Shown: piece by piece, positions 1 through 64,000 of the stretch
Numbering within the stretch: position 1 is the stretch's first letter
How the letters are laid out: each line of letters opens with the position of its first letter
The notes under the pieces: generated by a model
Seen by the model: the letters and a program-made list of their open reading frames with translations, nothing else
Told to the model about the DNA's origin: nothing
Databases searched by the model: none
Made by a program: the position numbers and the translations under genes
From: Natronorubrum texcoconense
GTDB lineage: Archaea > Halobacteriota > Halobacteria > Halobacteriales > Natrialbaceae
DNA: 64,000 nt
NCBI RefSeq assembly: GCF_900100335.1
Contig: NZ_FNFE01000005.1
Location: 186,001-250,000 of the forward strand
Reading direction: 5' to 3'

Positions 1-530
1 CATTTGATACTATCCCGCGATCTTCTCACATTCAAATATAGTTCGATAATTATAGAGATTGGGTGTCGGGCGTAGCCGAAAGGCAGTCCACGATTGGATT
101 CATAAAGGCGTTCGACAGCTGGCAGGTGACAAGGAACCGAATCACGTCGCATTTGATGAGACGGTGATTCAACGTGAGGAACATCGATATTGGCTGTACA
201 GTGCTGTCGATCCAGTAACGAACAAGATACCCCATATACGGCAGTATCTGACGACAACAACCACATTGACAGAACGGTTCCTCGAGAACCCACCGAGAAA
301 TATGACCTCGACGATGCTGTATTTCTCGTCGATAAATCAAAATCTCTCCAGACTGTATTCCGCTGAACTGGCTCCAAGTTCGATATGAAAAGCATCGAGA
401 TCGGACCGCTTCTCAACATGTTTTTTATGAGATATAATACCATACCTCTTTGCTATCAAACTGTTTTAGTCGTGTACAATCATCTACAGCAGAACTGTCA
501 CCCCAGTTCTTCGTCGCCTGACACAATGAA
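1..530 (+). pseudogene. IS6-type transposase relic
   Basis: A decayed transposase of the haloarchaeal IS6 type is visible in three frames. Bases 59-290 give RSRKAVHDWI, a NHVAFDETVI catalytic-core stretch and YWLYSAVDP. After a frameshift near 290 another frame reads DLDDAVFLVDKSKSL, which is the next conserved block of this family. Bases 410-520 give VFYEI-stop-YHTSLLSNCFS and FVA-stop-HN, matching the C-terminal block, with at least two in-frame stops. The element is therefore inactive. The left end is at or beyond the window edge and no terminal inverted repeat was located. Family placement rests on remembered IS6 motifs. Confidence 0.75.
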
Positions 531-555
531 ACAAACTACACACGACCGGCCGAAA

Positions 556-3500
556 TCAGCTGTGTTTGTTACCGTTTCGGAACTGACGGCCAGCGACGAG
601 AAACACGACGATCGCCAGCAGCGTGACACTAACTCCGAAACCTGGTGTTCCGTCGTCGACATCTTCAGTCATGCTGTCACTGTCAGTCTCGCGGGCGCTC
701 GAGTCATCGTCCACGCTAGACGGATCATCGTCATCAGCCTCGTCCGCGCTCGAGTGCTCATCGTCCACGTCAGGTAGTCCGACACCAACGGCAAACTGCG
801 AGAAGCTGTCGACACCAGCACTGAAGCGAAGTTCGTCTTTCGTTTCGTCGATCACCGTCGTCTCGAGTGGGCGCCACTCGTCGGCGTCGGGGTCGAAGTG
901 GTACAGCGAGACCGCGTTGGCGTCACCGTCAGCGGTCTCGAGCGCCTCGGCCGGCACGCTGAACTCGATCGTCGCCGAGTCGAGTTGGTCGGGCTCGAAG
1001 TCGGTGGCGATCTGGAGGTAGCCAACTGCCTCGAGACCTTGATCGAGGCCGCGAGCGTCGTCGCTGGTCGGCTCGCTGGCCTCGCGGATCGTAAGGTCAG
1101 TGTCGATTCGGTCGGTGAACTCGATGTGGAGTCGCTCGCTCGTGGCTGTTACGTGGTGCTCGGTTGCAGTGGGGTCAGTGGCGAACCGGAGATCAACCGT
1201 CCGAACATGACTGAACTGAAGCAGTGATTCGGAAATTCCGTTTCTAATCGTGGGAGTAACATCGGCGCGAAGGTCGCCACCTGAAATGTGAACTGACGAC
1301 GTTTCGTCGCTGTTTACTGACGTGCTGGGACTACTCGTCCCACTTCCGGTCGACGGAACGGGCTCGACGGTCACTGTCTCGCTGGAGATGTCGTTAACGC
1401 TTCCAACGGTCACGTCACTCTCGCCGACGTCGCCGCTGGCCGTGGCCCACTCGAATGTCAATGTTTTCGACTCGCCGGCCTCGAGTTCGAGAGTATCGCT
1501 ATCTTGCAGGTTGTCCTCGAAATCGCGAAATTCAAGCGACTGCTCACCATCTGCGGCCCAGTTGGTGACCTTCACAGTCACCTCGAGGGTCGTCCCTTCG
1601 GTGACTGGGGCGTTTGTCTCGGTGATGGCCACAGAGAAGAAGGGATCGGTGTCCTCCCACGCGAGCGTGGGGTACTGGTCGGTGGCGTGCCAAGTGTCGG
1701 TAAAGGCGAAGCCATTCATAGTCACGGTGGCGTTTTTCCCGTGCATCTGCCAGGTCTCGAGGCCCTCGCCGCCGCTGGAGTCGGACTGCCCCGTGGTTTG
1801 CGTGTCCCAGTAGGAGTACGTCACGTCGCCGCCGCCGGTGCCCACGAGTCCGCCGACGCTACCAGATTCGTCCCCGTCGTTCACTTCGCCGGCCGCGTAC
1901 GATCGTTCGATCGTGCCGGAGTTGGAACTGGACGAAGGGTTGTGCCCGACCAGTCCACCGACGGCCCCGTCGCCGCCGACGTCGGCGGTCACGTACGAGT
2001 CGGAGACGGTCGCCTCGTACCCGGTCAACCCGACCAGCCCGCCGACTCGCTGACTTCCGTGAACATCACCGGTCACGTACGACCGCGCGATGGTACCGTA
2101 ATTTGCACCGACGATCCCCCCGGTATCCGACCCGCCCACGATAGACGCGTTCTCGAGTCCGACGTCGCGAATCTCGCCTTCGAAGTCGTGGCCGCCGATG
2201 GCGGTGAACAGGCCGACTTTATCCTCGTCTGGTCGGTCGATCGTCAGGGCCTCGACGACGTGACCATCGCCGTCGAACTCGCCCGCAAATGGCGACTCCG
2301 AGTCGCCGATCGGGTCGAACCCGTCGCCGTCGTGCCAAACGTCGGCCTCGGCGGCATCGACGGCTCCTTCGAGGACGTAGTGGGCGTCGAGTGCCGCCCC
2401 GATCGCCTGCAGTTCGGCCGCGTTCGCGATCCGGTAGGGCGCCTCGTCCGTCCCCTCACCCTCGTGGGCCAGCCAGAGCGAGTGGTCCACCACGAGCGTC
2501 TCGGCCGACGGCGTAGCGGTCGTCGAGTTGGATCGGTAGCCGTCCGCCTCGAAGGTCATCTCGTAGCCGCGATCGCCCGGAACGACCGTGAACTCGTAGG
2601 TGCCGTCCGCGTTGGTCGTCGTTTCGAAGACGGTGCCGTCCGCGTCGGCCGTCACGGTCGCCCCTCCGAGCGCGTCGCCGGTTACCCGGTCACTTACGCT
2701 TCCCTCGATGGTCGAATCGCCCTCGAGCATGATCGGAACCGAGACCGTCGCACCCGAGTCGACTTCGTCCGTCGTGGCAGTCGACTTCTCGTAGCCCGTG
2801 GCGTTCACGGTGACGGCGTACTCGTCGTCCGTTCCGGGAACCGTCACTTCGAGCGTGCCGTCGTCGCCGGTCGTCTCCGCCGGTTCGAACTGTGCGCCGT
2901 CGTCATCGCGCTCGATCGTCAGCGAGACGTTCTCGAGGCCCTCGTCGGTGACCGAGTCAGTGGCATTTACCTCGAGCGTGGCGTCGCCGTCGAGCAACAC
3001 CGACTCGGACGGTGTCGTGACTCCGGGCTCCTCGATGAGTACGTCGAGCTCGGTCGGCTCGTAGCCAGCCGCCGCCACGACGACGGCGTACTCGACGCCG
3101 CTCGGCAGTTCGGTGACGGAATAGGTGCCGTCACCGTCGTGGCTCCCTTCGTAGGTGCCAACGCCGTCGACCGGCGTCGCTTCGACGGTCGCACCCTCGA
3201 GGCCGTCGCCGAACTGCTCGCCGACGACGTCGAGCTCGAGTGCGCCGTTTCCAGTCAGCGCGACGTCGACCTCCTTGGTCCCGTCGGCGTGAATGGATTC
3301 CGTCCCGGCGTCGAAGCCGTCGGCTCCAGCGGTGAACGTGTAATCGTAGCCGCCGACGACCTCGGTCAGCTCGTAGCTGCCGTCGGCGTCCGTCTCAATC
3401 TCGTAGGCCAGGTCGGCGTCGACGCGCTCGTCATCGATCTCGAGTGAGACGGCCGCGTCGGCGATCGGTTCATCAGTCACCGCGTCGGTTACCGCTCCGA

Positions 3501-5187
3501 AGACAGTTTCCTCGCCGGGTTCCAGGAGGGCGACGTCGATCGTCTCGCTGCCACCGGCTCGCAGCACCGTCTCGCCGCGTTCGGTCTCGGCTTCGTAGCC
3601 GTCGGCGGAGGCCGAAACGTCGTACGTCGTATCGATGTCCGTATAGCCCGGGACGGCCACCTCGTACTCCCCGTCGGCGTCCGTCGCGCTCTCGATAGTG
3701 AACGCCGTTCCGGTCGCATTCTCGGTGACCTCGAGCTCCACAGCCTCGATCGGGTCGCCGGTGAGTCGGTCGGCCACCGTGCCGTCGATCGATGCCGAAT
3801 ACTCGAGCGCGGCTTCCAGTTCGGCTGTCTCGCCCGATTCGAGGTCGACGCCCTCGATCGTCACCGGCTCGTAGCCGTCGTTCGAGATTTCGAGGTCGTA
3901 GGCGTCGACGCTCGAGACAGCCTCGAACGCGATTGAACCGTCGACAGCCGTCGATCCCGTGTACGGTCCTGCGCCATCAGAGCCAACTGCCTCGACCGTC
4001 ACGTCCTCGAGTCCGTCTCCGGTGCGTTCGGAGACGACGTCCACTTCGATTGCGGCGTCGCCGGACAGCTCGACGTCGAGTTCGTGGTCGGCTTCGTCCG
4101 CAACGTGCTCTTCGGGGATAGTGACTGGTTCGTACCCGTCTCTCTCGATCGTCATCTCGTAGTCGTGACCGCCGGGAAGTACGTCGATCTCGTAGCTGCC
4201 ATCCGCGCCGGTCGTCGCACTGTACGCACCCGCGCCGTTTTCGGCGGTGACGGTCGCACCTTCGACTCCGCCGCCACTCTCGCCGTCGGTGACCCAGCCG
4301 GTGAGTTCGGCGTTGCCGCCTATGAAGAAGTTGCGGTTATTTGTACCGGAGTGTGGAGTGGTGGGGAGTGGGCGATCCCTGTATCCGTCTTTCGAGGCGG
4401 TGAGCGTGTAGGGCTGCCCACTGGGAACGGTGAACTCTATCCGATCGAAGCCATCGCCCGTAAACGCCGTTTCCCCCAAGCTCTCGCTCTCGACTGTCAC
4501 TGTGACTCCCTTGAGTTGCTCCTGCGTACGGTTGTCTCTCGGGGTGATCCGTTTGTCCGCATCGCCGGTAAGCTCGAGGTCGACGCCGGTGACGTCCTCG
4601 CCATCAGCGACTGACGCCGCCGTCGTCGAGCTCCCTTCCCAGCCGTCTGGATCGGCGCTCACGGTGTACTCCTCGCCCGTTCCGGGCACGGGGATCGTGT
4701 ACGAACCATCCTCGTCCGTCTCGTTCATGTACGTTCCCGCGCCGTTTTCGGCCGACACGTCGATGTCGGGCACGCCGGATTCGAACGTGGTATCTTCAAT
4801 GTGGCCGCTCACGGTCGCGTTGCCCTCGAGTCCGATAACGACGTCTTCGACATCGTCGTCGACGGTGACGGTCGTGGCGTTCGCCTCGTAGCCCTCTGCG
4901 ATCGCTTCGAGTTCGTACTCCTCGCCGGTTCCGGGCACGTCCTCGAGCGTGAATGCGCCGTTCTCGTCCGTCTGCACCTCGTCTTCGGTCCCATCGGGGT
5001 AAACGAGGATGACGCTCGCATCCTCGATCGGGACATCCGACGGAGAGTGTGCGTGCACGTCGACGACGGTTCCCTCGAGGCCCATGCCGAGATCGACCGG
5101 ATCGGTCGCTGCCGTCCCGATGAGTCCGCCAGCGAAGGCACTCATTACGATGATAAAAACGATCGCCGTGAGCCGAAGCCCCCTCAT
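556..5187 (-). CDS. PGF-CTERM surface adhesin with many carboxypeptidase-regulatory-like repeats
   Basis: The product is a 1543-residue secreted surface protein. Residues 1-27 are a Sec-type signal (MRGLRLTAIVFIIVMSAFAG). Residues about 32-910 are roughly ten beta-sandwich repeats of the carboxypeptidase-regulatory-like type (pattern G.V.D..T...I..A.V, then DG.Y...V.PG..Y.....A.GY). Residues about 1005-1120 carry GLUG motifs (VGGLVG). A CARDB-like domain follows (about 1180-1290), then a PGF-pre-PGF domain (about 1296-1470), an Asp/Ser-rich linker, and a C-terminal TPGFG plus hydrophobic helix plus RQFRNGNK tail. That tail is the archaeosortase A sorting signal, so lipid anchoring to the cell surface is expected. 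The role is probably adhesion or S-layer association; the ligand is unknown. It stands alone. Confidence 0.88.
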   Translation of the reverse strand: MRGLRLTAIVFIIVMSAFAGGLIGTAATDPVDLGMGLEGTVVDVHAHSPSDVPIEDASVILVYPDGTEDEVQTDENGAFTLEDVPGTGEEYELEAIAEGYEANATTVTVDDDVEDVVIGLEGNATVSGHIEDTTFESGVPDIDVSAENGAGTYMNETDEDGSYTIPVPGTGEEYTVSADPDGWEGSSTTAASVADGEDVTGVDLELTGDADKRITPRDNRTQEQLKGVTVTVESESLGETAFTGDGFDRIEFTVPSGQPYTLTASKDGYRDRPLPTTPHSGTNNRNFFIGGNAELTGWVTDGESGGGVEGATVTAENGAGAYSATTGADGSYEIDVLPGGHDYEMTIERDGYEPVTIPEEHVADEADHELDVELSGDAAIEVDVVSERTGDGLEDVTVEAVGSDGAGPYTGSTAVDGSIAFEAVSSVDAYDLEISNDGYEPVTIEGVDLESGETAELEAALEYSASIDGTVADRLTGDPIEAVELEVTENATGTAFTIESATDADGEYEVAVPGYTDIDTTYDVSASADGYEAETERGETVLRAGGSETIDVALLEPGEETVFGAVTDAVTDEPIADAAVSLEIDDERVDADLAYEIETDADGSYELTEVVGGYDYTFTAGADGFDAGTESIHADGTKEVDVALTGNGALELDVVGEQFGDGLEGATVEATPVDGVGTYEGSHDGDGTYSVTELPSGVEYAVVVAAAGYEPTELDVLIEEPGVTTPSESVLLDGDATLEVNATDSVTDEGLENVSLTIERDDDGAQFEPAETTGDDGTLEVTVPGTDDEYAVTVNATGYEKSTATTDEVDSGATVSVPIMLEGDSTIEGSVSDRVTGDALGGATVTADADGTVFETTTNADGTYEFTVVPGDRGYEMTFEADGYRSNSTTATPSAETLVVDHSLWLAHEGEGTDEAPYRIANAAELQAIGAALDAHYVLEGAVDAAEADVWHDGDGFDPIGDSESPFAGEFDGDGHVVEALTIDRPDEDKVGLFTAIGGHDFEGEIRDVGLENASIVGGSDTGGIVGANYGTIARSYVTGDVHGSQRVGGLVGLTGYEATVSDSYVTADVGGDGAVGGLVGHNPSSSSNSGTIERSYAAGEVNDGDESGSVGGLVGTGGGDVTYSYWDTQTTGQSDSSGGEGLETWQMHGKNATVTMNGFAFTDTWHATDQYPTLAWEDTDPFFSVAITETNAPVTEGTTLEVTVKVTNWAADGEQSLEFRDFEDNLQDSDTLELEAGESKTLTFEWATASGDVGESDVTVGSVNDISSETVTVEPVPSTGSGTSSPSTSVNSDETSSVHISGGDLRADVTPTIRNGISESLLQFSHVRTVDLRFATDPTATEHHVTATSERLHIEFTDRIDTDLTIREASEPTSDDARGLDQGLEAVGYLQIATDFEPDQLDSATIEFSVPAEALETADGDANAVSLYHFDPDADEWRPLETTVIDETKDELRFSAGVDSFSQFAVGVGLPDVDDEHSSADEADDDDPSSVDDDSSARETDSDSMTEDVDDGTPGFGVSVTLLAIVVFLVAGRQFRNGNKHS

Positions 5188-5514
5188 CGATCCTCCGAGG
5201 TCAGTGTCGGCCCCGAGACAATCTGGCGTCCTCGAGTAGCCAGCCCTTGGATCCGTAGTCGACTGAGAGTCTCACACAACTCCCGAAAAGGCTGTGACAG
5301 TCGAAACCGAACGGATATCGGGCGATGAATAGATGGCATTCTTGCTCACAGATACTGATAGATAGCGCATAAACCGAATACCAGCGGATAGTGGTATGGC
5401 GAGGGATGCGTACTGCAGCGGTCGCTGCCGACTGCTTGGTCTACCTTTCTCCAAAATGACCTAAGTCGGACCGATAGAGTCGTACTGGCTGGCGCGTAAC
5501 ACAATCACAGACGT
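5188..5514. other. Divergent intergenic region without a gene
   Basis: These 327 bases separate the adhesin (minus) from the histidine kinase (plus). They must hold both promoters, but I see no clear TATA element 25 bases before either start. No conserved ORF or repeat was recognised. Confidence 0.5.
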
Positions 5515-7491
5515 ATGTATATCGTCGGGCTAATCGCTTACGCCGGGTCAGCACTCATCGGCGGTCTGCTAGCGGTCGCGTTATTGACTAAATACGACCG
5601 CCGACAGCCCTCCTTTACCTTCGGTCTGTTTCTGCTCGTCATCGGCTTTTGGGCGGCGGCGTACGTCGGCTATCTGGTCGCCTCGAGCGAGCAGTGGCTC
5701 CTATTTTTCATCCAGTTATCGTATTTGTCGGTCGTCTCTGCGCCTATCGTCTGGCTCGTCTTTGCACTCCAGTACACTGACCACGAGGCCTGGCTCTCGA
5801 GGCGACGAATCGCCCTGTTGTCGGTCGTTCCTGCGGGCGTCCTGACGCTTGTCTGGACTGCGCCATATCATTCGCTGTTCTACGCCGACACCGTGGTCAC
5901 GATAGTCGACGGCGTCGCCCTGCTTGACACGCCACCGGCGATCGGCCACCGAATCAATATCATCTACGCCTACGGGCTGCTACTGGTCGGAACCGCCCTG
6001 ATCGTCGCCGAAATTTTCACGACAAACCGGCTCTATCGTCGACAGTCGCTGGTGCTTTTGGCCTGTCTGAGCGCGCCGTGGGTCGCAAACGGCGTGTTCC
6101 ACCTCGGTGTCCAACCGATTCCGACGGCGGATCTCACCCCAGTCATCTTCGTTCTCGCCGGCATCCCGCTGGCGGTGATCGTCCAGCGCACCGAACTCAC
6201 CGGCTTCGTCCCGGTCGCCCACGAACGCGTCTTTCACACCCTCGATGACCCCGTCTTCGTTGTCACTAACTCGAATCGAATTCTCGATGTCAACCGCGCG
6301 GCTCGCATACTCGTCAACGCCGACAGTACCATCACATCTATCGAAGGCAGCGATATCACCGACGTGCTCCCAGAGACGCTGCTCGACGACGGCGGCCTCC
6401 ATCCGAATCTCGAGACAGCCATGGAATGTATGATTGACGTCGACGGCAGGCCCCGACAGTACATCGCTCGCGTTCGCTCCATCGATCCGGACCGTCAGGA
6501 TCCACGCGGCTGTATCGTTTCGTTGACGGACATTACGGTTCAAAAACGCCAGCAAGAGAACCTCGAGGCCAAAAACGAACAGCTCGAACGCCTCGCCAGC
6601 GTCGTCTCGCACGACCTCGCGACGCCACTCGCAACAGGCGAGAGTCTGGTCCACCTCATTCGCGCAGATACCGATGACGACGATCCGGAACTCGAGCAAT
6701 CGCTCGACGATCTCGAGGCTGTCCACGCCCGACTACGGGAGTTCGCCGAGGCGCTCCCCGAACTCGCACGGGAGAGCACCGACGTCGAGTCACCGGTCGA
6801 GTGCGATCTCGAGTCCGTCGCGCACGCGGCGTGGGACGTCGTGGACACCGGTGAGTTGACGCTCGTGATCGAGTCAACACGGACGACCAGGGGCGATCCG
6901 CGGCGGCTGCAGCAGGCGTTCGAAAACCTGTTTCAGAATTCTGTCGAACACGGTTCGACGAACCCCGACTCGCACACTCGTCGGAACACCGTAGAGCACG
7001 GCTCTACGAGCCCTGTTTCGCGGGCTCAGCAGGATACCGTCGAACACGGCTCACCGGAATCCCGACCGGACGACTCTGAGATCGCCGTCGACGCCGATGT
7101 CGTCGAGCGGAACCAGGATCGAGGCGAATCCTGGGCGGACAGAATTACTCTTCCTGACGAGCAGACCAGCGGAACGAGAGCGGCGACCGACACTCGAGTG
7201 ACGACGATTCGAGTCGGAACGGTCGGTTCGGCCATCGACGGTAGGGGCGACGGGACCGATTCCACCGGTCGAGAAACCGCCCAGCAACGTGGCTTCTACG
7301 TCGAGGACGACGGCCGCGGAATCCCACCCGAGCGACGCGAGCACCTCCTCGAGTTCGGGGTCAGCACGGGCTCCGGTGCGGGCTACGGGCTTGCCATCGT
7401 CCGAACCATCGTCGAAGCACACGGCTGGTCCCTCGAGATCGGCGAGGCGGCCGACGGTGGAGCGCGGTTCGAGATCCTCGAGGTCGACTGA
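5515..7491 (+). CDS. 7TM-PAS sensor histidine kinase
   Basis: The 658-residue membrane kinase has about seven hydrophobic helices in residues 1-230 (the N-terminal 7TM sensor typical of haloarchaeal kinases). A PAS domain follows (about 235-345, VFHTLDDPVFVVTNSNRIL to CIVSLTDIT). The HisKA H-box is SVVSHDLATPL with phosphorylatable His366. The HATPase domain has its N-box at LQQAFENLFQNSVEHGS and a G-box near GYGLAIVRTIVEAHG. The ATPase domain is enlarged after the N-box by a 16-residue repeat and a further low-complexity insert (about residues 477-590). It precedes a receiver-Bat regulator in the same orientation (185-base gap), a likely partner. The stimulus is unknown. Confidence 0.88.
   Translation: MYIVGLIAYAGSALIGGLLAVALLTKYDRRQPSFTFGLFLLVIGFWAAAYVGYLVASSEQWLLFFIQLSYLSVVSAPIVWLVFALQYTDHEAWLSRRRIALLSVVPAGVLTLVWTAPYHSLFYADTVVTIVDGVALLDTPPAIGHRINIIYAYGLLLVGTALIVAEIFTTNRLYRRQSLVLLACLSAPWVANGVFHLGVQPIPTADLTPVIFVLAGIPLAVIVQRTELTGFVPVAHERVFHTLDDPVFVVTNSNRILDVNRAARILVNADSTITSIEGSDITDVLPETLLDDGGLHPNLETAMECMIDVDGRPRQYIARVRSIDPDRQDPRGCIVSLTDITVQKRQQENLEAKNEQLERLASVVSHDLATPLATGESLVHLIRADTDDDDPELEQSLDDLEAVHARLREFAEALPELARESTDVESPVECDLESVAHAAWDVVDTGELTLVIESTRTTRGDPRRLQQAFENLFQNSVEHGSTNPDSHTRRNTVEHGSTSPVSRAQQDTVEHGSPESRPDDSEIAVDADVVERNQDRGESWADRITLPDEQTSGTRAATDTRVTTIRVGTVGSAIDGRGDGTDSTGRETAQQRGFYVEDDGRGIPPERREHLLEFGVSTGSGAGYGLAIVRTIVEAHGWSLEIGEAADGGARFEILEVD
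6943..7053 (+). repeat. 48-bp in-frame tandem repeat inside the kinase ATPase domain
   Basis: Three copies begin at 6943, 6991 and 7039, exactly 48 bases apart, each opening with GT(C/A)GA(A/G)CACGG and encoding V-E-H-G-S. The first copy is the genuine end of the N-box. The other two are added in frame as 16-residue units, NTVEHGST and DTVEHGSP. The third copy is partial. Confidence 0.85.
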
Positions 7492-7676
7492 CCGATCTTC
7501 GGCGCACCACCGCATGGTGGTATGTGTTTTAGTATGTCGGGTGCCGACCTCTGAGCAGTGATATCGACAACGCGACCGACAAATCGACTCGCCTCTCCGA
7601 AGAAGAGGCGCCAGAGCGGTCGCGACTGACTCGTGGATACGGGAGACGGCCCAGCGGACGATGAGAAAATACGCCA

Positions 7677-9374
7677 ATGACAGCACTGAACACGGACGCC
7701 GGATTGGACGACCAACACGCCCCGCCCCCAACGGTCGACGCGCTGCTCGTCGACGACGACGAAACGTGGGCGAGGACGCAGCGGCGAGTCCTCGAGCGGC
7801 ACTACGACGCTATCTCTGTCTCGACGGCCCACACGCTTCAGGACGCCCTCTACGCCCTCGAGACGGGTTCCCCAGACTGTCTCATCTGTGACTACCAGCT
7901 CGGCGACGGCACCGGGCTCGAATTCCTGGAAGCGGTCAGACGCGACCACCCGAAGCTCCCCTTCGTGCTCGTCACCGGACAGGGAGACGAATCGGTCGCG
8001 AGCGAGGCGATCCGAGAGCGCGTTACCGACTACGTTAGAAAGGACGACTTGGCGGGCCAACCTGACCTCCTCGCCACGCGGGTCGCGTCCGTCGTAGAGG
8101 CCTATCGAACGGAACGTGCGCTCGAACGTGAACGGCGGAGCAAAGAGGCGTTGCGCAGACTGGTGACCGCCAGCACGACCAGACAGGACCTCGGCCGAGG
8201 CGTCTGCCAACACTTCGTCGACGAGCACCGGTACGCGTTCGCGTGGATCGGCGTCCTCGATCGCAACGGCGCGGTCGTCCCGTTCGCCACGGCCGGCGAC
8301 GACAGCTACCTCGAAGCGGTCCTCGAGCCGGGAACGAAACCTGGTGACGGGACCGAGCCAGCGGTGACGGCGCTCGCACGCGGCGACACAGTCGCCGTAT
8401 CGCCGATAGACTCCGTCGGCGAACCGCCGGAGTCCGTCAATGCCGAATCGAGAGCTGAAAACGCAGAATGTGGGCCCGATTCCGGCGAGGGGATCGACGG
8501 GGCCCGAAGCGTAGCAGAGTGGCGACAAGCGGCGCTCGAGCACGGCATTGGCTCTGCGATGGCCGTTCCCATCGAACACGACGATGTCCAGTTCGGCGTG
8601 CTCGCCGTCTACAACGACGGCGTCTCGTCCGACCGCCAGGCGAGGGAGTTGCTCTCCGAGTACGCTGAGACGGTTGGCTACGCGTTCCAGGCAACGGAGT
8701 GGCGACGGGCGCTGTTCTCGTCGACCGCCACGTCCCTCGAGATCACCGTCGCGGACGAATTCTCACCCCTCGTGGCGCTCTCCCGCGAACTGGCGCGAAC
8801 GGCGACGATCGAGGTCGGAACCGTCATTCCCAGAAACGACGACGAAGTGCTCTATCTGGCCTCTATCTCGGATACGTCTGCGACCTCGCTCGAGGACGCC
8901 GTCGAGGCCGTGGCGTCCGTACGCTCGGTCGAAGTGTACGGGACCGACGACCCTGTTCGATGCGGGCTCGTCGTCGAGACGCCGGTGCCGGAAACGGTCC
9001 TCGTTGAGGTCGGGGGTCGATTCCGACGAACCGTCGTTGCCGACGGTCAGATGCGTATCTCGGCCTCCGTTCGGGCTACGGAGGCGGTTCGTCCCGTCAT
9101 CGATCATCTCGAGGACGCGTTCGCCGACGCATCGGTGACGACGGTTTGGTCCGATCACCCCCAACCGGAGGATGCCGGCTGGGGTGGGCTGGAACGACTG
9201 ACGGACCGGCAACGTCAGGTGCTGGAACTGGCGCTCGACGCGGGATACTTCGAGCGACCGCGCCGGCACAACACCGGTGAACTCGCGGCGATGCTCGATA
9301 TCTCTCGAGCGACGTTCACTCAGCACCTACGAGCTGCGCAATCAAAGGTGTTCGAGGAACTAGTGTCTGAGTGA
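7677..9374 (+). CDS. Response regulator: receiver-GAF-Bat HTH protein
   Basis: The 565-residue regulator starts with a receiver domain (about 20-135; acidic patch LLVDDDE, phosphorylation site in CLICDYQLGDG, KDD near the end). A GAF domain follows (about 150-340) and then the bacterio-opsin-activator region. The C-terminal HTH_10 domain (about 505-560) is recognisable from LTDRQRQVLELALDAGYF, then DISRATFTQHLRAAQSK. Such proteins are haloarchaeal transcription regulators; this one adds a receiver and so is probably driven by the kinase just upstream. Targets are unknown. It is not the bop-linked bat gene itself, since no opsin genes are present. Confidence 0.88.
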   Translation: MTALNTDAGLDDQHAPPPTVDALLVDDDETWARTQRRVLERHYDAISVSTAHTLQDALYALETGSPDCLICDYQLGDGTGLEFLEAVRRDHPKLPFVLVTGQGDESVASEAIRERVTDYVRKDDLAGQPDLLATRVASVVEAYRTERALERERRSKEALRRLVTASTTRQDLGRGVCQHFVDEHRYAFAWIGVLDRNGAVVPFATAGDDSYLEAVLEPGTKPGDGTEPAVTALARGDTVAVSPIDSVGEPPESVNAESRAENAECGPDSGEGIDGARSVAEWRQAALEHGIGSAMAVPIEHDDVQFGVLAVYNDGVSSDRQARELLSEYAETVGYAFQATEWRRALFSSTATSLEITVADEFSPLVALSRELARTATIEVGTVIPRNDDEVLYLASISDTSATSLEDAVEAVASVRSVEVYGTDDPVRCGLVVETPVPETVLVEVGGRFRRTVVADGQMRISASVRATEAVRPVIDHLEDAFADASVTTVWSDHPQPEDAGWGGLERLTDRQRQVLELALDAGYFERPRRHNTGELAAMLDISRATFTQHLRAAQSKVFEELVSE

Positions 9375-9843
9375 ACCGGATTCGTCGACTGGTCCGTAAT
9401 CAACCAGTCACTCACTGCTGGCCATCTCATGACCGACGGTTTCGAACGATCCTTATGGATCGCCAGACGGAGCCGCATTAATCCGTTAGAACTAGGGGGC
9501 GCTGTATAGTGGAAACCAGCGATGAGTCATATCTGACGGGGAACATTCAAAGTATTCGGAGCTCCCAGGCCGTTGTAAGCGTACGCAAGAAGCGTCTAGA
9601 CAGGCGTTTAGAATCCGTCGACGTTCATTCTGTGAGAGACAGATGACAAACGACCTTGACGCCTCCACCAGTCGTGCTGGATCAGCACCAACTTCGTCCG
9701 CAAGATTGGGTGACAGGGCAACAATTGAAGTGAAATAAGAACACGACGATCTGTACACACCTACGCGATTTTCGCTTCGATGAGCCGGTATTCCGGTTCG
9801 AGAGATCAGTGACTTAGCCGTGCGAAAATAGAGTTCCCCGTGA
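9375..9843. other. Intergenic region, no convincing gene
   Basis: These 469 bases lie between two convergent genes. A 31-codon plus-strand frame (9642-9737) and an 88-codon minus frame (9492-9758) are open but resemble nothing I know. The base composition is lower in GC than the neighbours, which fits decayed DNA. Confidence 0.45.
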
Positions 9844-10731
9844 TCACGGTTCGAGTGTGACAGTCACGGTATCGTCCATTCTGAGAGACAGCGACTCGTC
9901 GTTCAGTGTAACAGTGAACCGTGCTTCGAACGGCTTGTCAGAGATGACCTCCATTACGATCACGTCCGATGTGATGTACTCGTACAGATCCCAGAGCGGA
10001 ACATCAAGTACCGAAATACCGTGTTCCCAGAATAGGGAGAGGACAGCAGGGTAAAACGCAACCGGTACTTCGACCGGCATACTGACCAGGAATTGGCATT
10101 CACGACACGAACTATTGTAGATATGTTGGGCGTTTTCACCGTGCTCATACTGGCTAACAACTGTATCGACAGGGCCGAAACACTCCGGGCAGATACCACC
10201 TCGGAGGAGAATGTACATGCTCCAGATGCGGTAGCAAAAACTTTCTATGACTTCCTCGGAGGTTCGGTTTCGAGTTTGACTTTGTGGGCAGAAATCAGTA
10301 ATGAGAATCGCGTTACACGATGTGCATCGAATACGGAACTGATCGACGTCGAGCGTTGCCAGAAGTGTCGTTTCATCACAGAACACGCAGGCTCCGGAAA
10401 CCTCCTGATCCTCAAACGTTGATGTGCTCTCGTACACACCCGAGCGGATAACTCGGACAATCTTGGTTCCACTATACGTCAAGCGATATCCGTCGGGTGT
10501 CTCACTGACAAACTGTCCGACGAGCTGGTTCAGGTGATACGAAAACTGAGACGTACTATCGATATCGACTGCATCATATAATTCGGTAAACGTCATCGTG
10601 AACCGCTGTTCGTGATGCTCTCGCTCCACCTCACCTAACGCCAGCAAAATTTGCAAACGCTGCGAATTTCCGAGCGCGCTGATAGCGTCAACCACCTCCT
10701 GATCGATTTGATCGTTTTGATCTACTCCCAT
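9844..10731 (-). CDS. ArsR-like winged-helix protein with zinc-ribbon motifs
   Basis: The 295-residue protein has an N-terminal winged helix of the ArsR-like type (about 10-95: ALGNSQRLQILLAL, then SQFSYHLNQLVGQFV, then GYRLTYSG). This layout is common in haloarchaeal regulators. It is followed by cysteine pairs CVFC...CTSC and CPEC...CREC, which could hold two zinc ions, and a C-terminal domain of unknown role. It probably binds DNA and senses something through the metal-binding half, but no target or ligand can be inferred. No operon partner is evident. The start at 10731 gives MGVDQNDQIDQEVVDAI, directly before the HTH. Confidence 0.75.
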   Translation of the reverse strand: MGVDQNDQIDQEVVDAISALGNSQRLQILLALGEVEREHHEQRFTMTFTELYDAVDIDSTSQFSYHLNQLVGQFVSETPDGYRLTYSGTKIVRVIRSGVYESTSTFEDQEVSGACVFCDETTLLATLDVDQFRIRCTSCNAILITDFCPQSQTRNRTSEEVIESFCYRIWSMYILLRGGICPECFGPVDTVVSQYEHGENAQHIYNSSCRECQFLVSMPVEVPVAFYPAVLSLFWEHGISVLDVPLWDLYEYITSDVIVMEVISDKPFEARFTVTLNDESLSLRMDDTVTVTLEP

Positions 10732-10916
10732 GGATAGGTCCTACTCCCCATCTGTGGTCCACTGGGATAAGAACAGTTGCCTCCCTCGATCACGAACTAT
10801 CGCTACGAAGAGTACGTTCATTGGACGGCTGGTAAAGGTCAACCCGAACGAAGGATGAGTTCTGAAACTCGCTACCCCTTTATTGTCAATGCGGGGCTAG
10901 ATAAACGGGATTCACC

Positions 10917-11397
10917 ATGGCATCATTCCTCGTACTCTATGGAACCAGTGAGGGACAAACAGAAAAAGTTGTAACTCGCATCGGTGACGTGCTCATCGAC
11001 CGTGGGCACGAAGCCACGACGGTGAACGCGAGTGAGATTTCGCCGGAATTCGCAATTGATGACTTCGACGCGATCCTCGTCGGCGCGTCTATTTACACCG
11101 GCAAACACCAGACATCGGTCCGTGAGTTCGTCACCGCTCACCGCAACACGCTGGCGACGAAACCAACCGCCTTCTTCCAGGGATCGCTGTCCTCCACCGG
11201 TGAAGTCAGGGAAGTCCAAGCGGCTGGCTACGTCGAGGAGTTTATCGAGGCCACTGACTGGCAGCCCGATAGAATCGCCCTGTTCGGTAGCGCGTTGGGT
11301 ACACGAAGTACGGTTTCTTAATGTTGCCATGTTCCGTTTCACGACTACATCCCGTCTGGTAGCAATGCGACGAGGATTCTCTTGAAGGAGGAATAGT
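10917..11397 (+). pseudogene. Flavodoxin-like protein, frameshifted
   Basis: Residues 1-125 read as a good flavodoxin domain of the protoporphyrinogen-oxidase/HemG-like type: MASFLVLYGTSEGQTEKV is the FMN phosphate loop, followed by DAILVGASIYTGKH. Near 11295 the frame ends at GSALGTRSTVS, while the +1 frame reads YTKYGFLM, the motif expected next (RYTKYGFL). After that the sequence is no longer recognisable and the C-terminal 40 or so residues are missing. A single frameshift plus 3' decay makes this a pseudogene, though a truncated product could still be made. Confidence 0.7.
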
Positions 11398-11434
11398 AGC
11401 ACAGTTTTTCCAGTCGATCCACCTAAAGCATACT

Positions 11435-12934
11435 ATGGGGTCGAATTACGCGGAACCCGTCACTACCACTCGCCGCCAGTTGCTCTCGGCCCCGCTCGTT
11501 GGAGTTGGCGGGGGGCTCTCCGGGAAGTTCGGCTCCACCAGAAACATCGTAGAGCCCGGCGAACCGACCCCGACGTATCTCGACCGACGCGTTCCTGGCC
11601 TGCTTGACCGTTACGACGTGCCGGGGGCATCGATTGCCCTAATCAAAGACGGCGAGGTGACGTGGAGCGGTGCGTACGGCACTGCTGACCTCACGGAAGA
11701 ACGTCCGACGAACGAGAATACCCCGTTCCGAGTGCAGTCGATCACGAAGTCGGTCACGGCATGGGGGGTGCTGAAGCTCGTCGAACAGGACGAAATTGCT
11801 CTCGACGATCCGATCAGCAACCATCTCACAAGTTGGGAGCCCCCGGACGCCGAATATTCGTGGGAGGAAGTGACCGTACGGCGAGTACTCAGCCACAGCG
11901 CTGGATTGCCAGCAGGTGGGTACGATAGCGTCCCAATCGACGAAGAGCCGCCTCTACTCCGGGAGGCGCTGTCCGGAAACGGAGGCGGACCTGTAGCGCG
12001 ACCGATTGATGAGCCCGGTGAGTTTCGGTACTCGAATCCGGGTTACGCACTGCTCGAACTCCTGATTGAGGACGTCACGGGCCGCGACTATGCAGCGTAC
12101 ATGGACGAGGAAATCCTGAGCCCACTGGGGATGGACAGGGCAACCTTCTCCATGACCGATCGGCTCCGTTCGGAGCTGGCGACTGAGCACTTCGTTGATG
12201 GAACGCCAGTCCCTGCGTCACACGGCCCTGCCAATGCCCACGGCGAACTGTACGCGACCGCCAGAGATATCGCACGCTTCGTCGCCGCTGGAGCGGAGGC
12301 AACCGAGGAGCCACTTGGGCGCAGCGTACTCGGTCCCGAGACCATTGCGGAGTTATACAGCGAAACGGTGGAGACGACGGGGTTCTATGGCCTCGCCACC
12401 GACGGTTCGGGCCTCGGATTTTTCGTCGAAACGCTCGCCGACGGAAATCAAGCCGTAATGAACGGCGGACAGGGAGCCGGTTCGTGGAACTGGTTTCATG
12501 CCGTCCCCGAGACCGGCGACGGTATCGTCATCCTCACAAACAGCGAACGGAGCTTGCAGCTAATCGCAGACGTGGTCGAGGCGTGGATTGAACAGAGTGG
12601 ATTCCCCACGGTCTCACTGGCACGCGCAAGGCGATGGGTCCGTCTGCCAATCTGGATTCTCGTAGGTATCGCGGCCGGGCTTGTCCTACGACTCGGCTAC
12701 GGAGGTATCACCGGGAAGCGATCGTTCGCTCCGCTGTCCGAACGTGACCGCTCCATTCGGGCGATCCTCGCTGGTCTTGGACTGGCGACGCTCGGACTCT
12801 GGTGGACCCTTGGCCGGGAGACCGTAGCATTCTTCCTGCCAGTAATTGCCGAGTGGGTTGGGCTAGCACTGTCTGTAGTCGTCGTTCTACTATTGGTGAC
12901 GGTCCTCTTTCCTCGAACAGAAGAGGTGAAATGA
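11435..12934 (+). CDS. Exported serine hydrolase of the beta-lactamase/PBP family
   Basis: The 499-residue protein carries a twin-arginine signal (TTRRQLLSAPLVGVGGG). A class C beta-lactamase-like fold follows: the S-x-x-K motif is S102-I-T-K105 in FRVQSITKSVTAW, the Y-x-N motif is YSNPGYALLE, and the third motif is near MNGGQGAGSWNW. Three hydrophobic helices (about 405-495) form a C-terminal membrane domain. In archaea, which lack peptidoglycan, such proteins are esterases or peptidases of unknown substrate. It opens the run of hydrolase and CPBP genes that extends to 21.2 kb. Confidence 0.82.
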   Translation: MGSNYAEPVTTTRRQLLSAPLVGVGGGLSGKFGSTRNIVEPGEPTPTYLDRRVPGLLDRYDVPGASIALIKDGEVTWSGAYGTADLTEERPTNENTPFRVQSITKSVTAWGVLKLVEQDEIALDDPISNHLTSWEPPDAEYSWEEVTVRRVLSHSAGLPAGGYDSVPIDEEPPLLREALSGNGGGPVARPIDEPGEFRYSNPGYALLELLIEDVTGRDYAAYMDEEILSPLGMDRATFSMTDRLRSELATEHFVDGTPVPASHGPANAHGELYATARDIARFVAAGAEATEEPLGRSVLGPETIAELYSETVETTGFYGLATDGSGLGFFVETLADGNQAVMNGGQGAGSWNWFHAVPETGDGIVILTNSERSLQLIADVVEAWIEQSGFPTVSLARARRWVRLPIWILVGIAAGLVLRLGYGGITGKRSFAPLSERDRSIRAILAGLGLATLGLWWTLGRETVAFFLPVIAEWVGLALSVVVVLLLVTVLFPRTEEVK

Positions 12935-13006
12935 CGTGACTGACGACAGCACCAGCGACAAAGCAGCGGTGAGACTTCGACTGTATCCATCATAGCATCC
13001 TCAGAC

Positions 13007-13195
13007 ATGGAGGCGGAGTTCTTCGAGTACTCGAACCCGTGGCAGTTCTTCGCCATCGCATTCGGCGTATCGTACCTCTTTTGGGTACCACTGATAGTAC
13101 TCGAATACGACTCTGAAGGTCGCATCTCTGCACGCCGACACAAAAGATCTCGGAGTTCCCATTGTGGAGTCAGTTTATGCTACTTGCGGTGGTGA
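13007..13195 (+). pseudogene. Fragment of a CPBP-type membrane protease gene
   Basis: The 62-codon frame begins with about 33 residues like the first helix of CPBP (CAAX-protease-like) proteins: NPWQFFAIAFGVSYLFW, then VPLIVLEYDSEG. After this the sequence turns into unrelated, arginine-rich residues and stops, and the EExxxR motif is absent. It therefore looks like the 5' remnant of a fourth CPBP gene beside the three intact ones in this zone. The assignment rests on one helix and is tentative. Confidence 0.45.
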
Positions 13196-13206
13196 ATCAA
13201 TTCACA

Positions 13207-14451
13207 ATGTCCGAGCGAACCTTCGGAACAGCGCGAGCGACCAAAGGCTTTGGCGTCTTCGACGATCACGAGACGGACTGGACGTTCCTTCGAACGCTGG
13301 CGCAGATGACCGAGAAGGGTGCTGAAGTCGGCGAGTGTCTCTCGGCTGCTCGGCGAGTCAACGAACGCGACGTCGAGAGCTGGATTTCGGAATGGGCGAC
13401 CCTCGCAGAACGTCTCGAACAGGATGCCGAGGACGCACTCAACGAGGGTCACGAAATCAGTGCCCGGGAACTATTCCTCCGAGCACAAAATTACTACGGA
13501 GCCGCAGACCACGGCTGTTCTCCGTCTCACCCCCGGTTTTTCGAGCTGTGGGAGAAGAGCCAGAAGTGTTTCCAGCGAGCGTGTCCGCTATTTGATCCCC
13601 CTATCGAAGTGCACGAGGTTCAGGTCGATGACTGGAAGCTTCCAGCGTACTACTGGCGGCCTGCCGACGACGACCAGGAGCGACCCACGATGGTAGCCGT
13701 CGGCGGGAACGACGAGTTGCTCGAAGCGCTCACGGTGTTCACCGGCTCCGCGGCGGTTCGTCGAGGGTACAATTACTTCACGATCGACTACCCGGGTCAC
13801 CGCGGAGCGGTTCTGCTCTACGACGACTGTGTCAAACGCCCCGACTACGAGGTACCGTTTGCAGAGATCCTCGACTACGTCGAAGGTCTCCCTGGGGGTG
13901 ACGGCCGAATAGCGATGGCTGGCTACAGCTTTGGCGGGTACGTCGCCCCACGTGTCGCAATCCACGACGACCGGGTGGACGCGTTGATCGCAAACAGTCC
14001 GATGATCGACGTGCCGAAGATCCAGTCGGGGCTCGTCAATCCGCTTATCGGTAGAGTTCCCGGGCCGCTTCTCGAACGGCTCGTCGAGCGACGACTCGAC
14101 AAGTCACCGCTGGCGAAGGCGTACGTCGAGTACGGCTTCTACTCCTTCGGAAAGCCGGAGATGACGATTTCGGAGTGGCTGAAATCTGACGAACCGATCG
14201 GTTCGGACATGGTGATCAAGGACGATCTCGACGAGATCACGTGCCCAACCCTCGCGCTCGTCGGTGAAGACGAAGGCGAAGAGATGATCGTCCAAACGGA
14301 GGCGTTCGTCGAAGGCCTTTCGGCTGACGAGAAAGATCTCTACGTATTTACGCTCGGAGCGGACGGCTCCGACGATCACGTTCAGATGGACAACTGGACG
14401 CGAGGGCAGCAGATCACCTTTGACTGGCTGGACGGCATCTTCTTGACGTGA
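13207..14451 (+). CDS. Alpha/beta hydrolase, FrsA/DHPON-hydrolase-like
   Basis: The product (414 residues from the ATG at 13207) has an N-terminal helical cap (about 1-130, including ARELFLRAQNYYGAADHGC) followed by an alpha/beta hydrolase core. The nucleophile elbow is GYSFGG with Ser241. The acid is probably in ALVGEDEGEEM and the histidine in SDDHVQMDN. This arrangement matches the C-C or ester hydrolases related to 2,6-dihydroxypseudooxynicotine hydrolase. A start 15 codons earlier (13162) is open, but MSERTFGTARATKG begins the conserved part. It is convergent with the CPBP gene, 15 bases away. The substrate is unknown. Confidence 0.8.
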   Translation: MSERTFGTARATKGFGVFDDHETDWTFLRTLAQMTEKGAEVGECLSAARRVNERDVESWISEWATLAERLEQDAEDALNEGHEISARELFLRAQNYYGAADHGCSPSHPRFFELWEKSQKCFQRACPLFDPPIEVHEVQVDDWKLPAYYWRPADDDQERPTMVAVGGNDELLEALTVFTGSAAVRRGYNYFTIDYPGHRGAVLLYDDCVKRPDYEVPFAEILDYVEGLPGGDGRIAMAGYSFGGYVAPRVAIHDDRVDALIANSPMIDVPKIQSGLVNPLIGRVPGPLLERLVERRLDKSPLAKAYVEYGFYSFGKPEMTISEWLKSDEPIGSDMVIKDDLDEITCPTLALVGEDEGEEMIVQTEAFVEGLSADEKDLYVFTLGADGSDDHVQMDNWTRGQQITFDWLDGIFLT

Positions 14452-14466
14452 GTACCGTAGAGGCGA

Positions 14467-15351
14467 TCACACTCGTTCGTCCTGCCGTGTTGTACCGGTA
14501 GCTCCGGCTGCTGACAGTCTCGTAGCACGTAATCCGGTTCCGACGACCATGATTGTAACCAGCGCGGACACCCACGTCACCGCTACGTGAGCGACGTTGA
14601 GTGACACGAGCAGTCCCCAGTCCGGGACGCCGTCTACGATGACGAGATCCACGTCGAGCGGGACAAGCGCACCCAGGGCATTCTCGCTCCCGTGCATGAT
14701 CATGACCAGCAGTATGCTTCCACCCGAGCCGTTGTAGACCCAGGCCAGGAGTACCGAGAATCCGATAATGCCGATGAAGTACGCCAACTGCGATGCGAGC
14801 GGCCACTGGGCGTGTGGAGCGGTCGGATCGAAAAACAACGGAAGGTGCCATCCACCCCAGAGGACGCCAATCACGATGGCCGCGACGAGCCCACCGTAGC
14901 GCTGCTGGAGTTCTGGCTGGGCGAACCCACGCCAGCCGATCTCTTCTTGTCCGCCGCCGATGAACGTCCCCAGGAGAATCCCGAATGTGAGCGTGAGTAG
15001 GTTGGGCGAGAACGCACCGAAATCGATCGGGCCACCGAGTAACGCAGCTATGGCTCCAGCACTCAACGCAATCGCAGCAGGGATTCCGATCGCGGCCACG
15101 TACCACTTCGGATGAACGCGCCAGTGAACGATGCTACGCGCCCACACTCGAAGATCGTGGTCACTGACGTGAACCACGATGGCGGCGGCGATCGCTGGTC
15201 CGGAGGCACTGAGAAAGCCGCTGAGGATCCACCGTGTCCACGACGGTTCCATTTGGAGAGCGATGACGACACCGTTGAGGCTCCAGGAGATTGCGTAGGT
15301 AAGAAGAAAAAACGAAACGAGGCGATGTGTTCGAATCCAGTTCGTGAGCAT
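14467..15351 (-). CDS. CPBP family intramembrane metalloprotease (1)
   Basis: The 294-residue membrane protein has about eight hydrophobic helices. It has the CPBP/Abi signature: EEIGWRGFAQPELQQRYG (glutamate pair and arginine), then GVLWGGWHLPLFF with the first histidine and VMIMHGSENALG with the second. These residues form the metal site of CAAX-type prenyl-protein proteases. In prokaryotes most members have unknown substrates; some process or protect against bacteriocin-like peptides. It is one of three intact paralogues in 7 kb and is convergent with the hydrolase at 13207. Confidence 0.88.
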   Translation of the reverse strand: MLTNWIRTHRLVSFFLLTYAISWSLNGVVIALQMEPSWTRWILSGFLSASGPAIAAAIVVHVSDHDLRVWARSIVHWRVHPKWYVAAIGIPAAIALSAGAIAALLGGPIDFGAFSPNLLTLTFGILLGTFIGGGQEEIGWRGFAQPELQQRYGGLVAAIVIGVLWGGWHLPLFFDPTAPHAQWPLASQLAYFIGIIGFSVLLAWVYNGSGGSILLVMIMHGSENALGALVPLDVDLVIVDGVPDWGLLVSLNVAHVAVTWVSALVTIMVVGTGLRATRLSAAGATGTTRQDERV

Positions 15352-15616
15352 GAGGATAGCCGAGATACACGGTTAGGACGATTCAGGATGTCGGTTCTCA
15401 CCTTTAGATCTAACTCCGATTAATTCGTTGTACCGTTATGGCTTTGTTGTAATATAGAGAATTCGATGTTTTCGGATCCGAAACATAGAGGATGAGTTCA
15501 ACACTCGATTTCGCTTGTTGCGACCAATTCGGGTTGAAGCAGGTAATCAGTAGTACTGTGAACGTCACACAGATACCGAGCGTACTCACTACGGGACAGG
15601 TTACGCTGACCGTTGT

Positions 15617-16411
15617 TCAGAGGAACGACGCGACCGTAGAGCAAAATTCGCGTCTGCGTTCCTCGAAGGCACCGTGTCCAGTGTTTTCGATGAGATGTGT
15701 CCGTGCGTTCGGGATTGTCGTTCCCATCGCCTGAAGGTCCTCAGCGTCGAAAAGTCGATCTTCAGAACCGCCGATGACGAGTGTTTCCGGTTCTATCGTG
15801 TCGAGTTCGCCTGTGGCGTCATGGTCGAGACAAGCCTGTGCCGAGGTGATGAAATCATTCGGGTACGGTGGTTCTTTGATGATTCCCGGAATTTTGAGAA
15901 GTGCACCGTACGCAGCGCGTTTCGTCCCGGCGGAGTACGTCGTTTCGATGCTTCCAACGTACACGTTCGCCCAATCTCCGTCACGTCCGGCGGCGAGCCA
16001 GTCGGACACGATTTCGCGGCCACGTTCGCTCAACCGCGGACCGGCAATTGCGATAACGAGGTTTTGCACGTGTTCGGCGTGGTCGATGCCTAGATACTGT
16101 GCAATCAATCCACCCATCGAGAGTCCGAGCACGTTCGCAGGCCCGATCTCGGCGAGAACATCGCCATAATTACGTGCCATCTCTCGGGTCGTGATGCCGT
16201 CCGGCATGTCACGTGGACGCTTTACGACATACACGTCGAAGTCGTCAGCAAATGGCCGCATATAGTACCGCTCGAGAAGGAGCCGTGTTATTTTCGGTGT
16301 GTCACCTCCCTCTAACGCGTCGCTAAGTCCGGGAAGAATGACGAGCGGTTCGGGACCGCTACCGAATCGAATTGTTGGATGGCCTGAGAACTGTTCCCTA
16401 GTTGGGTTCAT
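15617..16411 (-). CDS. Alpha/beta hydrolase
   Basis: The 264-residue protein is a compact alpha/beta hydrolase. It has the oxyanion stretch LVILPGLSD near residue 25, the nucleophile elbow GLSMGG (Ser about 95), an acid in VIGGSEDRLFD and the catalytic histidine in ENTGHGAFEERR. The ATG at 16411 (MNPTREQFSG) is preferred to the upstream frame to 16546, which adds no conserved residues. It lies alone between two CPBP genes on the same strand. It could be an esterase, peptidase or lactonase; the sequence does not decide. Confidence 0.8.
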   Translation of the reverse strand: MNPTREQFSGHPTIRFGSGPEPLVILPGLSDALEGGDTPKITRLLLERYYMRPFADDFDVYVVKRPRDMPDGITTREMARNYGDVLAEIGPANVLGLSMGGLIAQYLGIDHAEHVQNLVIAIAGPRLSERGREIVSDWLAAGRDGDWANVYVGSIETTYSAGTKRAAYGALLKIPGIIKEPPYPNDFITSAQACLDHDATGELDTIEPETLVIGGSEDRLFDAEDLQAMGTTIPNARTHLIENTGHGAFEERRREFCSTVASFL

Positions 16412-16559
16412 GGATAATTCCAAAAGGGTGCTGACGTTTATAGTACTATACCGGCTGACGACCACTTTCGAATAGTGGCTCGAAGCTCGTTCTATATTCG
16501 CCCTCTTGTTCGTGGGACTGAGCGCCGCTGGTGGGTATATCCACACGAACTCTCAACCT

Positions 16560-16838
16560 CCAACGGAGGACAACCGGGCAGTCGAACAGTGAAGGCCTGA
16601 TCGCTTTTGTCCAGTATCAGCCCCTTCGATGCGTGAATTTCTTCGCGTACCGATACAGGGTGATCACGACAAGCGAGTTCATCGAAATACTCGACAGCAG
16701 CAGACACTGGTTCCGCCTCATCGTCCACCTCGATTTGTTGTTTTCGTCGTTCGTTCGGAGTCCTCGTACGTGTGCGATACCGGCGGCCAGCCATCCTGAG
16801 AGCGCGAGCGTTAACAATGTGAGCGAGAGTCGGCGCAC
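16560..16838 (-). pseudogene. Possible frameshifted small membrane protein
   Basis: In the 554 bases between 16411 and 16966 no intact gene is recognisable. A GTG at 16838 opens a frame with a signal-like helix (RRLSLTLLTLALSGWLAAG) and then LRTNDENN. Near 16728 the frame becomes implausible, while the neighbouring frame continues with acidic, protein-like residues (IEVDDEAEPVSAAVEYFDEL). This suggests one frameshifted gene of about 90 codons. No family was recognised, and chance is a real alternative. Confidence 0.25.
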
Positions 16839-16965
16839 ACTGCGACGTACGCCGTGAGATTACATAATAGTGTGACAGACTTGCCAAACTTCCACATACC
16901 AAGGTCGAACCGAGTGAGTAGCGATGGATGCTCCAACGACACCTCGTCCTTTGGTGGATCGGTCG

Positions 16966-17775
16966 TTATATCATCTGCCGCTCGTTGCGGGACAGATGCT
17001 CAGTTCCGTAGACGACTCCCAGACCGATAGCGATCAAACACACGACGATCGCCATTATCCAGAGGGTTACTGGATCAACGTCCGCTCGTAGGAGCCACAC
17101 GGTCGATACCCACGCGTTGAAGGAACCGTGGAGGAAAACGGCGAGTAACACACTCCCGTTAGTGCTGTTGTACAGCCACGTGAATACCACTGCGAGAGCG
17201 ATTCCCTGAACGACGAACGGCAGAACCGGCAGATCCGTCTGAACCGCTCCAGGGACGACGAACAGGGGCGCGTGCCAGACCATCCAGACTACTCCGATAA
17301 TGACACTCGCAGTCAGTGCGTCGAGCGAAGACTGCAATCGTGGTAGTGCAAAGCCACGCCAACCGATCTCTTCCAATCCCCCGCCGATCACCGAACTCGC
17401 AACGATCATTCCGACGAACAAAAGTGCGAATTCGGGGGCCGGAAACGGCGTATTCATTCCCCGTATCTGTGAATCGAATATGAGCGTGCTGATGACGACG
17501 ACACCGGGGAGCAATACCGCAACGCCGTACCACCGCCAGCTGACCTGCCACCGGAGGAGCCGGCTCAATAACTCTCGCGTGGACTGGCTACCGTCGGTCA
17601 TTCGTGTCACGACCACGGCCGAAATCGGCGGACCCAGCCCACCGAGCAGCCACAGCACACCTCCGAGGTTGATTCCAGGTTTGACGCCGAGTACAGCGAG
17701 TACACCCCACGCAGTCCACGAGATGAGGAACGTCAGCAGGACGAACGCGAGAAGCGGACGTCGTGCGGTACTCAT
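16966..17775 (-). CDS. CPBP family intramembrane metalloprotease (2)
   Basis: The product has 269 residues from the ATG at 17775 (MSTARRPLLAFVLLTFLISW). The frame stays open further upstream, but that part overlaps another gene and is not conserved. Signatures are EEIGWRGFALPRLQ, then GVVWMVWHAPLFV and VFLHGSFNAWVS, giving the paired glutamates, arginine and two histidines of the CPBP metal site. The start overlaps the stop of the small DUF5518-like gene by four bases (ATGA), so the two are translationally coupled. The substrate is unknown. Confidence 0.88.
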   Translation of the reverse strand: MSTARRPLLAFVLLTFLISWTAWGVLAVLGVKPGINLGGVLWLLGGLGPPISAVVVTRMTDGSQSTRELLSRLLRWQVSWRWYGVAVLLPGVVVISTLIFDSQIRGMNTPFPAPEFALLFVGMIVASSVIGGGLEEIGWRGFALPRLQSSLDALTASVIIGVVWMVWHAPLFVVPGAVQTDLPVLPFVVQGIALAVVFTWLYNSTNGSVLLAVFLHGSFNAWVSTVWLLRADVDPVTLWIMAIVVCLIAIGLGVVYGTEHLSRNERQMI

Positions 17776-18137
17776 CGTGTCTCCGCGTGAAAGTACGCAC
17801 CGACGTAACCTCCTGCTGCGCTCAAGCCGACGAACCAGAGCAACAGCATTGGCAGCATCACCCCGAAGATGAGTACCAATTCGACTCCGCCGGGAACGTC
17901 GCCGGGCCCGGCGGGGACTGCGGCAAACAGAGCGAACCCGAGAATCGTTATCAGGAACAGGGGTACAGCGGCTATCGCGCCGGAGAAGGCCCCTACTTTT
18001 GCTCCTCGTACGGGAGGCTCCGCCTGAAGGTAGCCTGCAATGGCGCCACCCAAGAGCGGCGAAAATCCCGTGAACGAGAGACCTATCGTGATAACCGCAC
18101 CGACGACCGCATTGATCCACGTATCTCCGGCTCCCAT
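17772..18137 (-). CDS. Small four-helix membrane protein, DUF5518-like
   Basis: The 121-residue protein is almost all hydrophobic with about four helices. It contains the Gly-rich pattern FSPLLGGAIAGYLQ and AAGGYVGAYFHAETR, which I associate with the haloarchaeal DUF5518 group. Its function is unknown. It is the first gene of a two-gene operon with the CPBP protease downstream (ATGA overlap). That coupling suggests a membrane partner of the protease, but this is inference from position only. Confidence 0.7.
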   Translation of the reverse strand: MGAGDTWINAVVGAVITIGLSFTGFSPLLGGAIAGYLQAEPPVRGAKVGAFSGAIAAVPLFLITILGFALFAAVPAGPGDVPGGVELVLIFGVMLPMLLLWFVGLSAAGGYVGAYFHAETR

Positions 18138-18162
18138 GATCGAGCTGTTTCACACATCGGAG

Positions 18163-18169
18163 TATAAAT
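18163..18169 (-). promoter_or_regulatory. TATA box of the DUF5518-CPBP operon
   Basis: TTTATAC on the minus strand lies about 26 bases before the ATG at 18137, the usual spacing for a leaderless haloarchaeal transcript. Confidence 0.55.
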
Positions 18170-18288
18170 GAATACGTGTATTCTTCGATGTGGAGGTTTA
18201 GAGACCGGTTTTATCGCGGCACCGAACCAATAGTGCTACATGGAACAGATATATTTTCTCGCTCACGGTGGGAAGTGTTTCTCCGGGC

Positions 18289-18293
18289 GGAGG
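18289..18293 (+). promoter_or_regulatory. Shine-Dalgarno for the reductase-hydrolase fusion
   Basis: GGAGG lies eight bases before the ATG at 18302 and supports that start over the open frame from 18176. A TATA-like AGATATATTTTC lies at 18248-18259. Confidence 0.5.
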
Positions 18294-18301
18294 CGGATTG
18301 T

Positions 18302-20158
18302 ATGAAAATCCTCGTCTTCGGCGCGGGTCCGCTGGGCAGTCTGAAGGCAGCCCGACTCCACGAAGCAGGGCACGACGTTCATCTTCTTGCCAGAGGGCAA
18401 CGGTTAGCCGACCTGAAAGAACACGGAATCGTTATTCAGGAAGAGGGGGCCGATGGGGGAGAAGTCGCTCACGTTCCCGTGGTAGAGTCGTTCGAACCCG
18501 ACGACAACTACGATCTCGTTCTGGTCGTCATGGGGGAGCATCAAGCCGTACAGATTCTGGATACGTTGGCGGAAAACGACCACGTCCCGACGTTTCTCTT
18601 CATGGGGAACAACGTCAACGGGTCTGACGAAATAGTTCAGGCGCTCGGCAAAGAGCGCGTGATGCTGGGGTTTCCGTACCCTGGCGGGAAACGAGAGGGC
18701 CACGTCGTGCGCGTCCTCCCGATCAACGAGGACAAGAAATACACCGTCCCGATCGGGGAGGTCGATGGAACGATTCGACCCAGAACTCGACAGGTAGCCG
18801 CGATCCTGGGGGACATGCGCGGGTACGACGTCGAAATCCGGACGGACATGGACGAGTGGTTGAAGTACCACGTCGCGTTGCTCATGTCCGGCCTCGTCCC
18901 CGCGCTGTACGCCGCTGACACCAGTATGAAACGGCTGGGCGAAACCAGAGACCTGCTGGTGCTGTCGGTCCGTGCGACGAAAGAGGCGCTGCGGGGATTA
19001 CGTAACGCAGGGTATGCACCCAGTCCGCCGGTCGTCAAGACCTTCGAATACGTCCCTGAGCCGATCTGCGTCTGGGTCATCGGGTGGCTCATGCGAAAGG
19101 AGTACGCGAAGGTCTCGGTCGAAGGGCACGCCCGAGATGGCCGACACGAAATGCGATATCTGTTCGACGGATTGCGTTCGATACTAGACGAGACGGACGT
19201 AGAAACTAAAGCCATCGACCGGCTGGCTCCGTATTACGATCCAGGGACACCGCCGTATCCCGAAGGCAAACGAGACCTATCCATGGGGTGGGATGGGGTC
19301 GTTGCCCCCGCAATCGGAGCGGGAGCACTCGCGCTCGCTCTTCGGAGTTTGCGCTCGAAAGCGAGAGCCGATTCCGCGTCCGAACGCGAATCTGATGGCG
19401 TCTATTACGAGGTGAGTGGCCCCGAAGACGCGACCGCGGTGGTGTTCACCCACGGATTCGCCCTCGACCGCGAGACGTGGCGAGAACAGGTCTCGACGCT
19501 ATCCGAGTCGTATCGGGTTCTCTCGTGGGATCTCCCCGGGTGTGGTGAATCCGTTGAATCGAGTGATCCAGTGCGCTTTGGGGTCGCGTCCCGGAAATTA
19601 ATCGACGTACTGGATGATGAAGGAATCGACCAGGCCGTTCTGGTCGGCCAGTCGATGGGGAGCCTGTTGAATCAGTACGTTGCGTACCATCACCCCGACC
19701 GCGTTCGAGCCCTCGTTCACGTTGGTGGTTTCCCATTGTACGAGGGATTTTCCGAACGCACGATCATATTGATGGGGTTGCACGTGAGGGCACTGAAACT
19801 CATGCCCGAACAACTGATATACGACGCGTTTGGTCGGCTGGTCGCTCGCACGTCCGACGCTAGACAGTACGTGACACGGGCGAGTGCACGTACTGGGAAG
19901 GAGAACATGGTCTCCCTCGAAAGCGGACTCCTCAAAGACATCGAAGAAGGGATTCCCGAACTGACCGAGCTTCCTCAATTGATCGTGGTCGGTGAACACG
20001 AGTACTTCCTGCTACGAAAGAAAGCGAAAGAATGGAACGAAAAACTCCCCAACAGCGTTCACACATCGGTGCCGGATGCGGGACATATTGCGAATCACGA
20101 TAATCCGATGACGTTCAACGAAATACTATCCTCGTTTCTGGAAACATTAGATCAATAG
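18302..20158 (+). CDS. Ketopantoate-reductase-like / alpha/beta-hydrolase fusion
   Basis: The product has 618 residues. Residues 1-345 are a PanE/ApbA-type reductase: MKILVFGAGPLGSLKAARL is the NADP-binding loop, and FLFMGNNVNGSDEI and LKYHVALLMSGLVPALY are typical inner motifs. A hydrophobic Ala-rich stretch (about 340-352) leads to an alpha/beta hydrolase (about 365-618) with GQSMGS (Ser about 451), VVGEHEY and the histidine in PDAGHIANH. The ATG at 18302 follows GGAGG at 18289-18293; the frame is open 42 codons upstream without conserved residues. I do not know this fusion from characterised enzymes. It may reduce and hydrolyse related carbonyl substrates. Confidence 0.82.
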   Translation: MKILVFGAGPLGSLKAARLHEAGHDVHLLARGQRLADLKEHGIVIQEEGADGGEVAHVPVVESFEPDDNYDLVLVVMGEHQAVQILDTLAENDHVPTFLFMGNNVNGSDEIVQALGKERVMLGFPYPGGKREGHVVRVLPINEDKKYTVPIGEVDGTIRPRTRQVAAILGDMRGYDVEIRTDMDEWLKYHVALLMSGLVPALYAADTSMKRLGETRDLLVLSVRATKEALRGLRNAGYAPSPPVVKTFEYVPEPICVWVIGWLMRKEYAKVSVEGHARDGRHEMRYLFDGLRSILDETDVETKAIDRLAPYYDPGTPPYPEGKRDLSMGWDGVVAPAIGAGALALALRSLRSKARADSASERESDGVYYEVSGPEDATAVVFTHGFALDRETWREQVSTLSESYRVLSWDLPGCGESVESSDPVRFGVASRKLIDVLDDEGIDQAVLVGQSMGSLLNQYVAYHHPDRVRALVHVGGFPLYEGFSERTIILMGLHVRALKLMPEQLIYDAFGRLVARTSDARQYVTRASARTGKENMVSLESGLLKDIEEGIPELTELPQLIVVGEHEYFLLRKKAKEWNEKLPNSVHTSVPDAGHIANHDNPMTFNEILSSFLETLDQ

Positions 20159-20247
20159 ATACCTGGGTGACACCATCTCGCCGGTCAACGGAAACGTACG
20201 CTAGTAACCGGTCGCTGACGCAGTCCTCCGAGACACGCTACCGTCCC

Positions 20248-21198
20248 TCACGACCACGGAGACAGCGCGCCTCCAGTCGTGATCTGCTCGTCTGCAATGA
20301 ATCTATCGTGGACGACACAGAGCGCAGTGACGATCAGTGCGGCACCGATGCCGGCGACGCCGACGGGCGCGGTCACGAGGTTTCCGGCTCCCGTGAGGTA
20401 GACCAGCGACAGTGCTCCCAGTCCGTTGAACGATCCGTGAAGGACGGTTGCAGCGAGTACGGATCGAGCGCGGATGGTCAGGTACGTGTAGATCGGTGCC
20501 ATCGCAATCGTTGCAGCGGTCATGACGAACACACCCGCGAGCGGCGCGTCGGGAAAGTTGTGCCCCTGAAGGATGATCGGCGCGTGCCAGATGCCCCAGA
20601 CCGCACCGGTGAAGATCGAGAGTTTCCAGAATCCGAGCGGAGCGAGTTCCGTGAGTAGTAACCCGCGCCACCCGAGTTCCTCGCCGAGCGCAGCGAGGGC
20701 GTTGATCGTCAGCCCCGCGAAGAGACCCTGAACGACCAATAGAACGACAGGTGGCACAGGCACCGTTTCCAGTTGCGCGATCGCTTCAGCGGCTTCGTCC
20801 TGACTCAGGCCCAACTCGAGCAGAAACACCGCGTAGTCGGTCGTAAACGACACGCCCGGAAGGGCGGTTCCGATGCCGATCGTGCCAGCAACGAGGACAA
20901 CCGGCGTGATCCACGCAAGTCCGACCCATCGAAGCCGACCCAAAGCGAGTCCACACCCCTCTCGAATAGACTCACCGTACCGGAGTTGGGTTCCGATCGC
21001 AGCGAACGCCGGTGCCCACATGACGACTACGACCACGAATACGAGTCCGACGAGCGTCCCGAGTTCGATCCCAACGAGGTAGAGGACGATGGCACCGGTC
21101 CAGGCGATACCGAACGTGAGCGCGAGAAAGAGCCCTACTTTTCGAGTGCGTATGCCGGACTCACTCGTTCCCCGGTCAGGAGCCGTACGAGAATCCAT
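20248..21198 (-). CDS. CPBP family intramembrane metalloprotease (3)
   Basis: The 316-residue polytopic protein has the CPBP signature EELGWRGLLLTELAPLG, then GAVWGIWHAPIILQGHN and VLHGSFNGLGAL. It is longer than the other two paralogues, with extra helices in the N-terminal half, and diverges from them (EELGWRG rather than EEIGWRG). It is convergent with the reductase-hydrolase fusion gene. Like the others, it sits next to an alpha/beta hydrolase domain. Confidence 0.87.
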   Translation of the reverse strand: MDSRTAPDRGTSESGIRTRKVGLFLALTFGIAWTGAIVLYLVGIELGTLVGLVFVVVVVMWAPAFAAIGTQLRYGESIREGCGLALGRLRWVGLAWITPVVLVAGTIGIGTALPGVSFTTDYAVFLLELGLSQDEAAEAIAQLETVPVPPVVLLVVQGLFAGLTINALAALGEELGWRGLLLTELAPLGFWKLSIFTGAVWGIWHAPIILQGHNFPDAPLAGVFVMTAATIAMAPIYTYLTIRARSVLAATVLHGSFNGLGALSLVYLTGAGNLVTAPVGVAGIGAALIVTALCVVHDRFIADEQITTGGALSPWS

Positions 21199-21350
21199 AT
21201 CCCTACCTTTGCGTCGGATATCTTAAGTATGGGTCACAGCTCTGCGCTCACGATTACGACGAACCGAGCGGTTAGGAGCGCGATTGCGTCGCGGTAGAAT
21301 ACTGCATCACAGTAGTCGAAGAAACGGATAGAACGGTTATTTCGCTCATC

Positions 21351-21534
21351 ATAGGCTGGCGTCACGTTCTTTCTGCTAATTGAGCGACCGATCCGAGACT
21401 TATCGAACCTCATCTCCCGGAACGGCTGACGCTGGATACCTACGATGAGCAGGCGTGGCTGTCGGTGGTTCCGTTTACGAATGTCGAGGAACGACTGCGG
21501 GTCTTCCTTCCGGAACGAGAGTTACACTCAGCAC
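21351..21534 (+). pseudogene. 5' remnant of a DUF2071 (YqjF-like) gene
   Basis: From ATA at 21351 the frame reads GWRHVLSAN-stop-ATDPRLIEPHLPERL, TLDTYDEQAWLSVVPFTNV and then fades. A second frame gives GLPSGTRVTLS near 21490. These blocks match the start of DUF2071 proteins (WRHVLFANWPVDP, then LPDRLTLDTYDG.AWL.VVPF). There is an internal stop, no start codon, a frameshift and no C-terminal half. The rest of the gap 21199-21627 holds only the promoter of the next gene. Confidence 0.65.
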
Positions 21535-21597
21535 CTAGTAATAACCTCAAAACTATTTGAGTTATATCGTTGGTAATATATAATCCAAGAGACAATA

Positions 21598-21603
21598 TTT
21601 ATA
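21598..21603 (+). promoter_or_regulatory. TATA box of the MFS-bactofilin operon
   Basis: TTTATA in AATATTTATACC ends 25 bases before the ATG at 21628, so a leaderless mRNA is likely. Confidence 0.6.
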
Positions 21604-21627
21604 CCGGGTTGAGGAACACAGTACTCC

Positions 21628-22905
21628 ATGAAGCTCTTCGATTTCGTTCGTGAGCGCCAGTGGGTTCCGATCACTGGCTACCTAATCTACGTCTCCGCGC
21701 TCACGGCGGGCTACTACTACAATCTCACCTTCGTTCAGTTGGGATTGACCGATCTCGGGACGCGAGAGATCGGGATGGCCCCCGAGGATGTTTCGATAGT
21801 GATGGGCGTGCTCGCGCTTCTCACGCTTGTCGCCGCCGTCGGTAGCGGTCTCGTCATGGATCGGCGTGGCTGGAGTACCGATCTCTACGTGAAGTTTCGC
21901 CTGCTCTTTCTGATTATTCTCGTCCAGTTGTTACTGACGATCGCTGCTCCGTTCGTGAGTACGGTCGAACAGTTCGTGCTCTGGGTCGTCATCTGTTCGG
22001 CGACGCTCGGACTCGGCATCCCGGTGACGTTCAGCTTCATGCTCGATTTCATCCCCGTTAGAGACCGTGGATACGTTGCTGCGGTCGTGGCGGGCCTCTC
22101 GTTTTTCGTCGCAGCGCTGTATCCAATCGAGTGGCGGATCCACGAGTTTAGTCTCGTCATGAGCGCAATGATGGTGCCGGCAGTGCTGATTCTGGCCGTC
22201 CTTTCAGTGAAGCGGTTCGCGTTCGTCGACAGCCTCGCCGGTCAGCACGAACGAAGTACGTTCAGGGTCGGACGGTTCTGTCGGCCGATTCCGATCCGGA
22301 CGCTGAGTTTCGCGTTCTGGGGTCCAGTTCTGCTGATGTTCGGCGTCTTCTTTATCGATAGTCTGGGCTTTCTCCGAATTATCGAAGAGCCGCTCTACAT
22401 CTACACGTCTTGGCAATCGCCCGATCTGAGCGTTCGATTGTTTATCGCTGTCCTCCACGTCGTCGGAGCGCTCGCCGCCGGCGTCCTCTACACGAACTTC
22501 GATCGGAACTGGGTGTTCTTCTGGGTATTTGGCCTGTTTGCGTTCACCCACCTGCTGTACGTCTTCGACATTCAGTTCGGAGGCGGCGAGACGCCGGCGC
22601 TCATCCTGCCGATGTTCTACGTGCTCGCGGTCAGCTTCTACACGACGCTCAACTTCGCACTCTGGCCGGATCTCTCGACCACGGAGACGATCGGTACGCA
22701 TACCGCCCTCGGCGTCGGAATCGCGGGGTGGCTGGCGACGTTCATGAGTACCGCCCTGGCGCTGTACTCCGAGGGAATCGGACTCCCGTTAGGGAGCCAC
22801 ATGACGTACGTCAACGCACTATCGCTGCTGTTCATCGTCGCGCTGCCCATACTGCTATACGTCCATCGAATGTTCGAGTTAGCACGTGGAGAGGTGTCGT
22901 CATGA
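21628..22905 (+). CDS. MFS-like membrane transporter
   Basis: The 425-residue protein has about twelve hydrophobic helices in two halves joined by a polar loop near residues 200-220. GLVMDRRGWSTDL after the second helix resembles the MFS loop 2-3 motif (G.L.DR.G). The substrate cannot be read. Its stop overlaps the start of the next gene (ATGA at 22902), so it is coupled to a bactofilin-like membrane protein. The pair lies between the hydrolase zone and the catabolic cluster. Confidence 0.7.
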   Translation: MKLFDFVRERQWVPITGYLIYVSALTAGYYYNLTFVQLGLTDLGTREIGMAPEDVSIVMGVLALLTLVAAVGSGLVMDRRGWSTDLYVKFRLLFLIILVQLLLTIAAPFVSTVEQFVLWVVICSATLGLGIPVTFSFMLDFIPVRDRGYVAAVVAGLSFFVAALYPIEWRIHEFSLVMSAMMVPAVLILAVLSVKRFAFVDSLAGQHERSTFRVGRFCRPIPIRTLSFAFWGPVLLMFGVFFIDSLGFLRIIEEPLYIYTSWQSPDLSVRLFIAVLHVVGALAAGVLYTNFDRNWVFFWVFGLFAFTHLLYVFDIQFGGGETPALILPMFYVLAVSFYTTLNFALWPDLSTTETIGTHTALGVGIAGWLATFMSTALALYSEGIGLPLGSHMTYVNALSLLFIVALPILLYVHRMFELARGEVSS

Positions 22906-23765
22906 ACCTGGAACTCATTCCGCTATTGATCATCGTCCTGCTCATGATCTCGGCCGGCGGGGTGGACGTCGAAACCACTGAATTGGTCATCGAAGGTGAC
23001 CACGAGATCACCGAGCATCGGGGCGCGTTGATCGTCGGCGATGCGACCGTCACAATCCCGGACGACGAAACGATCTCCGGACCGGTCTACGTCATCGGCG
23101 GCGAGTTCCAGATTCACGGGGAGGTCGAAGGCGACGTGACGCAACTGTCGGGGTCGCTCGTCGTTGAAAATGGAGGAACGATCGACGGCGAACTCCAGCA
23201 CATCGGTGGGAGCGAGGAGTTTGCGGATGACGCAGCCATCGGTGAGCGATCCACTGTGGAGTTCGCGCCGGCCGAACCCGGCCCGATCGCTGCGTACACG
23301 CCGGTCGTGCTGACGACTTTGTTCCTATCCCTCGTCGGGGCGTGGCTCTCCCGAAAGCGTCCAGCGTTACTCGAAAATGTCGGAACGACCGCGCGGGACC
23401 ATCCGGTAATCAGCCTCACCGTGGGCGCACTCCTCTCCGTGACGTTCTTGGCTGTGTTCGTGTTCATGGCGTTTACCCTCGTTCTTCTCCCGGTGAGCAT
23501 CTTCGGACTTCTGATCGGGTTAGTGACAATCGCATACGGGATCATCGGAATGGGATATCTTGCCGGAAAACGGTTGGATACGCCGCGGGTTGGTCTGGCC
23601 ACCGGGCTCGGCGTAGTCGGTATCATGATGTTGTTACAGGTCGTCGGCGCGGTTCCAATCCTCGGCGACCTGATCGCAGGTGGGCTTCTTCTGATCGGCC
23701 TGGGGGCCGTCGTAGTGACGTACTTCGGGCTACAGGAGTTCGAGCCAGTGTCGCTTCCGGAGTAA
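22902..23765 (+). CDS. Bactofilin-like membrane protein
   Basis: The product has 287 residues from the ATG at 22902; the frame is open far upstream, but that part overlaps the transporter gene. After one N-terminal helix comes a short polymer-forming (bactofilin-like) beta-helix segment, about 30-105, with the repeating pattern GALIVGDATVTIPD, then ISGPVYVIGGEFQIHGEV and EGDVTQLSGSLVVENG. The rest is four or five helices. Such proteins may form membrane-associated scaffolds. The overlap with the transporter implies joint function, but which one is unclear. Confidence 0.7.
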   Translation: MNLELIPLLIIVLLMISAGGVDVETTELVIEGDHEITEHRGALIVGDATVTIPDDETISGPVYVIGGEFQIHGEVEGDVTQLSGSLVVENGGTIDGELQHIGGSEEFADDAAIGERSTVEFAPAEPGPIAAYTPVVLTTLFLSLVGAWLSRKRPALLENVGTTARDHPVISLTVGALLSVTFLAVFVFMAFTLVLLPVSIFGLLIGLVTIAYGIIGMGYLAGKRLDTPRVGLATGLGVVGIMMLLQVVGAVPILGDLIAGGLLLIGLGAVVVTYFGLQEFEPVSLPE

Positions 23766-23801
23766 CGGTTCCCCCACCCTTCAAGGGTAGTCCCCGATAG
23801 G

Positions 23802-23817
23802 TTTACCATTTGGTAAG
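23802..23817. promoter_or_regulatory. Candidate TetR operator 1 (CoA transferase gene)
   Basis: TTTACCA-TT-TGGTAAG is a palindrome with 7-2-7 spacing (13 of 14 arm positions fit TTTACCA/TGGTAAA). It lies 15 bases before the ATG at 23832, overlapping where the core promoter must be. It matches sites at 26743 and 30281 in the same cluster. Confidence 0.65.
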
Positions 23818-23831
23818 CCAACAACTCTGCT

Positions 23832-25064
23832 ATGGACGGCCAATCTATGACAGACGAGAACAAGATACTTGATGGGATCACGGTGCTGGACATGTCGACG
23901 TTTGTGACCGGCGGGTTTTGCTCGTCGATGCTCGCCAACCAAGGTGCGGAGGTCATCAAAATCGAACAGCCGGGTTACGGCGATGCCATCCGCCATTCGG
24001 GCCCGCCGTTCATCGAGGGCGAGTCCCCCTACTACTGGACGGTCAACTACGGGAAACGGAGCGTCGAACTCGACCTGAAGAACGACGAGGCGCTGGAGGC
24101 GCTGTACGACCTCGTCGCGGAGGCGGACGTCTTCATCCAGAACTTCCGGCCGGGCGTTGCCGAACGCCTCAACGTCGACTACGACACCCTGACCGAGCAC
24201 AACGAGACCCTGGTCTATCTCGCAGTCTCGGCGTTCGGTCAGACCGGCCCCTGGCGTGAGCGCTCGGGCTACGACCTGCTCATCCAGGGCCTCAGCGGCA
24301 TCATGGACGTCACCGGCGAGGAGGGGCGCCAACCGGTGAAGGTCGGGCTACCGATGACCGACCTCATCACCGCCATGTGGGCCGCCTTCGGGACGATGAC
24401 CGCGCTCTACAACCGCGAATTAACTGGTGAGGGAGAGTATATCGACCTCGGGATGCTGGAGGCGACGCTGCCGTGGCTGACCAAACAGGCCGGACGAGCG
24501 TTTGCCGACGAAACACCCGAGCGCATGGGGACGAAAGACCCCGTGCTCGCCCCCTACCAGACCTTCGAGACCGAAGACAGCTACATCAACGTCTGCGTCC
24601 TCAACGAGAAGCTCTGGGCCGACCTCTGTGAGGCCATCGATCGGCCGGAACTCATCGACGACGACCGCTTCGACACCAACGCCGACCGCGTCGACCACCT
24701 CGAGGAGCTCGAAGCCGAAATAGAGGCCACCCTCACCGAGAAGACCACCGACGAGTGGGTCGAGATCATCGCCGACGAGGGGGGCGTTCCTGCCGGTCCG
24801 GTCTACAGCGTCGAAGAGGCGTTGAACAACCCCCAGATCGAGGCCCGCGGCACTATGACCGAACTCGACCACCCCGAGATCGGCACGATCCCGGTCGTCG
24901 AACACCCCCTCAAATTCGAACACGCCGACAGTGGCTTCGAGGTCCCGCCACCACTGCTGGGCGAGCACAATCGCGTCGTGTTCCGCGAACTGGGCTACTC
25001 GGAAGCCGAACTGGACGAATTAGCAGCCGCCGGCGTCTTCGGCGACCAGGAGACGGCCGACTGA
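23832..25064 (+). CDS. CaiB/BaiF family (class III) CoA transferase
   Basis: The 410-residue enzyme moves CoA between a CoA thioester and a free carboxylic acid. The family pattern is clear: LDGITVLDMSTFVTGGF, then LANQGAEVIKIEQPGYGD, NYGKRSVELDLK, FIQNFRPGVAERL and SGYDLLIQGLSGIMD, where the Asp of GYD is the likely acyl-anhydride-forming residue. An alternative start lies five codons in (MTDENK). It is only distantly related to the three tandem paralogues at 44-48 kb. Together with the FAH and amidohydrolase genes nearby it probably activates a breakdown product. Control by the TetR protein is inferred from the palindrome upstream. Confidence 0.88.
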   Translation: MDGQSMTDENKILDGITVLDMSTFVTGGFCSSMLANQGAEVIKIEQPGYGDAIRHSGPPFIEGESPYYWTVNYGKRSVELDLKNDEALEALYDLVAEADVFIQNFRPGVAERLNVDYDTLTEHNETLVYLAVSAFGQTGPWRERSGYDLLIQGLSGIMDVTGEEGRQPVKVGLPMTDLITAMWAAFGTMTALYNRELTGEGEYIDLGMLEATLPWLTKQAGRAFADETPERMGTKDPVLAPYQTFETEDSYINVCVLNEKLWADLCEAIDRPELIDDDRFDTNADRVDHLEELEAEIEATLTEKTTDEWVEIIADEGGVPAGPVYSVEEALNNPQIEARGTMTELDHPEIGTIPVVEHPLKFEHADSGFEVPPPLLGEHNRVVFRELGYSEAELDELAAAGVFGDQETAD

Positions 25065-25065
25065 T

Positions 25066-25143
25066 ACGGTTTGCTGTAACGGTTTACCGGAGCGACCACA
25101 GGACGGATCGCGATCGTTCCGGAAACGACTTCCAACAGACCGT
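25066..25143. repeat. 78-bp hairpin element, copy 1
   Basis: The element starts with ACGGTTTGCTGTAACGGTTT and its end is an imperfect inverted copy (ending CAACAGACCGT). It begins two bases after the CoA transferase stop and is closely related to the 78-bp copy at 27844. It fills the convergent gap before the DoxX gene. Confidence 0.75.
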
Positions 25144-25220
25144 ACAACCGACGAGTCGCATTCCCTCGAGCGTCGCCCCGCAAGCGCGGGAAAGAGTGTG
25201 ACCGCAGAACGACTAGTCGG

Positions 25221-25625
25221 TCACGACTGGTCGTCGTCCGTGGCGGCTTCGTTGAGGATCAGCAGCGCGCCGCCGAGCAGCGCGACGTTCTTCTGGAAGT
25301 TGATCTTGTTCGCCTGCCGTTCCTTCCCTTCCATCGTCCAGAAGTTGTGGATGAACGGCGTCGTGCCCAGGAAGAACACGATGAGTGCGCCGGCGGAGGC
25401 ACGGGGGTACTTCCAGAGGAGGATGCCGAGGTTAGCTACGAGGAGTAACCCCGTCGCAAATGGGACCATCACGTTCGGCATCGGGACGCCGCTCTCGCGT
25501 GCGATGTCGACGCGTTTGTCGTTGTTCCGGAAACCATCGACGGCCATGATGGTAAGGACGCCGCTGTACAGGAGGCGGCCGAGCAGTGACGGTGGGGTCG
25601 AGTTCGAGGTTGTCGTATCAGTCAT
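25221..25625 (-). CDS. DoxX-like membrane protein
   Basis: The 134-residue protein has four hydrophobic helices and the DoxX-like layout: LLYSGVLTIMAVDGFRN, a polar loop with the conserved VPMPNVMVPFATGLLLVANLG, and GTTPFIHNFW, then KNVALLGGALLIL. DoxX relatives are small membrane proteins tied to redox or thiol stress, with no agreed reaction. It lies 36 bases behind the BNR propeller gene on the same strand and is probably cotranscribed from the promoter controlled by operator 2. Confidence 0.75.
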   Translation of the reverse strand: MTDTTTSNSTPPSLLGRLLYSGVLTIMAVDGFRNNDKRVDIARESGVPMPNVMVPFATGLLLVANLGILLWKYPRASAGALIVFFLGTTPFIHNFWTMEGKERQANKINFQKNVALLGGALLILNEAATDDDQS

Positions 25626-25661
25626 TATGTATGTTAGTGGTAGGAGTGTCTCGATTGCTGT

Positions 25662-26708
25662 TCAGATGGCTTCGATGCGGCTGACGTTGGCGTCGACGCG
25701 GCCCGCCGTGTGATACTCGCCGTCGTCGTCGCGGCGCATAATGCGCCCCTCGACGTCATCGCGCTGGTCCGGGACGTCGAACAGTCCGGACCCACAGATA
25801 ACCTCGCCGTCGTATACTTCCCAGGTCTCGATGACCTCGTGGGGTTCGCCGGGATAGGAGACTCGCTCCCAGTCGCGGCCGAAGTTGGTTGACTCGAACA
25901 GCGCGGTCGTGTGGTCGTCGTCCACCCAGGCGGGCGGGGCCTCCTCGCCGCCACAGAAGAACACCCGGCCGTCGTGGATGAACACCCCCCGGATGTACGA
26001 GAAGTCGTTACCCCGGTCGATGCGGGTCCAAGACTCGCCGCCATCGACCGTCCGCCAGAGGCCGCCCTCACCGACGGCGTGGCCGAGACCCAGGTTCTCC
26101 AGGTCGTGGTCGAGGTAGCCCGTCGTCGCCAGCCAGACGTCCTCGGATATCGGGAGTATCTGGTGGATATCGTCGACGATGGTGTCGCGGCGGTCGACCC
26201 AGGTCCGGCCGCCATCGCGGCTGATGTGGATACCGCCGGCCTCGACCCCGGCGATGAGGTGGTCCGGCCGCCCGGGGACGACTTCCAGCGCTCGCAGTCG
26301 CGCGTAGTGGGGGTCGATTGGCGATTCCCAGTGGCCCCGCGAGGGGAGTTCCCGGAATCCCTTCAGTTCCGTCCACGTCTCGCCGTCGTCGGTCGATCGA
26401 AAGATGTAGGGGTCGTTCGTGCCCGCGTAGAGGGCGCCGTCGGCGGTCGCGAGGATCGACCAGACCTCGCTCTCGCCGGCGTGCCAGAAGCGGTCGCCAA
26501 GCGGTACGCCGAGGTTCTCCCAGGTCCCTCCGCCGTCGAACGACCGGAACGCGCCCTCCGTGGAGGCGACGAACACGCCATCGGTGTGCTCCCACGTTTT
26601 GACTGCCGTGACCATCCCACAGTCCAGTACCCTCTCGAGTTCGCCCCGATCGAACGGAACGTCTTCGGCCCGGTAGAGGCCCTCGTCCGTGCCGATGAGT
26701 AGCGTCAT
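25662..26708 (-). CDS. BNR/Asp-box beta-propeller protein
   Basis: The product has 348 residues from the ATG at 26708 (MTLLIGTDEGLYRAEDVP). It contains at least five Asp-box/BNR motifs (SFDGGGTWENL, STDDGETWTEL, SRDGGRTWVD, TVDGGESWTRI, STNFGRDWERV), typical of sialidase-like or Vps10-like propellers. No signal peptide is seen, so it is cytoplasmic. The catalytic residues of true sialidases were not recognised; a lactonase-like or binding role is possible. A TATA-like TTTATTG on the minus strand (26733-26741) is 25 bases upstream and abuts operator 2. Confidence 0.75.
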   Translation of the reverse strand: MTLLIGTDEGLYRAEDVPFDRGELERVLDCGMVTAVKTWEHTDGVFVASTEGAFRSFDGGGTWENLGVPLGDRFWHAGESEVWSILATADGALYAGTNDPYIFRSTDDGETWTELKGFRELPSRGHWESPIDPHYARLRALEVVPGRPDHLIAGVEAGGIHISRDGGRTWVDRRDTIVDDIHQILPISEDVWLATTGYLDHDLENLGLGHAVGEGGLWRTVDGGESWTRIDRGNDFSYIRGVFIHDGRVFFCGGEEAPPAWVDDDHTTALFESTNFGRDWERVSYPGEPHEVIETWEVYDGEVICGSGLFDVPDQRDDVEGRIMRRDDDGEYHTAGRVDANVSRIEAI

Positions 26709-26742
26709 ACGCCGTGTATGAGAGTCGGACGCACAATAAAGT

Positions 26743-26758
26743 TTTACCAACCTGTAAA
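26743..26758. promoter_or_regulatory. Candidate TetR operator 2 (divergent BNR / TatD genes)
   Basis: TTTACCA-AC-CTGTAAA (7-2-7), flanked by T and A to give an 18-bp palindrome. It lies directly upstream of the minus-strand TATA at 26733-26741 and between the divergent genes starting at 26708 and 26841. Confidence 0.65.
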
Positions 26759-26840
26759 ACACAAGCTCTACCCGGAGACGACGGCACTGGAGCCGAACGC
26801 CTCGTCGCATGCCGGTCCAGTAGCCTCACAGTCCACAGCC

Positions 26841-27842
26841 ATGACGTCTACATACCCGACGAAACGACCGACCGACGCAGCGCACCTCGAGGACGAACCC
26901 GACCTGCCGCGGGAGTTGCTGAACCTCCCCTGGATCGACATCCACAACCACGCGCACACGCTCTCCTGGGAGGACCGCGAGCGATACGCGCTGGCGGGCT
27001 GTGAGGGGATGGTAATGGTATCGTCGGGCTACCACTGGACTCCCTACAAGCCGGTCCGGGCCGGGGACGTCCGCTACCTCTGGGACGACGCCGTCAACCG
27101 CCGGGCGGCCATCGAACGCAACCATTTCTTCGAGGCCGCCCTCGGCCTAGGCGTCCATACCGGCGTCCGCATCGAAGACCCCGACGATCTGATCGACGCC
27201 ATGGACGCCTACTGCGAACTAGATGAAGTCGTTGCCGTCGGCGAAACCGGCGTCACGCCATCCCAGCACGTCGAGGCCTGGGACGTCGACGAACAGCGCG
27301 CCATCGTCCAGGCGCAGATGGAACTGGCAGATAAACACGATCTGCCGGTCATTCTGCACACTCCAAACACCACCACCGACTCCAAGCGGTCCTACCGACC
27401 GGAGGTAGGCGTCCCCGGCTACGAGAAGAACACCGCCCTCGGCGTGGAACCGGTGCTCGACGGCGAGAACCCGCAGCTGGAAGCGGTCAAACTGGACGTT
27501 CAGGCGGCGCGTGACGCCGGCCTGGCCGAAGAGCGGGTCGTCGCCTCCCACGCCGACGGCAACAACACCGACTATCTAATGACGGAGACCGAGTGCTATC
27601 TGAGCTACACCATCGGCCACTCTTGGCTCGTCGGCGTCGACGCCGCGGACGTCGCCGACGCCATCGACGAGTACGGCCCCGATCGCATCATGGTCGACAC
27701 CGACTGCGCGAACGTCCTCCGGACCGACCCCTTCGCGCTGAAGCGGGCTATCTTCGAGCTATACCGCTACGGCATCGACGTCGACGACATTCGCCAAGTC
27801 GTCTACGAGAACCCCCGCGAGGTGTTCGGACTCGGGACCTGA
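26841..27842 (+). CDS. TatD-like metal-dependent hydrolase
   Basis: The product has 333 residues from the ATG at 26841; the frame is open to 26718 but would run through the operator. It is an amidohydrolase-superfamily TIM barrel: WIDIHNHAHTLSW carries the first metal-binding histidines, VVAVGETGVTPSQH the TatD-type glutamate, LPVILHTPNT and VVASHADGNN further histidines, and RIMVDTDCANV the last aspartate. TatD relatives are nucleases or hydrolases. Its place in a TetR-linked catabolic cluster suggests a lactone or amide substrate here, but this is inference. Confidence 0.82.
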   Translation: MTSTYPTKRPTDAAHLEDEPDLPRELLNLPWIDIHNHAHTLSWEDRERYALAGCEGMVMVSSGYHWTPYKPVRAGDVRYLWDDAVNRRAAIERNHFFEAALGLGVHTGVRIEDPDDLIDAMDAYCELDEVVAVGETGVTPSQHVEAWDVDEQRAIVQAQMELADKHDLPVILHTPNTTTDSKRSYRPEVGVPGYEKNTALGVEPVLDGENPQLEAVKLDVQAARDAGLAEERVVASHADGNNTDYLMTETECYLSYTIGHSWLVGVDAADVADAIDEYGPDRIMVDTDCANVLRTDPFALKRAIFELYRYGIDVDDIRQVVYENPREVFGLGT

Positions 27843-27843
27843 G

Positions 27844-27921
27844 ACGGTTTGCTGTACCGATGTACCGGTGGGACCGCGAGTCGTCCTGCGGTCCCACCGG
27901 AAATGACTTACAGCGAACAGT
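27844..27921. repeat. 78-bp hairpin element, copy 2
   Basis: The first 34 bases (ACGGTTTGCTGTACCGATGT, then ACCGGTGGGACCGC) return as a near-perfect inverted copy after a ten-base loop (GAGTCGTCCT), ending at 27921. It lies one base after the TatD-like gene's stop codon, in a convergent gap, with the same length and terminal sequence as the copy at 25066. Confidence 0.8.
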
Positions 27922-27962
27922 ATGGAGGATCGAAAAACCAGGTTCGCACTATCCGACAATTC

Positions 27963-28850
27963 CTATAGGTACGCGCAGTCGTTGGTCAGCTCGCCCAGCC
28001 CTTCGATACCGATCGTCACCTCGTCGCCCTCCTCCAGAAGGACCGGCGGCTCGCGGTAGACGCCGACGCCCGGGGGCGTGCCGGTGAAGATTAGGTCGCC
28101 CGGCTCCAGCGTGAACGCCTGACTGCAGAACGAAACGAGTTCGTCGACGCCGAAGATGAAGTTCGACGTCGAGGAGTCCTGCAGGCGCTCGCCGTTGACC
28201 GCCGCGTAGATCTCGAGGTCGTGCGGGTCGTCGACTTCGTCGGTGGTCACTAGTTCCGGCCCGGTCGGGGCGAACGAATCGAGGCTCTTGCCGCGGACCC
28301 ATTGGCCGTCGCCGTGTTGGAGGTCTCGCGCCGAGACGTCGTTGCCGACCATGTAGCCGGCGACGTGGTCCAGCGCCTCGTCCTCGTCGACTCGGCGGGC
28401 CTCCTCGCCGACGACGACGACCAGTTCGGCCTCGTAGTCGACCTTCTCGGTGAGGTCGGGATCCCAGGTGATGGTGCCGTCGGGACCCGTGACAGTCGTC
28501 GGGAACTTCGAGAACAGAACGGGCTCGTCCGGGATGGGGTTGTCCCCTTCCTCGGCGTGGTCGCGGTAGTTGAGGCCGACGCAGACCACTTTCCCGGGGT
28601 CGCGAACGGGTGCGTGCTGGTCGAGGTCGGTAGCGTCGTAGCGTCCGGTGCCGGTCTCCTGGGCGTACTCGACTGCCAGCTCGACCTTGCGCTGCCAGTT
28701 CCACTGCTCGAGCAGATCGCTGGTCGCTCGTGGGATGGCAATGCCGGTTTCGGCGCCGGCTTCGGCGAGGTTGACGACCTCGCCGTCGCTCGTGGTCGCG
28801 CCAACCCATGGCTGTGCGTCGTCCGTCGTGGTGTATTGTCCGAGTCGCAT
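27963..28850 (-). CDS. Fumarylacetoacetate hydrolase family protein
   Basis: The 295-residue protein has a short N-terminal domain and the FAH catalytic domain (about 85-293): GKVVCVGLNYRDHAEEG, then VDYEAELVVVVGEEARRV with metal-binding acids, MVGNDVSARDLQ and DLIFTGTPPGVG. Members hydrolyse C-C bonds in beta-diketo acids or decarboxylate, tautomerise or dehydrate keto acids. In haloarchaea some act on 2-keto-3-deoxy sugar acids. It is 40 bases downstream of the amidohydrolase gene on the same strand, so the two probably share the promoter beside operator 3. Confidence 0.88.
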   Translation of the reverse strand: MRLGQYTTTDDAQPWVGATTSDGEVVNLAEAGAETGIAIPRATSDLLEQWNWQRKVELAVEYAQETGTGRYDATDLDQHAPVRDPGKVVCVGLNYRDHAEEGDNPIPDEPVLFSKFPTTVTGPDGTITWDPDLTEKVDYEAELVVVVGEEARRVDEDEALDHVAGYMVGNDVSARDLQHGDGQWVRGKSLDSFAPTGPELVTTDEVDDPHDLEIYAAVNGERLQDSSTSNFIFGVDELVSFCSQAFTLEPGDLIFTGTPPGVGVYREPPVLLEEGDEVTIGIEGLGELTNDCAYL

Positions 28851-28890
28851 CTGTGAATTGAGTACGGTGTGTTGGAACTGGCAATTCCGG

Positions 28891-30252
28891 TTATAACTCC
28901 AGCCCCGCTTCGTCGACGAGTCGGCGACCGGATTCGACGAACCGGTCGAACTCCTCGTCGACGAGGGGGTTGGTCAGTTCGCCGTTGCGCTTGACGACCT
29001 CGCCGTCGACCAGCACCGTGTCGATGTGCGAGGGGTCGGACTGGAACACGGCTGTCTGGATCGGCGAGTGCGAGGGGGCCGTCAGGAAATCGTTCTGCTC
29101 GATGGTGATAATGTCCGCGCGCTTGCCCGGCGTCAGGGTGCCGATCTCGTCCTCGAGGCCGAGCGCTCGAGCGCCCTCGATGGTCGCCATCTCCAGCGTA
29201 TCGCGGCAGGTGATGCTCACCTCGGTGACCTCCTCGTCGCCTTCGAGGATTTCTTGGTTGTCGAACATCCGCTGGACCTGCATGCCGATCCGCATCTGAC
29301 TGCTCATGTCGCCGCTGATGTTCGAGCAGACGTCGACGCCCCACGCGGGGCGCCCACCGGCGTTCGTGACCTTGCCGGTGACGGGGATTCCGTGGCCCAT
29401 CTGCATCTCGACCTCCGGGGTTGCGGAGAACGAGACGCCCTGTTCGACGGCGTGGTCGATGTCTTCCTGAGAGAAGTGATTGCCGTGGGCGACGTTCACG
29501 TCAGGGCCGAGCATGTCCTCCATGCAGCCAAAGCCCCGGTAGTCCCCGCCGTAGACCGACGACGGCCACAGTGCGGCACCCATGTGAATGGTCGCGAGCG
29601 CCTCCAGCTCTCGCGCCAGTTCCAGGTCGTTGCGGGCGGTCTCGTCGACGCAGAAATCCGGCCCGCGAAGTCCGAGCGCGAGGCTAAGCAGGTCGTCGTC
29701 GCGGATCTTCTCGGTGTAGAGTTCGCGGATGTTCTGTTCGGGGAGGCCGACGTCGCTCTCGTACCACCACTTCGCTGAGTCGTCGCCCGGCGGCCCGTAG
29801 GTGTATACCGCGCGCAGTCCAGCATCCTGAAGCGCGTCGACGGCCCGTTCGCCGTGTTCGAGCGAGTTGGGGTACGACCAGTCCAGGGCCGTGGTCGTCC
29901 CCGTGTAGAGCTTCTCCAGTGCACCGAAGAGGCCACCGAGGTACATGTCCTCGGGCTGATAGAGCCCCGTCATATTACCGAGCATGTGATCGAAGTATTC
30001 ACCCATGAGCGACCAGTCTCCGGCGATTCCCCTGACCTGGGTCTGTGCAAGGTGGATGTGAGAGTCGACGAATCCCGGCAGGACGATCTGTCCGGTCGCA
30101 TCGATCTCCTCGGCGTTCGACGCCGTCAGGCCGTGGCCGATCTCGACGATCTCACCGTCGTCGATGAGAACGTCACCCTCCGTTAGCTGCCCGATGTCCG
30201 GGTCGAGCGAGACGATCGTCCCGTTCCGTATGAGTCGCTGTGTCATGCGCAT
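28891..30252 (-). CDS. SsnA/chlorohydrolase-type amidohydrolase
   Basis: The 453-residue enzyme belongs to the amidohydrolase superfamily branch that includes TrzN, AtzA, guanine deaminase and SAH/MTA deaminases. Visible features are ILPGFVDSHIHLAQTQVRG (metal-binding HxH), VNVAHGNHFSQEDI, FSATPEVEMQMGHG and WGVDVCSNISGDMSSQMR with the metal-binding Asp. Typical reactions are deamination or dechlorination of ring compounds. The start at 30252 (MRMTQRL) or 30246 (MTQRL) fits a TATA-like TTTTTAACC on the minus strand near 30272-30280. It is the first gene of an operon with the FAH gene and is divergent from tetR. Confidence 0.87.
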   Translation of the reverse strand: MRMTQRLIRNGTIVSLDPDIGQLTEGDVLIDDGEIVEIGHGLTASNAEEIDATGQIVLPGFVDSHIHLAQTQVRGIAGDWSLMGEYFDHMLGNMTGLYQPEDMYLGGLFGALEKLYTGTTTALDWSYPNSLEHGERAVDALQDAGLRAVYTYGPPGDDSAKWWYESDVGLPEQNIRELYTEKIRDDDLLSLALGLRGPDFCVDETARNDLELARELEALATIHMGAALWPSSVYGGDYRGFGCMEDMLGPDVNVAHGNHFSQEDIDHAVEQGVSFSATPEVEMQMGHGIPVTGKVTNAGGRPAWGVDVCSNISGDMSSQMRIGMQVQRMFDNQEILEGDEEVTEVSITCRDTLEMATIEGARALGLEDEIGTLTPGKRADIITIEQNDFLTAPSHSPIQTAVFQSDPSHIDTVLVDGEVVKRNGELTNPLVDEEFDRFVESGRRLVDEAGLEL

Positions 30253-30280
30253 TCACAAAGTCTGACCAAGAGGTTAAAAA

Positions 30281-30296
30281 TTTACTGTTTGGTAAA
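30281..30296. promoter_or_regulatory. Candidate TetR operator 3 (amidohydrolase / tetR)
   Basis: TTTACTG-TT-TGGTAAA (7-2-7) abuts the minus-strand TATA-like TTTTTAACC at 30272-30280 of the amidohydrolase gene. It also lies 33 bases upstream of the plus-strand TATA of the tetR gene (TTTATATG, 30329-30336), which is 25 bases before its ATG. Confidence 0.65.
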
Positions 30297-30358
30297 GGCC
30301 GGCAACGGCGGATTGATTCAACCACGAGTTTATATGTTCTACGGGACGAGGTGAACGC

Positions 30359-30994
30359 ATGAGCGACACCGAGGGGAAGGTAACCTCCAAAGATACGGAG
30401 GAGGTGATCATGGAGGCGACGTTCCGTGCGATCAGCAAGCACGGATATGCGGACCTCAGAATGCGGGACATCGGTGAGGAGATGGAGATGACCCGACAGG
30501 TAATTCACTACCACTTCGACGGCAAGTACGACCTACTTTCGTCGTTTCTGGAGTACATCATCGACCAGTACGAGGGCAGCGTCGACGTTGACGAGGACGC
30601 CGACCCACAGGCCGAACTCGCGGTCCGTATCGACCAGTGTCTGTTCGGACCGGAGTTCGGCGAGTTCGACCACTGGGACCGCATGAAGGTCTTCCACGAG
30701 CTGTACTCCCACGCCCAGAACGACGAACAACACCGCGAGATCTTCAACAGCCACTACGAGGGCATGCGCGACAGCATCGTTGAAGTCGTCGAGAAAGGGA
30801 TGGAAGAGGGAGTCTTCCACACGGTCGACGCAGAACGGATGGGACAACTCATCACCGACGTCATCCACGCTGCCCGTGGGCGAAAGATATCACTCGGCCA
30901 CGATAACGCCCCAGAAGACGCGCGCCGCGCCATCGACGAGTTCATCCTCGACTCCCTATACGTCGACGATGAACTACAGCAGCGCCAGACCTGA
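30359..30994 (+). CDS. TetR/AcrR family regulator
   Basis: The 211-residue protein has an N-terminal TetR HTH (about 12-60): EEVIMEATFRAISKHGYADL, MRDIGEEMEMTRQVIHYHF and DGKYDLLSSFLEYI, then an all-helical ligand domain. It is divergent from the amidohydrolase-FAH operon. Three near-identical 16-bp palindromes in this cluster, including one in its own upstream region, are the natural operator candidates. It would then control all seven genes and itself. Both a leaderless TATA (30329) and a GAGGTGA ribosome-binding sequence precede the ATG. Confidence 0.87.
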   Translation: MSDTEGKVTSKDTEEVIMEATFRAISKHGYADLRMRDIGEEMEMTRQVIHYHFDGKYDLLSSFLEYIIDQYEGSVDVDEDADPQAELAVRIDQCLFGPEFGEFDHWDRMKVFHELYSHAQNDEQHREIFNSHYEGMRDSIVEVVEKGMEEGVFHTVDAERMGQLITDVIHAARGRKISLGHDNAPEDARRAIDEFILDSLYVDDELQQRQT

Positions 30995-31167
30995 TGAGAT
31001 TCGTTTATCGGCAACGGTAGGAATTACCGATATTCACTCATCGATTACGAATATCATCGACTCGGTCACGGCTCGCGCTCTTCGATCTCGAGGAACGACA
31101 GTCGTAATTCACGGACACGAGGGCCGCGAACAGAATCACATCTTCTACAGAAACAGCAGGGTGAATG

Positions 31168-31208
31168 CCTCGGGACTTGCCCGAGGAACTTTGCTCGTAT
31201 TGACGAGC
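31168..31208. terminator. Two hairpins after tetR; possible relic of an IS605-type right end
   Basis: CCTCGGG-ACTTG-CCCGAGG (31168-31186) and GCTCGT-ATTG-ACGAGC (31193-31208) form two strong adjacent stems in the gap between tetR and the convergent helicase gene. A terminator role is the simplest reading. The frame through them reads VNASGLARGTLLVLTSETS, which resembles the tail of some haloarchaeal TnpB genes, so a relic of an IS200/IS605 right end is also possible. Confidence 0.4.
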
Positions 31209-31240
31209 GAAACGAGTCGAGACCCAGCGCGGGAAGATTA

Positions 31241-34111
31241 CTAACTATCAGCTAACTCCACTAACTCCGACTCCGATAACGGTTCAATCCTGACTCGAGT
31301 ATCCTCTGCCGTATAGAAGAGCGACGCAGACACAGTGCGGTCACTGAACCACTCCTCAAGGACGTGATAGTAGACGCTGAGTTGGACTCGGTACTCGGAC
31401 TCGGCGTGACGGCTTTGATCCGTTTTGAAATCGACGATCTCGACGGAGTCGTCCGTCACGTGTACTAAGTCAATCACTCCCGATAGCGTGAGTTGTCTCC
31501 CATCGACCTCGAGCGGCAGATACGCTCGTTCCTCGACTAACAGTTCGCCCGAGAGCTCATCGAGGAACGCTTTCACGTTCCGTTCGTCGTCGTTGTCAGG
31601 CGTGACATCCGTTCCAAGCGCGTAGTTTTCGGCGAACTCGTGTACGCGAGAGCCAAACTCCATCCCTCTGCCATCGGACACGTCCTCGTAGATGCTGTCG
31701 TCCATGAGCGAGTGCGGCGAGTAGCCTTTCGGTCCCGGTGACGCTGGCACATCGATGCTGAACCGAGTGTGCGTCGTCTCATCGATGGCTACCGACGAAA
31801 CGTCGGGTTCGACCGTCTCGATCTCGACCGGTAACTCCTCGAGGAAGGTGTTGGGTTCCTCACCGGCGGCGAACAGCAGGTGATCTTCAGCGCGAGTCAT
31901 CGCGACGTAGAGCAGTCGGCGTTCCTCGTCGTATTCGGTCGGCTGACAGCGCCGCAGGACGTCGGCGCGCCAGTTGTCGTAGACGTGTGGGTCGCTGTGG
32001 GCGTCGTCGTAGCACTTTCGCTGACGAAGGCCAGTCGTTTCGGAGTACGTGATGGTACCGCCGGCCCCTCCCGACGGCGGGAACGCCCCGCTGTTCATGT
32101 TCCCGAGAATCACGATCGGATGTTCGAGCCCCTTCACCGAGTGGATCGTCTGGACGGTGACCGAATCGGTTCCTGCGGGGGCCTGCACCTCCTGCGTGTA
32201 GCCGTTCTCGACACCGTCTTCGATGATCCGAATCAGGTCCCCTCGAGTCATCGTCGTCGAACTGTGAAGCGACTGGATCGTCGTGAGGACGACGTCGGCC
32301 GTCGCCCCGTCGTAGCCGTAGCGATCGAACACGCGCCGCGTGACGGCCGTGTGCGTTTCGAGCGCCTCGAGTTCGGACCGGAACTGCTCCATCGCGTCGG
32401 GATAGGGTTCGCGTTCGAGCACGGAGTCGATCTCGTCGAGCGTGTACCCGGCACGCTCTAAGACGACTGCCCACCCGCGGTCGGCCGCCGGTCCGCCCTC
32501 GAGGATGCGCAGCCAGGCCAGCAGGAGTTTCGCCTGATCGGTGCGGAAGAGTTCGATTCCGCCTTCGTAGGCCATCGGAAACTCGTAGTCTTCGGCCGCC
32601 GAGAGCAACTCGCGACCGAAATCGCGGGTGCGCGTGAGAACAGCAATATCCTCGAACGACGGTGGTCGCAATTCACCATCGTCTTCAACGGCGTACTCGT
32701 CGTTCCCGACGATTGCCTGAATCTTCGTGAGGATCGCCTCGTGTTCGTCGGCGTGCTGGAACGCCTCAATCCGCGACTGATCCCGTTCGGTGTTCGAACG
32801 GAGGGAGACGACCTGCTCGAGTATCGAATCAGTATCGACCGATTCCCGCTTACTTCCCGGTGCGACGAGTGCGTGCTCGGAGAAATCCAGAATCGACTGC
32901 GTCGAACGATAGTTCTGCTCGAGTTCGATTCGCGTGACGGGGGCGAGCGGGAACGAGATACGGTCGCTGTCGTCGTTCAACGCTTCGGCGAAGCGCTCGA
33001 GTCGTGCCTCGAAGTCGGTGATGTTCTCGACGGCGGCGTACTGGAACGAGTAGATGCTCTGTTTCCAGTCGCCGACGACGCAGACGTTGTCCGTTCCCGA
33101 TAGCAACAGGGCGAGCTTGAACTGGATCTCGCTCGAGTCCTGAAACTCGTCGATCATCACGTACTCGAACTCGAGCGACTCGCGGAGATCGTCGTCCTCA
33201 CAGCACAGGACGAACGCGAACAGCTGGAGGAACGAGAAGTTCAGGTAGTTCCGCCCGAGTGCGAACTCGAGGTACTCGACGTAGACGTCGTGAACGAACT
33301 CGATGAGGTGATCGCGATTCTCGGTGAAGACCTGCTCGGCGACCGCTTCGGGAACGGCTTTCGACCCGTACTCACCGCGCAACTCATCGCGGTCGGGTGC
33401 GTCCGGGAGGTAGCACTTGTTCTTCCCGTAGCGGCCGAGGCTCGACCGGAGTGTCGACTGTTTGCTCCCGTCGTTTCGCGGCCGATTTACCTCGTCGAAC
33501 GCGTCTTTGAACGCGTCGAACTCTCCCTCGAGGGCGTCTCTGGAGTCTCGATACCAGCCGTCCGACGTCGGAAAGACGCCTTTCGCGGCGAGGGTGTTGA
33601 TCAGGTCGAGTAGTTCCGCTGGCTCGGAGAGACAGCGAAGGAGGTCGTCGTACTCGTCGTGATCGTCGCCGAAGCGGCCGATGAATTCGCGGAAGTACTC
33701 CCGCTCGATCGTTTCGTTCTCGAGGATCTGCGTCGACCCGGTGATCGCATCGTCGATTCCGAGATACGAGGGTGCGTGAAAGCCGTGCTGGTCGAGGAGA
33801 TCGCTACAGAGGCTGTGAAAGGTCTGAATGGGTGCGTCGTTCAGCGCCCGCATGCCGTAGTCACAGCTGGCGACGATTCTGTCTTTCATCTCCGTCGCTG
33901 CGTTGCGGGTGAACGTGATCAACAGGATATCGTCGGGTTCGACATCGTCTTGTGCAACGATGTTTGCGTACCGATGCGTGACTGTAAACGTCTTGCCGGT
34001 GCCGGCGCCGGCATCGACGAGGTACAGTCCGTCCGTACTCTCGATGAGTTTCTGTTGGCCCTCGTTGGGTGTCGGGGCTGCAGGTGCCGTGTCATCGGTC
34101 GACGACGTCAT
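31241..34111 (-). CDS. AddA-like UvrD-family helicase with C-terminal RecB-type nuclease
   Basis: The 956-residue protein is a superfamily 1 helicase: Walker A VDAGAGTGKTFTVTHRYANI near residue 33, Walker B EYVMIDEFQDSSEIQ, LEQNYRSTQSIL, VTVQTIHSVKGLEHPIVIL and RRLLYVAMTRAEDHLLFA. The C-terminal PD-(D/E)XK nuclease shows GVIDLVHVT, then VEIVDFKTDQSR and VQLSVYYHVLE. This is the domain order of AddA/RecB in double-strand-break resection. Its start overlaps the stop of the upstream nuclease gene (ATGA at 34108-34111), so the two form one operon. Cognate Chi-like sites are unknown. Confidence 0.87.
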   Translation of the reverse strand: MTSSTDDTAPAAPTPNEGQQKLIESTDGLYLVDAGAGTGKTFTVTHRYANIVAQDDVEPDDILLITFTRNAATEMKDRIVASCDYGMRALNDAPIQTFHSLCSDLLDQHGFHAPSYLGIDDAITGSTQILENETIEREYFREFIGRFGDDHDEYDDLLRCLSEPAELLDLINTLAAKGVFPTSDGWYRDSRDALEGEFDAFKDAFDEVNRPRNDGSKQSTLRSSLGRYGKNKCYLPDAPDRDELRGEYGSKAVPEAVAEQVFTENRDHLIEFVHDVYVEYLEFALGRNYLNFSFLQLFAFVLCCEDDDLRESLEFEYVMIDEFQDSSEIQFKLALLLSGTDNVCVVGDWKQSIYSFQYAAVENITDFEARLERFAEALNDDSDRISFPLAPVTRIELEQNYRSTQSILDFSEHALVAPGSKRESVDTDSILEQVVSLRSNTERDQSRIEAFQHADEHEAILTKIQAIVGNDEYAVEDDGELRPPSFEDIAVLTRTRDFGRELLSAAEDYEFPMAYEGGIELFRTDQAKLLLAWLRILEGGPAADRGWAVVLERAGYTLDEIDSVLEREPYPDAMEQFRSELEALETHTAVTRRVFDRYGYDGATADVVLTTIQSLHSSTTMTRGDLIRIIEDGVENGYTQEVQAPAGTDSVTVQTIHSVKGLEHPIVILGNMNSGAFPPSGGAGGTITYSETTGLRQRKCYDDAHSDPHVYDNWRADVLRRCQPTEYDEERRLLYVAMTRAEDHLLFAAGEEPNTFLEELPVEIETVEPDVSSVAIDETTHTRFSIDVPASPGPKGYSPHSLMDDSIYEDVSDGRGMEFGSRVHEFAENYALGTDVTPDNDDERNVKAFLDELSGELLVEERAYLPLEVDGRQLTLSGVIDLVHVTDDSVEIVDFKTDQSRHAESEYRVQLSVYYHVLEEWFSDRTVSASLFYTAEDTRVRIEPLSESELVELADS

Positions 34112-36783
34112 CGATGCCCCTCCGAGTCCGCTGGGTCGGCTGCTGGCGCCCCTTCCGTGTGAGTGTTTTGAGCGGTGCCTCGAGTGGCTCTGGAGTCGGT
34201 AAGTAGCATATCGCGGGTATCCACGTAGCGGTAGTTCGGTTCGCCAGCGCGACCGTCGATCGGGAAGCGGTCCTCGCCGCGGCGGTAGCGGTTCAGCTCC
34301 TCGAGTTGCTCGTCGACGAAGCGCTCGAACGCGTCGAGATCTTCGACGAAGTAGCCTTCTTTGCGGTAGCCACAGAGGTGTCTGAACGCTTGCACGCAGC
34401 CGTTCCTGACGTACTTGTAGTCGCCGACGTCGTCGACGAGGCGTTCGACCAGCGCCTCACCGAACGGTGAGTCGGCCATTTCGTCTGCGTCTCGCGTTCT
34501 GGGGACGTCGTACGCGTCGAGCACCGCCAGATACGTCTCGTAGTCGGCTTTCGAGAACGTCTTGTTACAATCGTTCGCGGCATCTTCACGGAGTTCGTCG
34601 AAGACCGTTCGGGTTTGTACGAACTCGTCGAACGCGATCGGACGGTACGTTAGCGTTGTCAGGCAGTCTTCGAGCGTGGCGTCGCCAGCGACGACGTCGT
34701 CGAGCGTCTCGAGGAAGTGGAAGAACGTGAACTCGAGGGACTCGTCGGGCTGTTGGCGGCGCCAGTAAGAGAGATAGCACAACGCCTGGAAGTTCGGCTC
34801 GTCACTCGGCTCGTCGATCGATCCGTGTTTGGTTACCTGCGTCGCGGAGGTTCTGTTCCCGCTCTTGAAATCGACGAGTCGTGTCGGGGACTGTACGAGA
34901 TCGATCTTTCCCTTGAGTCGAAGGTCGTCGTCTTCGAACCACCGCTCGGTCACCGGTGAGTCGACGTCGCGGTCAAAGTACTCCGCGAAGAAGTTCTCAC
35001 CCCAGCCGCTCGACGGTGTCAGGAACGTCGTCTCGGTCGGCGCGTGTTCCTCGAGGTAGTCACAGATCGTCTCGAGGCCGATCCGATACCGCGTTCGCTG
35101 CGTCTCGAGGTCGATACGCCGATGAAACGCACGCGTTTCCTCGACCATGACGGCAGCAGCATCCTCGAGACGCCCATCGTCGACGAACTCGGGATGATTA
35201 ACGACGAACTCCGCAAAGTCGTGAAAGAGATTCCCGTCGACGAAGTAGTGTTTGTCCGGGGTGTCGACGAGCCGTCCGAAGCAGTAGTCCCGTGGCGAGT
35301 TCGCGTACGTGTTCAGACTCGACTGACTGACCGTCTCGACGCGTTCGGGATCGACGGGTGCATCCAGCGGCTCTCGATCGAATCCATCGCCGGTCGATCG
35401 ATCACTCCGCGAGTGGTGAATCGATTCGAGATCACTGAACCGTTCGAACTCGGTCTCGAGCAGTTCGTCGAAATACAGACACGGCGTGACGGCTGTGCCA
35501 CCAGCCGCATCTTGCACAAGATACTGCTGTTCGACGCCGCTCTGGAGAAGCGACTGAAAGCCGTCGACGTTTCGCTCGTACTCCTCGTTGCGGTCGACCC
35601 ACGGCCGATTCGGGGAATCGTGGGTCCAGTCTTCGTCGAGCCCCAGATAGCAGACGACCGGCCGATCGACGAACGAGGCCGATTTCGCGTCCGCTAGCAG
35701 GACGCCTTCGTTGTCCCGGTCGATCGGTACCTCGTAGGTCTCGAGGTAGAACGCGAGTCGATCGATCGCATCCGTCGTGATCGGCTCCTCGAGTACCCCG
35801 AGTCGCGCGAGTTCCTCGCGGAACGTCTCGAGCGTTCGTCCGGCACGATCCTCATACGCGTTCAACGTCGCTTCGAAGGTAAGCGCATCCGCTCGACCGA
35901 TGAATTCACGGAGCCAGCCGATTTCGGAGTCGTCGACGTCGGTGAGTCGTTTGCCGTCGTGCTCGATCGGTACCGTTGCACCGAGACACGAAAGGAGCGG
36001 TTTCACGGAGTGAACGCGGGTATCGGAGCCAGCCGTCGTACAGCGAAGCAGTTGGACGAATGCGCGGTGATCGCGGTCGTCCATGAAGCCAGGGCCGCCG
36101 TAGTACGGAATCGCTGCCGTCTCGAGCGCCGACTCGATGAGCGGGGAATACTCGCTGCTCGAGTCGAGCACGATGGCGATCTCGTCGGCGTTATCCTGCG
36201 TGACGGTGTCGAGAATCGCGTCCACGATGGCTGCTGGTGACTCGAAGATTCGAAACGCCGGGAGATCGAACGCGTCCGCAGTGAACCGGTCGATCGAATC
36301 GTACTCATCGGGGAGGATCGACCGCTCGAGGTTCGTTAATTGGGACTCGCCGACGACTGCGACTGACTCGCCCGAATCGACATCGATCTCGTAGTCTGCG
36401 AGCAGTCGTGAAGACGTCTGTAGCGAACTGACGATGTCGACGACGGTTCTGGTTGCCGGCGTGTCGAACGCGCCGTACTCGAAGATTGCGTCGGCACGTC
36501 CCCGGTACTCCCAACACTGGAGCACGTTGCCGACGGTGTAGGCGATTTCCTTCCAGCTGAGATCAGTCTCGTCGATTACCTCGAGGAACGCGGTCCGGTC
36601 CTCCGCGGTCTCTCGACGGCGCGTCGCAAGTCGCCGGGGTGTGATCGCGAACGGGCCAAAATGGGGTCGCTCGAGGCGTCGATTGAGGGCGTCTGCCAGC
36701 GGTGAGTCGGGAACGATCACGAGATCGTAGTTGGCAACCTCGTGATACAGCCGATCGATCGGTTTCGACTGCTTGAGTGACAC
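34108..36783 (-). CDS. AddB-like protein with C-terminal PD-(D/E)XK nuclease
   Basis: The 891-residue protein pairs with the AddA-like helicase. The C-terminal third has a RecB-type nuclease: LRLKGKIDLVQSPTRLVDFK is the D...DxK core, followed by NFQALCYLSYWRR (QxxxY). Upstream, VETVSQSSLNTYANSPRDYC resembles the start of AddB nuclease domains and their Fe-S cysteine context. The N-terminal half aligns only loosely with an inactivated helicase: I see no Walker A motif, although YDLVIVPDSPLADALNRRL occupies that place. It is the first gene of the pair and is probably involved in end resection and recombination. Confidence 0.78.
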   Translation of the reverse strand: MSLKQSKPIDRLYHEVANYDLVIVPDSPLADALNRRLERPHFGPFAITPRRLATRRRETAEDRTAFLEVIDETDLSWKEIAYTVGNVLQCWEYRGRADAIFEYGAFDTPATRTVVDIVSSLQTSSRLLADYEIDVDSGESVAVVGESQLTNLERSILPDEYDSIDRFTADAFDLPAFRIFESPAAIVDAILDTVTQDNADEIAIVLDSSSEYSPLIESALETAAIPYYGGPGFMDDRDHRAFVQLLRCTTAGSDTRVHSVKPLLSCLGATVPIEHDGKRLTDVDDSEIGWLREFIGRADALTFEATLNAYEDRAGRTLETFREELARLGVLEEPITTDAIDRLAFYLETYEVPIDRDNEGVLLADAKSASFVDRPVVCYLGLDEDWTHDSPNRPWVDRNEEYERNVDGFQSLLQSGVEQQYLVQDAAGGTAVTPCLYFDELLETEFERFSDLESIHHSRSDRSTGDGFDREPLDAPVDPERVETVSQSSLNTYANSPRDYCFGRLVDTPDKHYFVDGNLFHDFAEFVVNHPEFVDDGRLEDAAAVMVEETRAFHRRIDLETQRTRYRIGLETICDYLEEHAPTETTFLTPSSGWGENFFAEYFDRDVDSPVTERWFEDDDLRLKGKIDLVQSPTRLVDFKSGNRTSATQVTKHGSIDEPSDEPNFQALCYLSYWRRQQPDESLEFTFFHFLETLDDVVAGDATLEDCLTTLTYRPIAFDEFVQTRTVFDELREDAANDCNKTFSKADYETYLAVLDAYDVPRTRDADEMADSPFGEALVERLVDDVGDYKYVRNGCVQAFRHLCGYRKEGYFVEDLDAFERFVDEQLEELNRYRRGEDRFPIDGRAGEPNYRYVDTRDMLLTDSRATRGTAQNTHTEGAPAADPADSEGHR

Positions 36784-36871
36784 GATGCATAGCGTGTTGG
36801 ATTACCGGACAATAAATCTGTATGTCGGTCGGAGTGAGATTCCTCAGAATCTAATCCCGAGGCACTCGGCC

Positions 36872-37026
36872 TGCTGTAACTGCGGTGATCACTCTAACGA
36901 GAATCCTGCCTACACGTCTCAGACGTGCCACGAATGCGGACACATCGGGAAGCGAAGTACGTAAGCAGAGCTCTGGTGTACAAATGAAGCTCTTGTGCTG
37001 CACTATACCTCTGTATTCAGCAGGTA
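36872..37026 (+). pseudogene. C-terminal relic of a TnpB (IS200/IS605-type) gene
   Basis: One frame reads NENPAYTSQTCHECGHIGKRST, stop, AELWCTNEALVLHYTSVFSR. It matches the TnpB zinc-ribbon end, with both CxxC halves (NPAYTS..C..CGHIGKR, then AEFxCTN). A TAA interrupts it and everything upstream is lost. The rest of the 384-base gap (36784-37167) has no gene apart from the promoter region of the permease. Confidence 0.7.
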
Positions 37027-37124
37027 GGCCTTGTCAGGTACGAAGGGGTTCAACAGAGCCTACAAATCATTCGTCTCGAGACAGATCCCCTTGCGCTATC
37101 AAGCCTAACCGATTTGATACTAGA

Positions 37125-37148
37125 CTTCCGATTATTATTGATCGGAAG
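37125..37148. promoter_or_regulatory. Inverted repeat around the permease TATA region
   Basis: CTTCCGAT-TATTATTG-ATCGGAAG has perfect 8-bp arms around an AT-rich core. The core is about 30 bases before the ATG at 37168, where the TATA box belongs, so the arms are a candidate operator. Confidence 0.5.
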
Positions 37149-37167
37149 GTCATTCAAAAATTAAATC

Positions 37168-38586
37168 ATGGCTGAAACTACACACAGCGGGCTCACAAAG
37201 ACATTGTCGTCGAAGGAAGTGTTGATCCTCTCGTTCGGTGCAATGATCGGGTGGGGGTGGATCATCTTAACAGGAGAGTGGATCAGTGAAGGTGGACCGT
37301 TAGGAGCGATATCCGCTTTTGTGTTGGGTGGAATCGTCGTTGGGTTCGTCGCAATCATCTACAGCGAACTCGCTTCATCGATGCCCCTAGTCGGTGGTGA
37401 ACACGTCTATAGTCTCCGAGCGTTAGGACCGATCGGTTCATTCATTTGTACCTGGGCGATTATCTTTGGATACGTCACCGTCGCTGCCTTCGAAGCGGTC
37501 GCCCTGCCGTCTGCCATGGCGTTCATTATTCCCGGGTTTAACGTCATGCCGCTATGGTCTGTGGCCGGAGAACCAGTATATGGGTCGTGGATTTTGGTTG
37601 GTGTCGCCGGAACTCTCTTTGTGACAGTTTTGAATTATATCGGCATTCGGCCAGCCGCACAGTTTCAGATAATCATGACAGTGATTATCGCGTTCGCCGG
37701 GGTCGTATTGATTGCTGGTGCAGTGATCGGTGGCCAGCCATCTCCAGATCCCTCCTTTGGGGCTGGCACCGCCGGTATCTTCGCCGTAATGTTGATGGTA
37801 CCCTTCATGTTCGTGGGGTTCGACGTGATACCGCAATCGGCAGAAGAGGCCAACGTTCCTCCTCGGACGTTGGGGCTCTTGATTATCGTTTCAGTTGTGA
37901 TGGCCGCACTATTCTACATGGCCGTGATCTGGGGGGCAAGTCGAGCACTTCCTGCGAGCACACTTGTCGACAGTCCGCTTCCAGCTGCCGCAGCCATGGC
38001 TGAATTATTCGATTCGCAACTGATGGGGCAACTGATGGCTCTCGCCGGAATCGCCGGAATTCTCACGAGTTGGAACGCGTTTATCATCGGTGGAAGCCGA
38101 GCGTTGTTCGCCCTTTCAGAATCTGGAATGATTCCCGCATCACTATCGAAAGTCCATCCCGAGTACAACACCCCAAGTAACGCGATTCTTCTCATTGGGG
38201 GTCTTTCCGTGCTCGCACCACTCTTCGGGGAACAGATGTTGACGTGGATCGTGAACGCAGGAGGGCTAGGTATCGTCACCGCCTGGTTCTTCGTCGTCGT
38301 GTCGTTCCTTGTCCTTCGCTATCGAGAACCCGAGATGGACCGCCCGTACAAGGTTCCGGCAGGATACCTCGTTGGGGCACTCGGGTTCGTTATGACCGCA
38401 ATCTTCGTGTCACTCTACTTACCCGGCGGAGGGTCGGCACTGCTCTGGCCATACGAGTGGCTGATCGTTCTTTTGTGGTGTATCCTCGGCGTCGTATTGT
38501 TCGTCGTCTCGGGAGCAGATACCACGGCATCGGCGGAGGACCTCGCCGGAAAGCTCGAGTCGTTGGAGAAAGACGATGACGTGTAA
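37168..38586 (+). CDS. APC family amino acid permease
   Basis: The 472-residue protein has about twelve helices with the APC-family start KEVLILSFGAMIGWGWIIL, a conserved Gly-rich first helix, then ELASSMPLVGGEHVYSLRAL on helix 2-3 and FMFVGFDVIPQSAEEANVP in the middle. Members exchange or import amino acids, amines or related compounds with protons or sodium. The short acidic tail is cytoplasmic. It is monocistronic, with a hairpin after the stop codon. The specific substrate is unknown. Confidence 0.85.
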   Translation: MAETTHSGLTKTLSSKEVLILSFGAMIGWGWIILTGEWISEGGPLGAISAFVLGGIVVGFVAIIYSELASSMPLVGGEHVYSLRALGPIGSFICTWAIIFGYVTVAAFEAVALPSAMAFIIPGFNVMPLWSVAGEPVYGSWILVGVAGTLFVTVLNYIGIRPAAQFQIIMTVIIAFAGVVLIAGAVIGGQPSPDPSFGAGTAGIFAVMLMVPFMFVGFDVIPQSAEEANVPPRTLGLLIIVSVVMAALFYMAVIWGASRALPASTLVDSPLPAAAAMAELFDSQLMGQLMALAGIAGILTSWNAFIIGGSRALFALSESGMIPASLSKVHPEYNTPSNAILLIGGLSVLAPLFGEQMLTWIVNAGGLGIVTAWFFVVVSFLVLRYREPEMDRPYKVPAGYLVGALGFVMTAIFVSLYLPGGGSALLWPYEWLIVLLWCILGVVLFVVSGADTTASAEDLAGKLESLEKDDDV

Positions 38587-38587
38587 C

Positions 38588-38617
38588 CTCCGTCTCGGCG
38601 TAAACGGAGAGGTGTTT
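38588..38617 (+). terminator. Putative terminator of the permease gene
   Basis: CTCCGT (38588-38593) pairs with ACGGAG (38604-38609), and GGTGTTTTG follows. It lies just after the stop codon. Confidence 0.4.
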
Positions 38618-38661
38618 TGCTCTCTCGAACTACCACAGGTAAGTGCAGATGATATTTGAGA

Positions 38662-39119
38662 TAGGCATAGTAGCTACAATAGGCATAGTAGTTACAATAG
38701 GGAGAATAGTCGCAATAGCACCATAGTAAATTTGTATGGCACTAGAACTCTGACCAGCATCGTCCGAATAGGCACAGTAGGAACAATAGGTGAAACAGAT
38801 CCGAGAGCGAAAGCCGGATTTACAGCCTGGAAAGGAACAATAGGTACCACAGGTTAAATAGATCAGACAGGTGCATTTCACTAAATAGGCTAAATAGATG
38901 AACTGGGTTGAATAGCTCCAACACCCTCAATAGCCATCAAACCAGTCAACAGTGGCCCACCAAAAGCAGGGCAGATAGGCAGAGCAGGGATGATCGGTTA
39001 GGCAGACACAATAGGTGCCACAGCCAAAATAGGTACAATAGGCACAATAGACACACAACCTATTGTAACTACCCCACCTATTAAACCCTCAGTAGGTAAA
39101 ACTAAGAAGATAGAATTAG
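38662..39119 (+). repeat. Array of about 51 degenerate 9-bp units upstream of parA
   Basis: From 38662 to 39119 the DNA can be cut into 9-mers of consensus (T/C)AGG(C/T)ACAA. TAG starts units at 38662, 38671, 38680, 38689, 38698, 38707, 38716 and, after one 8-base step, at 38724 and many later positions in the same register (for example 38769, 38778, 38787, 38841, 38886, 38913, 38931, 38976, 39012, 39030, 39039, 39048, 39093, 39111). By my count 32 of 51 units begin TAG or CAG. Units near 39057-39083 are inverted (CCTATTG). No frame is open throughout. The position before parA suggests a partition site. Confidence 0.75.
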
Positions 39120-39198
39120 ATGAGGTCAGTAATGGCTGAAATAGAAGGTGTCAGAACAATAGGCACCTATCGTACCGTACAAACGGGTGATCCTCTCA

Positions 39199-40089
39199 AT
39201 GCAAACGACAACAACTGAACCACGCGCCGTGAGCGTGGTCATCCTGAAAGGTGGTGTCGGCAAATCAACGACCTCGATGAACCTCGCGCGCCAGCTCGCC
39301 GAGCACGGCAAGACCCTCTACGCCGATCTCGACCCGAACGGCCACGCGACGAACGGGCTCGGCTTCGGGGACGCTTACCAGGGAGAGATCAATCTCGGCG
39401 ACGTCATCCTCGAGGGCGACGCGACGCCCCAGGATCTCATTCGGTCGACTGAACACGGATTCGATCTACTTCCGTCCTCGGATACACTCGAGGACGTCGA
39501 AAAGGATCTCGCGGGCGCGATGCAGGGATCGGCCCGGATCAAATCGAAGATCGTCGACCCACTGCTCGGGACCGAGTACGAGTACGTGGTCTTCGACTGC
39601 CCGGCGTACCCGGGGATGCTCAACAACAACGCGCTCGTTGCGACGGGGAACGTCGTCATCCCGATCGAACCGGGCTCGAGTGCGATCGGCGGCTACAAGC
39701 GAACCATGGAGCGGCTGATCGAGCCGGCCCGGGAGTACATCGACGTCGACGTCCTCGCGGTCGTACCGAACAAGCTCTCCGATCGAATCGATCAACAGAC
39801 CGAGGACCGGGAGCTGCTCGAGAACCTGAACAAGGCCACCTACGAAGTGAACCCCGGACAACCGCTGCAAGAAGCAGTACCCAACTTCGCTCGAATCACG
39901 GCCGACGAGTTCGACGCGATCGACGCCGGCGAGATGACGCCACCGAAACCAGGAATTCGCCACCGCTCTGCGCTCTCACGGTCGCTCCAGCACAATCAGC
40001 CGTTGCAGGATTACGATCCGGAGAACGATCAGATCGCATACTACGAGGAACTCGCCGAGATCGTCGCAGCTGGAGGGATCGAGCGATGA
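39199..40089 (+). CDS. ParA-family partition ATPase
   Basis: The 296-residue ATPase has a deviant Walker A motif, K17-G-G-V-G-K-S-T, preceded by AVSVVIL, then LYADLDPNGHATNGLGFG (Walker A' region) and YVVFDCPAYPGML (Walker B). Such ATPases segregate plasmids, chromosomes or large cargoes. A GTG at 39187 is an alternative leaderless start. A repeat unit (CAATAGGCACCTATCG, 39157-39172) lies in its promoter, which would allow autoregulation by a repeat-binding partner. The downstream gene overlaps by four bases (ATGA). Confidence 0.87.
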   Translation: MQTTTTEPRAVSVVILKGGVGKSTTSMNLARQLAEHGKTLYADLDPNGHATNGLGFGDAYQGEINLGDVILEGDATPQDLIRSTEHGFDLLPSSDTLEDVEKDLAGAMQGSARIKSKIVDPLLGTEYEYVVFDCPAYPGMLNNNALVATGNVVIPIEPGSSAIGGYKRTMERLIEPAREYIDVDVLAVVPNKLSDRIDQQTEDRELLENLNKATYEVNPGQPLQEAVPNFARITADEFDAIDAGEMTPPKPGIRHRSALSRSLQHNQPLQDYDPENDQIAYYEELAEIVAAGGIER

Positions 40090-40553
40090 GCAATCCGTTC
40101 GACGACCTTAAATCGGATGACGAGGAGCCGGCAGAGTCGGAAGAGGAGACCCAGTCCGAACCGGAATCGAAGCCGGTGTCAGAACAGCCTGTCGACGAAC
40201 CGTCGACGGCAGAGTCGACTACCGGGAGTACGGACGGCGGGTCGAGCACGGATCAGACGGGAGATCGAGAGGAATCCGAAAACGAATCCGAGACACCGCT
40301 CACGCCCGCAGAAATTGGGCCAGCGTTCGAGTACAGCGAAGTACAGCAGAAACCGTTCTACGCGCGCACCGAGACGGTAAACGAGTTCGAAAATCAGATC
40401 CGAACGACCATCGTCCCGACGCTCGCCGAAGCGGAGATTCTCGACGAGGAAACTCGAGAAATACACGACGCAGTGCTTCGGCTCGCGAACGAGAACCCGG
40501 AACGGATCGCCGAACTCGTACTCGAGGAACGGCGACAGGCGGGAAATCAGTAG
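40086..40553 (+). CDS. Small acidic partner of ParA, possible centromere-binding protein
   Basis: The 155-residue protein is coupled to parA (ATGA overlap). Residues 1-70 are a disordered Glu/Ser/Thr-rich tail. Residues 75-155 are helical and look conserved (LTPAEIGPAFEYSEVQQKPF, then ENQIRTTIVPTLAEAEILD and NPERIAELVLEERRQ). I recognise no ParB, RHH or HTH domain. By position it is the likely adaptor between ParA and DNA, as in other two-gene partition operons where the second protein binds short iterons. That role is inference. Confidence 0.65.
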   Translation: MSNPFDDLKSDDEEPAESEEETQSEPESKPVSEQPVDEPSTAESTTGSTDGGSSTDQTGDREESENESETPLTPAEIGPAFEYSEVQQKPFYARTETVNEFENQIRTTIVPTLAEAEILDEETREIHDAVLRLANENPERIAELVLEERRQAGNQ

Positions 40554-40702
40554 ACCGAGACGTCAGCTATTCGTACCGACTGGACGCAACGCGACCGCTA
40601 CTATCCGATTTCGACTTGTTGACTCCTCCCGCGATGACAGGTAAATTGACAGAGAGCGCTCACAGCGTTTAACCTTCTCTGGCAATTCTGTATGAATGAC
40701 TG

Positions 40703-41668
40703 ATGGAACGCCTAACTCGCCAAGACGAGCGCGATGAACAGACGGCCGAGGAGACAACTGAGCAAGAAGGCGTTCAGACCTGTCCCGAGTGTAACTCGAG
40801 TTCGCTCGTCAGAAGCGCCGACGAGAGCGAAGTGAGCTGTGAAGACTGTGGGTTGATCCTCGAGGAAGAGACCATCGATCGCGGGCCGGAGTGGCGGGCG
40901 TTCGACCAGTCGGAACGAGACAGCAAGTCTCGCGTGGGAGCCCCGACGACCCAGACGATGCACGACAAAGGGTTGACCACGACGATCGACTGGAAGAACA
41001 AAGACGCCTACGGCCGGTCGCTCTCCTCGGACAAACGGAGCCAGATGAATCGGCTGCGGAAGTGGCAAGAACGAATTCGAACGAAAGACGCCGGCGAGCG
41101 GAACCTGCAGTTCGCGCTCTCCGAAACCGATCGGATGGCGTCCGCGCTGGGCGTGCCGCGATCGGTCCGGGAGGTCGCGAGCGTCCTCTACCGACGCGCG
41201 CTCGACGAGGACCTCATTCGCGGCCGTTCGATCGAGGGTGTCGCCACGAGTACCCTGTACGCCGCGTGCCGGATGGAAGGGATCCCGCGGTCGCTGGACG
41301 AAGTGGCCGCAGTCTCGCGGGTCGAACGGATGGAGATCGGGCGCACGTATCGGTACATCTCGCAGGAACTCAGTCTCGAGATGGAGCCGGTCGATCCAAA
41401 AAAGTACGTCCCTCGCTTCTGTTCCGAGCTGAATCTCTCCGAGGAGGTCCAAGCGAAAGCCAACGAGATCATCGATACCACGGCCGAAAAAGGGATGCTC
41501 TCCGGCAAGTCGCCGACCGGCTACGCCGCGGCGGCGATCTACGCGAGTGCGCTCCTGTGCAACGAAAAGAAGACTCAGCGAGAGGTTGCCGACGTCGCAC
41601 AGGTGACGGAGGTCACCATCCGAAACCGGTACCAGGAACAGATCTCCGCGATGGGGCTTCACAACTAG
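40703..41668 (+). CDS. tfb: Transcription initiation factor IIB
   Basis: The 321-residue TFB has the N-terminal zinc ribbon (CPEC...CEDCG), the B-reader/linker with EWRAFD and RVGAPTT, and two cyclin-fold repeats: first from about residue 120 with [20 protein letters not shown], second from about 215 with [14 protein letters not shown] and [20 protein letters not shown]. It recruits RNA polymerase to TBP-bound TATA boxes. Haloarchaea carry several TFBs. This one stands beside a partition operon and may be replicon-encoded. A TATA-like GTTTAACC lies at 40667-40674. Confidence 0.93.
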
Positions 41669-42417
41669 CCTTCGCGTAGTGGCGCCGACTCGCATCGCTG
41701 AGCACCATCTCGTTTGACGGGCTTCAGTACGTCCAGCGGACTGAACCTACCGATCGTATTGGAGAACGGACTCACATCCGCGTTCTTTCGATTGAATTGT
41801 CGAGCACTCAGTTACCTGAGACGACGCAGCGCACGGCTCAAAAAATAGAAGCATCTCGACAGTACACCAAAATAGTATGAATACAGAGAAGTTTTGTGTT
41901 TTGAGTTTAGGCAAACATATCTAGTAACGCTCTCCGACTCGTGTCCTTCGGCGAAAAGACTCGAGAACAGGTAATTACCGACCGGGGAGGATCACGTCAC
42001 TTTTCGAAGCTGAAGAGTCGTTAGGGTGCCCATTTCCGAGGATTCACACAAAGAAGTTACCGTAAACAACCCCTGCCCTGCGGAAGTAAACATTTGAAGG
42101 TTTTATTGCTGGTTTCGACAGTATGGAAACAGAAATGTGCAGTTATGGTTGATCATACTAGTCCCTGTGCCATCAATACAACATAATATTCGAATAGTTT
42201 CTGGCTGGACTAGATTTGCTGCGAGAGTTCCAGCCATTGACTGTTCGCAGGAGGTTCTCGAAGTAGTATCATTTTAGAATATAGTTTTTCTACCAGGTAT
42301 ATTTCCGGTGTCAAGGAGACTGTTCACCATCAGCAGTCACATTTCTGGTCGGTCGACATATTTACCGTAACTGAGTCAGTACCGGAGTGAGGGTAGAAGC
42401 CGAGTGAATAGGGAAAC
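41669..42417. other. 750-base AT-richer gap, no gene seen
   Basis: No frame here resembles a protein. The stretch is clearly lower in GC than the neighbours. It contains a small inverted repeat TTCTACC-A-GGTATAT at 42288-42302 and a TTTACC half-site at 42360-42365. No tRNA or hairpin-rich RNA was recognised. Confidence 0.45.
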
Positions 42418-43206
42418 TCACAGTTCGGCATCCCCGGTCTGAAGATTGATTTCGATCATGTTTGCTGCCTGCACCATCTGTTCAGGGTATTCTCGCTCGA
42501 ACGAGTCGCCCTTCAGTCGACTCGCCGGGCCGACGAGGCTGACAGCTCCAACCACACCGTCGTCGACATCCAGAACAGGCGTACCGATCGCACGGATTCC
42601 GTTCATCTCTTCCTCACGGTTCAGCGCGAATCCCTGTTCTCTGATGACGGCTAGTTCGCTTCGCAACTCGTCCGGATCCGTAATCGTATTCTGCGTAAAC
42701 TGGACGAGTTCCTGGTTCTCAAGGATCGTCTCGAGACGTTCTTCGGGTAAGTGAGCGAGGATCGCTTTTCCACCGGCGGTACAGTGGAGATACTTCGTCG
42801 CTTCCGCCCGCTTCTGGATGTGGAAGGACCGACCGATCGCGTTTTCACCGAAGCGTTCATGCAGGACGAACAGTTTGCCGTCGTGCTCGAGGAGCAGGCT
42901 CGCGATCTCGTCCGTTTCGTAGGCGAGCGTATCAGCCACTCCTTTCCCGGCCCGTAGCATCCCACTGTTGTTTCGAATATGGGCACCGTACAGCAAAAAG
43001 TCGGGGCCAAGTCGATAGGCGGTCTCGTCCTGTCGAACCATATTCTGCTGTTTGAGCGTCGTCAAATGATTGTGCACACCGCCGGGAGTGAGTCCAACAC
43101 GGTCGGCCAGTTCCGTGACCGTCAGGCCGCCGGACACTCTGAGTTCGTCGAGGATCGCACAGGTGTGCTCGACGGCTTTGATCGTTTTCGGAGAGGTGTC
43201 GCCCAT
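42418..43206 (-). CDS. IclR family transcriptional regulator
   Basis: The product has 262 residues from the ATG at 43206 (MGDTSPKTIKAVEHTCAILD); a longer frame to 43302 adds no conserved residues. The N-terminal winged helix reads LTVTELADRVGLTPGGVHNHLTTL. The C-terminal IclR ligand domain shows YLHCTAGGKAILAHLP and GFALNREEEMNGIRAIGTPV, then VVGAVSLVGPASRL. It lies beside three CoA transferase genes and a TRAP transporter, its probable targets. A weak palindrome at 43238 near its own start suggests autoregulation. Confidence 0.9.
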   Translation of the reverse strand: MGDTSPKTIKAVEHTCAILDELRVSGGLTVTELADRVGLTPGGVHNHLTTLKQQNMVRQDETAYRLGPDFLLYGAHIRNNSGMLRAGKGVADTLAYETDEIASLLLEHDGKLFVLHERFGENAIGRSFHIQKRAEATKYLHCTAGGKAILAHLPEERLETILENQELVQFTQNTITDPDELRSELAVIREQGFALNREEEMNGIRAIGTPVLDVDDGVVGAVSLVGPASRLKGDSFEREYPEQMVQAANMIEINLQTGDAEL

Positions 43207-43237
43207 GAAGAGACGAAAGGACTGCGTCCACCATATA

Positions 43238-43252
43238 TTTTCGTGTGGTAAA
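43238..43252. promoter_or_regulatory. Weak IclR-type site upstream of the iclR gene
   Basis: TTTTCGT-G-TGGTAAA: one arm fits the TTTACCA/TGGTAAA half-site seen in the TRAP upstream region, the other fits 4 of 7. It ends 32 bases before the iclR start. Confidence 0.35.
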
Positions 43253-43371
43253 AACAGACCGCTCCAAGAGAGAATAGAACGCTGTTTCGTCAATTTCGAC
43301 ATCGTCGGCGGTCAGTCGACGTAATTCACACCTCGGGAGAGTCGTAGTCGGCCAGTCCACGGTTGGGTGTT

Positions 43372-43942
43372 CTATCGGGGCGTAATGAAGATCTCAACCG
43401 TCATTGGGTCGCTAACGGTACGTTCCCCGAGTATGTTCCCTTTCGTCCTGGCCGGTGGGCCCGCCCTCACGGTGAACGACAATCGACCCGCATCATCGGC
43501 CGCAACGACAACTGGACTGACGCTCGCTGGTTTTCCGTCAACAGTGATTACAAAGCGGTCCTGGGGTTCGTAGAACCCGTGTAATGAATTCGATCTTCCC
43601 GCTCCCAGTACCGGGAAACCCATCAGTAGTTACGTTCTCGAGGTCAAGGAACTCGGCAGTCTCCCGACTGAGCGCTGACCGATCGACTTGCCAACCCTAA
43701 ACGTCGAAGGTGGGCTCAGTGGATCGGTAGGTACCGCTCGACGGATCGGCGGGGTCACGCTGGAACACCGCCAGAAAGTCGTCCAGTAAGCGTTCGATAT
43801 CTTGGTGTGCCCATTCGTAGCTGTGACCACGATCATGATTTACGTAGAAGTCCTGTTCGACAGTCGCAGCTGTTAGTCTTTCAACGAGCTCTATGCCGAA
43901 CTCATACGCCAATATCTGTACTAAAACCGATCGAACTTCCAA
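43372..43942 (-). pseudogene. Frameshifted remnant, perhaps an alpha/beta hydrolase
   Basis: Three partial frames join into protein-like sequence on the minus strand. Bases 43942-43697 give LAYEFGIELVERLTAATVEQ and DRGHSYEWAHQDIERLLDDF, whose GHSYEW resembles the catalytic-histidine region of feruloyl-esterase or depolymerase-like hydrolases. Then 43660-43600 gives LDLENVTTDGFPGTGSGKIE in a second frame, and 43580-43372 gives EPQDRFVITVDGKPASVSP in a third. No start or nucleophile region remains. The rest of 43207-44096 holds no gene. Confidence 0.4.
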
Positions 43943-44096
43943 GATGATTGGACAGCCCGACAGTTGGTTCTGATCTATTTTCGACGCTCGGTTTTCGATA
44001 GACCGTCTATCGTCGCCTCAGTCTGATTCAATTCCCGATCGACCCAGTACGCAATCGACCAGTAAGGCTAACTTGATCGAACGCAGTGCTGTGAGT

Positions 44097-45260
44097 ATGG
44101 GACCCAAGCCGTTAGACGATATCACGCTTATAGACGCCTCACAGGGCGTCGCTGGACCGACTGCGGGCGTCATCTTCGCCGACCTCGGCGCGGACGTTAT
44201 CTCCGTCGAGCCACCAGGAGGGAAGACCGCCCGTCACTACCGCAACGGAATCACGCTTCCAAACATCGCGCGCAACAAACGCTCGGTCGTCCTCGATCTG
44301 AAAACCGCCGAGGGAGTCGCCGCACTCCACCATCTCGTCTCTGACGCCGACGCGTTTATCCACAACAACCGACCGGGGAAGATGGACAGCCTCTGCTGTG
44401 ACTACGAGACCCTCGCAGACCTCAATCCGAAACTCGTCTACTGTTCTGTCACCGGCTACGGCGAGGACGGTCCCTACAGTGACCGTCCGGCAGTCGACCC
44501 GCTCGCGCAAGCGACGTCTGGCATGATGTGGTCGACCGGCGAACCCGACCGCAAGCCAGCCCGCATTAGCGTCTCCGTCGCCGACTTCTCTACCGGTATC
44601 TACGCCGGCTTCGCGATGCTGGCGGCGATCCGTCACGCCAGAGCAACCGGTCGTGGCCAGAAGATCGAAACATCGCTGTTCGACACTGCGGCCGGTTTCA
44701 TGGGCCACTGGTACACGCTGTTCAGCAAGACCGGCGAGCAACCGCACCGACAGGGTGATTCGTGGGACACCTACGCGCCCGCTGGCATCTTCGAGACGGC
44801 GACGAAACCGATCTATCTGGCGACGCCGTTCCAATTCCTCTGGGAGCGCGTTGCCGAGGCAGTCGACCGGCCCGACTGGCTCGAAAACCCGCTGTTCGAG
44901 ACGAACGAAAAGCGCCTCGAGAACCGCAGAGAGCTCACCACTGAACTCGAGGCAGAGTTCGCAGCATACGATCGCGACGAACTTCTCGAGCGACTGTTGC
45001 CGGCTGGCGTTCCCGCGTCGGAACTCAAGACCGTCGCGGAGGCAGCCCACGACGAGCATCTTCACGAACGCGGGACGCTGCAGTACATCGAGGACGTGGA
45101 TGGCTCGGACGTGATCGCTACTGCCTGTCCCGCTCGATTTTCCGAGACGCCGGCCGAAGTAGAACACGGTCCGCACGAGCTCGGCGCTGATACGCGAGAC
45201 GTGCTCTCCGAGTACGGATACGAAGTCGAGAAGATCGATACGCTCCTCGAATCACAGTAA
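44097..45260 (+). CDS. CaiB/BaiF CoA transferase, tandem paralogue A
   Basis: The product has 387 residues from the ATG at 44097 (MGPKPLDDITLIDASQGVAG); eight more codons upstream are open. Family motifs are FADLGADVISVEPPGGKT, NIARNKRSVVLDLK, FIHNNRPGKMDSLC, YCSVTGYGEDGPY and VDPLAQATSGMMW, where Asp134 is the likely catalytic residue. It is the first and most divergent of three tandem copies. Family members activate acids such as oxalate, carnitine, mesaconate or succinate; the acid here is unknown. Neighbouring TRAP genes suggest an imported carboxylate. Confidence 0.9.
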   Translation: MGPKPLDDITLIDASQGVAGPTAGVIFADLGADVISVEPPGGKTARHYRNGITLPNIARNKRSVVLDLKTAEGVAALHHLVSDADAFIHNNRPGKMDSLCCDYETLADLNPKLVYCSVTGYGEDGPYSDRPAVDPLAQATSGMMWSTGEPDRKPARISVSVADFSTGIYAGFAMLAAIRHARATGRGQKIETSLFDTAAGFMGHWYTLFSKTGEQPHRQGDSWDTYAPAGIFETATKPIYLATPFQFLWERVAEAVDRPDWLENPLFETNEKRLENRRELTTELEAEFAAYDRDELLERLLPAGVPASELKTVAEAAHDEHLHERGTLQYIEDVDGSDVIATACPARFSETPAEVEHGPHELGADTRDVLSEYGYEVEKIDTLLESQ

Positions 45261-45393
45261 CACGCTTCGACGTTTTCTCTCGACTATCGTCCAGTTGAGC
45301 GGTGATTGGGGTAGACCGGCATTATATACCCCCTGGACGGCTCAAACTCTACGTGCGCAATCATCGAACAAGAGCGACCGTTCCATCCAAAAG

Positions 45394-45401
45394 GTTTTAT
45401 C
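45394..45401 (+). promoter_or_regulatory. TATA box of CoA transferase B
   Basis: GTTTTATC in AAAAGGTTTTATCATC lies about 25 bases before the ATG at 45424. It closely matches the element at 46756 before paralogue C. Confidence 0.55.
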
Positions 45402-45423
45402 ATCTGGCATGCTCCCATCGAGT

Positions 45424-46602
45424 ATGCGCGGGAAGCCCTTAGCGGACATTACGGTTCTCGATCTGTCACAGGCAGTTGCAGCGCCGTGTGCAAGCGTGTT
45501 ACTTGCTGACTTCGGCGCGAACGTGATCTCCATCGAACCGCCAGGCGGTGGCTCCGAACGGAAGTACGGCGGCGGGTCAACGATGCCAAACTTCGGCCGG
45601 AACAAGCGGTCGATCGTTATCGATCTCAAAACCGACGACGGCACCGACGTACTCCACCGACTGGTCGAGGACGCTGACGTCCTCATTCACAACAATCGAC
45701 CGGGAAAGATGTCGGACCTCGGCTGTGGTTACGAGACGCTCTCGGACGTCAATCCGCGACTCGTCTACTGCTCCGTTACCGGCTACGGTGAAGATGGTCC
45801 CTACTGCGACCGCCCCGGATTCGACCCGCTCGCGCAGGCGATGTCCGGTCTGATGTGGACGACGGGCGAGCCCGATCGCAAACCGTCGCGCATCGGGGCG
45901 TCGACGATCGACATCGGAACCGGCATCTACGCGGCCTTCGCGATCTGGCCAGCACTCCGTCACGCCAGAGCGACCGGCCAGGGGCAGAAGATCGAAGCCT
46001 CTCTGTTCGACACCGCGGCCGCGTTCATGGGCCACTGGTACACGCTCTACGACAAGACCGGGCGGCAACCACAGCGGCAAGGCCACTCCTGGGAACTCTA
46101 CGCCCCGTCGGGGGTCTTCGAAACTGGCACCGATCCGATCTACCTCTCGACGCCGTTCCAGCATCTCTGGGAGCGCGTCTGTCGGGCCGTCGATCGACCA
46201 GAGTGGATCGACGACCCTCGCTTCGAAACGGGTGAGGACAGAGTCGACAATCGGTCGGAACTTGCTGCGGAACTCGAGGCCGAATTCGCTACCTACGAGC
46301 GCGACGAACTCCTCGATCGCCTCCTCGAAGCGGGTGTTCCCGCGTCGGAGCTCAAAAATGTCGCAGAAGCAGCGCGCGACGAACACCTCCACGAACGGGG
46401 CACGTTACAGCAGGTCGAAGACGTCGACGGCTCCGAGGTCACGGCCGCGGCGACGCCAGTCTCTCTCTCGGAGACACCCGGCCGCATCGAACGCGGTCCA
46501 CCGTCGCTCGGTGAGCACTCTCGAGACGTTCTGGACGAGTTCGGATTCGACGAAGACGCGATCGAGCGGCTGGTCAGCGACGACATCGTCCACGAAAGAT
46601 AA
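45424..46602 (+). CDS. CaiB/BaiF CoA transferase, tandem paralogue B
   Basis: The product has 392 residues from the ATG at 45424 (MRGKPLADITVLDLSQAVAA). An in-frame ATG at 45409 is possible, but the TATA spacing favours 45424. Its motifs repeat those of copy A: FGANVISIEPPGGGSERKYG, FGRNKRSIVIDLK, LIHNNRPGKMSDLGCGYETL and FDPLAQAMSGLMW with the presumed catalytic Asp. It shares with copy C the wording TDDGTDVLHRLVEDAD and YAPSGVFETGTDPIYL. Each copy has its own promoter, so they can be expressed separately. Confidence 0.9.
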   Translation: MRGKPLADITVLDLSQAVAAPCASVLLADFGANVISIEPPGGGSERKYGGGSTMPNFGRNKRSIVIDLKTDDGTDVLHRLVEDADVLIHNNRPGKMSDLGCGYETLSDVNPRLVYCSVTGYGEDGPYCDRPGFDPLAQAMSGLMWTTGEPDRKPSRIGASTIDIGTGIYAAFAIWPALRHARATGQGQKIEASLFDTAAAFMGHWYTLYDKTGRQPQRQGHSWELYAPSGVFETGTDPIYLSTPFQHLWERVCRAVDRPEWIDDPRFETGEDRVDNRSELAAELEAEFATYERDELLDRLLEAGVPASELKNVAEAARDEHLHERGTLQQVEDVDGSEVTAAATPVSLSETPGRIERGPPSLGEHSRDVLDEFGFDEDAIERLVSDDIVHER

Positions 46603-46755
46603 TTCCGGAAACTGCGCTGACTGTTCCGCTCCACTGTCGTCTGTCCGCGTTGACGTTCCTCGAGAACGGACGGTGTCGCTGCTTTCTCTCGATTTCTCAG
46701 GTACGTGTGCAGCCAACGGCAAGTCGCACCGACGACGGATACCGTCTCCCAAACC

Positions 46756-46763
46756 GTTTTATC
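46756..46763 (+). promoter_or_regulatory. TATA box of CoA transferase C
   Basis: GTTTTATC in AAACCGTTTTATCTAATC lies about 25 bases before the ATG at 46785, the same element and spacing as at 45394. Confidence 0.55.
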
Positions 46764-46784
46764 TAATCACAGTCGATAGGGTGT

Positions 46785-47963
46785 ATGGCTCAAACGCCGC
46801 TTGCAGCGACGACTGTACTCGATCTCTCACAGGGAGTAGCCGGACCAACCGCAGCGACGTTGCTCGCGGATTTCGGTGCGGACGTGATCTCCGTCGAACC
46901 GCCGGGCGGCGCGACGGAACGCCGACTCGCCGAGGGATCCGCGTTCCCGAACGTCAGTCGCAACAAGCGCTCGATTGTAATCGACCTCAAATCCGACGAC
47001 GGCACCGACGTGCTCCATCGACTGGTCGAAGACGCCGACGCCCTCATTCACAACAACCGACCGGGAAAGATGGCCGACCTCGGCTGTGACTACGAAACGC
47101 TCGCCGAGATCAATCCGGAACTCGTCTACTGCTCCGTTACCGGTTACGGCGAGGACGGTCCGTACCGCGACCGACCGGGGATCGACCCGCTGGCACAGGC
47201 GATCTCCGGAATGATGTGGACGGCCGGCGAGCCAGATCGAAAACCCTCGCGAATCGGTGCACCGACTATCGACTCCGGTACGGGAACGTACGCCGCCTTT
47301 TCGATGGTCCTGGCACTCTGGCACGCTCGAGAAACCGGAGTCGGACAACAGATCGAGACCAGCCTCTTCGATACCGCGGCGACGTATTTAGGAAACTGGT
47401 ACACGCAGTACAGCATGACCGGCGAGGTTCCGCAGCGGCAGGGTCACGCTTGGGACGGCTACGCCCCGTCGGGCGTCTTCGAAACGGGGACAGACCCCAT
47501 CTATCTCGCGACGCCGTTCCAGGGTCTCTGGGAGCGATTCACGCACGCGATCGATCGAAACGACTGGGTCGATGATCCGCGATTCGAATCGAACGAGAAA
47601 CGCCTCGAGAACCGCGACGAACTCACCGCCGAACTCGAGGACGAGTTCCGTTCGTTCGATCGGGAAGAGTTACTCGCACGGCTGGTCGCCGCGGGCGTCC
47701 CGGCAGCCGAACTCCAGACAGTCGAACAGGCGGCACACGACGAGCATCTCCACGAACGCGGGACGCTCCGGCACGTAAACGATGTCGATGGGTCCGAGGT
47801 GATCGCGACCGGGCCGCCGGTTAAACTCTCCGAGACACCGGGTACAGTCGACGACGTTGCACCCGAACTCGGCGAACACACGTCTACAGTACTCAGCGAG
47901 TTCGGTTTTGACGCGTCGACGATCGAGCGCCTGATGGACGAAAACGTCGTGAACTCGCCATAG
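46785..47963 (+). CDS. CaiB/BaiF CoA transferase, tandem paralogue C
   Basis: The 392-residue third copy reads MAQTPLAATTVLDLSQGVAG, FGADVISVEPPGGATERRLA, NVSRNKRSIVIDLK, LIHNNRPGKMADLGCDYETL and IDPLAQAISGMMW. All expected family residues are present, so all three copies look functional. A and C share SQGVAGPTA near the start, whereas B and C agree better further on, which hints at gene conversion among copies. The 637-base region after it carries three candidate regulator sites ahead of the TRAP genes. Confidence 0.9.
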   Translation: MAQTPLAATTVLDLSQGVAGPTAATLLADFGADVISVEPPGGATERRLAEGSAFPNVSRNKRSIVIDLKSDDGTDVLHRLVEDADALIHNNRPGKMADLGCDYETLAEINPELVYCSVTGYGEDGPYRDRPGIDPLAQAISGMMWTAGEPDRKPSRIGAPTIDSGTGTYAAFSMVLALWHARETGVGQQIETSLFDTAATYLGNWYTQYSMTGEVPQRQGHAWDGYAPSGVFETGTDPIYLATPFQGLWERFTHAIDRNDWVDDPRFESNEKRLENRDELTAELEDEFRSFDREELLARLVAAGVPAAELQTVEQAAHDEHLHERGTLRHVNDVDGSEVIATGPPVKLSETPGTVDDVAPELGEHTSTVLSEFGFDASTIERLMDENVVNSP

Positions 47964-47986
47964 CCGAAAGCGAGGACTGAATCGTT

Positions 47987-48001
47987 TTCACTACTGGTAA
48001 A
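47987..48001. promoter_or_regulatory. Candidate IclR site 1 upstream of the TRAP genes
   Basis: TTCACTA-C-TGGTAAA, 7-1-7 spacing. One perfect arm and one imperfect arm. Centre at 47994. Confidence 0.4.
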
Positions 48002-48163
48002 CGATTAGGGTTTCAGATCCTCGTTGGGGAGTTACCGAAACGATTGGTGGTGGCAAGTGACCGATTCTTGTTACCACTACTCATCGTTCAGTGATTCACC
48101 AACGCTGTGAGTGAACATTCTCAATCAAGAGGGCGGCACGTTCGTTGCGTAATCGCCAGTGGT

Positions 48164-48178
48164 TTTACCAGCAGTAAA
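48164..48178. promoter_or_regulatory. Candidate IclR site 2 upstream of the TRAP genes
   Basis: TTTACCA-G-CAGTAAA, 7-1-7 spacing, the best of the three. Centre at 48171, 177 bases from site 1. Confidence 0.55.
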
Positions 48179-48341
48179 TGTGCGAGAGCGTCAGTGTCGG
48201 CTACGAAATGCCCGAAATTGACGTTTTCAGACGTCATCGAAAGTGGTTGGCGTCGTACGGTAATCTCGACAGCACAGAATTTACAGTCGTACTGTTGTAA
48301 TTATGTGCAGGCCGGACGAAGAGATACCGGAAACTAGTGTA

Positions 48342-48356
48342 TTTACTCACGGTAAA
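48342..48356. promoter_or_regulatory. Candidate IclR site 3 upstream of the TRAP genes
   Basis: TTTACTC-A-CGGTAAA, 7-1-7 spacing. Centre at 48349, 178 bases from site 2. The remainder of 47964-48600 has no gene. Confidence 0.5.
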
Positions 48357-48554
48357 AGGCGGGGAGACCACTGACTTAGTACGATCAACGGACGGGTCGA
48401 ACGGCTATCAACCACGCGAACAGTAAATCGATCGCCGGGCCCGAGTCACGACGGAGCGTTCCGAATCACAGATAATCCAGCAAGCGTGGGTGGATCGCGC
48501 ACGTGGGAATGAACCGTCCCAAAAAGGGTGCGGTAGAGTTTGCAGAATAGAAAG

Positions 48555-48565
48555 AAATATATATT
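48555..48565 (+). promoter_or_regulatory. TATA box of the TRAP operon
   Basis: AAATATATATT is the only strong TATA sequence before the ATG at 48601; initiation about 25 bases on leaves a short leader. Confidence 0.6.
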
Positions 48566-48600
48566 CACCCCATACATGGTATGTTATCGCAAGACCAACC

Positions 48601-49617
48601 ATGACTGGCATTACGAGCGGCCGTCAGAGTAGACGACAGTATCTCATCGGCGCTGCAGCGGTCGGGACAGCGTCGATTGCAGGGTGTATGGGTGACAACG
48701 GTGCTGAGAGCTGGGTAATGGGTACCAGCGAACAGGGGACTTCGAGTTTCTCGATCGGGCAGGCACTGCAGAGCGTCCTCCGGAATAATAGCGACCAGGT
48801 CGAAGTCTCGGCACAGGCATCCGACGGACAGGTCGCCAACGCACGACAGCTCGGCGACACGTACGATCTCGCGTTGCTATCGAACAACATTCACTACGAT
48901 TCACTGGAGGAGCGCGGGCCGTTCGCAGACGAGGCCCCGGATAACCCCGCCTATCTGGGCTTCTCTACGACGTCGTCCGAGTGTTTCATGGTCACGAGAG
49001 CCGACAGCGACATCGAAACGTACGACGACCTCGTCGGCGAGACGATAACGACGTTCGGCTCCGGTTCAGCTCTCTACCAGCTAACAGCGACGATATTCGA
49101 AGAGCTCGGCATCTACGACGACTACGATTATCGGGACATCCCGCTTAGTGACTTCGGCTCCGCACTCGATGAGGGCCGAATAGATGCCTGTGGGGCCTAT
49201 ACAACGCTTTTGGGAACGAGTATCTCCGGCGGGATGCAGGATCTCGAGAGCCGCGTCGACCTCCAGGCACTCGAGATGAGCGACGAACAGCAGGCAGCCG
49301 TCGAAGAGGTCGTCGCGCCGGAAGTGCAACAGATCTCGCCGGAGTCGTTCGACAACATCGACGACGTGCTCGCGTGGACCGACGTCGCAAACGTCGTGTT
49401 TGCGGATCACGTCCCCGAGGACCTCGCCGAACACGCGGTCGAGGTCTGGTTCGACAACTGGGGCGAAGTCCAAGAAGCGTACGGATCCATGCTCGACAAC
49501 GAGGGCGACAATCTCCACAGTGGATTCCTCGACGGCCTTCCCGTCCATCCGGGCGCAGCAAACGTCTTCGAGGACCGCGGTGTAGAGACGGACGACTGGG
49601 ACATCGGCTCGGTTTGA
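48601..49617 (+). CDS. TAXI-family TRAP transporter solute-binding protein
   Basis: The product has 338 residues from the ATG at 48601. It has a Tat lipoprotein signal: SRRQYLIGAAAVGTASIAGC gives the twin arginines and the lipobox cysteine. The mature part is of the TAXI type: WVMGTSEQGTSSFSIGQAL, YDLALLSNNIHYDSLEE, YDDLVGETITTFGSGS and GRIDACGAYTTLLG. It would be membrane-anchored outside the cell and deliver a carboxylate to the fused permease 58 bases downstream. TAXI systems are the TRAP type usual in archaea. Confidence 0.88.
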   Translation: MTGITSGRQSRRQYLIGAAAVGTASIAGCMGDNGAESWVMGTSEQGTSSFSIGQALQSVLRNNSDQVEVSAQASDGQVANARQLGDTYDLALLSNNIHYDSLEERGPFADEAPDNPAYLGFSTTSSECFMVTRADSDIETYDDLVGETITTFGSGSALYQLTATIFEELGIYDDYDYRDIPLSDFGSALDEGRIDACGAYTTLLGTSISGGMQDLESRVDLQALEMSDEQQAAVEEVVAPEVQQISPESFDNIDDVLAWTDVANVVFADHVPEDLAEHAVEVWFDNWGEVQEAYGSMLDNEGDNLHSGFLDGLPVHPGAANVFEDRGVETDDWDIGSV

Positions 49618-49675
49618 GCGGTCCTCGAATAGAAATAGTCTTCAATACAGCCACCACTACGTACCAATACGAATA

Positions 49676-51616
49676 ATGTTCACTCGTCTCATGGGTCCCC
49701 TTGCTCGACTTGCACGACACGCAGACGTTACAGCAGTCGTCTACGGCCTCGCAATTCTATTCTGGGGATTCGTTACGTGGCATACTCTGCAGTGGCGGAT
49801 TTCCCAGGCGCTGTTCGGCGTCATTGTTCTCGGATTCGCGCTTACGGTGTACTGTCTCGAGACGATCGCCGAAGCGTTCGAAGAAGGGGAACAGCGTCGT
49901 CTCGGACTCCTCACGCTTTCGCTCGCGATCGGTATCGTGACGACTGGATACATCGTCCTGAACTTTCAGGAACTCCAGACGGTACGGGTCGGCTATTCGA
50001 CGACGATCGATTACGTTATCGCCGCTGCGTTTATCGCATCGATCATCTATCTGACCTACGACGCGTACGGACTCGGATTCGCATCGATGATCGTCGCGGT
50101 CATCATCTACAGCCAGTTCGGTTCCCTGTTTCCGGGGTGGCTTTCTCATGCCGGTCTGAGTTACGAACGCGGACTCGAGGTCGGGATGCTCGGAATCCAG
50201 GGCGTGTACGGAGATCTAACACAGGTCATGGGGACGATGGTCGCCCCGTTCCTGTTGCTCGCCGGTCTTATTCGATTGTTCGGCGGCTTCGGACTGATAA
50301 TCCGGCTGTCGTTCTGGGTGTCACAGTACGTTAAATCGGGTATCGCTCAAATGGCCGTCATCAGTAGTATGCTAATCGGATCGATCAACGGGAGCGCCCT
50401 CGCCAATACGTCAATCACGGGTTCGTTCACGATCCCGGTATTGAAGAGCACCGGCATCAAGAAACAACAAGCGGCAGCAATAGAATCGGTCGCCTCGACG
50501 GGCGGCCAGATCATGCCGCCGGTGATGGGTGTCGCGGCGTTTCTAATGGCAGATATTCTTGCCCGGCCGCTAATCGATATTTTCATCGCTGCGGCCGTTC
50601 CGGCGCTGATATTCTACCTGACGATCGTCATTTCTGTCTACCAAATCGATCGGCAAAGCGACGTCGATGTCTCGGTTGACAGACAAAACCTGGTCGAGCG
50701 CGTCCCGGAGCTTGGGAAGTGGATCGATACCGATGGACAAAACCGATCGACCGTATACACTGTACTTGAGGTCACACAGTTCGTGCTTCCACTGGTAGTG
50801 CTGTTCTACTATCTCGCATACGTACAGACGACGGTCATGCGAGCAGGAATGTACGCTTCAGGCGTGATGGTTCTTACCGGCTGTGTGTTCACCGTGTTCG
50901 ACAACTATTACGCGGACGATTCGTCGCTACAGGCATCGGGACGCGACGCAATCGAGAAACTGGCGGACGGAATGTACGACGGGCTCCACACGCTCGCTCC
51001 GTTAACGATCGTCGTCGCGGCTATCGGGCTGCTAGTCGATACACTGTTTACGACAGGCCTTCCGGCGACGCTGTCGTTCGCGCTTATCGACCTCTCCGGT
51101 GGGATCATGGCAATTCTGTTGATACTTACGATGATTCTCTGTATCATCCTGGGGATGGGAATGCCAACCAGCGCCTCGTACCTCGTCGTCGCGCTCCTGG
51201 TCGCGCCGAACCTCATCCAGTTTGGCATTCCAGAACTCTCCGCGCACTTCTTTGTGCTCTACTTCGCTATCCTCGCGGCGATTACGCCACCGATCGCTCC
51301 GGCGATCGTCATCGCGAGCGCCATCGCGGAATCGAACTTCTGGAAGAGCTGTCTGGAAGCGATCAAGATCTCGATGCCCGTATTTGCACTCCCGTTCGCG
51401 TTCGTCTACAACCCGTCGCTGGTCACTGACAGCCCCTCTCTCAATACGCTCTGGGCGGCGATATTTGTCGTCATCGGCGTCTTCGTTCTCTCGTACGGAC
51501 TGAACTCGACCCGTCCGTTTCCGGTTCTTACGCGGATCAATCGGCGGGTCGCACTCGTTGGCTCTCAAGTATTCTTCACTGTCGTTGGGATCCTGATCAT
51601 CGCGGTTCCGAAGTAA
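49676..51616 (+). CDS. TRAP transporter fused permease (4TM-12TM)
   Basis: The 646-residue protein has about sixteen to eighteen helices. The N-terminal quarter corresponds to the small subunit and the rest to DctM. Conserved DctM stretches are visible: SMLIGSINGSALANTSITGS, VASTGGQIMPPVMGVAAFLM, ILCIILGMGMPTSASYLVVA and AILAAITPPIAPAIVIASAI. With the preceding binding protein it forms a complete TAXI-TRAP importer driven by an ion gradient. Its neighbours (IclR, CoA transferases) suggest that the imported acid is then loaded with CoA. Confidence 0.92.
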   Translation: MFTRLMGPLARLARHADVTAVVYGLAILFWGFVTWHTLQWRISQALFGVIVLGFALTVYCLETIAEAFEEGEQRRLGLLTLSLAIGIVTTGYIVLNFQELQTVRVGYSTTIDYVIAAAFIASIIYLTYDAYGLGFASMIVAVIIYSQFGSLFPGWLSHAGLSYERGLEVGMLGIQGVYGDLTQVMGTMVAPFLLLAGLIRLFGGFGLIIRLSFWVSQYVKSGIAQMAVISSMLIGSINGSALANTSITGSFTIPVLKSTGIKKQQAAAIESVASTGGQIMPPVMGVAAFLMADILARPLIDIFIAAAVPALIFYLTIVISVYQIDRQSDVDVSVDRQNLVERVPELGKWIDTDGQNRSTVYTVLEVTQFVLPLVVLFYYLAYVQTTVMRAGMYASGVMVLTGCVFTVFDNYYADDSSLQASGRDAIEKLADGMYDGLHTLAPLTIVVAAIGLLVDTLFTTGLPATLSFALIDLSGGIMAILLILTMILCIILGMGMPTSASYLVVALLVAPNLIQFGIPELSAHFFVLYFAILAAITPPIAPAIVIASAIAESNFWKSCLEAIKISMPVFALPFAFVYNPSLVTDSPSLNTLWAAIFVVIGVFVLSYGLNSTRPFPVLTRINRRVALVGSQVFFTVVGILIIAVPK

Positions 51617-51723
51617 GCAATCGCGCTCGAGTGACTGTTTTGCCGTGGGGTAAGTGCGATTACCGTCACGATTCTCGAGAGCAATTTCTAACGTCCGCTA
51701 ATACAACTGGTCGGCCGAGTTTG

Positions 51724-51921
51724 ACGCAACGCTGTATCTACGGTGACGGATACGACGTTCTTAGCGAACGAACTCGGTCGTCCAGTAATTTCAGACGGAT
51801 ACAACTGGTTCGACGGTTCGATCCGTGCGGGTGAGACAGTTCCGCCAGCGCTCAAGCTGGCAAGACGGAGCCCGTTCATGACCGACAGCGTCCGTCCGAG
51901 ACCCCATCAGAACTCGTGCTG
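51724..51921 (+). pseudogene. Unidentified gene fragment
   Basis: Between two stops the frame reads STVTDTTFLANELGRPVIS, DGYNWFDGSIRAGETVPPAL and KLARRSPFMTDSVRP, which looks protein-like but has no start. I do not recognise the family. It is about 60 codons and probably the remnant of a longer gene destroyed together with the aldehyde dehydrogenase relic next to it. Confidence 0.3.
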
Positions 51922-52163
51922 AAGTAAGATCCACGCGTCCATGCGTTCCGCGGTACGTTTCCCGCGGCGACGCCGCCAGCATGGACCGAACCGAAGAGCC
52001 CGAACGCCGTATCGGTGGCGAGTTCGACCGCTTCGTCGACGTGCGAGAGCTGAATCACCAGTGACGGGGTGAACTCTGTTCGGTAATACTTGGCCTCGGA
52101 CCGTCTAGTGAGGTAGATCGTTACGGTATTGAAATCTCGAGGGAGAGATATCGATGCTATCAA
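51880..52163 (-). pseudogene. Aldehyde dehydrogenase C-terminal relic
   Basis: The frame reads EFTPSLVIQLSHVDEAVELA, TDTAFGLFGSVHAGG, the block that in aldehyde dehydrogenases is EEVFGPVLPV...VDEAV.LANDTEYGLSASV. After a shift near 51975 a second frame gives RGKRTAERMDAWILL, corresponding to the next helix. The catalytic Cys and Glu regions and the N-terminal domain are absent. Apart from this and the fragment at 51724, the gap 51617-52378 holds nothing recognisable. Confidence 0.55.
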
Positions 52164-52378
52164 ACTGAACCGCCACTGCCGATCCGAAATCCATGGAGTG
52201 CTCGCCGTCGGTATCGTCTACTATAGGTGAACGCTTCCACGGACGTTCGGTCAGTGGAAACAGCGTGAGTACGAATCTGGGATAAATCGAGTTGATCGCG
52301 TGAACGAGATGCGAACGGTCGTTTCTCACTGGACCGACCGTTACGCTCCGGGTTCGAACTGCGTCGACAGCCCGCCGA

Positions 52379-53716
52379 TCATAGCCAGTCGGGGTCGACG
52401 TAATTGGCCGTCGCCTCCGATTCTGGCCAGATGACTTCCTGAACGCCGTCGCCCGCATCGTTTTCCTGCCACTGGAAGTACACCGGTCGGATGTTGTCTT
52501 CGCCGTAGATAACGTCGTGTGCGAACTCGTGGTTCGCGTCGTAGAACTCGATCGTTCCCGTGGTGCCGGTAACCGACGTTTGCTCGAGTGCATCGACGAG
52601 GGGGTCGGCCTCGAGCGTCTCGGCTCGTTGTGCCGCATCCGCGAACACCTCGATCGCGTCGTACGCGACGTATCCGCTGTAGACCGGTGCATCGCCGTCG
52701 AACAGCCGCTGATACTCCTCGACGAACGGCTGGGTCTTCTCGGTCAGTTCGCTGTTTGCGGTTGCGGTGGTGTAGCTCAACCCGTACTCACAGCGTCCAT
52801 CGGTCAGGTCGTAGTACATGGGAAGTTGCATCGGGACGTGATTCCCGCCGAACGCGAACGCCCGTTGCTCGGTCGCCCAGTCCGCCAGGAGCTCGTTACC
52901 GGTGTGGGCCGCCGAGACGAACGCCGCGTCGGCACCGGACGCTTCGACGTCGTCGTAAATATCCCCGAAGTCGTTGGTCGCTGGCGGATACCGTTCCCAC
53001 AGTGTCACGTCGACGCCGGTGTCGGCGAGATGCTCCCGATAAATCTCCCATGACCGTTCGACCCAGGCGTAGTCCTCGGCGAGGACGGCGATCGACTCCC
53101 AGCCGATCTCGCTCGCCATGTCCTCGAAGAAATCGAGTTGCATCTCGCCCATGAAGTGGGCGTTCTGGGGCCCCACCCGGAAGTGATATTTGTACGTCTC
53201 GTACTGTTCGCGGACGAGCTGATTCGGTAACAGCGGGACCGACCCCGCCGTAAGGTGAACCGTCTCCTGCTCGGCGATGTCATCCATCAGTCCGTTCAGC
53301 ACTTCCGCCGTCGCCACGCCCATGGTGACGTCGACGTCCGCTTCGAGAATGAGGCGGTGATACGCCCGCCGCGCCTCGAGCGGACTCGCGTTCGTGTTGG
53401 CGACGATGAGTTCGACGTCCCGGTCGAGGATCCCGTTTGCTTCGTTAAGCTCGGCGGCGGCGACTTCGGCGCCGCGAACGATCGACTGGCCAGTGTGGTT
53501 GCTGTTCGGATTCGGCGTCAGAACGCCGATCCGTACCGGATCGGTATCGTCGGCTTCCCCGCCGATCATCTCGTAACTCCCCAGACAGCCCGCAAGCGAA
53601 ATCGTGGTTGCGCCCGCCGTCGTCGTTTTGAGCAGTTGGCGGCGGTCGAGAGTACGTTGCCGGGTAGTGTCATTCGTACCGTCCGAACGCCCACCACGGT
53701 AGGTTTCGTCACCCAT
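52379..53716 (-). CDS. Tat-exported ABC substrate-binding protein (branched-chain/amide type)
   Basis: The 445-residue protein has a Tat lipoprotein signal (LDRRQLLKTTTAGATTISLA, then GC). The periplasmic-binding fold of the LivJ/urea-amide family follows: PVRIGVLTPNPNSNHTGQ, IVRGAEVAAAELNEANGI and YKYHFRVGPQNAHF, then GWESIAVLAEDYAWV. No permease or ATPase gene lies beside it, so it depends on components elsewhere. Its C-terminus (YFQWQENDAGDGVQEVIWPE) is closely similar to the binding protein cut by the right edge of the window, which does have a permease neighbour. The ligand is unknown. Confidence 0.87.
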   Translation of the reverse strand: MGDETYRGGRSDGTNDTTRQRTLDRRQLLKTTTAGATTISLAGCLGSYEMIGGEADDTDPVRIGVLTPNPNSNHTGQSIVRGAEVAAAELNEANGILDRDVELIVANTNASPLEARRAYHRLILEADVDVTMGVATAEVLNGLMDDIAEQETVHLTAGSVPLLPNQLVREQYETYKYHFRVGPQNAHFMGEMQLDFFEDMASEIGWESIAVLAEDYAWVERSWEIYREHLADTGVDVTLWERYPPATNDFGDIYDDVEASGADAAFVSAAHTGNELLADWATEQRAFAFGGNHVPMQLPMYYDLTDGRCEYGLSYTTATANSELTEKTQPFVEEYQRLFDGDAPVYSGYVAYDAIEVFADAAQRAETLEADPLVDALEQTSVTGTTGTIEFYDANHEFAHDVIYGEDNIRPVYFQWQENDAGDGVQEVIWPESEATANYVDPDWL

Positions 53717-53744
53717 ACTTACCGGAAGTTAAGATTCATTTCAC

Positions 53745-53761
53745 TTAATACTACGTATTAA
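53745..53761. promoter_or_regulatory. Palindrome upstream of the ABC binding-protein gene
   Basis: TTAATAC-TAC-GTATTAA is a perfect 7-3-7 inverted repeat ending 29 bases before the start codon at 53716. It overlaps the region where TATA/BRE should be. It differs from the TTTACC sites. Between here and 53895 there is no gene. Confidence 0.45.
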
Positions 53762-53894
53762 CAATGGTGTCGAATTACGCCATCACGGTTACCAGATTCT
53801 GTTCTCCCAGGGAGAACTAGCTGTACTAATTTCGCCTATCATTCGTTCGAATCGGGACAGATTACGTTATGGTACCGACTATAATAGACTAGCT

Positions 53895-54483
53895 ATGGAA
53901 ACAGACGAGTTGGCCGGGCGGTCGGTCAAGTAGAACGGGACACTGTTCTCCAGTACCGAATCTTTGAAAGAGACAGACGTTACGGGAGTCACTGAACTCG
54001 CCGACCGGCTCGGGCTGGCCAAAAGCACGGTCCACAATCACCTCCTCAGCCTCGAGCGACACCGGTACGTCGTCAACGAGGGCGGCAGGTACCGGCTCGG
54101 CCTCGAGTTCTTCAACACGGCATCCACGTTCGCAATCAGTACGAGGTCTATCACGCCGCGAAAGACCGTATCGACAAGCTCGCCGAAGAGACCGACGAGG
54201 CGGCGTGGCTCATCGCCCACGAAAACGGACTCGGGATGTTCGTTTACGGCGTCCCGCGAAACGAGTCGTTCTCGTTCGATTCGACGATCGGAACCTGGTC
54301 TCCCTCCACGCGAACTCTGCCGAGAAGGTGATCCTGGCTCACCTCCCCGACGAGGAGATCGCGGCCGCCCTGGACTGCCACGGACTCCCCGCCCAGACGG
54401 AGAACACGATTACTGACGAAGACGAACTGTTCGCCGATCTCGAGGCCGTCGACGATATCGAACTGCGACTCGTCTACGGATGA
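53895..54483 (+). pseudogene. IclR family regulator, broken
   Basis: From the ATG at 53895 the frame reads METDELAGRSVK, TAG stop, NGTLFSSTESLKE, then a good IclR winged helix (VTELADRLGLAKSTVHNHLL, LERHRYVVNEGGRYRLGLEF). Near 54110-54170 it shifts to LAEETDEAAWLIAHENGLGM, then again near 54290 to LHANSAEKVILAHLPDEEIA and ENTITDEDELFADL. The last third of the ligand domain is missing. One stop and at least two frameshifts make it non-functional. It may once have controlled the adjacent ABC or permease gene. Bases 54484-54638 hold no gene. Confidence 0.8.
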
Positions 54484-54638
54484 TCGGTCTCCCCTTGCAG
54501 ATCACGAAAGCGTAGTTCTCGTTTTCCGTCGGTGAGAAAGGCAGTGAGGTACTGTGTCGAGCGTTTGAACGCCTGGTTCCAGAACTGATCAGGGGCGTTG
54601 TGTCGCTCGAGAAATCCCGTTCGGCAGACGGGAGTCGG

Positions 54639-56093
54639 TTACAGAAGACCCGCAAACGACACGATATGCGTCAGTGCCGCGCTGATGGGAATCAAGATGA
54701 GCGTTCGGACGACGAAAATCGCCGTGATATCTCGGAGCCGAACCGGAATGTCGTCGAACATGTCCATCATCATTGGACCGGATGCGGCGAGGAACAGGAT
54801 CTGGCCACTGACGACCAGGATCACGAAGAACTGTGCGGCGGGCGCAATGCCGACTGCTGCCAGTGCACCGATGAAGACGTCGGCAAAGCCAAGAACGATC
54901 GCTGCGGCCACGACGTCCGCGTCTGGAATACCGAACAGTTCGATGACCGGAACGAGTGGGCTGGAAATCAGTTGGAAGAGTTGCGTGTTCTCGTAGACGA
55001 CGAGTACGAGCGTTCCGATAGCGACGACGGTTCCGATAAGACTCGCCGTCAGGACGATGCCGTCAACGAGTCCTTTCCAACCAGCTCGCACCGACGATGT
55101 CCCCTTCGATTCCGCCATCGCCTCGCTGATACCGAGTCGGAAATAGTCGCCGATCGACCCCGTAAGGTCGGGTTCGACGTTCGGCTCGCTGATGTACTCC
55201 TCAGGAACTCGAGAGAGCGGCGGAATACGAACGGTGATGATCGCGGTAGCGACGATCGCGATCAGGTACGCGAGCAAGATCACGGGAAAGAGATGCAGCA
55301 GTTCGAAGGCAGAGGCGAACACGCCGAGAGTTCCGATGCTCGCCGTCCCGAAACACGAGCAGATGATGAAGACTTCGCGTTTGTTGTACCCCCCACGGTC
55401 GAAGACCGTTCGCGTGACGTAGAAGCCGATCGCGAACGAGCCCGCCCACGACGCGGCACTGTCGAGTGCAGATCGTCCGGGGAGTCCGAACAGCGGCTGC
55501 ATCACGGGGCGGGCGAGGGTCCCGACGAACTCGAGAGCTCCACACTCGATGAGCATGTTGACGAAGATCGAGCCGAGCGGGATGATGATGACGACGCTCA
55601 GAATCAACGTCTCCCAGATCACGCCGGAGACGCCTGGATTCTGGATAAGTGTGGGTCCGACTCCCAGGAGATAGGCGGTCGCAAGTACCGTTCCGGCGAG
55701 GCGGAGGAACCAGAACGCCGCGTTCGTCTCCCAAACCTGTAAATCGAATCGGTTCGTGACGCTGTCATCGAACGTATAGAGGCCGCGACGATGGCTTTCC
55801 GCGATCGTCGTCATAATGGCGGCGCCGAAGATCATGAGCCATGCCAGGCCCAGCACGTACTGCGCGGCACCCTCCTCAATGTACGACACGAAGATATCGA
55901 ACGGAACCGTTACAGCACCTTCCCACGGAACCGGAAGCACGAAGAAGGCTGTTCCCAGGACGAACACAGCGAGGAACCGTGCGAACGGGAGCCGTTCAGT
56001 TTCGTTGAGTGTCTCGTCGGCGATTGTTTTTTCATCGGGTTCGACTCCTTCCCACGTCTCCTCGTCGCTACGCCATGCATCTTGCCCAATCAC
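54639..56093 (-). CDS. YjiH-like permease with nucleoside-recognition (Gate) domains
   Basis: The 484-residue protein has about ten to eleven helices. It contains the Gate-domain pattern FVNMLIECGALEFVGTLARP, PLFGLPGRSALDSAASWAGS and GGYNKREVFIICSCF, FGTASIGTLGVFAS. This matches the YjiH group related to nucleoside and small-solute transporters; the transported compound is unknown. The N-terminus is an acidic cytoplasmic tail. Its promoter lies in an inverted repeat (56112-56138). It is divergent from the beta-oxidation operon. Confidence 0.8.
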   Translation of the reverse strand: MIGQDAWRSDEETWEGVEPDEKTIADETLNETERLPFARFLAVFVLGTAFFVLPVPWEGAVTVPFDIFVSYIEEGAAQYVLGLAWLMIFGAAIMTTIAESHRRGLYTFDDSVTNRFDLQVWETNAAFWFLRLAGTVLATAYLLGVGPTLIQNPGVSGVIWETLILSVVIIIPLGSIFVNMLIECGALEFVGTLARPVMQPLFGLPGRSALDSAASWAGSFAIGFYVTRTVFDRGGYNKREVFIICSCFGTASIGTLGVFASAFELLHLFPVILLAYLIAIVATAIITVRIPPLSRVPEEYISEPNVEPDLTGSIGDYFRLGISEAMAESKGTSSVRAGWKGLVDGIVLTASLIGTVVAIGTLVLVVYENTQLFQLISSPLVPVIELFGIPDADVVAAAIVLGFADVFIGALAAVGIAPAAQFFVILVVSGQILFLAASGPMMMDMFDDIPVRLRDITAIFVVRTLILIPISAALTHIVSFAGLL

Positions 56094-56111
56094 ATCAGAT
56101 TATGTGCACAC

Positions 56112-56138
56112 CACCCATGATAAATATATCGATGGGTG
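56112..56138. promoter_or_regulatory. Inverted repeat enclosing the TATA box of the YjiH-like gene
   Basis: CACCCATGATA and TATCGATGGGTG flank an AT-rich core (AATA) that holds the minus-strand TATA box about 28 bases before the start at 56093. A second palindrome TTCGAATTCGAA follows at 56139-56150. A repressor bound here would block TBP/TFB. Confidence 0.55.
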
Positions 56139-56262
56139 TTCGAATTCGAATTATTGTAATCATGCATGCGTATCGCGAGCGGGTCAGCTGACGAATCGAT
56201 GCAGGTCGAACTAACTGGAGGATGTCACGTTCCATCAATAGCTGCATGCTGGTGGGTTGTCC

Positions 56263-56275
56263 AAAGATATATTTG
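56263..56275 (+). promoter_or_regulatory. TATA box of the beta-oxidation operon
   Basis: AAAGATATATTTG ends about 21 bases before the ATG at 56296, so a leaderless transcript starting at or near the ATG is likely. This favours 56296/56299 over the upstream open frame. Confidence 0.6.
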
Positions 56276-56295
56276 TTGGAGCCACAGAGATATTT

Positions 56296-58248
56296 ATGAT
56301 GACAGTCAGCAGCATTCAGCGTGTAACAGTCCTCGGAGCAGGGAGTATGGGTCACGGGATCGCGGAGATCGCCGCGATCGGTGGCTACGACGTGACGATA
56401 CGTGACATCGAGGACGACCTCGTCGAAGAAGGGTACGACAACATCGAATGGAGCGTCGAGAAACTCGCGGAGAAAGGACAGGTCGACGAGTCCGCCGACG
56501 AAATTCTCGGGCGAATCGAGACGATGACGGACCTCGCTGACGCAGTCTCCGACGCCGACCTCGTCATCGAGGCTGTTCCCGAGCAACTAGAGATCAAGGA
56601 GGACACGTTTTCGTCAGTCGACGAACACGCCCCCGACCACGCGATTCTCGCATCGAACACCTCGAGCCTCTCGATTTCGGATATCGCGTCGGCGACGGAT
56701 CGGCCGGACCAGGTCGTCGGACTGCACTTCTTCAATCCGCCGGTGAAGATGGACCTCGTCGAAGTCACCTACGGCGAGGCGACGAGCGACGAGACAGCTG
56801 AACTGGCCTATGAATGGGTCGAATCGGTCGACAAGACGCCGATCTACGTCCGCAAGGACGTCCACGGTTTCGTCGTCAACACCGTCCTCGTCCCGTTCAT
56901 GGAGGAGGCCGCGTGGATGCTCTCGAACGACGAAACCACAGTCCAGGAGGCGGACGCCGCGATGGTTTACGAACGAGGCTACCCGATGGGGCCGTTCGAA
57001 CTCAACGACTTCGGCGGTATCGACATCGGCTACCACTTCCGTTCGGAGTCCGATCAGTCGGTTCCGCCGGTCGTCGAGGAGAAAGTCGAGAACGACCACC
57101 TCGGAAAGAAAAGCGGCAAAGGCTTCTACAACTACGACGACGGTGACGGCGTCGACTATAAGCCCGAGGACGCCGGACGCTACGACACCCTTCGAACGGA
57201 AGCCGTCATGATCAACAAGGCTGCCTGGCTCGTCGGCAACGACGTCGCCACGCCTGAAGAGATCGACATCGGTCTCCGCCTGGGCGGCAGTTTCCCGGAG
57301 GGGATGTGCCGGCGCGGTGACCGCATCGGACTCGACGTCGTCCTCGAGAAACTCGAGTCGCTCTCGGCGGAGTACGACGCGGAGCGCTACAAACCGACCG
57401 ACTACCTCGTCGAACTCGTCGAAGAGGGCTGGACTGGCGAAGACGCCGGCAAGGGGTTCTACGACTACCGCGTTGATCCCCCGTACCATTACATCAACTG
57501 GGACGTCGACGACGACGGCGTCCTCGAGATCGAACTCGACCGCCAGGAGCGGCTGAACTCGATGTCCGACGATATGTTCATGGAGATCGACCGACTCCTG
57601 ACCGACATCGATACCGACGACGTCCGCTGTGTCGTCTTCTCGGGCGCCGGGGACAAAGCGTTCAGCTCCGGGGCGGACATCACCGGCTTCACGGCCGACG
57701 ATCCCGCCGAGATCATGGACGTCGACGAGATGTTCCAGACCGTCTACGAGTTCCCTCGGCCAACCGTCGCGAAGATCGACGGCTTCTGTCTCGGCGCCGG
57801 CATCGAACTCGCACTGGCCTGTGACATCCGTATTGCGACCGAGGGCTCGACGATCGGCACCCCCGAAACCGACCTCGGCGTGATTCCCGGCGGCGGTGCG
57901 ACCCAGCGCCTCCTCCGTCTGATCGGCGAGGGCCGAACCAAGGAGATGGTCTACCGTGGGATGCAGTTCGACGCCGTCCAGGCCGAGGAGTGGGGCATCG
58001 TCAACCACGCCGTCTCCGACGACGAGTTCGACGACCGCGCCGGCGAGATCGTCGACGACCTCGTCTCCGGCCCGCCGGTCGCGCTCAAAGCCGCAAAGCA
58101 GGTCATTCAGGACGGCCAGGACGCCAGCCTCGAGGTCGCACTCGGGATGGAAAAACAGGCGTTCGCCGTCCTCGCGACCACCGACGACATGCTCGAGGGC
58201 GTGACGGCGTTCAGACAGAACCGCGAACCTCACTTCGAGGGTGAGTGA
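56296..58248 (+). CDS. 3-hydroxyacyl-CoA dehydrogenase / enoyl-CoA hydratase fusion
   Basis: The product has 650 residues from the ATG at 56296. The N-terminal dehydrogenase (about 1-395) shows VTVLGAGSMGHGIAEIAAIG for NAD binding, ILASNTSSLSISDIA and VVGLHFFNPPVKMDLVEV with the catalytic His, and two C-terminal helical domains ending in GKGFYDY. The hydratase/crotonase domain (about 400-650) shows FSSGADITGFT for the oxyanion hole and ETDLGVIPGGGATQRLLRL with an acidic residue. Domain order is reversed relative to bacterial FadB, as usual in archaea. It carries out the two middle steps of beta-oxidation and leads a four-gene operon. Confidence 0.93.
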   Translation: MMTVSSIQRVTVLGAGSMGHGIAEIAAIGGYDVTIRDIEDDLVEEGYDNIEWSVEKLAEKGQVDESADEILGRIETMTDLADAVSDADLVIEAVPEQLEIKEDTFSSVDEHAPDHAILASNTSSLSISDIASATDRPDQVVGLHFFNPPVKMDLVEVTYGEATSDETAELAYEWVESVDKTPIYVRKDVHGFVVNTVLVPFMEEAAWMLSNDETTVQEADAAMVYERGYPMGPFELNDFGGIDIGYHFRSESDQSVPPVVEEKVENDHLGKKSGKGFYNYDDGDGVDYKPEDAGRYDTLRTEAVMINKAAWLVGNDVATPEEIDIGLRLGGSFPEGMCRRGDRIGLDVVLEKLESLSAEYDAERYKPTDYLVELVEEGWTGEDAGKGFYDYRVDPPYHYINWDVDDDGVLEIELDRQERLNSMSDDMFMEIDRLLTDIDTDDVRCVVFSGAGDKAFSSGADITGFTADDPAEIMDVDEMFQTVYEFPRPTVAKIDGFCLGAGIELALACDIRIATEGSTIGTPETDLGVIPGGGATQRLLRLIGEGRTKEMVYRGMQFDAVQAEEWGIVNHAVSDDEFDDRAGEIVDDLVSGPPVALKAAKQVIQDGQDASLEVALGMEKQAFAVLATTDDMLEGVTAFRQNREPHFEGE

Positions 58249-59450
58249 TCGTGGCAGCTTCAGCGCGTAACGTCGCGATCGTCGGCGGCGGCACCTCGGA
58301 GTGGGGCGAACGCGACGCGACGTGGAAAGACCTCGCTCAGGAGGGCGGAAAGGCAACCTTCGATGCTGTTCCCGGTGTCGGCCCCGACGATATCGAGGGG
58401 CTGTTCGTCGGCACGGTCCAGCCGGAGCGGTTCGCCTACCAGTCACACGTCGCACCGATGGTCGCCGAGTTGCTCGGGATCGAAGTCACGGAGATGACCG
58501 CCCGGACCGAACTGGCGTGTGCCAGCGGGCAGGCAGCACTGCGCTACGCCTGGCTCGCCATCGCCGCCGGCCAGCTCGATACGGCACTCGTCCTCGGCGT
58601 CGAGAAGATGAACCTCGGCCGCGAACATATGCCCGAGATGCAGGCGTCGATGGCGAACGTCTTAGATCGGGAGTTCGACGGCGTCAACGGCCTCTCAGCG
58701 CCACCGTTTTTCGCGTGGTACGCCCAGCGACACATGCACGAACACGGGACGACCCGTGAACAGCTCTCGCTGGTCGCTGCCAAAAACAAGAGCCACGCCG
58801 CCAACACTGACTTCGCACAGTACCGCTCGGAGATCGATCCCGAGGACGTCACGGAGTCGCCGAAAATCGCGCCGCCGCTGCACCTCTACGACTGCAGCGG
58901 GATCACCGACGGCGCAACCGGCGTGATCCTCATGAGCGAGGAGAAGGCTCGCGAGGTCACCGACACGGCGGCCTGGATCACCGGCAGCGGCCAGTCCTCG
59001 ATGGCGGGCAACTCGATCAACAACCTGCCGTCGTTCTCCGGCTGGCCGCAGGCTCGCAAGGCCTCCCAGAACGCCTACGAGCAGGCCGGCATCGAAGACC
59101 CCCTCGAGGAGATCGATATCGCCGAGGTTCACGACTGTTTCTCGATCAGCGAGATCATCGAGTACGAGGAACTCGGCTTCTGTGAGCGCGGCGAAGGCGG
59201 CCAGTTCATCGAGGACGGCCGCAGCCAGATCGACGGCGACGTCGCCGTCAACACCCGCGGCGGCCTCCTTGGATGTGGCCACCCGTTGGGCGCGACCGGC
59301 GTCTCCCAGGCCCTCGAGGTCACCCGCCAGTTCAACGGCGACGTCGAGAGCGACCGACAGGTAGACGACCCGACGACCGGACTCATCCACAACTTAAGCG
59401 GCAGCGGCTCGGTCCACAGCGTGATGGTCTTAGACCGTGATCCACAATGA
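58245..59450 (+). CDS. Thiolase family protein (SCP-x/archaeal acetyl-CoA acetyltransferase type)
   Basis: The 401-residue protein starts at a GTG overlapping the preceding stop (GTGA); a second GTG at 58251 is possible. Motifs are RTELACASGQAALRYAWLAI with the active-site Cys, IAEVHDCFSISEIIEYEELG, and NTRGGLLGCGHPLGATGVSQ with the HPxGxTG and the second Cys region. This is the archaeal thiolase type that usually works with a DUF35 OB-fold partner, which is exactly the next gene. It cleaves 3-ketoacyl-CoA, or condenses acyl-CoAs in reverse. Confidence 0.9.
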   Translation: MIVAASARNVAIVGGGTSEWGERDATWKDLAQEGGKATFDAVPGVGPDDIEGLFVGTVQPERFAYQSHVAPMVAELLGIEVTEMTARTELACASGQAALRYAWLAIAAGQLDTALVLGVEKMNLGREHMPEMQASMANVLDREFDGVNGLSAPPFFAWYAQRHMHEHGTTREQLSLVAAKNKSHAANTDFAQYRSEIDPEDVTESPKIAPPLHLYDCSGITDGATGVILMSEEKAREVTDTAAWITGSGQSSMAGNSINNLPSFSGWPQARKASQNAYEQAGIEDPLEEIDIAEVHDCFSISEIIEYEELGFCERGEGGQFIEDGRSQIDGDVAVNTRGGLLGCGHPLGATGVSQALEVTRQFNGDVESDRQVDDPTTGLIHNLSGSGSVHSVMVLDRDPQ

Positions 59451-59959
59451 CTGACGCAGACACCAACGGCGGTAACACCGAACGCGAGCGCGTCTCGGTC
59501 CCCGACGAGGTCGAACTCCCCCGTCTGCTCGACTTCTACGAACTGCAGACGGAGGATCAGACGCAGATCCACGAGTTCTACGAGAACCTCCGGGACGGAC
59601 AGCTGACGACCACGCAGTGTACCGACTGCGAGGCGATCCACTTCCCGCCTCGGATCGTCTGTCCCAAGTGTACCAGCGACGACCTCGAGTACGTCGACCT
59701 CCCCCACGAGGGCGAACTGTTCGCCTTCTCGGAGGTCCGTGGCGGCCTCCCGATGGGGCTGAGCGAGCACGACGTCCCCTACGTCGTCGGCGTCGTCGAT
59801 CTCGGCCCCGTGCGACTCTCCGGGCGCGTCGACGACGCCGCCTACAGCGACCTCGAGATCGGCGACCCGGTCTCGCTGAAGATCGTCGAGATCGACGGCC
59901 CGACCGACGAAGAACGCGTCTTCTACCGCTTCGAACCACAGGACGGTGATTCACGATGA
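59447..59959 (+). CDS. DUF35 zinc-ribbon/OB-fold protein, thiolase partner
   Basis: The 170-residue protein has the rubredoxin-like zinc ribbon CTDCEAIHFPPRIVCPKC and a C-terminal OB fold (ELFAFSEVRGGLP, then GVVDLGPVRLSGRVDDA). The family name is DUF35. In archaea such proteins bind acyl-CoA and form complexes with thiolase, and with HMG-CoA synthase, where they channel CoA intermediates. ATGA overlaps join it to the thiolase before and the ligase after. Confidence 0.9.
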   Translation: MTDADTNGGNTERERVSVPDEVELPRLLDFYELQTEDQTQIHEFYENLRDGQLTTTQCTDCEAIHFPPRIVCPKCTSDDLEYVDLPHEGELFAFSEVRGGLPMGLSEHDVPYVVGVVDLGPVRLSGRVDDAAYSDLEIGDPVSLKIVEIDGPTDEERVFYRFEPQDGDSR

Positions 59960-61578
59960 AAGACTACGAACTCACGCTTCAGGTCTTACTTGAACGGGCT
60001 ACTGACCTGTTCGGCCACAAGGAAATCGTCTCGGAACTGCCGGACGGAACGACCCATCGATACACCTACAACGACGCCTACGACCGAATCGGCCAACTGG
60101 CCAACGCGCTCGACGAACTCGGCGTCGATCGCGGCTCACGCGTGTCGGTGATGGCGATCAATCACTACCGCCACTACGAGCTGTACTTCGCTCCCTCGTG
60201 TAGCGGTCGGAGCATCCACATGACCAACCACATGCTCCCCGAGGAACACCTCGTCGAAATCGTCAACGAGGCCGAGGACGAGGTCGTCTTCGTCGATCCC
60301 GAGTTCGTCGAGACCGTCGAGGCCGTCGCCGACGACTTCGAGACGGTAGCGCACTACGTCATCTTGGACGATGAGGTCCCCGAAACCGACCTCGAGCCGG
60401 TCGTCGCTTACGAGGATCTTCTGGAGGGACAGGACACCGACTACGACTGGCCCGATATCGACGAGGACGAGGAGGCCGGCATCTGTTACACCTCCGGAAC
60501 CACGGGGCTGCCCAAAGGTGCCGCCTACTCCCATCGAGACCTCTACCTGCACTCGCTGACCCACGGCCACGTCGACGTGTTCGAGGTCGGCGAGAACGAC
60601 GCCGTGATGCCCGTCGTCCCGATGTACCACGTCAACGGCTGGGGACTCCCGTATTCGGCGACGCTATCGGGCTCGAAGCTCGTGTTGCCGGGAAACAACA
60701 CCGACGCCGAAGGGATCGCACAGCTCATCGATCGGGAGAACGTGACCGTCACCGCCGCCGTGACGACGGTGTGGATCGAGATGGCCCAGTTCTACGACGA
60801 CCGAGACGATATCGAACTCGCGAGCCTCGATCGAGTTCTCATCGGCGGCACGTCACCGCCGGAGTGGCTCATGGAGAAGTTCGATAAGGAGATCGGCGCA
60901 CCGATCCATCAGGGCTACGGGATGACCGAGGCGGCACCGCATCTCGTCAACACGATGACGACATCAGAGGTCGCGGAGCTCCCGGAGAGCGAGCGATACC
61001 ACCAGCAGATGAAGCCCGGAATCCCCGCGCCCGGCGTCCGGATCCGCCTGCGCACGCCGGGCGGAGAACCGGTTCCCCACGACGGAGAGTCGACCGGCGA
61101 GATCCAGGCGCGGTCACCGTGGCTCATCGACGAGTATTACGCGCGCCCCCAGGAGACCGAGGCGTCGTTCACTGACGACGGCTGGTTCAAGACCGGAGAC
61201 GTCGGTACCATCGACGAGTACGGCTATCTCGATGTCGTCGACCGCCTCGACGACGTCATCAAAAGCGGCGGGGAGTGGATCTCGTCGCTGGAACTCGAGA
61301 ACGAGCTCATGGCCCACGACGCCGTCGAAGAGGCGACGGTGATCAACATGGAACACGAGAAGTGGGACGAGCGGCCGATCGCGTACGTCGTCCAGCGGAG
61401 CGAGGTCACCGAGGACGAGCTGAACGAACACCTGTTAGAGCGGTTCCCGAAGTGGTGGCTACCGGACGAGATCGTCTTCATCGAGTCGATTCCGAAGACG
61501 ACGACCGGGAAGTTCGACAAGAAGGTGCTTCGCGACGAGTTCAAGTCCGAATACGGGGAGCTCCCGGTCGACCAGTAG
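59956..61578 (+). CDS. Acyl-CoA synthetase (AMP-forming)
   Basis: The 540-residue ANL-family ligase shows the P-loop ICYTSGTTGLPKGAAYSH, MPVVPMYHVNGWGLPYSATL, the A5-type motif IHQGYGMTEAAP, the hinge DGWFKTGDVGTIDEYGYLDV and the C-terminal lysine region IPKTTTGKFDKKVLRDEF. It activates a medium- or long-chain, or branched or aryl, carboxylic acid with ATP and CoA and so supplies the operon's beta-oxidation enzymes. It is the last of four overlapping genes. Confidence 0.92.
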   Translation: MKDYELTLQVLLERATDLFGHKEIVSELPDGTTHRYTYNDAYDRIGQLANALDELGVDRGSRVSVMAINHYRHYELYFAPSCSGRSIHMTNHMLPEEHLVEIVNEAEDEVVFVDPEFVETVEAVADDFETVAHYVILDDEVPETDLEPVVAYEDLLEGQDTDYDWPDIDEDEEAGICYTSGTTGLPKGAAYSHRDLYLHSLTHGHVDVFEVGENDAVMPVVPMYHVNGWGLPYSATLSGSKLVLPGNNTDAEGIAQLIDRENVTVTAAVTTVWIEMAQFYDDRDDIELASLDRVLIGGTSPPEWLMEKFDKEIGAPIHQGYGMTEAAPHLVNTMTTSEVAELPESERYHQQMKPGIPAPGVRIRLRTPGGEPVPHDGESTGEIQARSPWLIDEYYARPQETEASFTDDGWFKTGDVGTIDEYGYLDVVDRLDDVIKSGGEWISSLELENELMAHDAVEEATVINMEHEKWDERPIAYVVQRSEVTEDELNEHLLERFPKWWLPDEIVFIESIPKTTTGKFDKKVLRDEFKSEYGELPVDQ

Positions 61579-61587
61579 ACGCGTCGC

Positions 61588-61606
61588 CAACCGATTTTTT
61601 GGTTCG
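61588..61606 (+). terminator. Oligo-T terminator of the beta-oxidation operon
   Basis: CAACCGATTTTTTGGTTCG: a T6 tract inside a short AACC/GGTT pair, ten bases after the stop. Archaeal termination often uses such T tracts. Confidence 0.45.
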
Positions 61607-61656
61607 TTTCGTTCGTCCAGGGGTACCGCTCCACTCACTCGTTCGTCGACTCGGCC

Positions 61657-62733
61657 TCAGTGTCGCAGGCTCCGTTGGAAGAACTGCTCCATGTCACTGA
61701 GAGAGGCTACTCGACCGTCCTGAACCCGTTCCTGTGGCGCGTTGGGCGACGGGCGACAGTGGACCGTTCTGGCGGTTCCCATCGCGGGTGGCTTGCTGGA
61801 AAGTGCCGAATAGACTGCCTCGGAGGAGTGACCGAGCGACTCGAGTTCGTAGTACGTCGTCTCGTGGCAGACGTCGAGGGCTGTTTCGTACATGAGTTCG
61901 CTCTGTCCGTAGCCGACGAGGCCGTCCTCGTTGCCGTGGTAGAGCAAGAGCGGTGGGTCGTCAGGATCCAGATACTCGACCGGGCTCGCGTACATTCCGG
62001 CCTCGGGGTTCTCCGCGATGGGTTCCCCGACGAGCATCGATTCCGGAGCGTCCGCTTCCTCGTACGGCATCTCACTGTCCGGCGGTGCGGTTTCAACCAT
62101 CTTGTGTAGCGCCATGATTCCGTACCAGGATGCTGCAGCCTGTACGTTGCTCGAGTAGCTAGCGTACGGACCGTCAGCCGTGAACTCGTCGACGTCATTC
62201 GTAACCCCTGCCAGTGCAGCGAGGTGGCCACCAGCGGAGACCCCCCAGACACCGACGTTGCCTGTGTCGAGTCCGTACTCGTCCGCGTGAGCGCGGAGCC
62301 ACCGGATAGCGGCGTTGACGTCGTGAATCTGTGCGGGGAAAAGCGCCTCCGAGATGAACCGATACTCGATACTGGCGACGGCGAACCCCTGTCGTGCGAA
62401 GTGCTCGAGAATCTCTCGGTCCGTTTCTTTCGTTCCGAACATCCACATTCCGCCGTGTATGTACACGAGTACGGGAACCGGATGGGGATCGCGTTGCTCC
62501 GGGAGATAGAGGTCGAGACGCAGTTCCCCCTCTCCGTGGCCCTCGCGGTCAACTTCAGGACGTTCAGCGAACGTGAGGTTTTCGTACGTTTCGATTCCGT
62601 TTGCGGGCGTTGCTGGCTTTCCCGCCACAGTTCCAGCCGACAGTGCAAGCGCTGATCCGGCGATACCGAGTCCGCGAAGGACCGATCTTCGGGACGCACC
62701 ACGGTTCTTCTTATGATTGATCATTGTCAACAT
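61657..62733 (-). CDS. Tat-exported alpha/beta hydrolase (esterase)
   Basis: The product has 358 residues from the ATG at 62733 (an internal ATG at 62724 is possible). It has the Tat signal GASRRSVLRGLGIAGSALAL. The hydrolase fold shows VLVYIHGGMWMFG (HGG oxyanion motif of hormone-sensitive-lipase and BD-FAE types), GVWGVSAGGHLAAL with nucleophile Ser, LLLYHGNEDGLV with Asp and LESLGHSSEAV with His. It is likely an extracellular carboxylesterase. It is convergent with the beta-oxidation operon, so it might release acids that the operon degrades, but this is only inferred. Confidence 0.85.
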   Translation of the reverse strand: MLTMINHKKNRGASRRSVLRGLGIAGSALALSAGTVAGKPATPANGIETYENLTFAERPEVDREGHGEGELRLDLYLPEQRDPHPVPVLVYIHGGMWMFGTKETDREILEHFARQGFAVASIEYRFISEALFPAQIHDVNAAIRWLRAHADEYGLDTGNVGVWGVSAGGHLAALAGVTNDVDEFTADGPYASYSSNVQAAASWYGIMALHKMVETAPPDSEMPYEEADAPESMLVGEPIAENPEAGMYASPVEYLDPDDPPLLLYHGNEDGLVGYGQSELMYETALDVCHETTYYELESLGHSSEAVYSALSSKPPAMGTARTVHCRPSPNAPQERVQDGRVASLSDMEQFFQRSLRH

Positions 62734-62755
62734 GCGGTAATGATGTCGGAGCAAC

Positions 62756-62764
62756 ACATATATG
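62756..62764 (-). promoter_or_regulatory. TATA box of the esterase gene
   Basis: ACATATATG on the minus strand lies about 25 bases before the ATG at 62733. Confidence 0.5.
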
Positions 62765-62909
62765 TTGTGACGATCATCAAAATCGTACGGTGTGTCGGGA
62801 GAGAAGACATGTATGTATTTTATTGTCAAATGCAGTATCCGCGATTCCAAAGACTGCAACGAAAGAAAGCGGTGCAGTGCAGGACCCAATACGAGGAGAG
62901 GTGCCGATC

Positions 62910-63767
62910 TCAGGCCGGCAGCTCCCGGCCGTAGAGCCCGGTCGGTCTGACCAGCAACACGACGACGACGACCAGTAACGCGGTCATCCCGCTGAGTCGC
63001 GGCGATATGGCCGAGGTGGTAAACACCTCGAGAAAGCCAATGATGTACGCTGCGACGAGGCTACCCCGGATCGAGCCGATGCCGCCGAGGATGACGATCG
63101 CGAACGCGAGGACGAGGGGCGTCATCCCCATGTCGTACGACGCGGCGCGGAACGAGCCGTAGAGTACGCCGGCGGAGCCGGCGAGCAGTCCGGCCACGCC
63201 CCAGGTCAGCAGCGTGATGTCGCCGGTCTTGATGCCGACCAGTGCGGCGCCCTTCTCGTTCATGCTGGTGGCGATGATCGCCTGTCCGCGCTTCGTGTGG
63301 TTGACGAAGACGAACAGCGCGCCGATAAACACCCACGAGAGGACGAATATCAGCAGATTATTGTACAGGAGCGAGACGCTGCCGATCGAGGTACTTCCGG
63401 CGAGGAGCGACGGGACCGAGCGCGGCTCGGAGCCGATTCCGGCCCGAAACGAGTACTCGATGACGAACCACGCCAACAGCGTCAGTATTAACACGTTTAT
63501 CGGGTCGTCGATGTGTCTGACGAAGACCTGGTAGAGCAGGACGTGGAAGACCGCGCCGGCGACGGTACCCGCCAGCAGCCCGATCCAGACCCCACCGCCC
63601 CATCCGGCGACGAACCAGGCGGTAAACGCGCCGATCGTAATCGTCGCACCGTGTGCGAGGTTCGCCTGGCCAGCGACGCCGAAGACGAGGGTAAATCCGA
63701 CCGCGATGAGCGCGTACAGCGATCCGAGGATGATCGTGTTGGCGGCGATGCCGACGATATCGACCAT
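62910..63767 (-). CDS. LivH-type ABC transporter permease
   Basis: The 285-residue permease has about eight helices. LivH-type motifs are GSLYALIAVGFTLVFGVAGQ, ANLAHGATITIGAFTAW, ATSMNEKGAALVGIKTGDIT and VILGGIGSIRGSLVAAYIIG. It imports branched-chain amino acids, amides, urea or related compounds together with a LivM partner and two ATPases, which are not in the window. The binding-protein gene ends three bases upstream on the same strand, so the two form one operon. Confidence 0.9.
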   Translation of the reverse strand: MVDIVGIAANTIILGSLYALIAVGFTLVFGVAGQANLAHGATITIGAFTAWFVAGWGGGVWIGLLAGTVAGAVFHVLLYQVFVRHIDDPINVLILTLLAWFVIEYSFRAGIGSEPRSVPSLLAGSTSIGSVSLLYNNLLIFVLSWVFIGALFVFVNHTKRGQAIIATSMNEKGAALVGIKTGDITLLTWGVAGLLAGSAGVLYGSFRAASYDMGMTPLVLAFAIVILGGIGSIRGSLVAAYIIGFLEVFTTSAISPRLSGMTALLVVVVVLLVRPTGLYGRELPA

Positions 63768-63770
63768 GGA

Positions 63771-64000
63771 TCAGAACCACTCGGGCTCCTGGTACTCCGA
63801 GGTCGCCAGATCCTCGGGGTGGATGACCTGCTGAAGCCCCTCGCCGTCGTCTTCCTCCTGCCACTGGAAGTTGATTCGCCGAAGGTAGTCCTCCCCGAAC
63901 TTCGCGTCGTGTGGGTACTCGTGGTCCTCGTCGTTGAACTCGATCCGACCGCGCGTTCCCACGTAAGAGGCGTCAGCCAGCGCCGGGACGACCTCTTCGG
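63771..64000 (-). CDS. ABC substrate-binding protein, C-terminal part only
   Basis: Only the last 76 residues lie inside the window; the gene continues past the right edge. They read VVPALADASYVGTRGRIEFN, HEYPHDAKFGEDYL and INFQWQEEDDGEGLQQVIHP. This is closely similar to the end of the orphan binding protein at 52379, so the two are paralogues of the LivJ/amide-binding type. It is the first known gene of the operon with the LivH-type permease. Confidence 0.8.
   Translation of the reverse strand, partial: EEVVPALADASYVGTRGRIEFNDEDHEYPHDAKFGEDYLRRINFQWQEEDDGEGLQQVIHPEDLATSEYQEPEWF

Follow-up and report, generated by a model that had tools for sequence, protein, structure and literature searches.

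Upstream of the parA gene in the window (the whole stretch of 64,000 nucleotides that was analyzed, part of the 398-kb contig C6 of a 4.64-Mb haloarchaeal genome) lies an array of about 51 nonamers, and the parA promoter contains a palindrome composed of two further units that face each other. We consider it probable that the array and the palindrome together constitute the parS centromere and operator of a haloarchaeal ParA partition module, whose units are bound by the small acidic protein encoded behind parA (hereafter, the adaptor). The centromere role is one that we infer from the position of the array, its replicon specificity, and analogy. The features of the locus are as follows.

38662 to 39119, plus strand: nonamer array, candidate centromere, about 51 units in a 9-bp register (autocorrelation, unit count, and recurrence of the period in front of 69/77 homologous parA genes)
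38716 to 38724, plus strand: single 8-base step at which the register slips by one (register listing)
39056 to 39084, minus strand: inverted units CCTATTGT and CCTATTAA at the parA-proximal end of the array (PWM scan)
39157 to 39172, no strand assigned: putative palindromic operator CAATAGGCACCTATCG, two head-to-head units (invariant columns of the promoter alignment)
39199 to 40089, plus strand: parA, encoding a deviant-Walker ATPase (KGGVGKST) of 296 aa (Pfam AAA_31, E 6e-29, and CbiA; PHROG; PDB)
40086 to 40553, plus strand: gene for a small acidic protein of 155 aa, the proposed centromere-binding adaptor (linkage to parA; no family match)

The Nonamer Array

The array has the core TAG(G/C)(T/C)A, with AATAGGTAC as its best units. 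The original prediction divided the segment into 51 nonamers, 32 of them opening with TAG or CAG and with one 8-base step near 38716–38724, and this count is exact; AG occupies the core in 34/51 nonamers. Autocorrelation against shuffled controls, which had been suggested as a check, gives a clear peak: for positions 38662–39119, the z scores at lags 9, 18, 27, 36, 45, and 54 are 6.8, 9.3, 6.9, 5.8, 5.2, and 5.2, values that none of 1,000 dinucleotide shuffles reached, and at lag 9 no other part of the window peaks as high. The inverted units that had been noted near 39060–39083 are real and map to 39056–39084, and inverted units are likewise enriched in relatives at approximately −200 to −100 from parA. 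An 18-bp superperiod, seen in the window array, is not general: 16 of 48 relatives have a higher value at lag 18 than at lag 9. Rfam returned nothing meaningful in support of an RNA reading. A nucleotide search among plasmids gave no match to the array, as expected from its fast turnover.

Conservation of the 9-bp Period

The 9-bp array upstream of parA is class-wide and not peculiar to this plasmid. A search upstream of homologous parA genes in other haloarchaea, also proposed in the original prediction, shows that 69 of 77 testable loci have the 9-bp period immediately upstream of parA (two further loci start too near a contig end for the test). The period statistic sets lags that are multiples of 9 against the remaining multiples of 3, which cancels codon periodicity, and its threshold is the 99th percentile of 914 control blocks. 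Given that the 77 loci are related and are not independent observations, the main control is the count at other periods in the same DNA, which is 0/77 for periods of 7, 8, 10, 11, 12, and 13 (period 15 passes in 1/77). Averaged over 48 close relatives, self-identity at the multiples of 9 from lag 9 to lag 45 is 0.384, 0.376, 0.362, 0.345, and 0.340, compared with a mean of 0.251 and a maximum of 0.281 at other lags. The period is kept where ParA is 37–50% identical and the motif has changed: the core is TAG(G/C)TA in most branches and CTCAGCTAA-like in another, and the most distant pairs (L142 and L143, with ParA 37% identical) have a very different motif. An array of the same period lies between orc1 and parA in pHS3 of Hbt. 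salinarum R1. The proximal array is weak or absent in eight loci with enough sequence, which include the Natronococcus-type loci L085, L087, L088, and L092 as well as L074, L115, L137, and L139. Together, the autocorrelation peak and the same-period arrays at homologous positions support the original reading of the array as a candidate partition centromere.

We also observed 9-bp periodicity in two other settings. In the phages phiH1 (L179:3282-3540) and PhiCh1 (L180:3240-3440), the period falls within the coding sequence for the small protein that follows the phage parA, in the part specifying its disordered linker, and it is possibly an intragenic site or merely a low-complexity linker. Strong 9-bp periodicity is also present downstream of another parA-like gene in genome G217, contig C4, near 41.6 kb (L228:951-1200), where it is perhaps in the linker-coding region of the partner.

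The Promoter Palindrome

The parA promoter had been predicted to contain one unit. A unit is indeed present, and the number requires correction: positions 39157–39172 hold two units arranged head to head, with the center of the palindrome approximately 35 bp 5′ of the parA ATG. The general form of this element, CAATAGGTACCTATTG, consists of two facing units just upstream of parA and is found in nearly all loci whose adaptor is of the NPFDDL type (the close relatives) and in two more distant branches. In an alignment of 25 promoters, every invariant column lies inside the palindrome. Because matches with one mismatch are common by chance, as judged by a reversed-pattern control, the evidence for the palindrome is restricted to exact matches; across 391 genomes, CAATAGGNNCCTATTG has 18 of these, of which 16 lie at parA promoters and 2 elsewhere on the contig of that parA. 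The pairing never varies and compensatory changes were not found in the promoter palindrome, so we read it as a DNA site bound by protein instead of as an RNA stem.

A second conserved box, GGTAGAATTAAG, occupies columns 11–22 of alignment A6 (GGTAAAACTAAG in the window, at ~39092–39104). This box sits in the part of the array nearest parA, roughly 100 bp ahead of the gene, and may be a basal promoter element.

ParA and the Small Acidic Protein

The parA product is a ParA-like partition protein according to PHROG, and its relatives in the PDB are Soj/ParA proteins. Besides weak P-loop relatives, the only families above the Pfam cut-off are AAA_31/CbiA, and the protein is short, with no additional N-terminal DNA-binding domain in Pfam. 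The adaptor gene overlaps the end of parA by 4 bases, and the two genes form a stable pair: parA adjoins the adaptor gene in 79/80 fetched homologous loci, and relatives of the adaptor occur in 191 of 391 Halobacteria genomes. A gene encoding a TFB (TFIIB-type) protein is found directly behind the par operon (40703–41668 of the window), and translations of adjacent large genes on the minus strand (31241–36783) resemble a UvrD-type helicase and an AddB-like nuclease.

The adaptor consists of an N-terminal NPFDDL motif (GFDDL or AFDDL in other branches of the family), an acidic linker that varies in length across the family, and a C-terminal three-helix domain (residues ~75–153). This otherwise acidic protein contains a conserved basic stretch, VRQKPLYARxETW, and AlphaFold2 models the C-terminal domain (pLDDT 84) as an extended segment (QKPFYAR) followed by three helices. 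The overlapping downstream gene had been described as encoding a small acidic protein with no recognizable fold, and this description is borne out by the 155-aa product, which has no fold match in the PDB or among viral models and no convincing sequence match in Pfam, NCBIfam, PHROGs, or PDB sequences. A profile of 29 adaptors likewise retrieves no PDB chain at E ≤ 1 and no Pfam or NCBIfam family. The layout is suggestive of a ribbon–helix–helix (RHH) fold, for which we found neither a Foldseek nor a Pfam match; kinship with the ParA partners of phiH1 and PhiCh1 was rejected after a negative profile comparison. Three scans of viral contigs found no adaptor. With no fold match, any mode of DNA binding that might be put forward for this protein is a guess.

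Array Turnover, a Second System, and Satellite Arrays

When the locus is set against that of a relative with 98% ParA identity, the promoter has hardly changed but the array is heavily diverged, with an 18-bp insertion and a distal part that has no detectable similarity; the upstream regions of both parA genes keep the 9-bp period. This pattern fits the trace expected of selection on spacing and motif and not on the sequence as such.

The same genome encodes a second ParA–adaptor pair on contig C8 (40001–41306; L237), whose ParA is approximately 40% identical and whose adaptor is 31% identical to those of C6. The C8 pair has its own 9-bp array with a motif that differs from that of the C6 array, and the other ParA/MinD-like genes of the genome (contigs C1, C2, C4, and C10) have no 9-bp array. 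This distribution fits a replicon-specific address and serves as a within-genome control.

Searching 391 genomes with a 24-base array pattern and up to 3 mismatches yielded ~90 matches in 41 genomes, compared with ~10 for the reversed control. Of the 64 array clusters, 51 are on a contig that also carries the adaptor gene; 20 of these 51 are located 0.9–1.5 kb upstream of the adaptor gene, and many others are 5–630 kb away. Of the 13 clusters on other contigs, 9 come from draft assemblies split into ~20 to 120 contigs, and the other 4 are in genomes that have no adaptor gene among the matches listed. Some 3-mismatch matches in other families (L010 and L012) fall within long open reading frames; these are probably coding sequence matched by chance, and we set them aside. 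In the genome studied here, a satellite of seven units is present at C6:100560-100623. The preceding gene, ~110 bp away, encodes an archaea-specific SMC-related protein (NCBIfam ASRP, E 3e-209); within the stretch C6:97000-105000 (L006), this gene spans 1473–3449 and the satellite 3561–3623. A link between satellites and this gene was considered and rejected, as the neighborhood is not repeated at other satellites.

Alternative Explanations

Plasmid origins commonly have iterons, and the array might be an iteron-type replication origin or copy-control element that is bound by an initiator and lies beside parA by chance; orc1/cdc6 genes are indeed near parA in some replicons (14 loci; pHTUR02 and pHS3). 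We regard an origin as unlikely, however, given that the only Cdc6_C match on contig C6 is at 348.8 kb, 124 kb from parA, and that 55 of the 65 loci whose fetched stretch lacks orc1 nevertheless have the array. A search covering orc1/Cdc6_C found no initiator gene beside the iterons of the window. An operator occupies the parA promoter and the motif differs from one ParA type to another, both of which suggest a tie to the parA operon, and the distant satellites also argue against an origin. Somewhat less likely still is that the array is solely an extended operator through which the adaptor or ParA represses the parA promoter, with no centromere role. The promoter does hold the conserved palindrome and nearby units, yet ~450 bp of units is far beyond what repression needs, and satellites with the same motif are found 5–630 kb away on the same replicon.

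The assignment of the binder could also be reversed, with ParA recognizing the units in a sequence-specific manner and the small protein only modulating ParA. Some bacterial ParAs do autoregulate, and the adaptor has no recognizable DNA-binding fold; against this we weigh the short ParA (296 aa), in which Pfam matches the ATPase domain only, the linkage of the small protein to parA in 79/80 loci, and the basic character of the conserved VRQKPLYARxETW stretch, and we judge ParA as the binder to be improbable. Hardly credible, finally, is that the array is a decayed Ile-Gly-Thr repeat gene, which the original prediction had raised as its alternative, or a neutral tandem repeat. Nine base pairs do equal three codons, and one frame of the array reads Ile-Gly-Thr; however, stops occur in every frame, as the original prediction had noted (3 to 22 per frame in the six frames), and the 8- and 11-bp steps break the frame. 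We find the decayed gene unsupported given that the register outlasts changes of motif, inversion, and steps of 8, 11, and 18 bp, and that no intact triplet-repeat gene was seen at the array position in relatives. At homologous places, arrays of this period carry other motifs and run in either orientation, and neutral repeats would not be expected to hold one period across a class. A centromere and operator bound by the adaptor remains the explanation that we favor.

Comparison with Described Partition Systems

The array site and its small partner protein match no described partition system, and we found no description of the array in openly licensed papers; the logic is akin to that of the omega heptads. 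In the delta/omega system of pSM19035, an RHH ParB binds WATCACW heptads that overlap the par promoters, lie in both orientations, and form several sites per plasmid, and at least four contiguous units are needed for ParA activation (PMC9499535). The haloarchaeal system likewise has contiguous short iterons, both direct and inverted, that lie upstream of the par operon and overlap its promoter, a small partner protein, a deviant-Walker ParA-type ATPase, and several sites per replicon. It differs in that the unit is 9 bp with the core TAG(G/C)TA instead of the WATCACW heptad (a period of 7 was found in 0/77 loci), approximately 50 units are present in contrast to 7–10, the adaptor has no detectable RHH family match, the motif varies by replicon type, and the system is haloarchaeal. 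Because the unit length differs and no RHH match was obtained for the adaptor, we do not claim membership in the omega group.

SegAB, found in Sulfolobales and other archaea, is similar in that a ParA-like gene overlaps the gene for a small archaeal DNA-binding protein and that the replicon has sites upstream of the operon as well as at other places (PMC12284271). Each SegB site is a lone palindrome of 13 bp, TCTAGASTCTAGA. In contrast, the sites described here form a tandem array, the promoter palindrome is CAATAGGTACCTATTG and not TCTAGASTCTAGA, and the adaptor shows no sequence homology to SegB (29-adaptor profile against PDB at E ≤ 1, Pfam, and NCBIfam). A ParA ATPase and cis-acting sites are shared with canonical ParABS, although the partner has no ParB-CTPase domain (Pfam, 29 adaptors); a 2025 survey did not find convincing chromosomal ParAB in archaea (PMC12704722). 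The AspA–ParBA system of pNOB8 is also an archaeal plasmid partition system with a ParA (PMC5120986). It has three genes instead of two, with a PadR-like AspA and a CenpA-like ParB, and Pfam scans of our adaptor detect neither the ParB nor the PadR family.

Proposed Mechanism and Implications

We hypothesize that the adaptor recognizes the 9-bp units and probably does so as a homodimer. On the two facing units of the promoter palindrome, it would repress its own operon; on the tandem array, it would bind cooperatively to form an extended partition complex. The conserved N-terminal NPFDDL motif, carried on a long acidic tether, may contact nucleoid-bound ParA–ATP and trigger its ATPase activity, with the replicon then following the ParA gradient, and the satellite arrays would be extra loading sites on the replicon.

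A broader proposal, on which our confidence falls somewhat short of even, is that Halobacteria share one partition system in which tandem 9-bp units serve as a code for a previously undescribed adaptor family: the spacing would be set by protein packing on DNA, and the letters would drift between replicons so that each acquires its own address, that is, its own incompatibility type. The adaptor fold may also be new among partition proteins.

The appearance of archaeal chromosome and plasmid centromeres and the segregation of multiple replicons in haloarchaea have been listed as outstanding questions in a review of archaeal segregation (PMC5120986). Our analyses provide concrete candidates for the site and for the adaptor, together with a hint that there is one motif per replicon type. 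As such an array is also present in a tractable host, on pHS3 of Hbt. salinarum, these questions about archaeal centromeres become directly testable, and the module may find use in stable-maintenance cassettes for haloarchaeal vectors.
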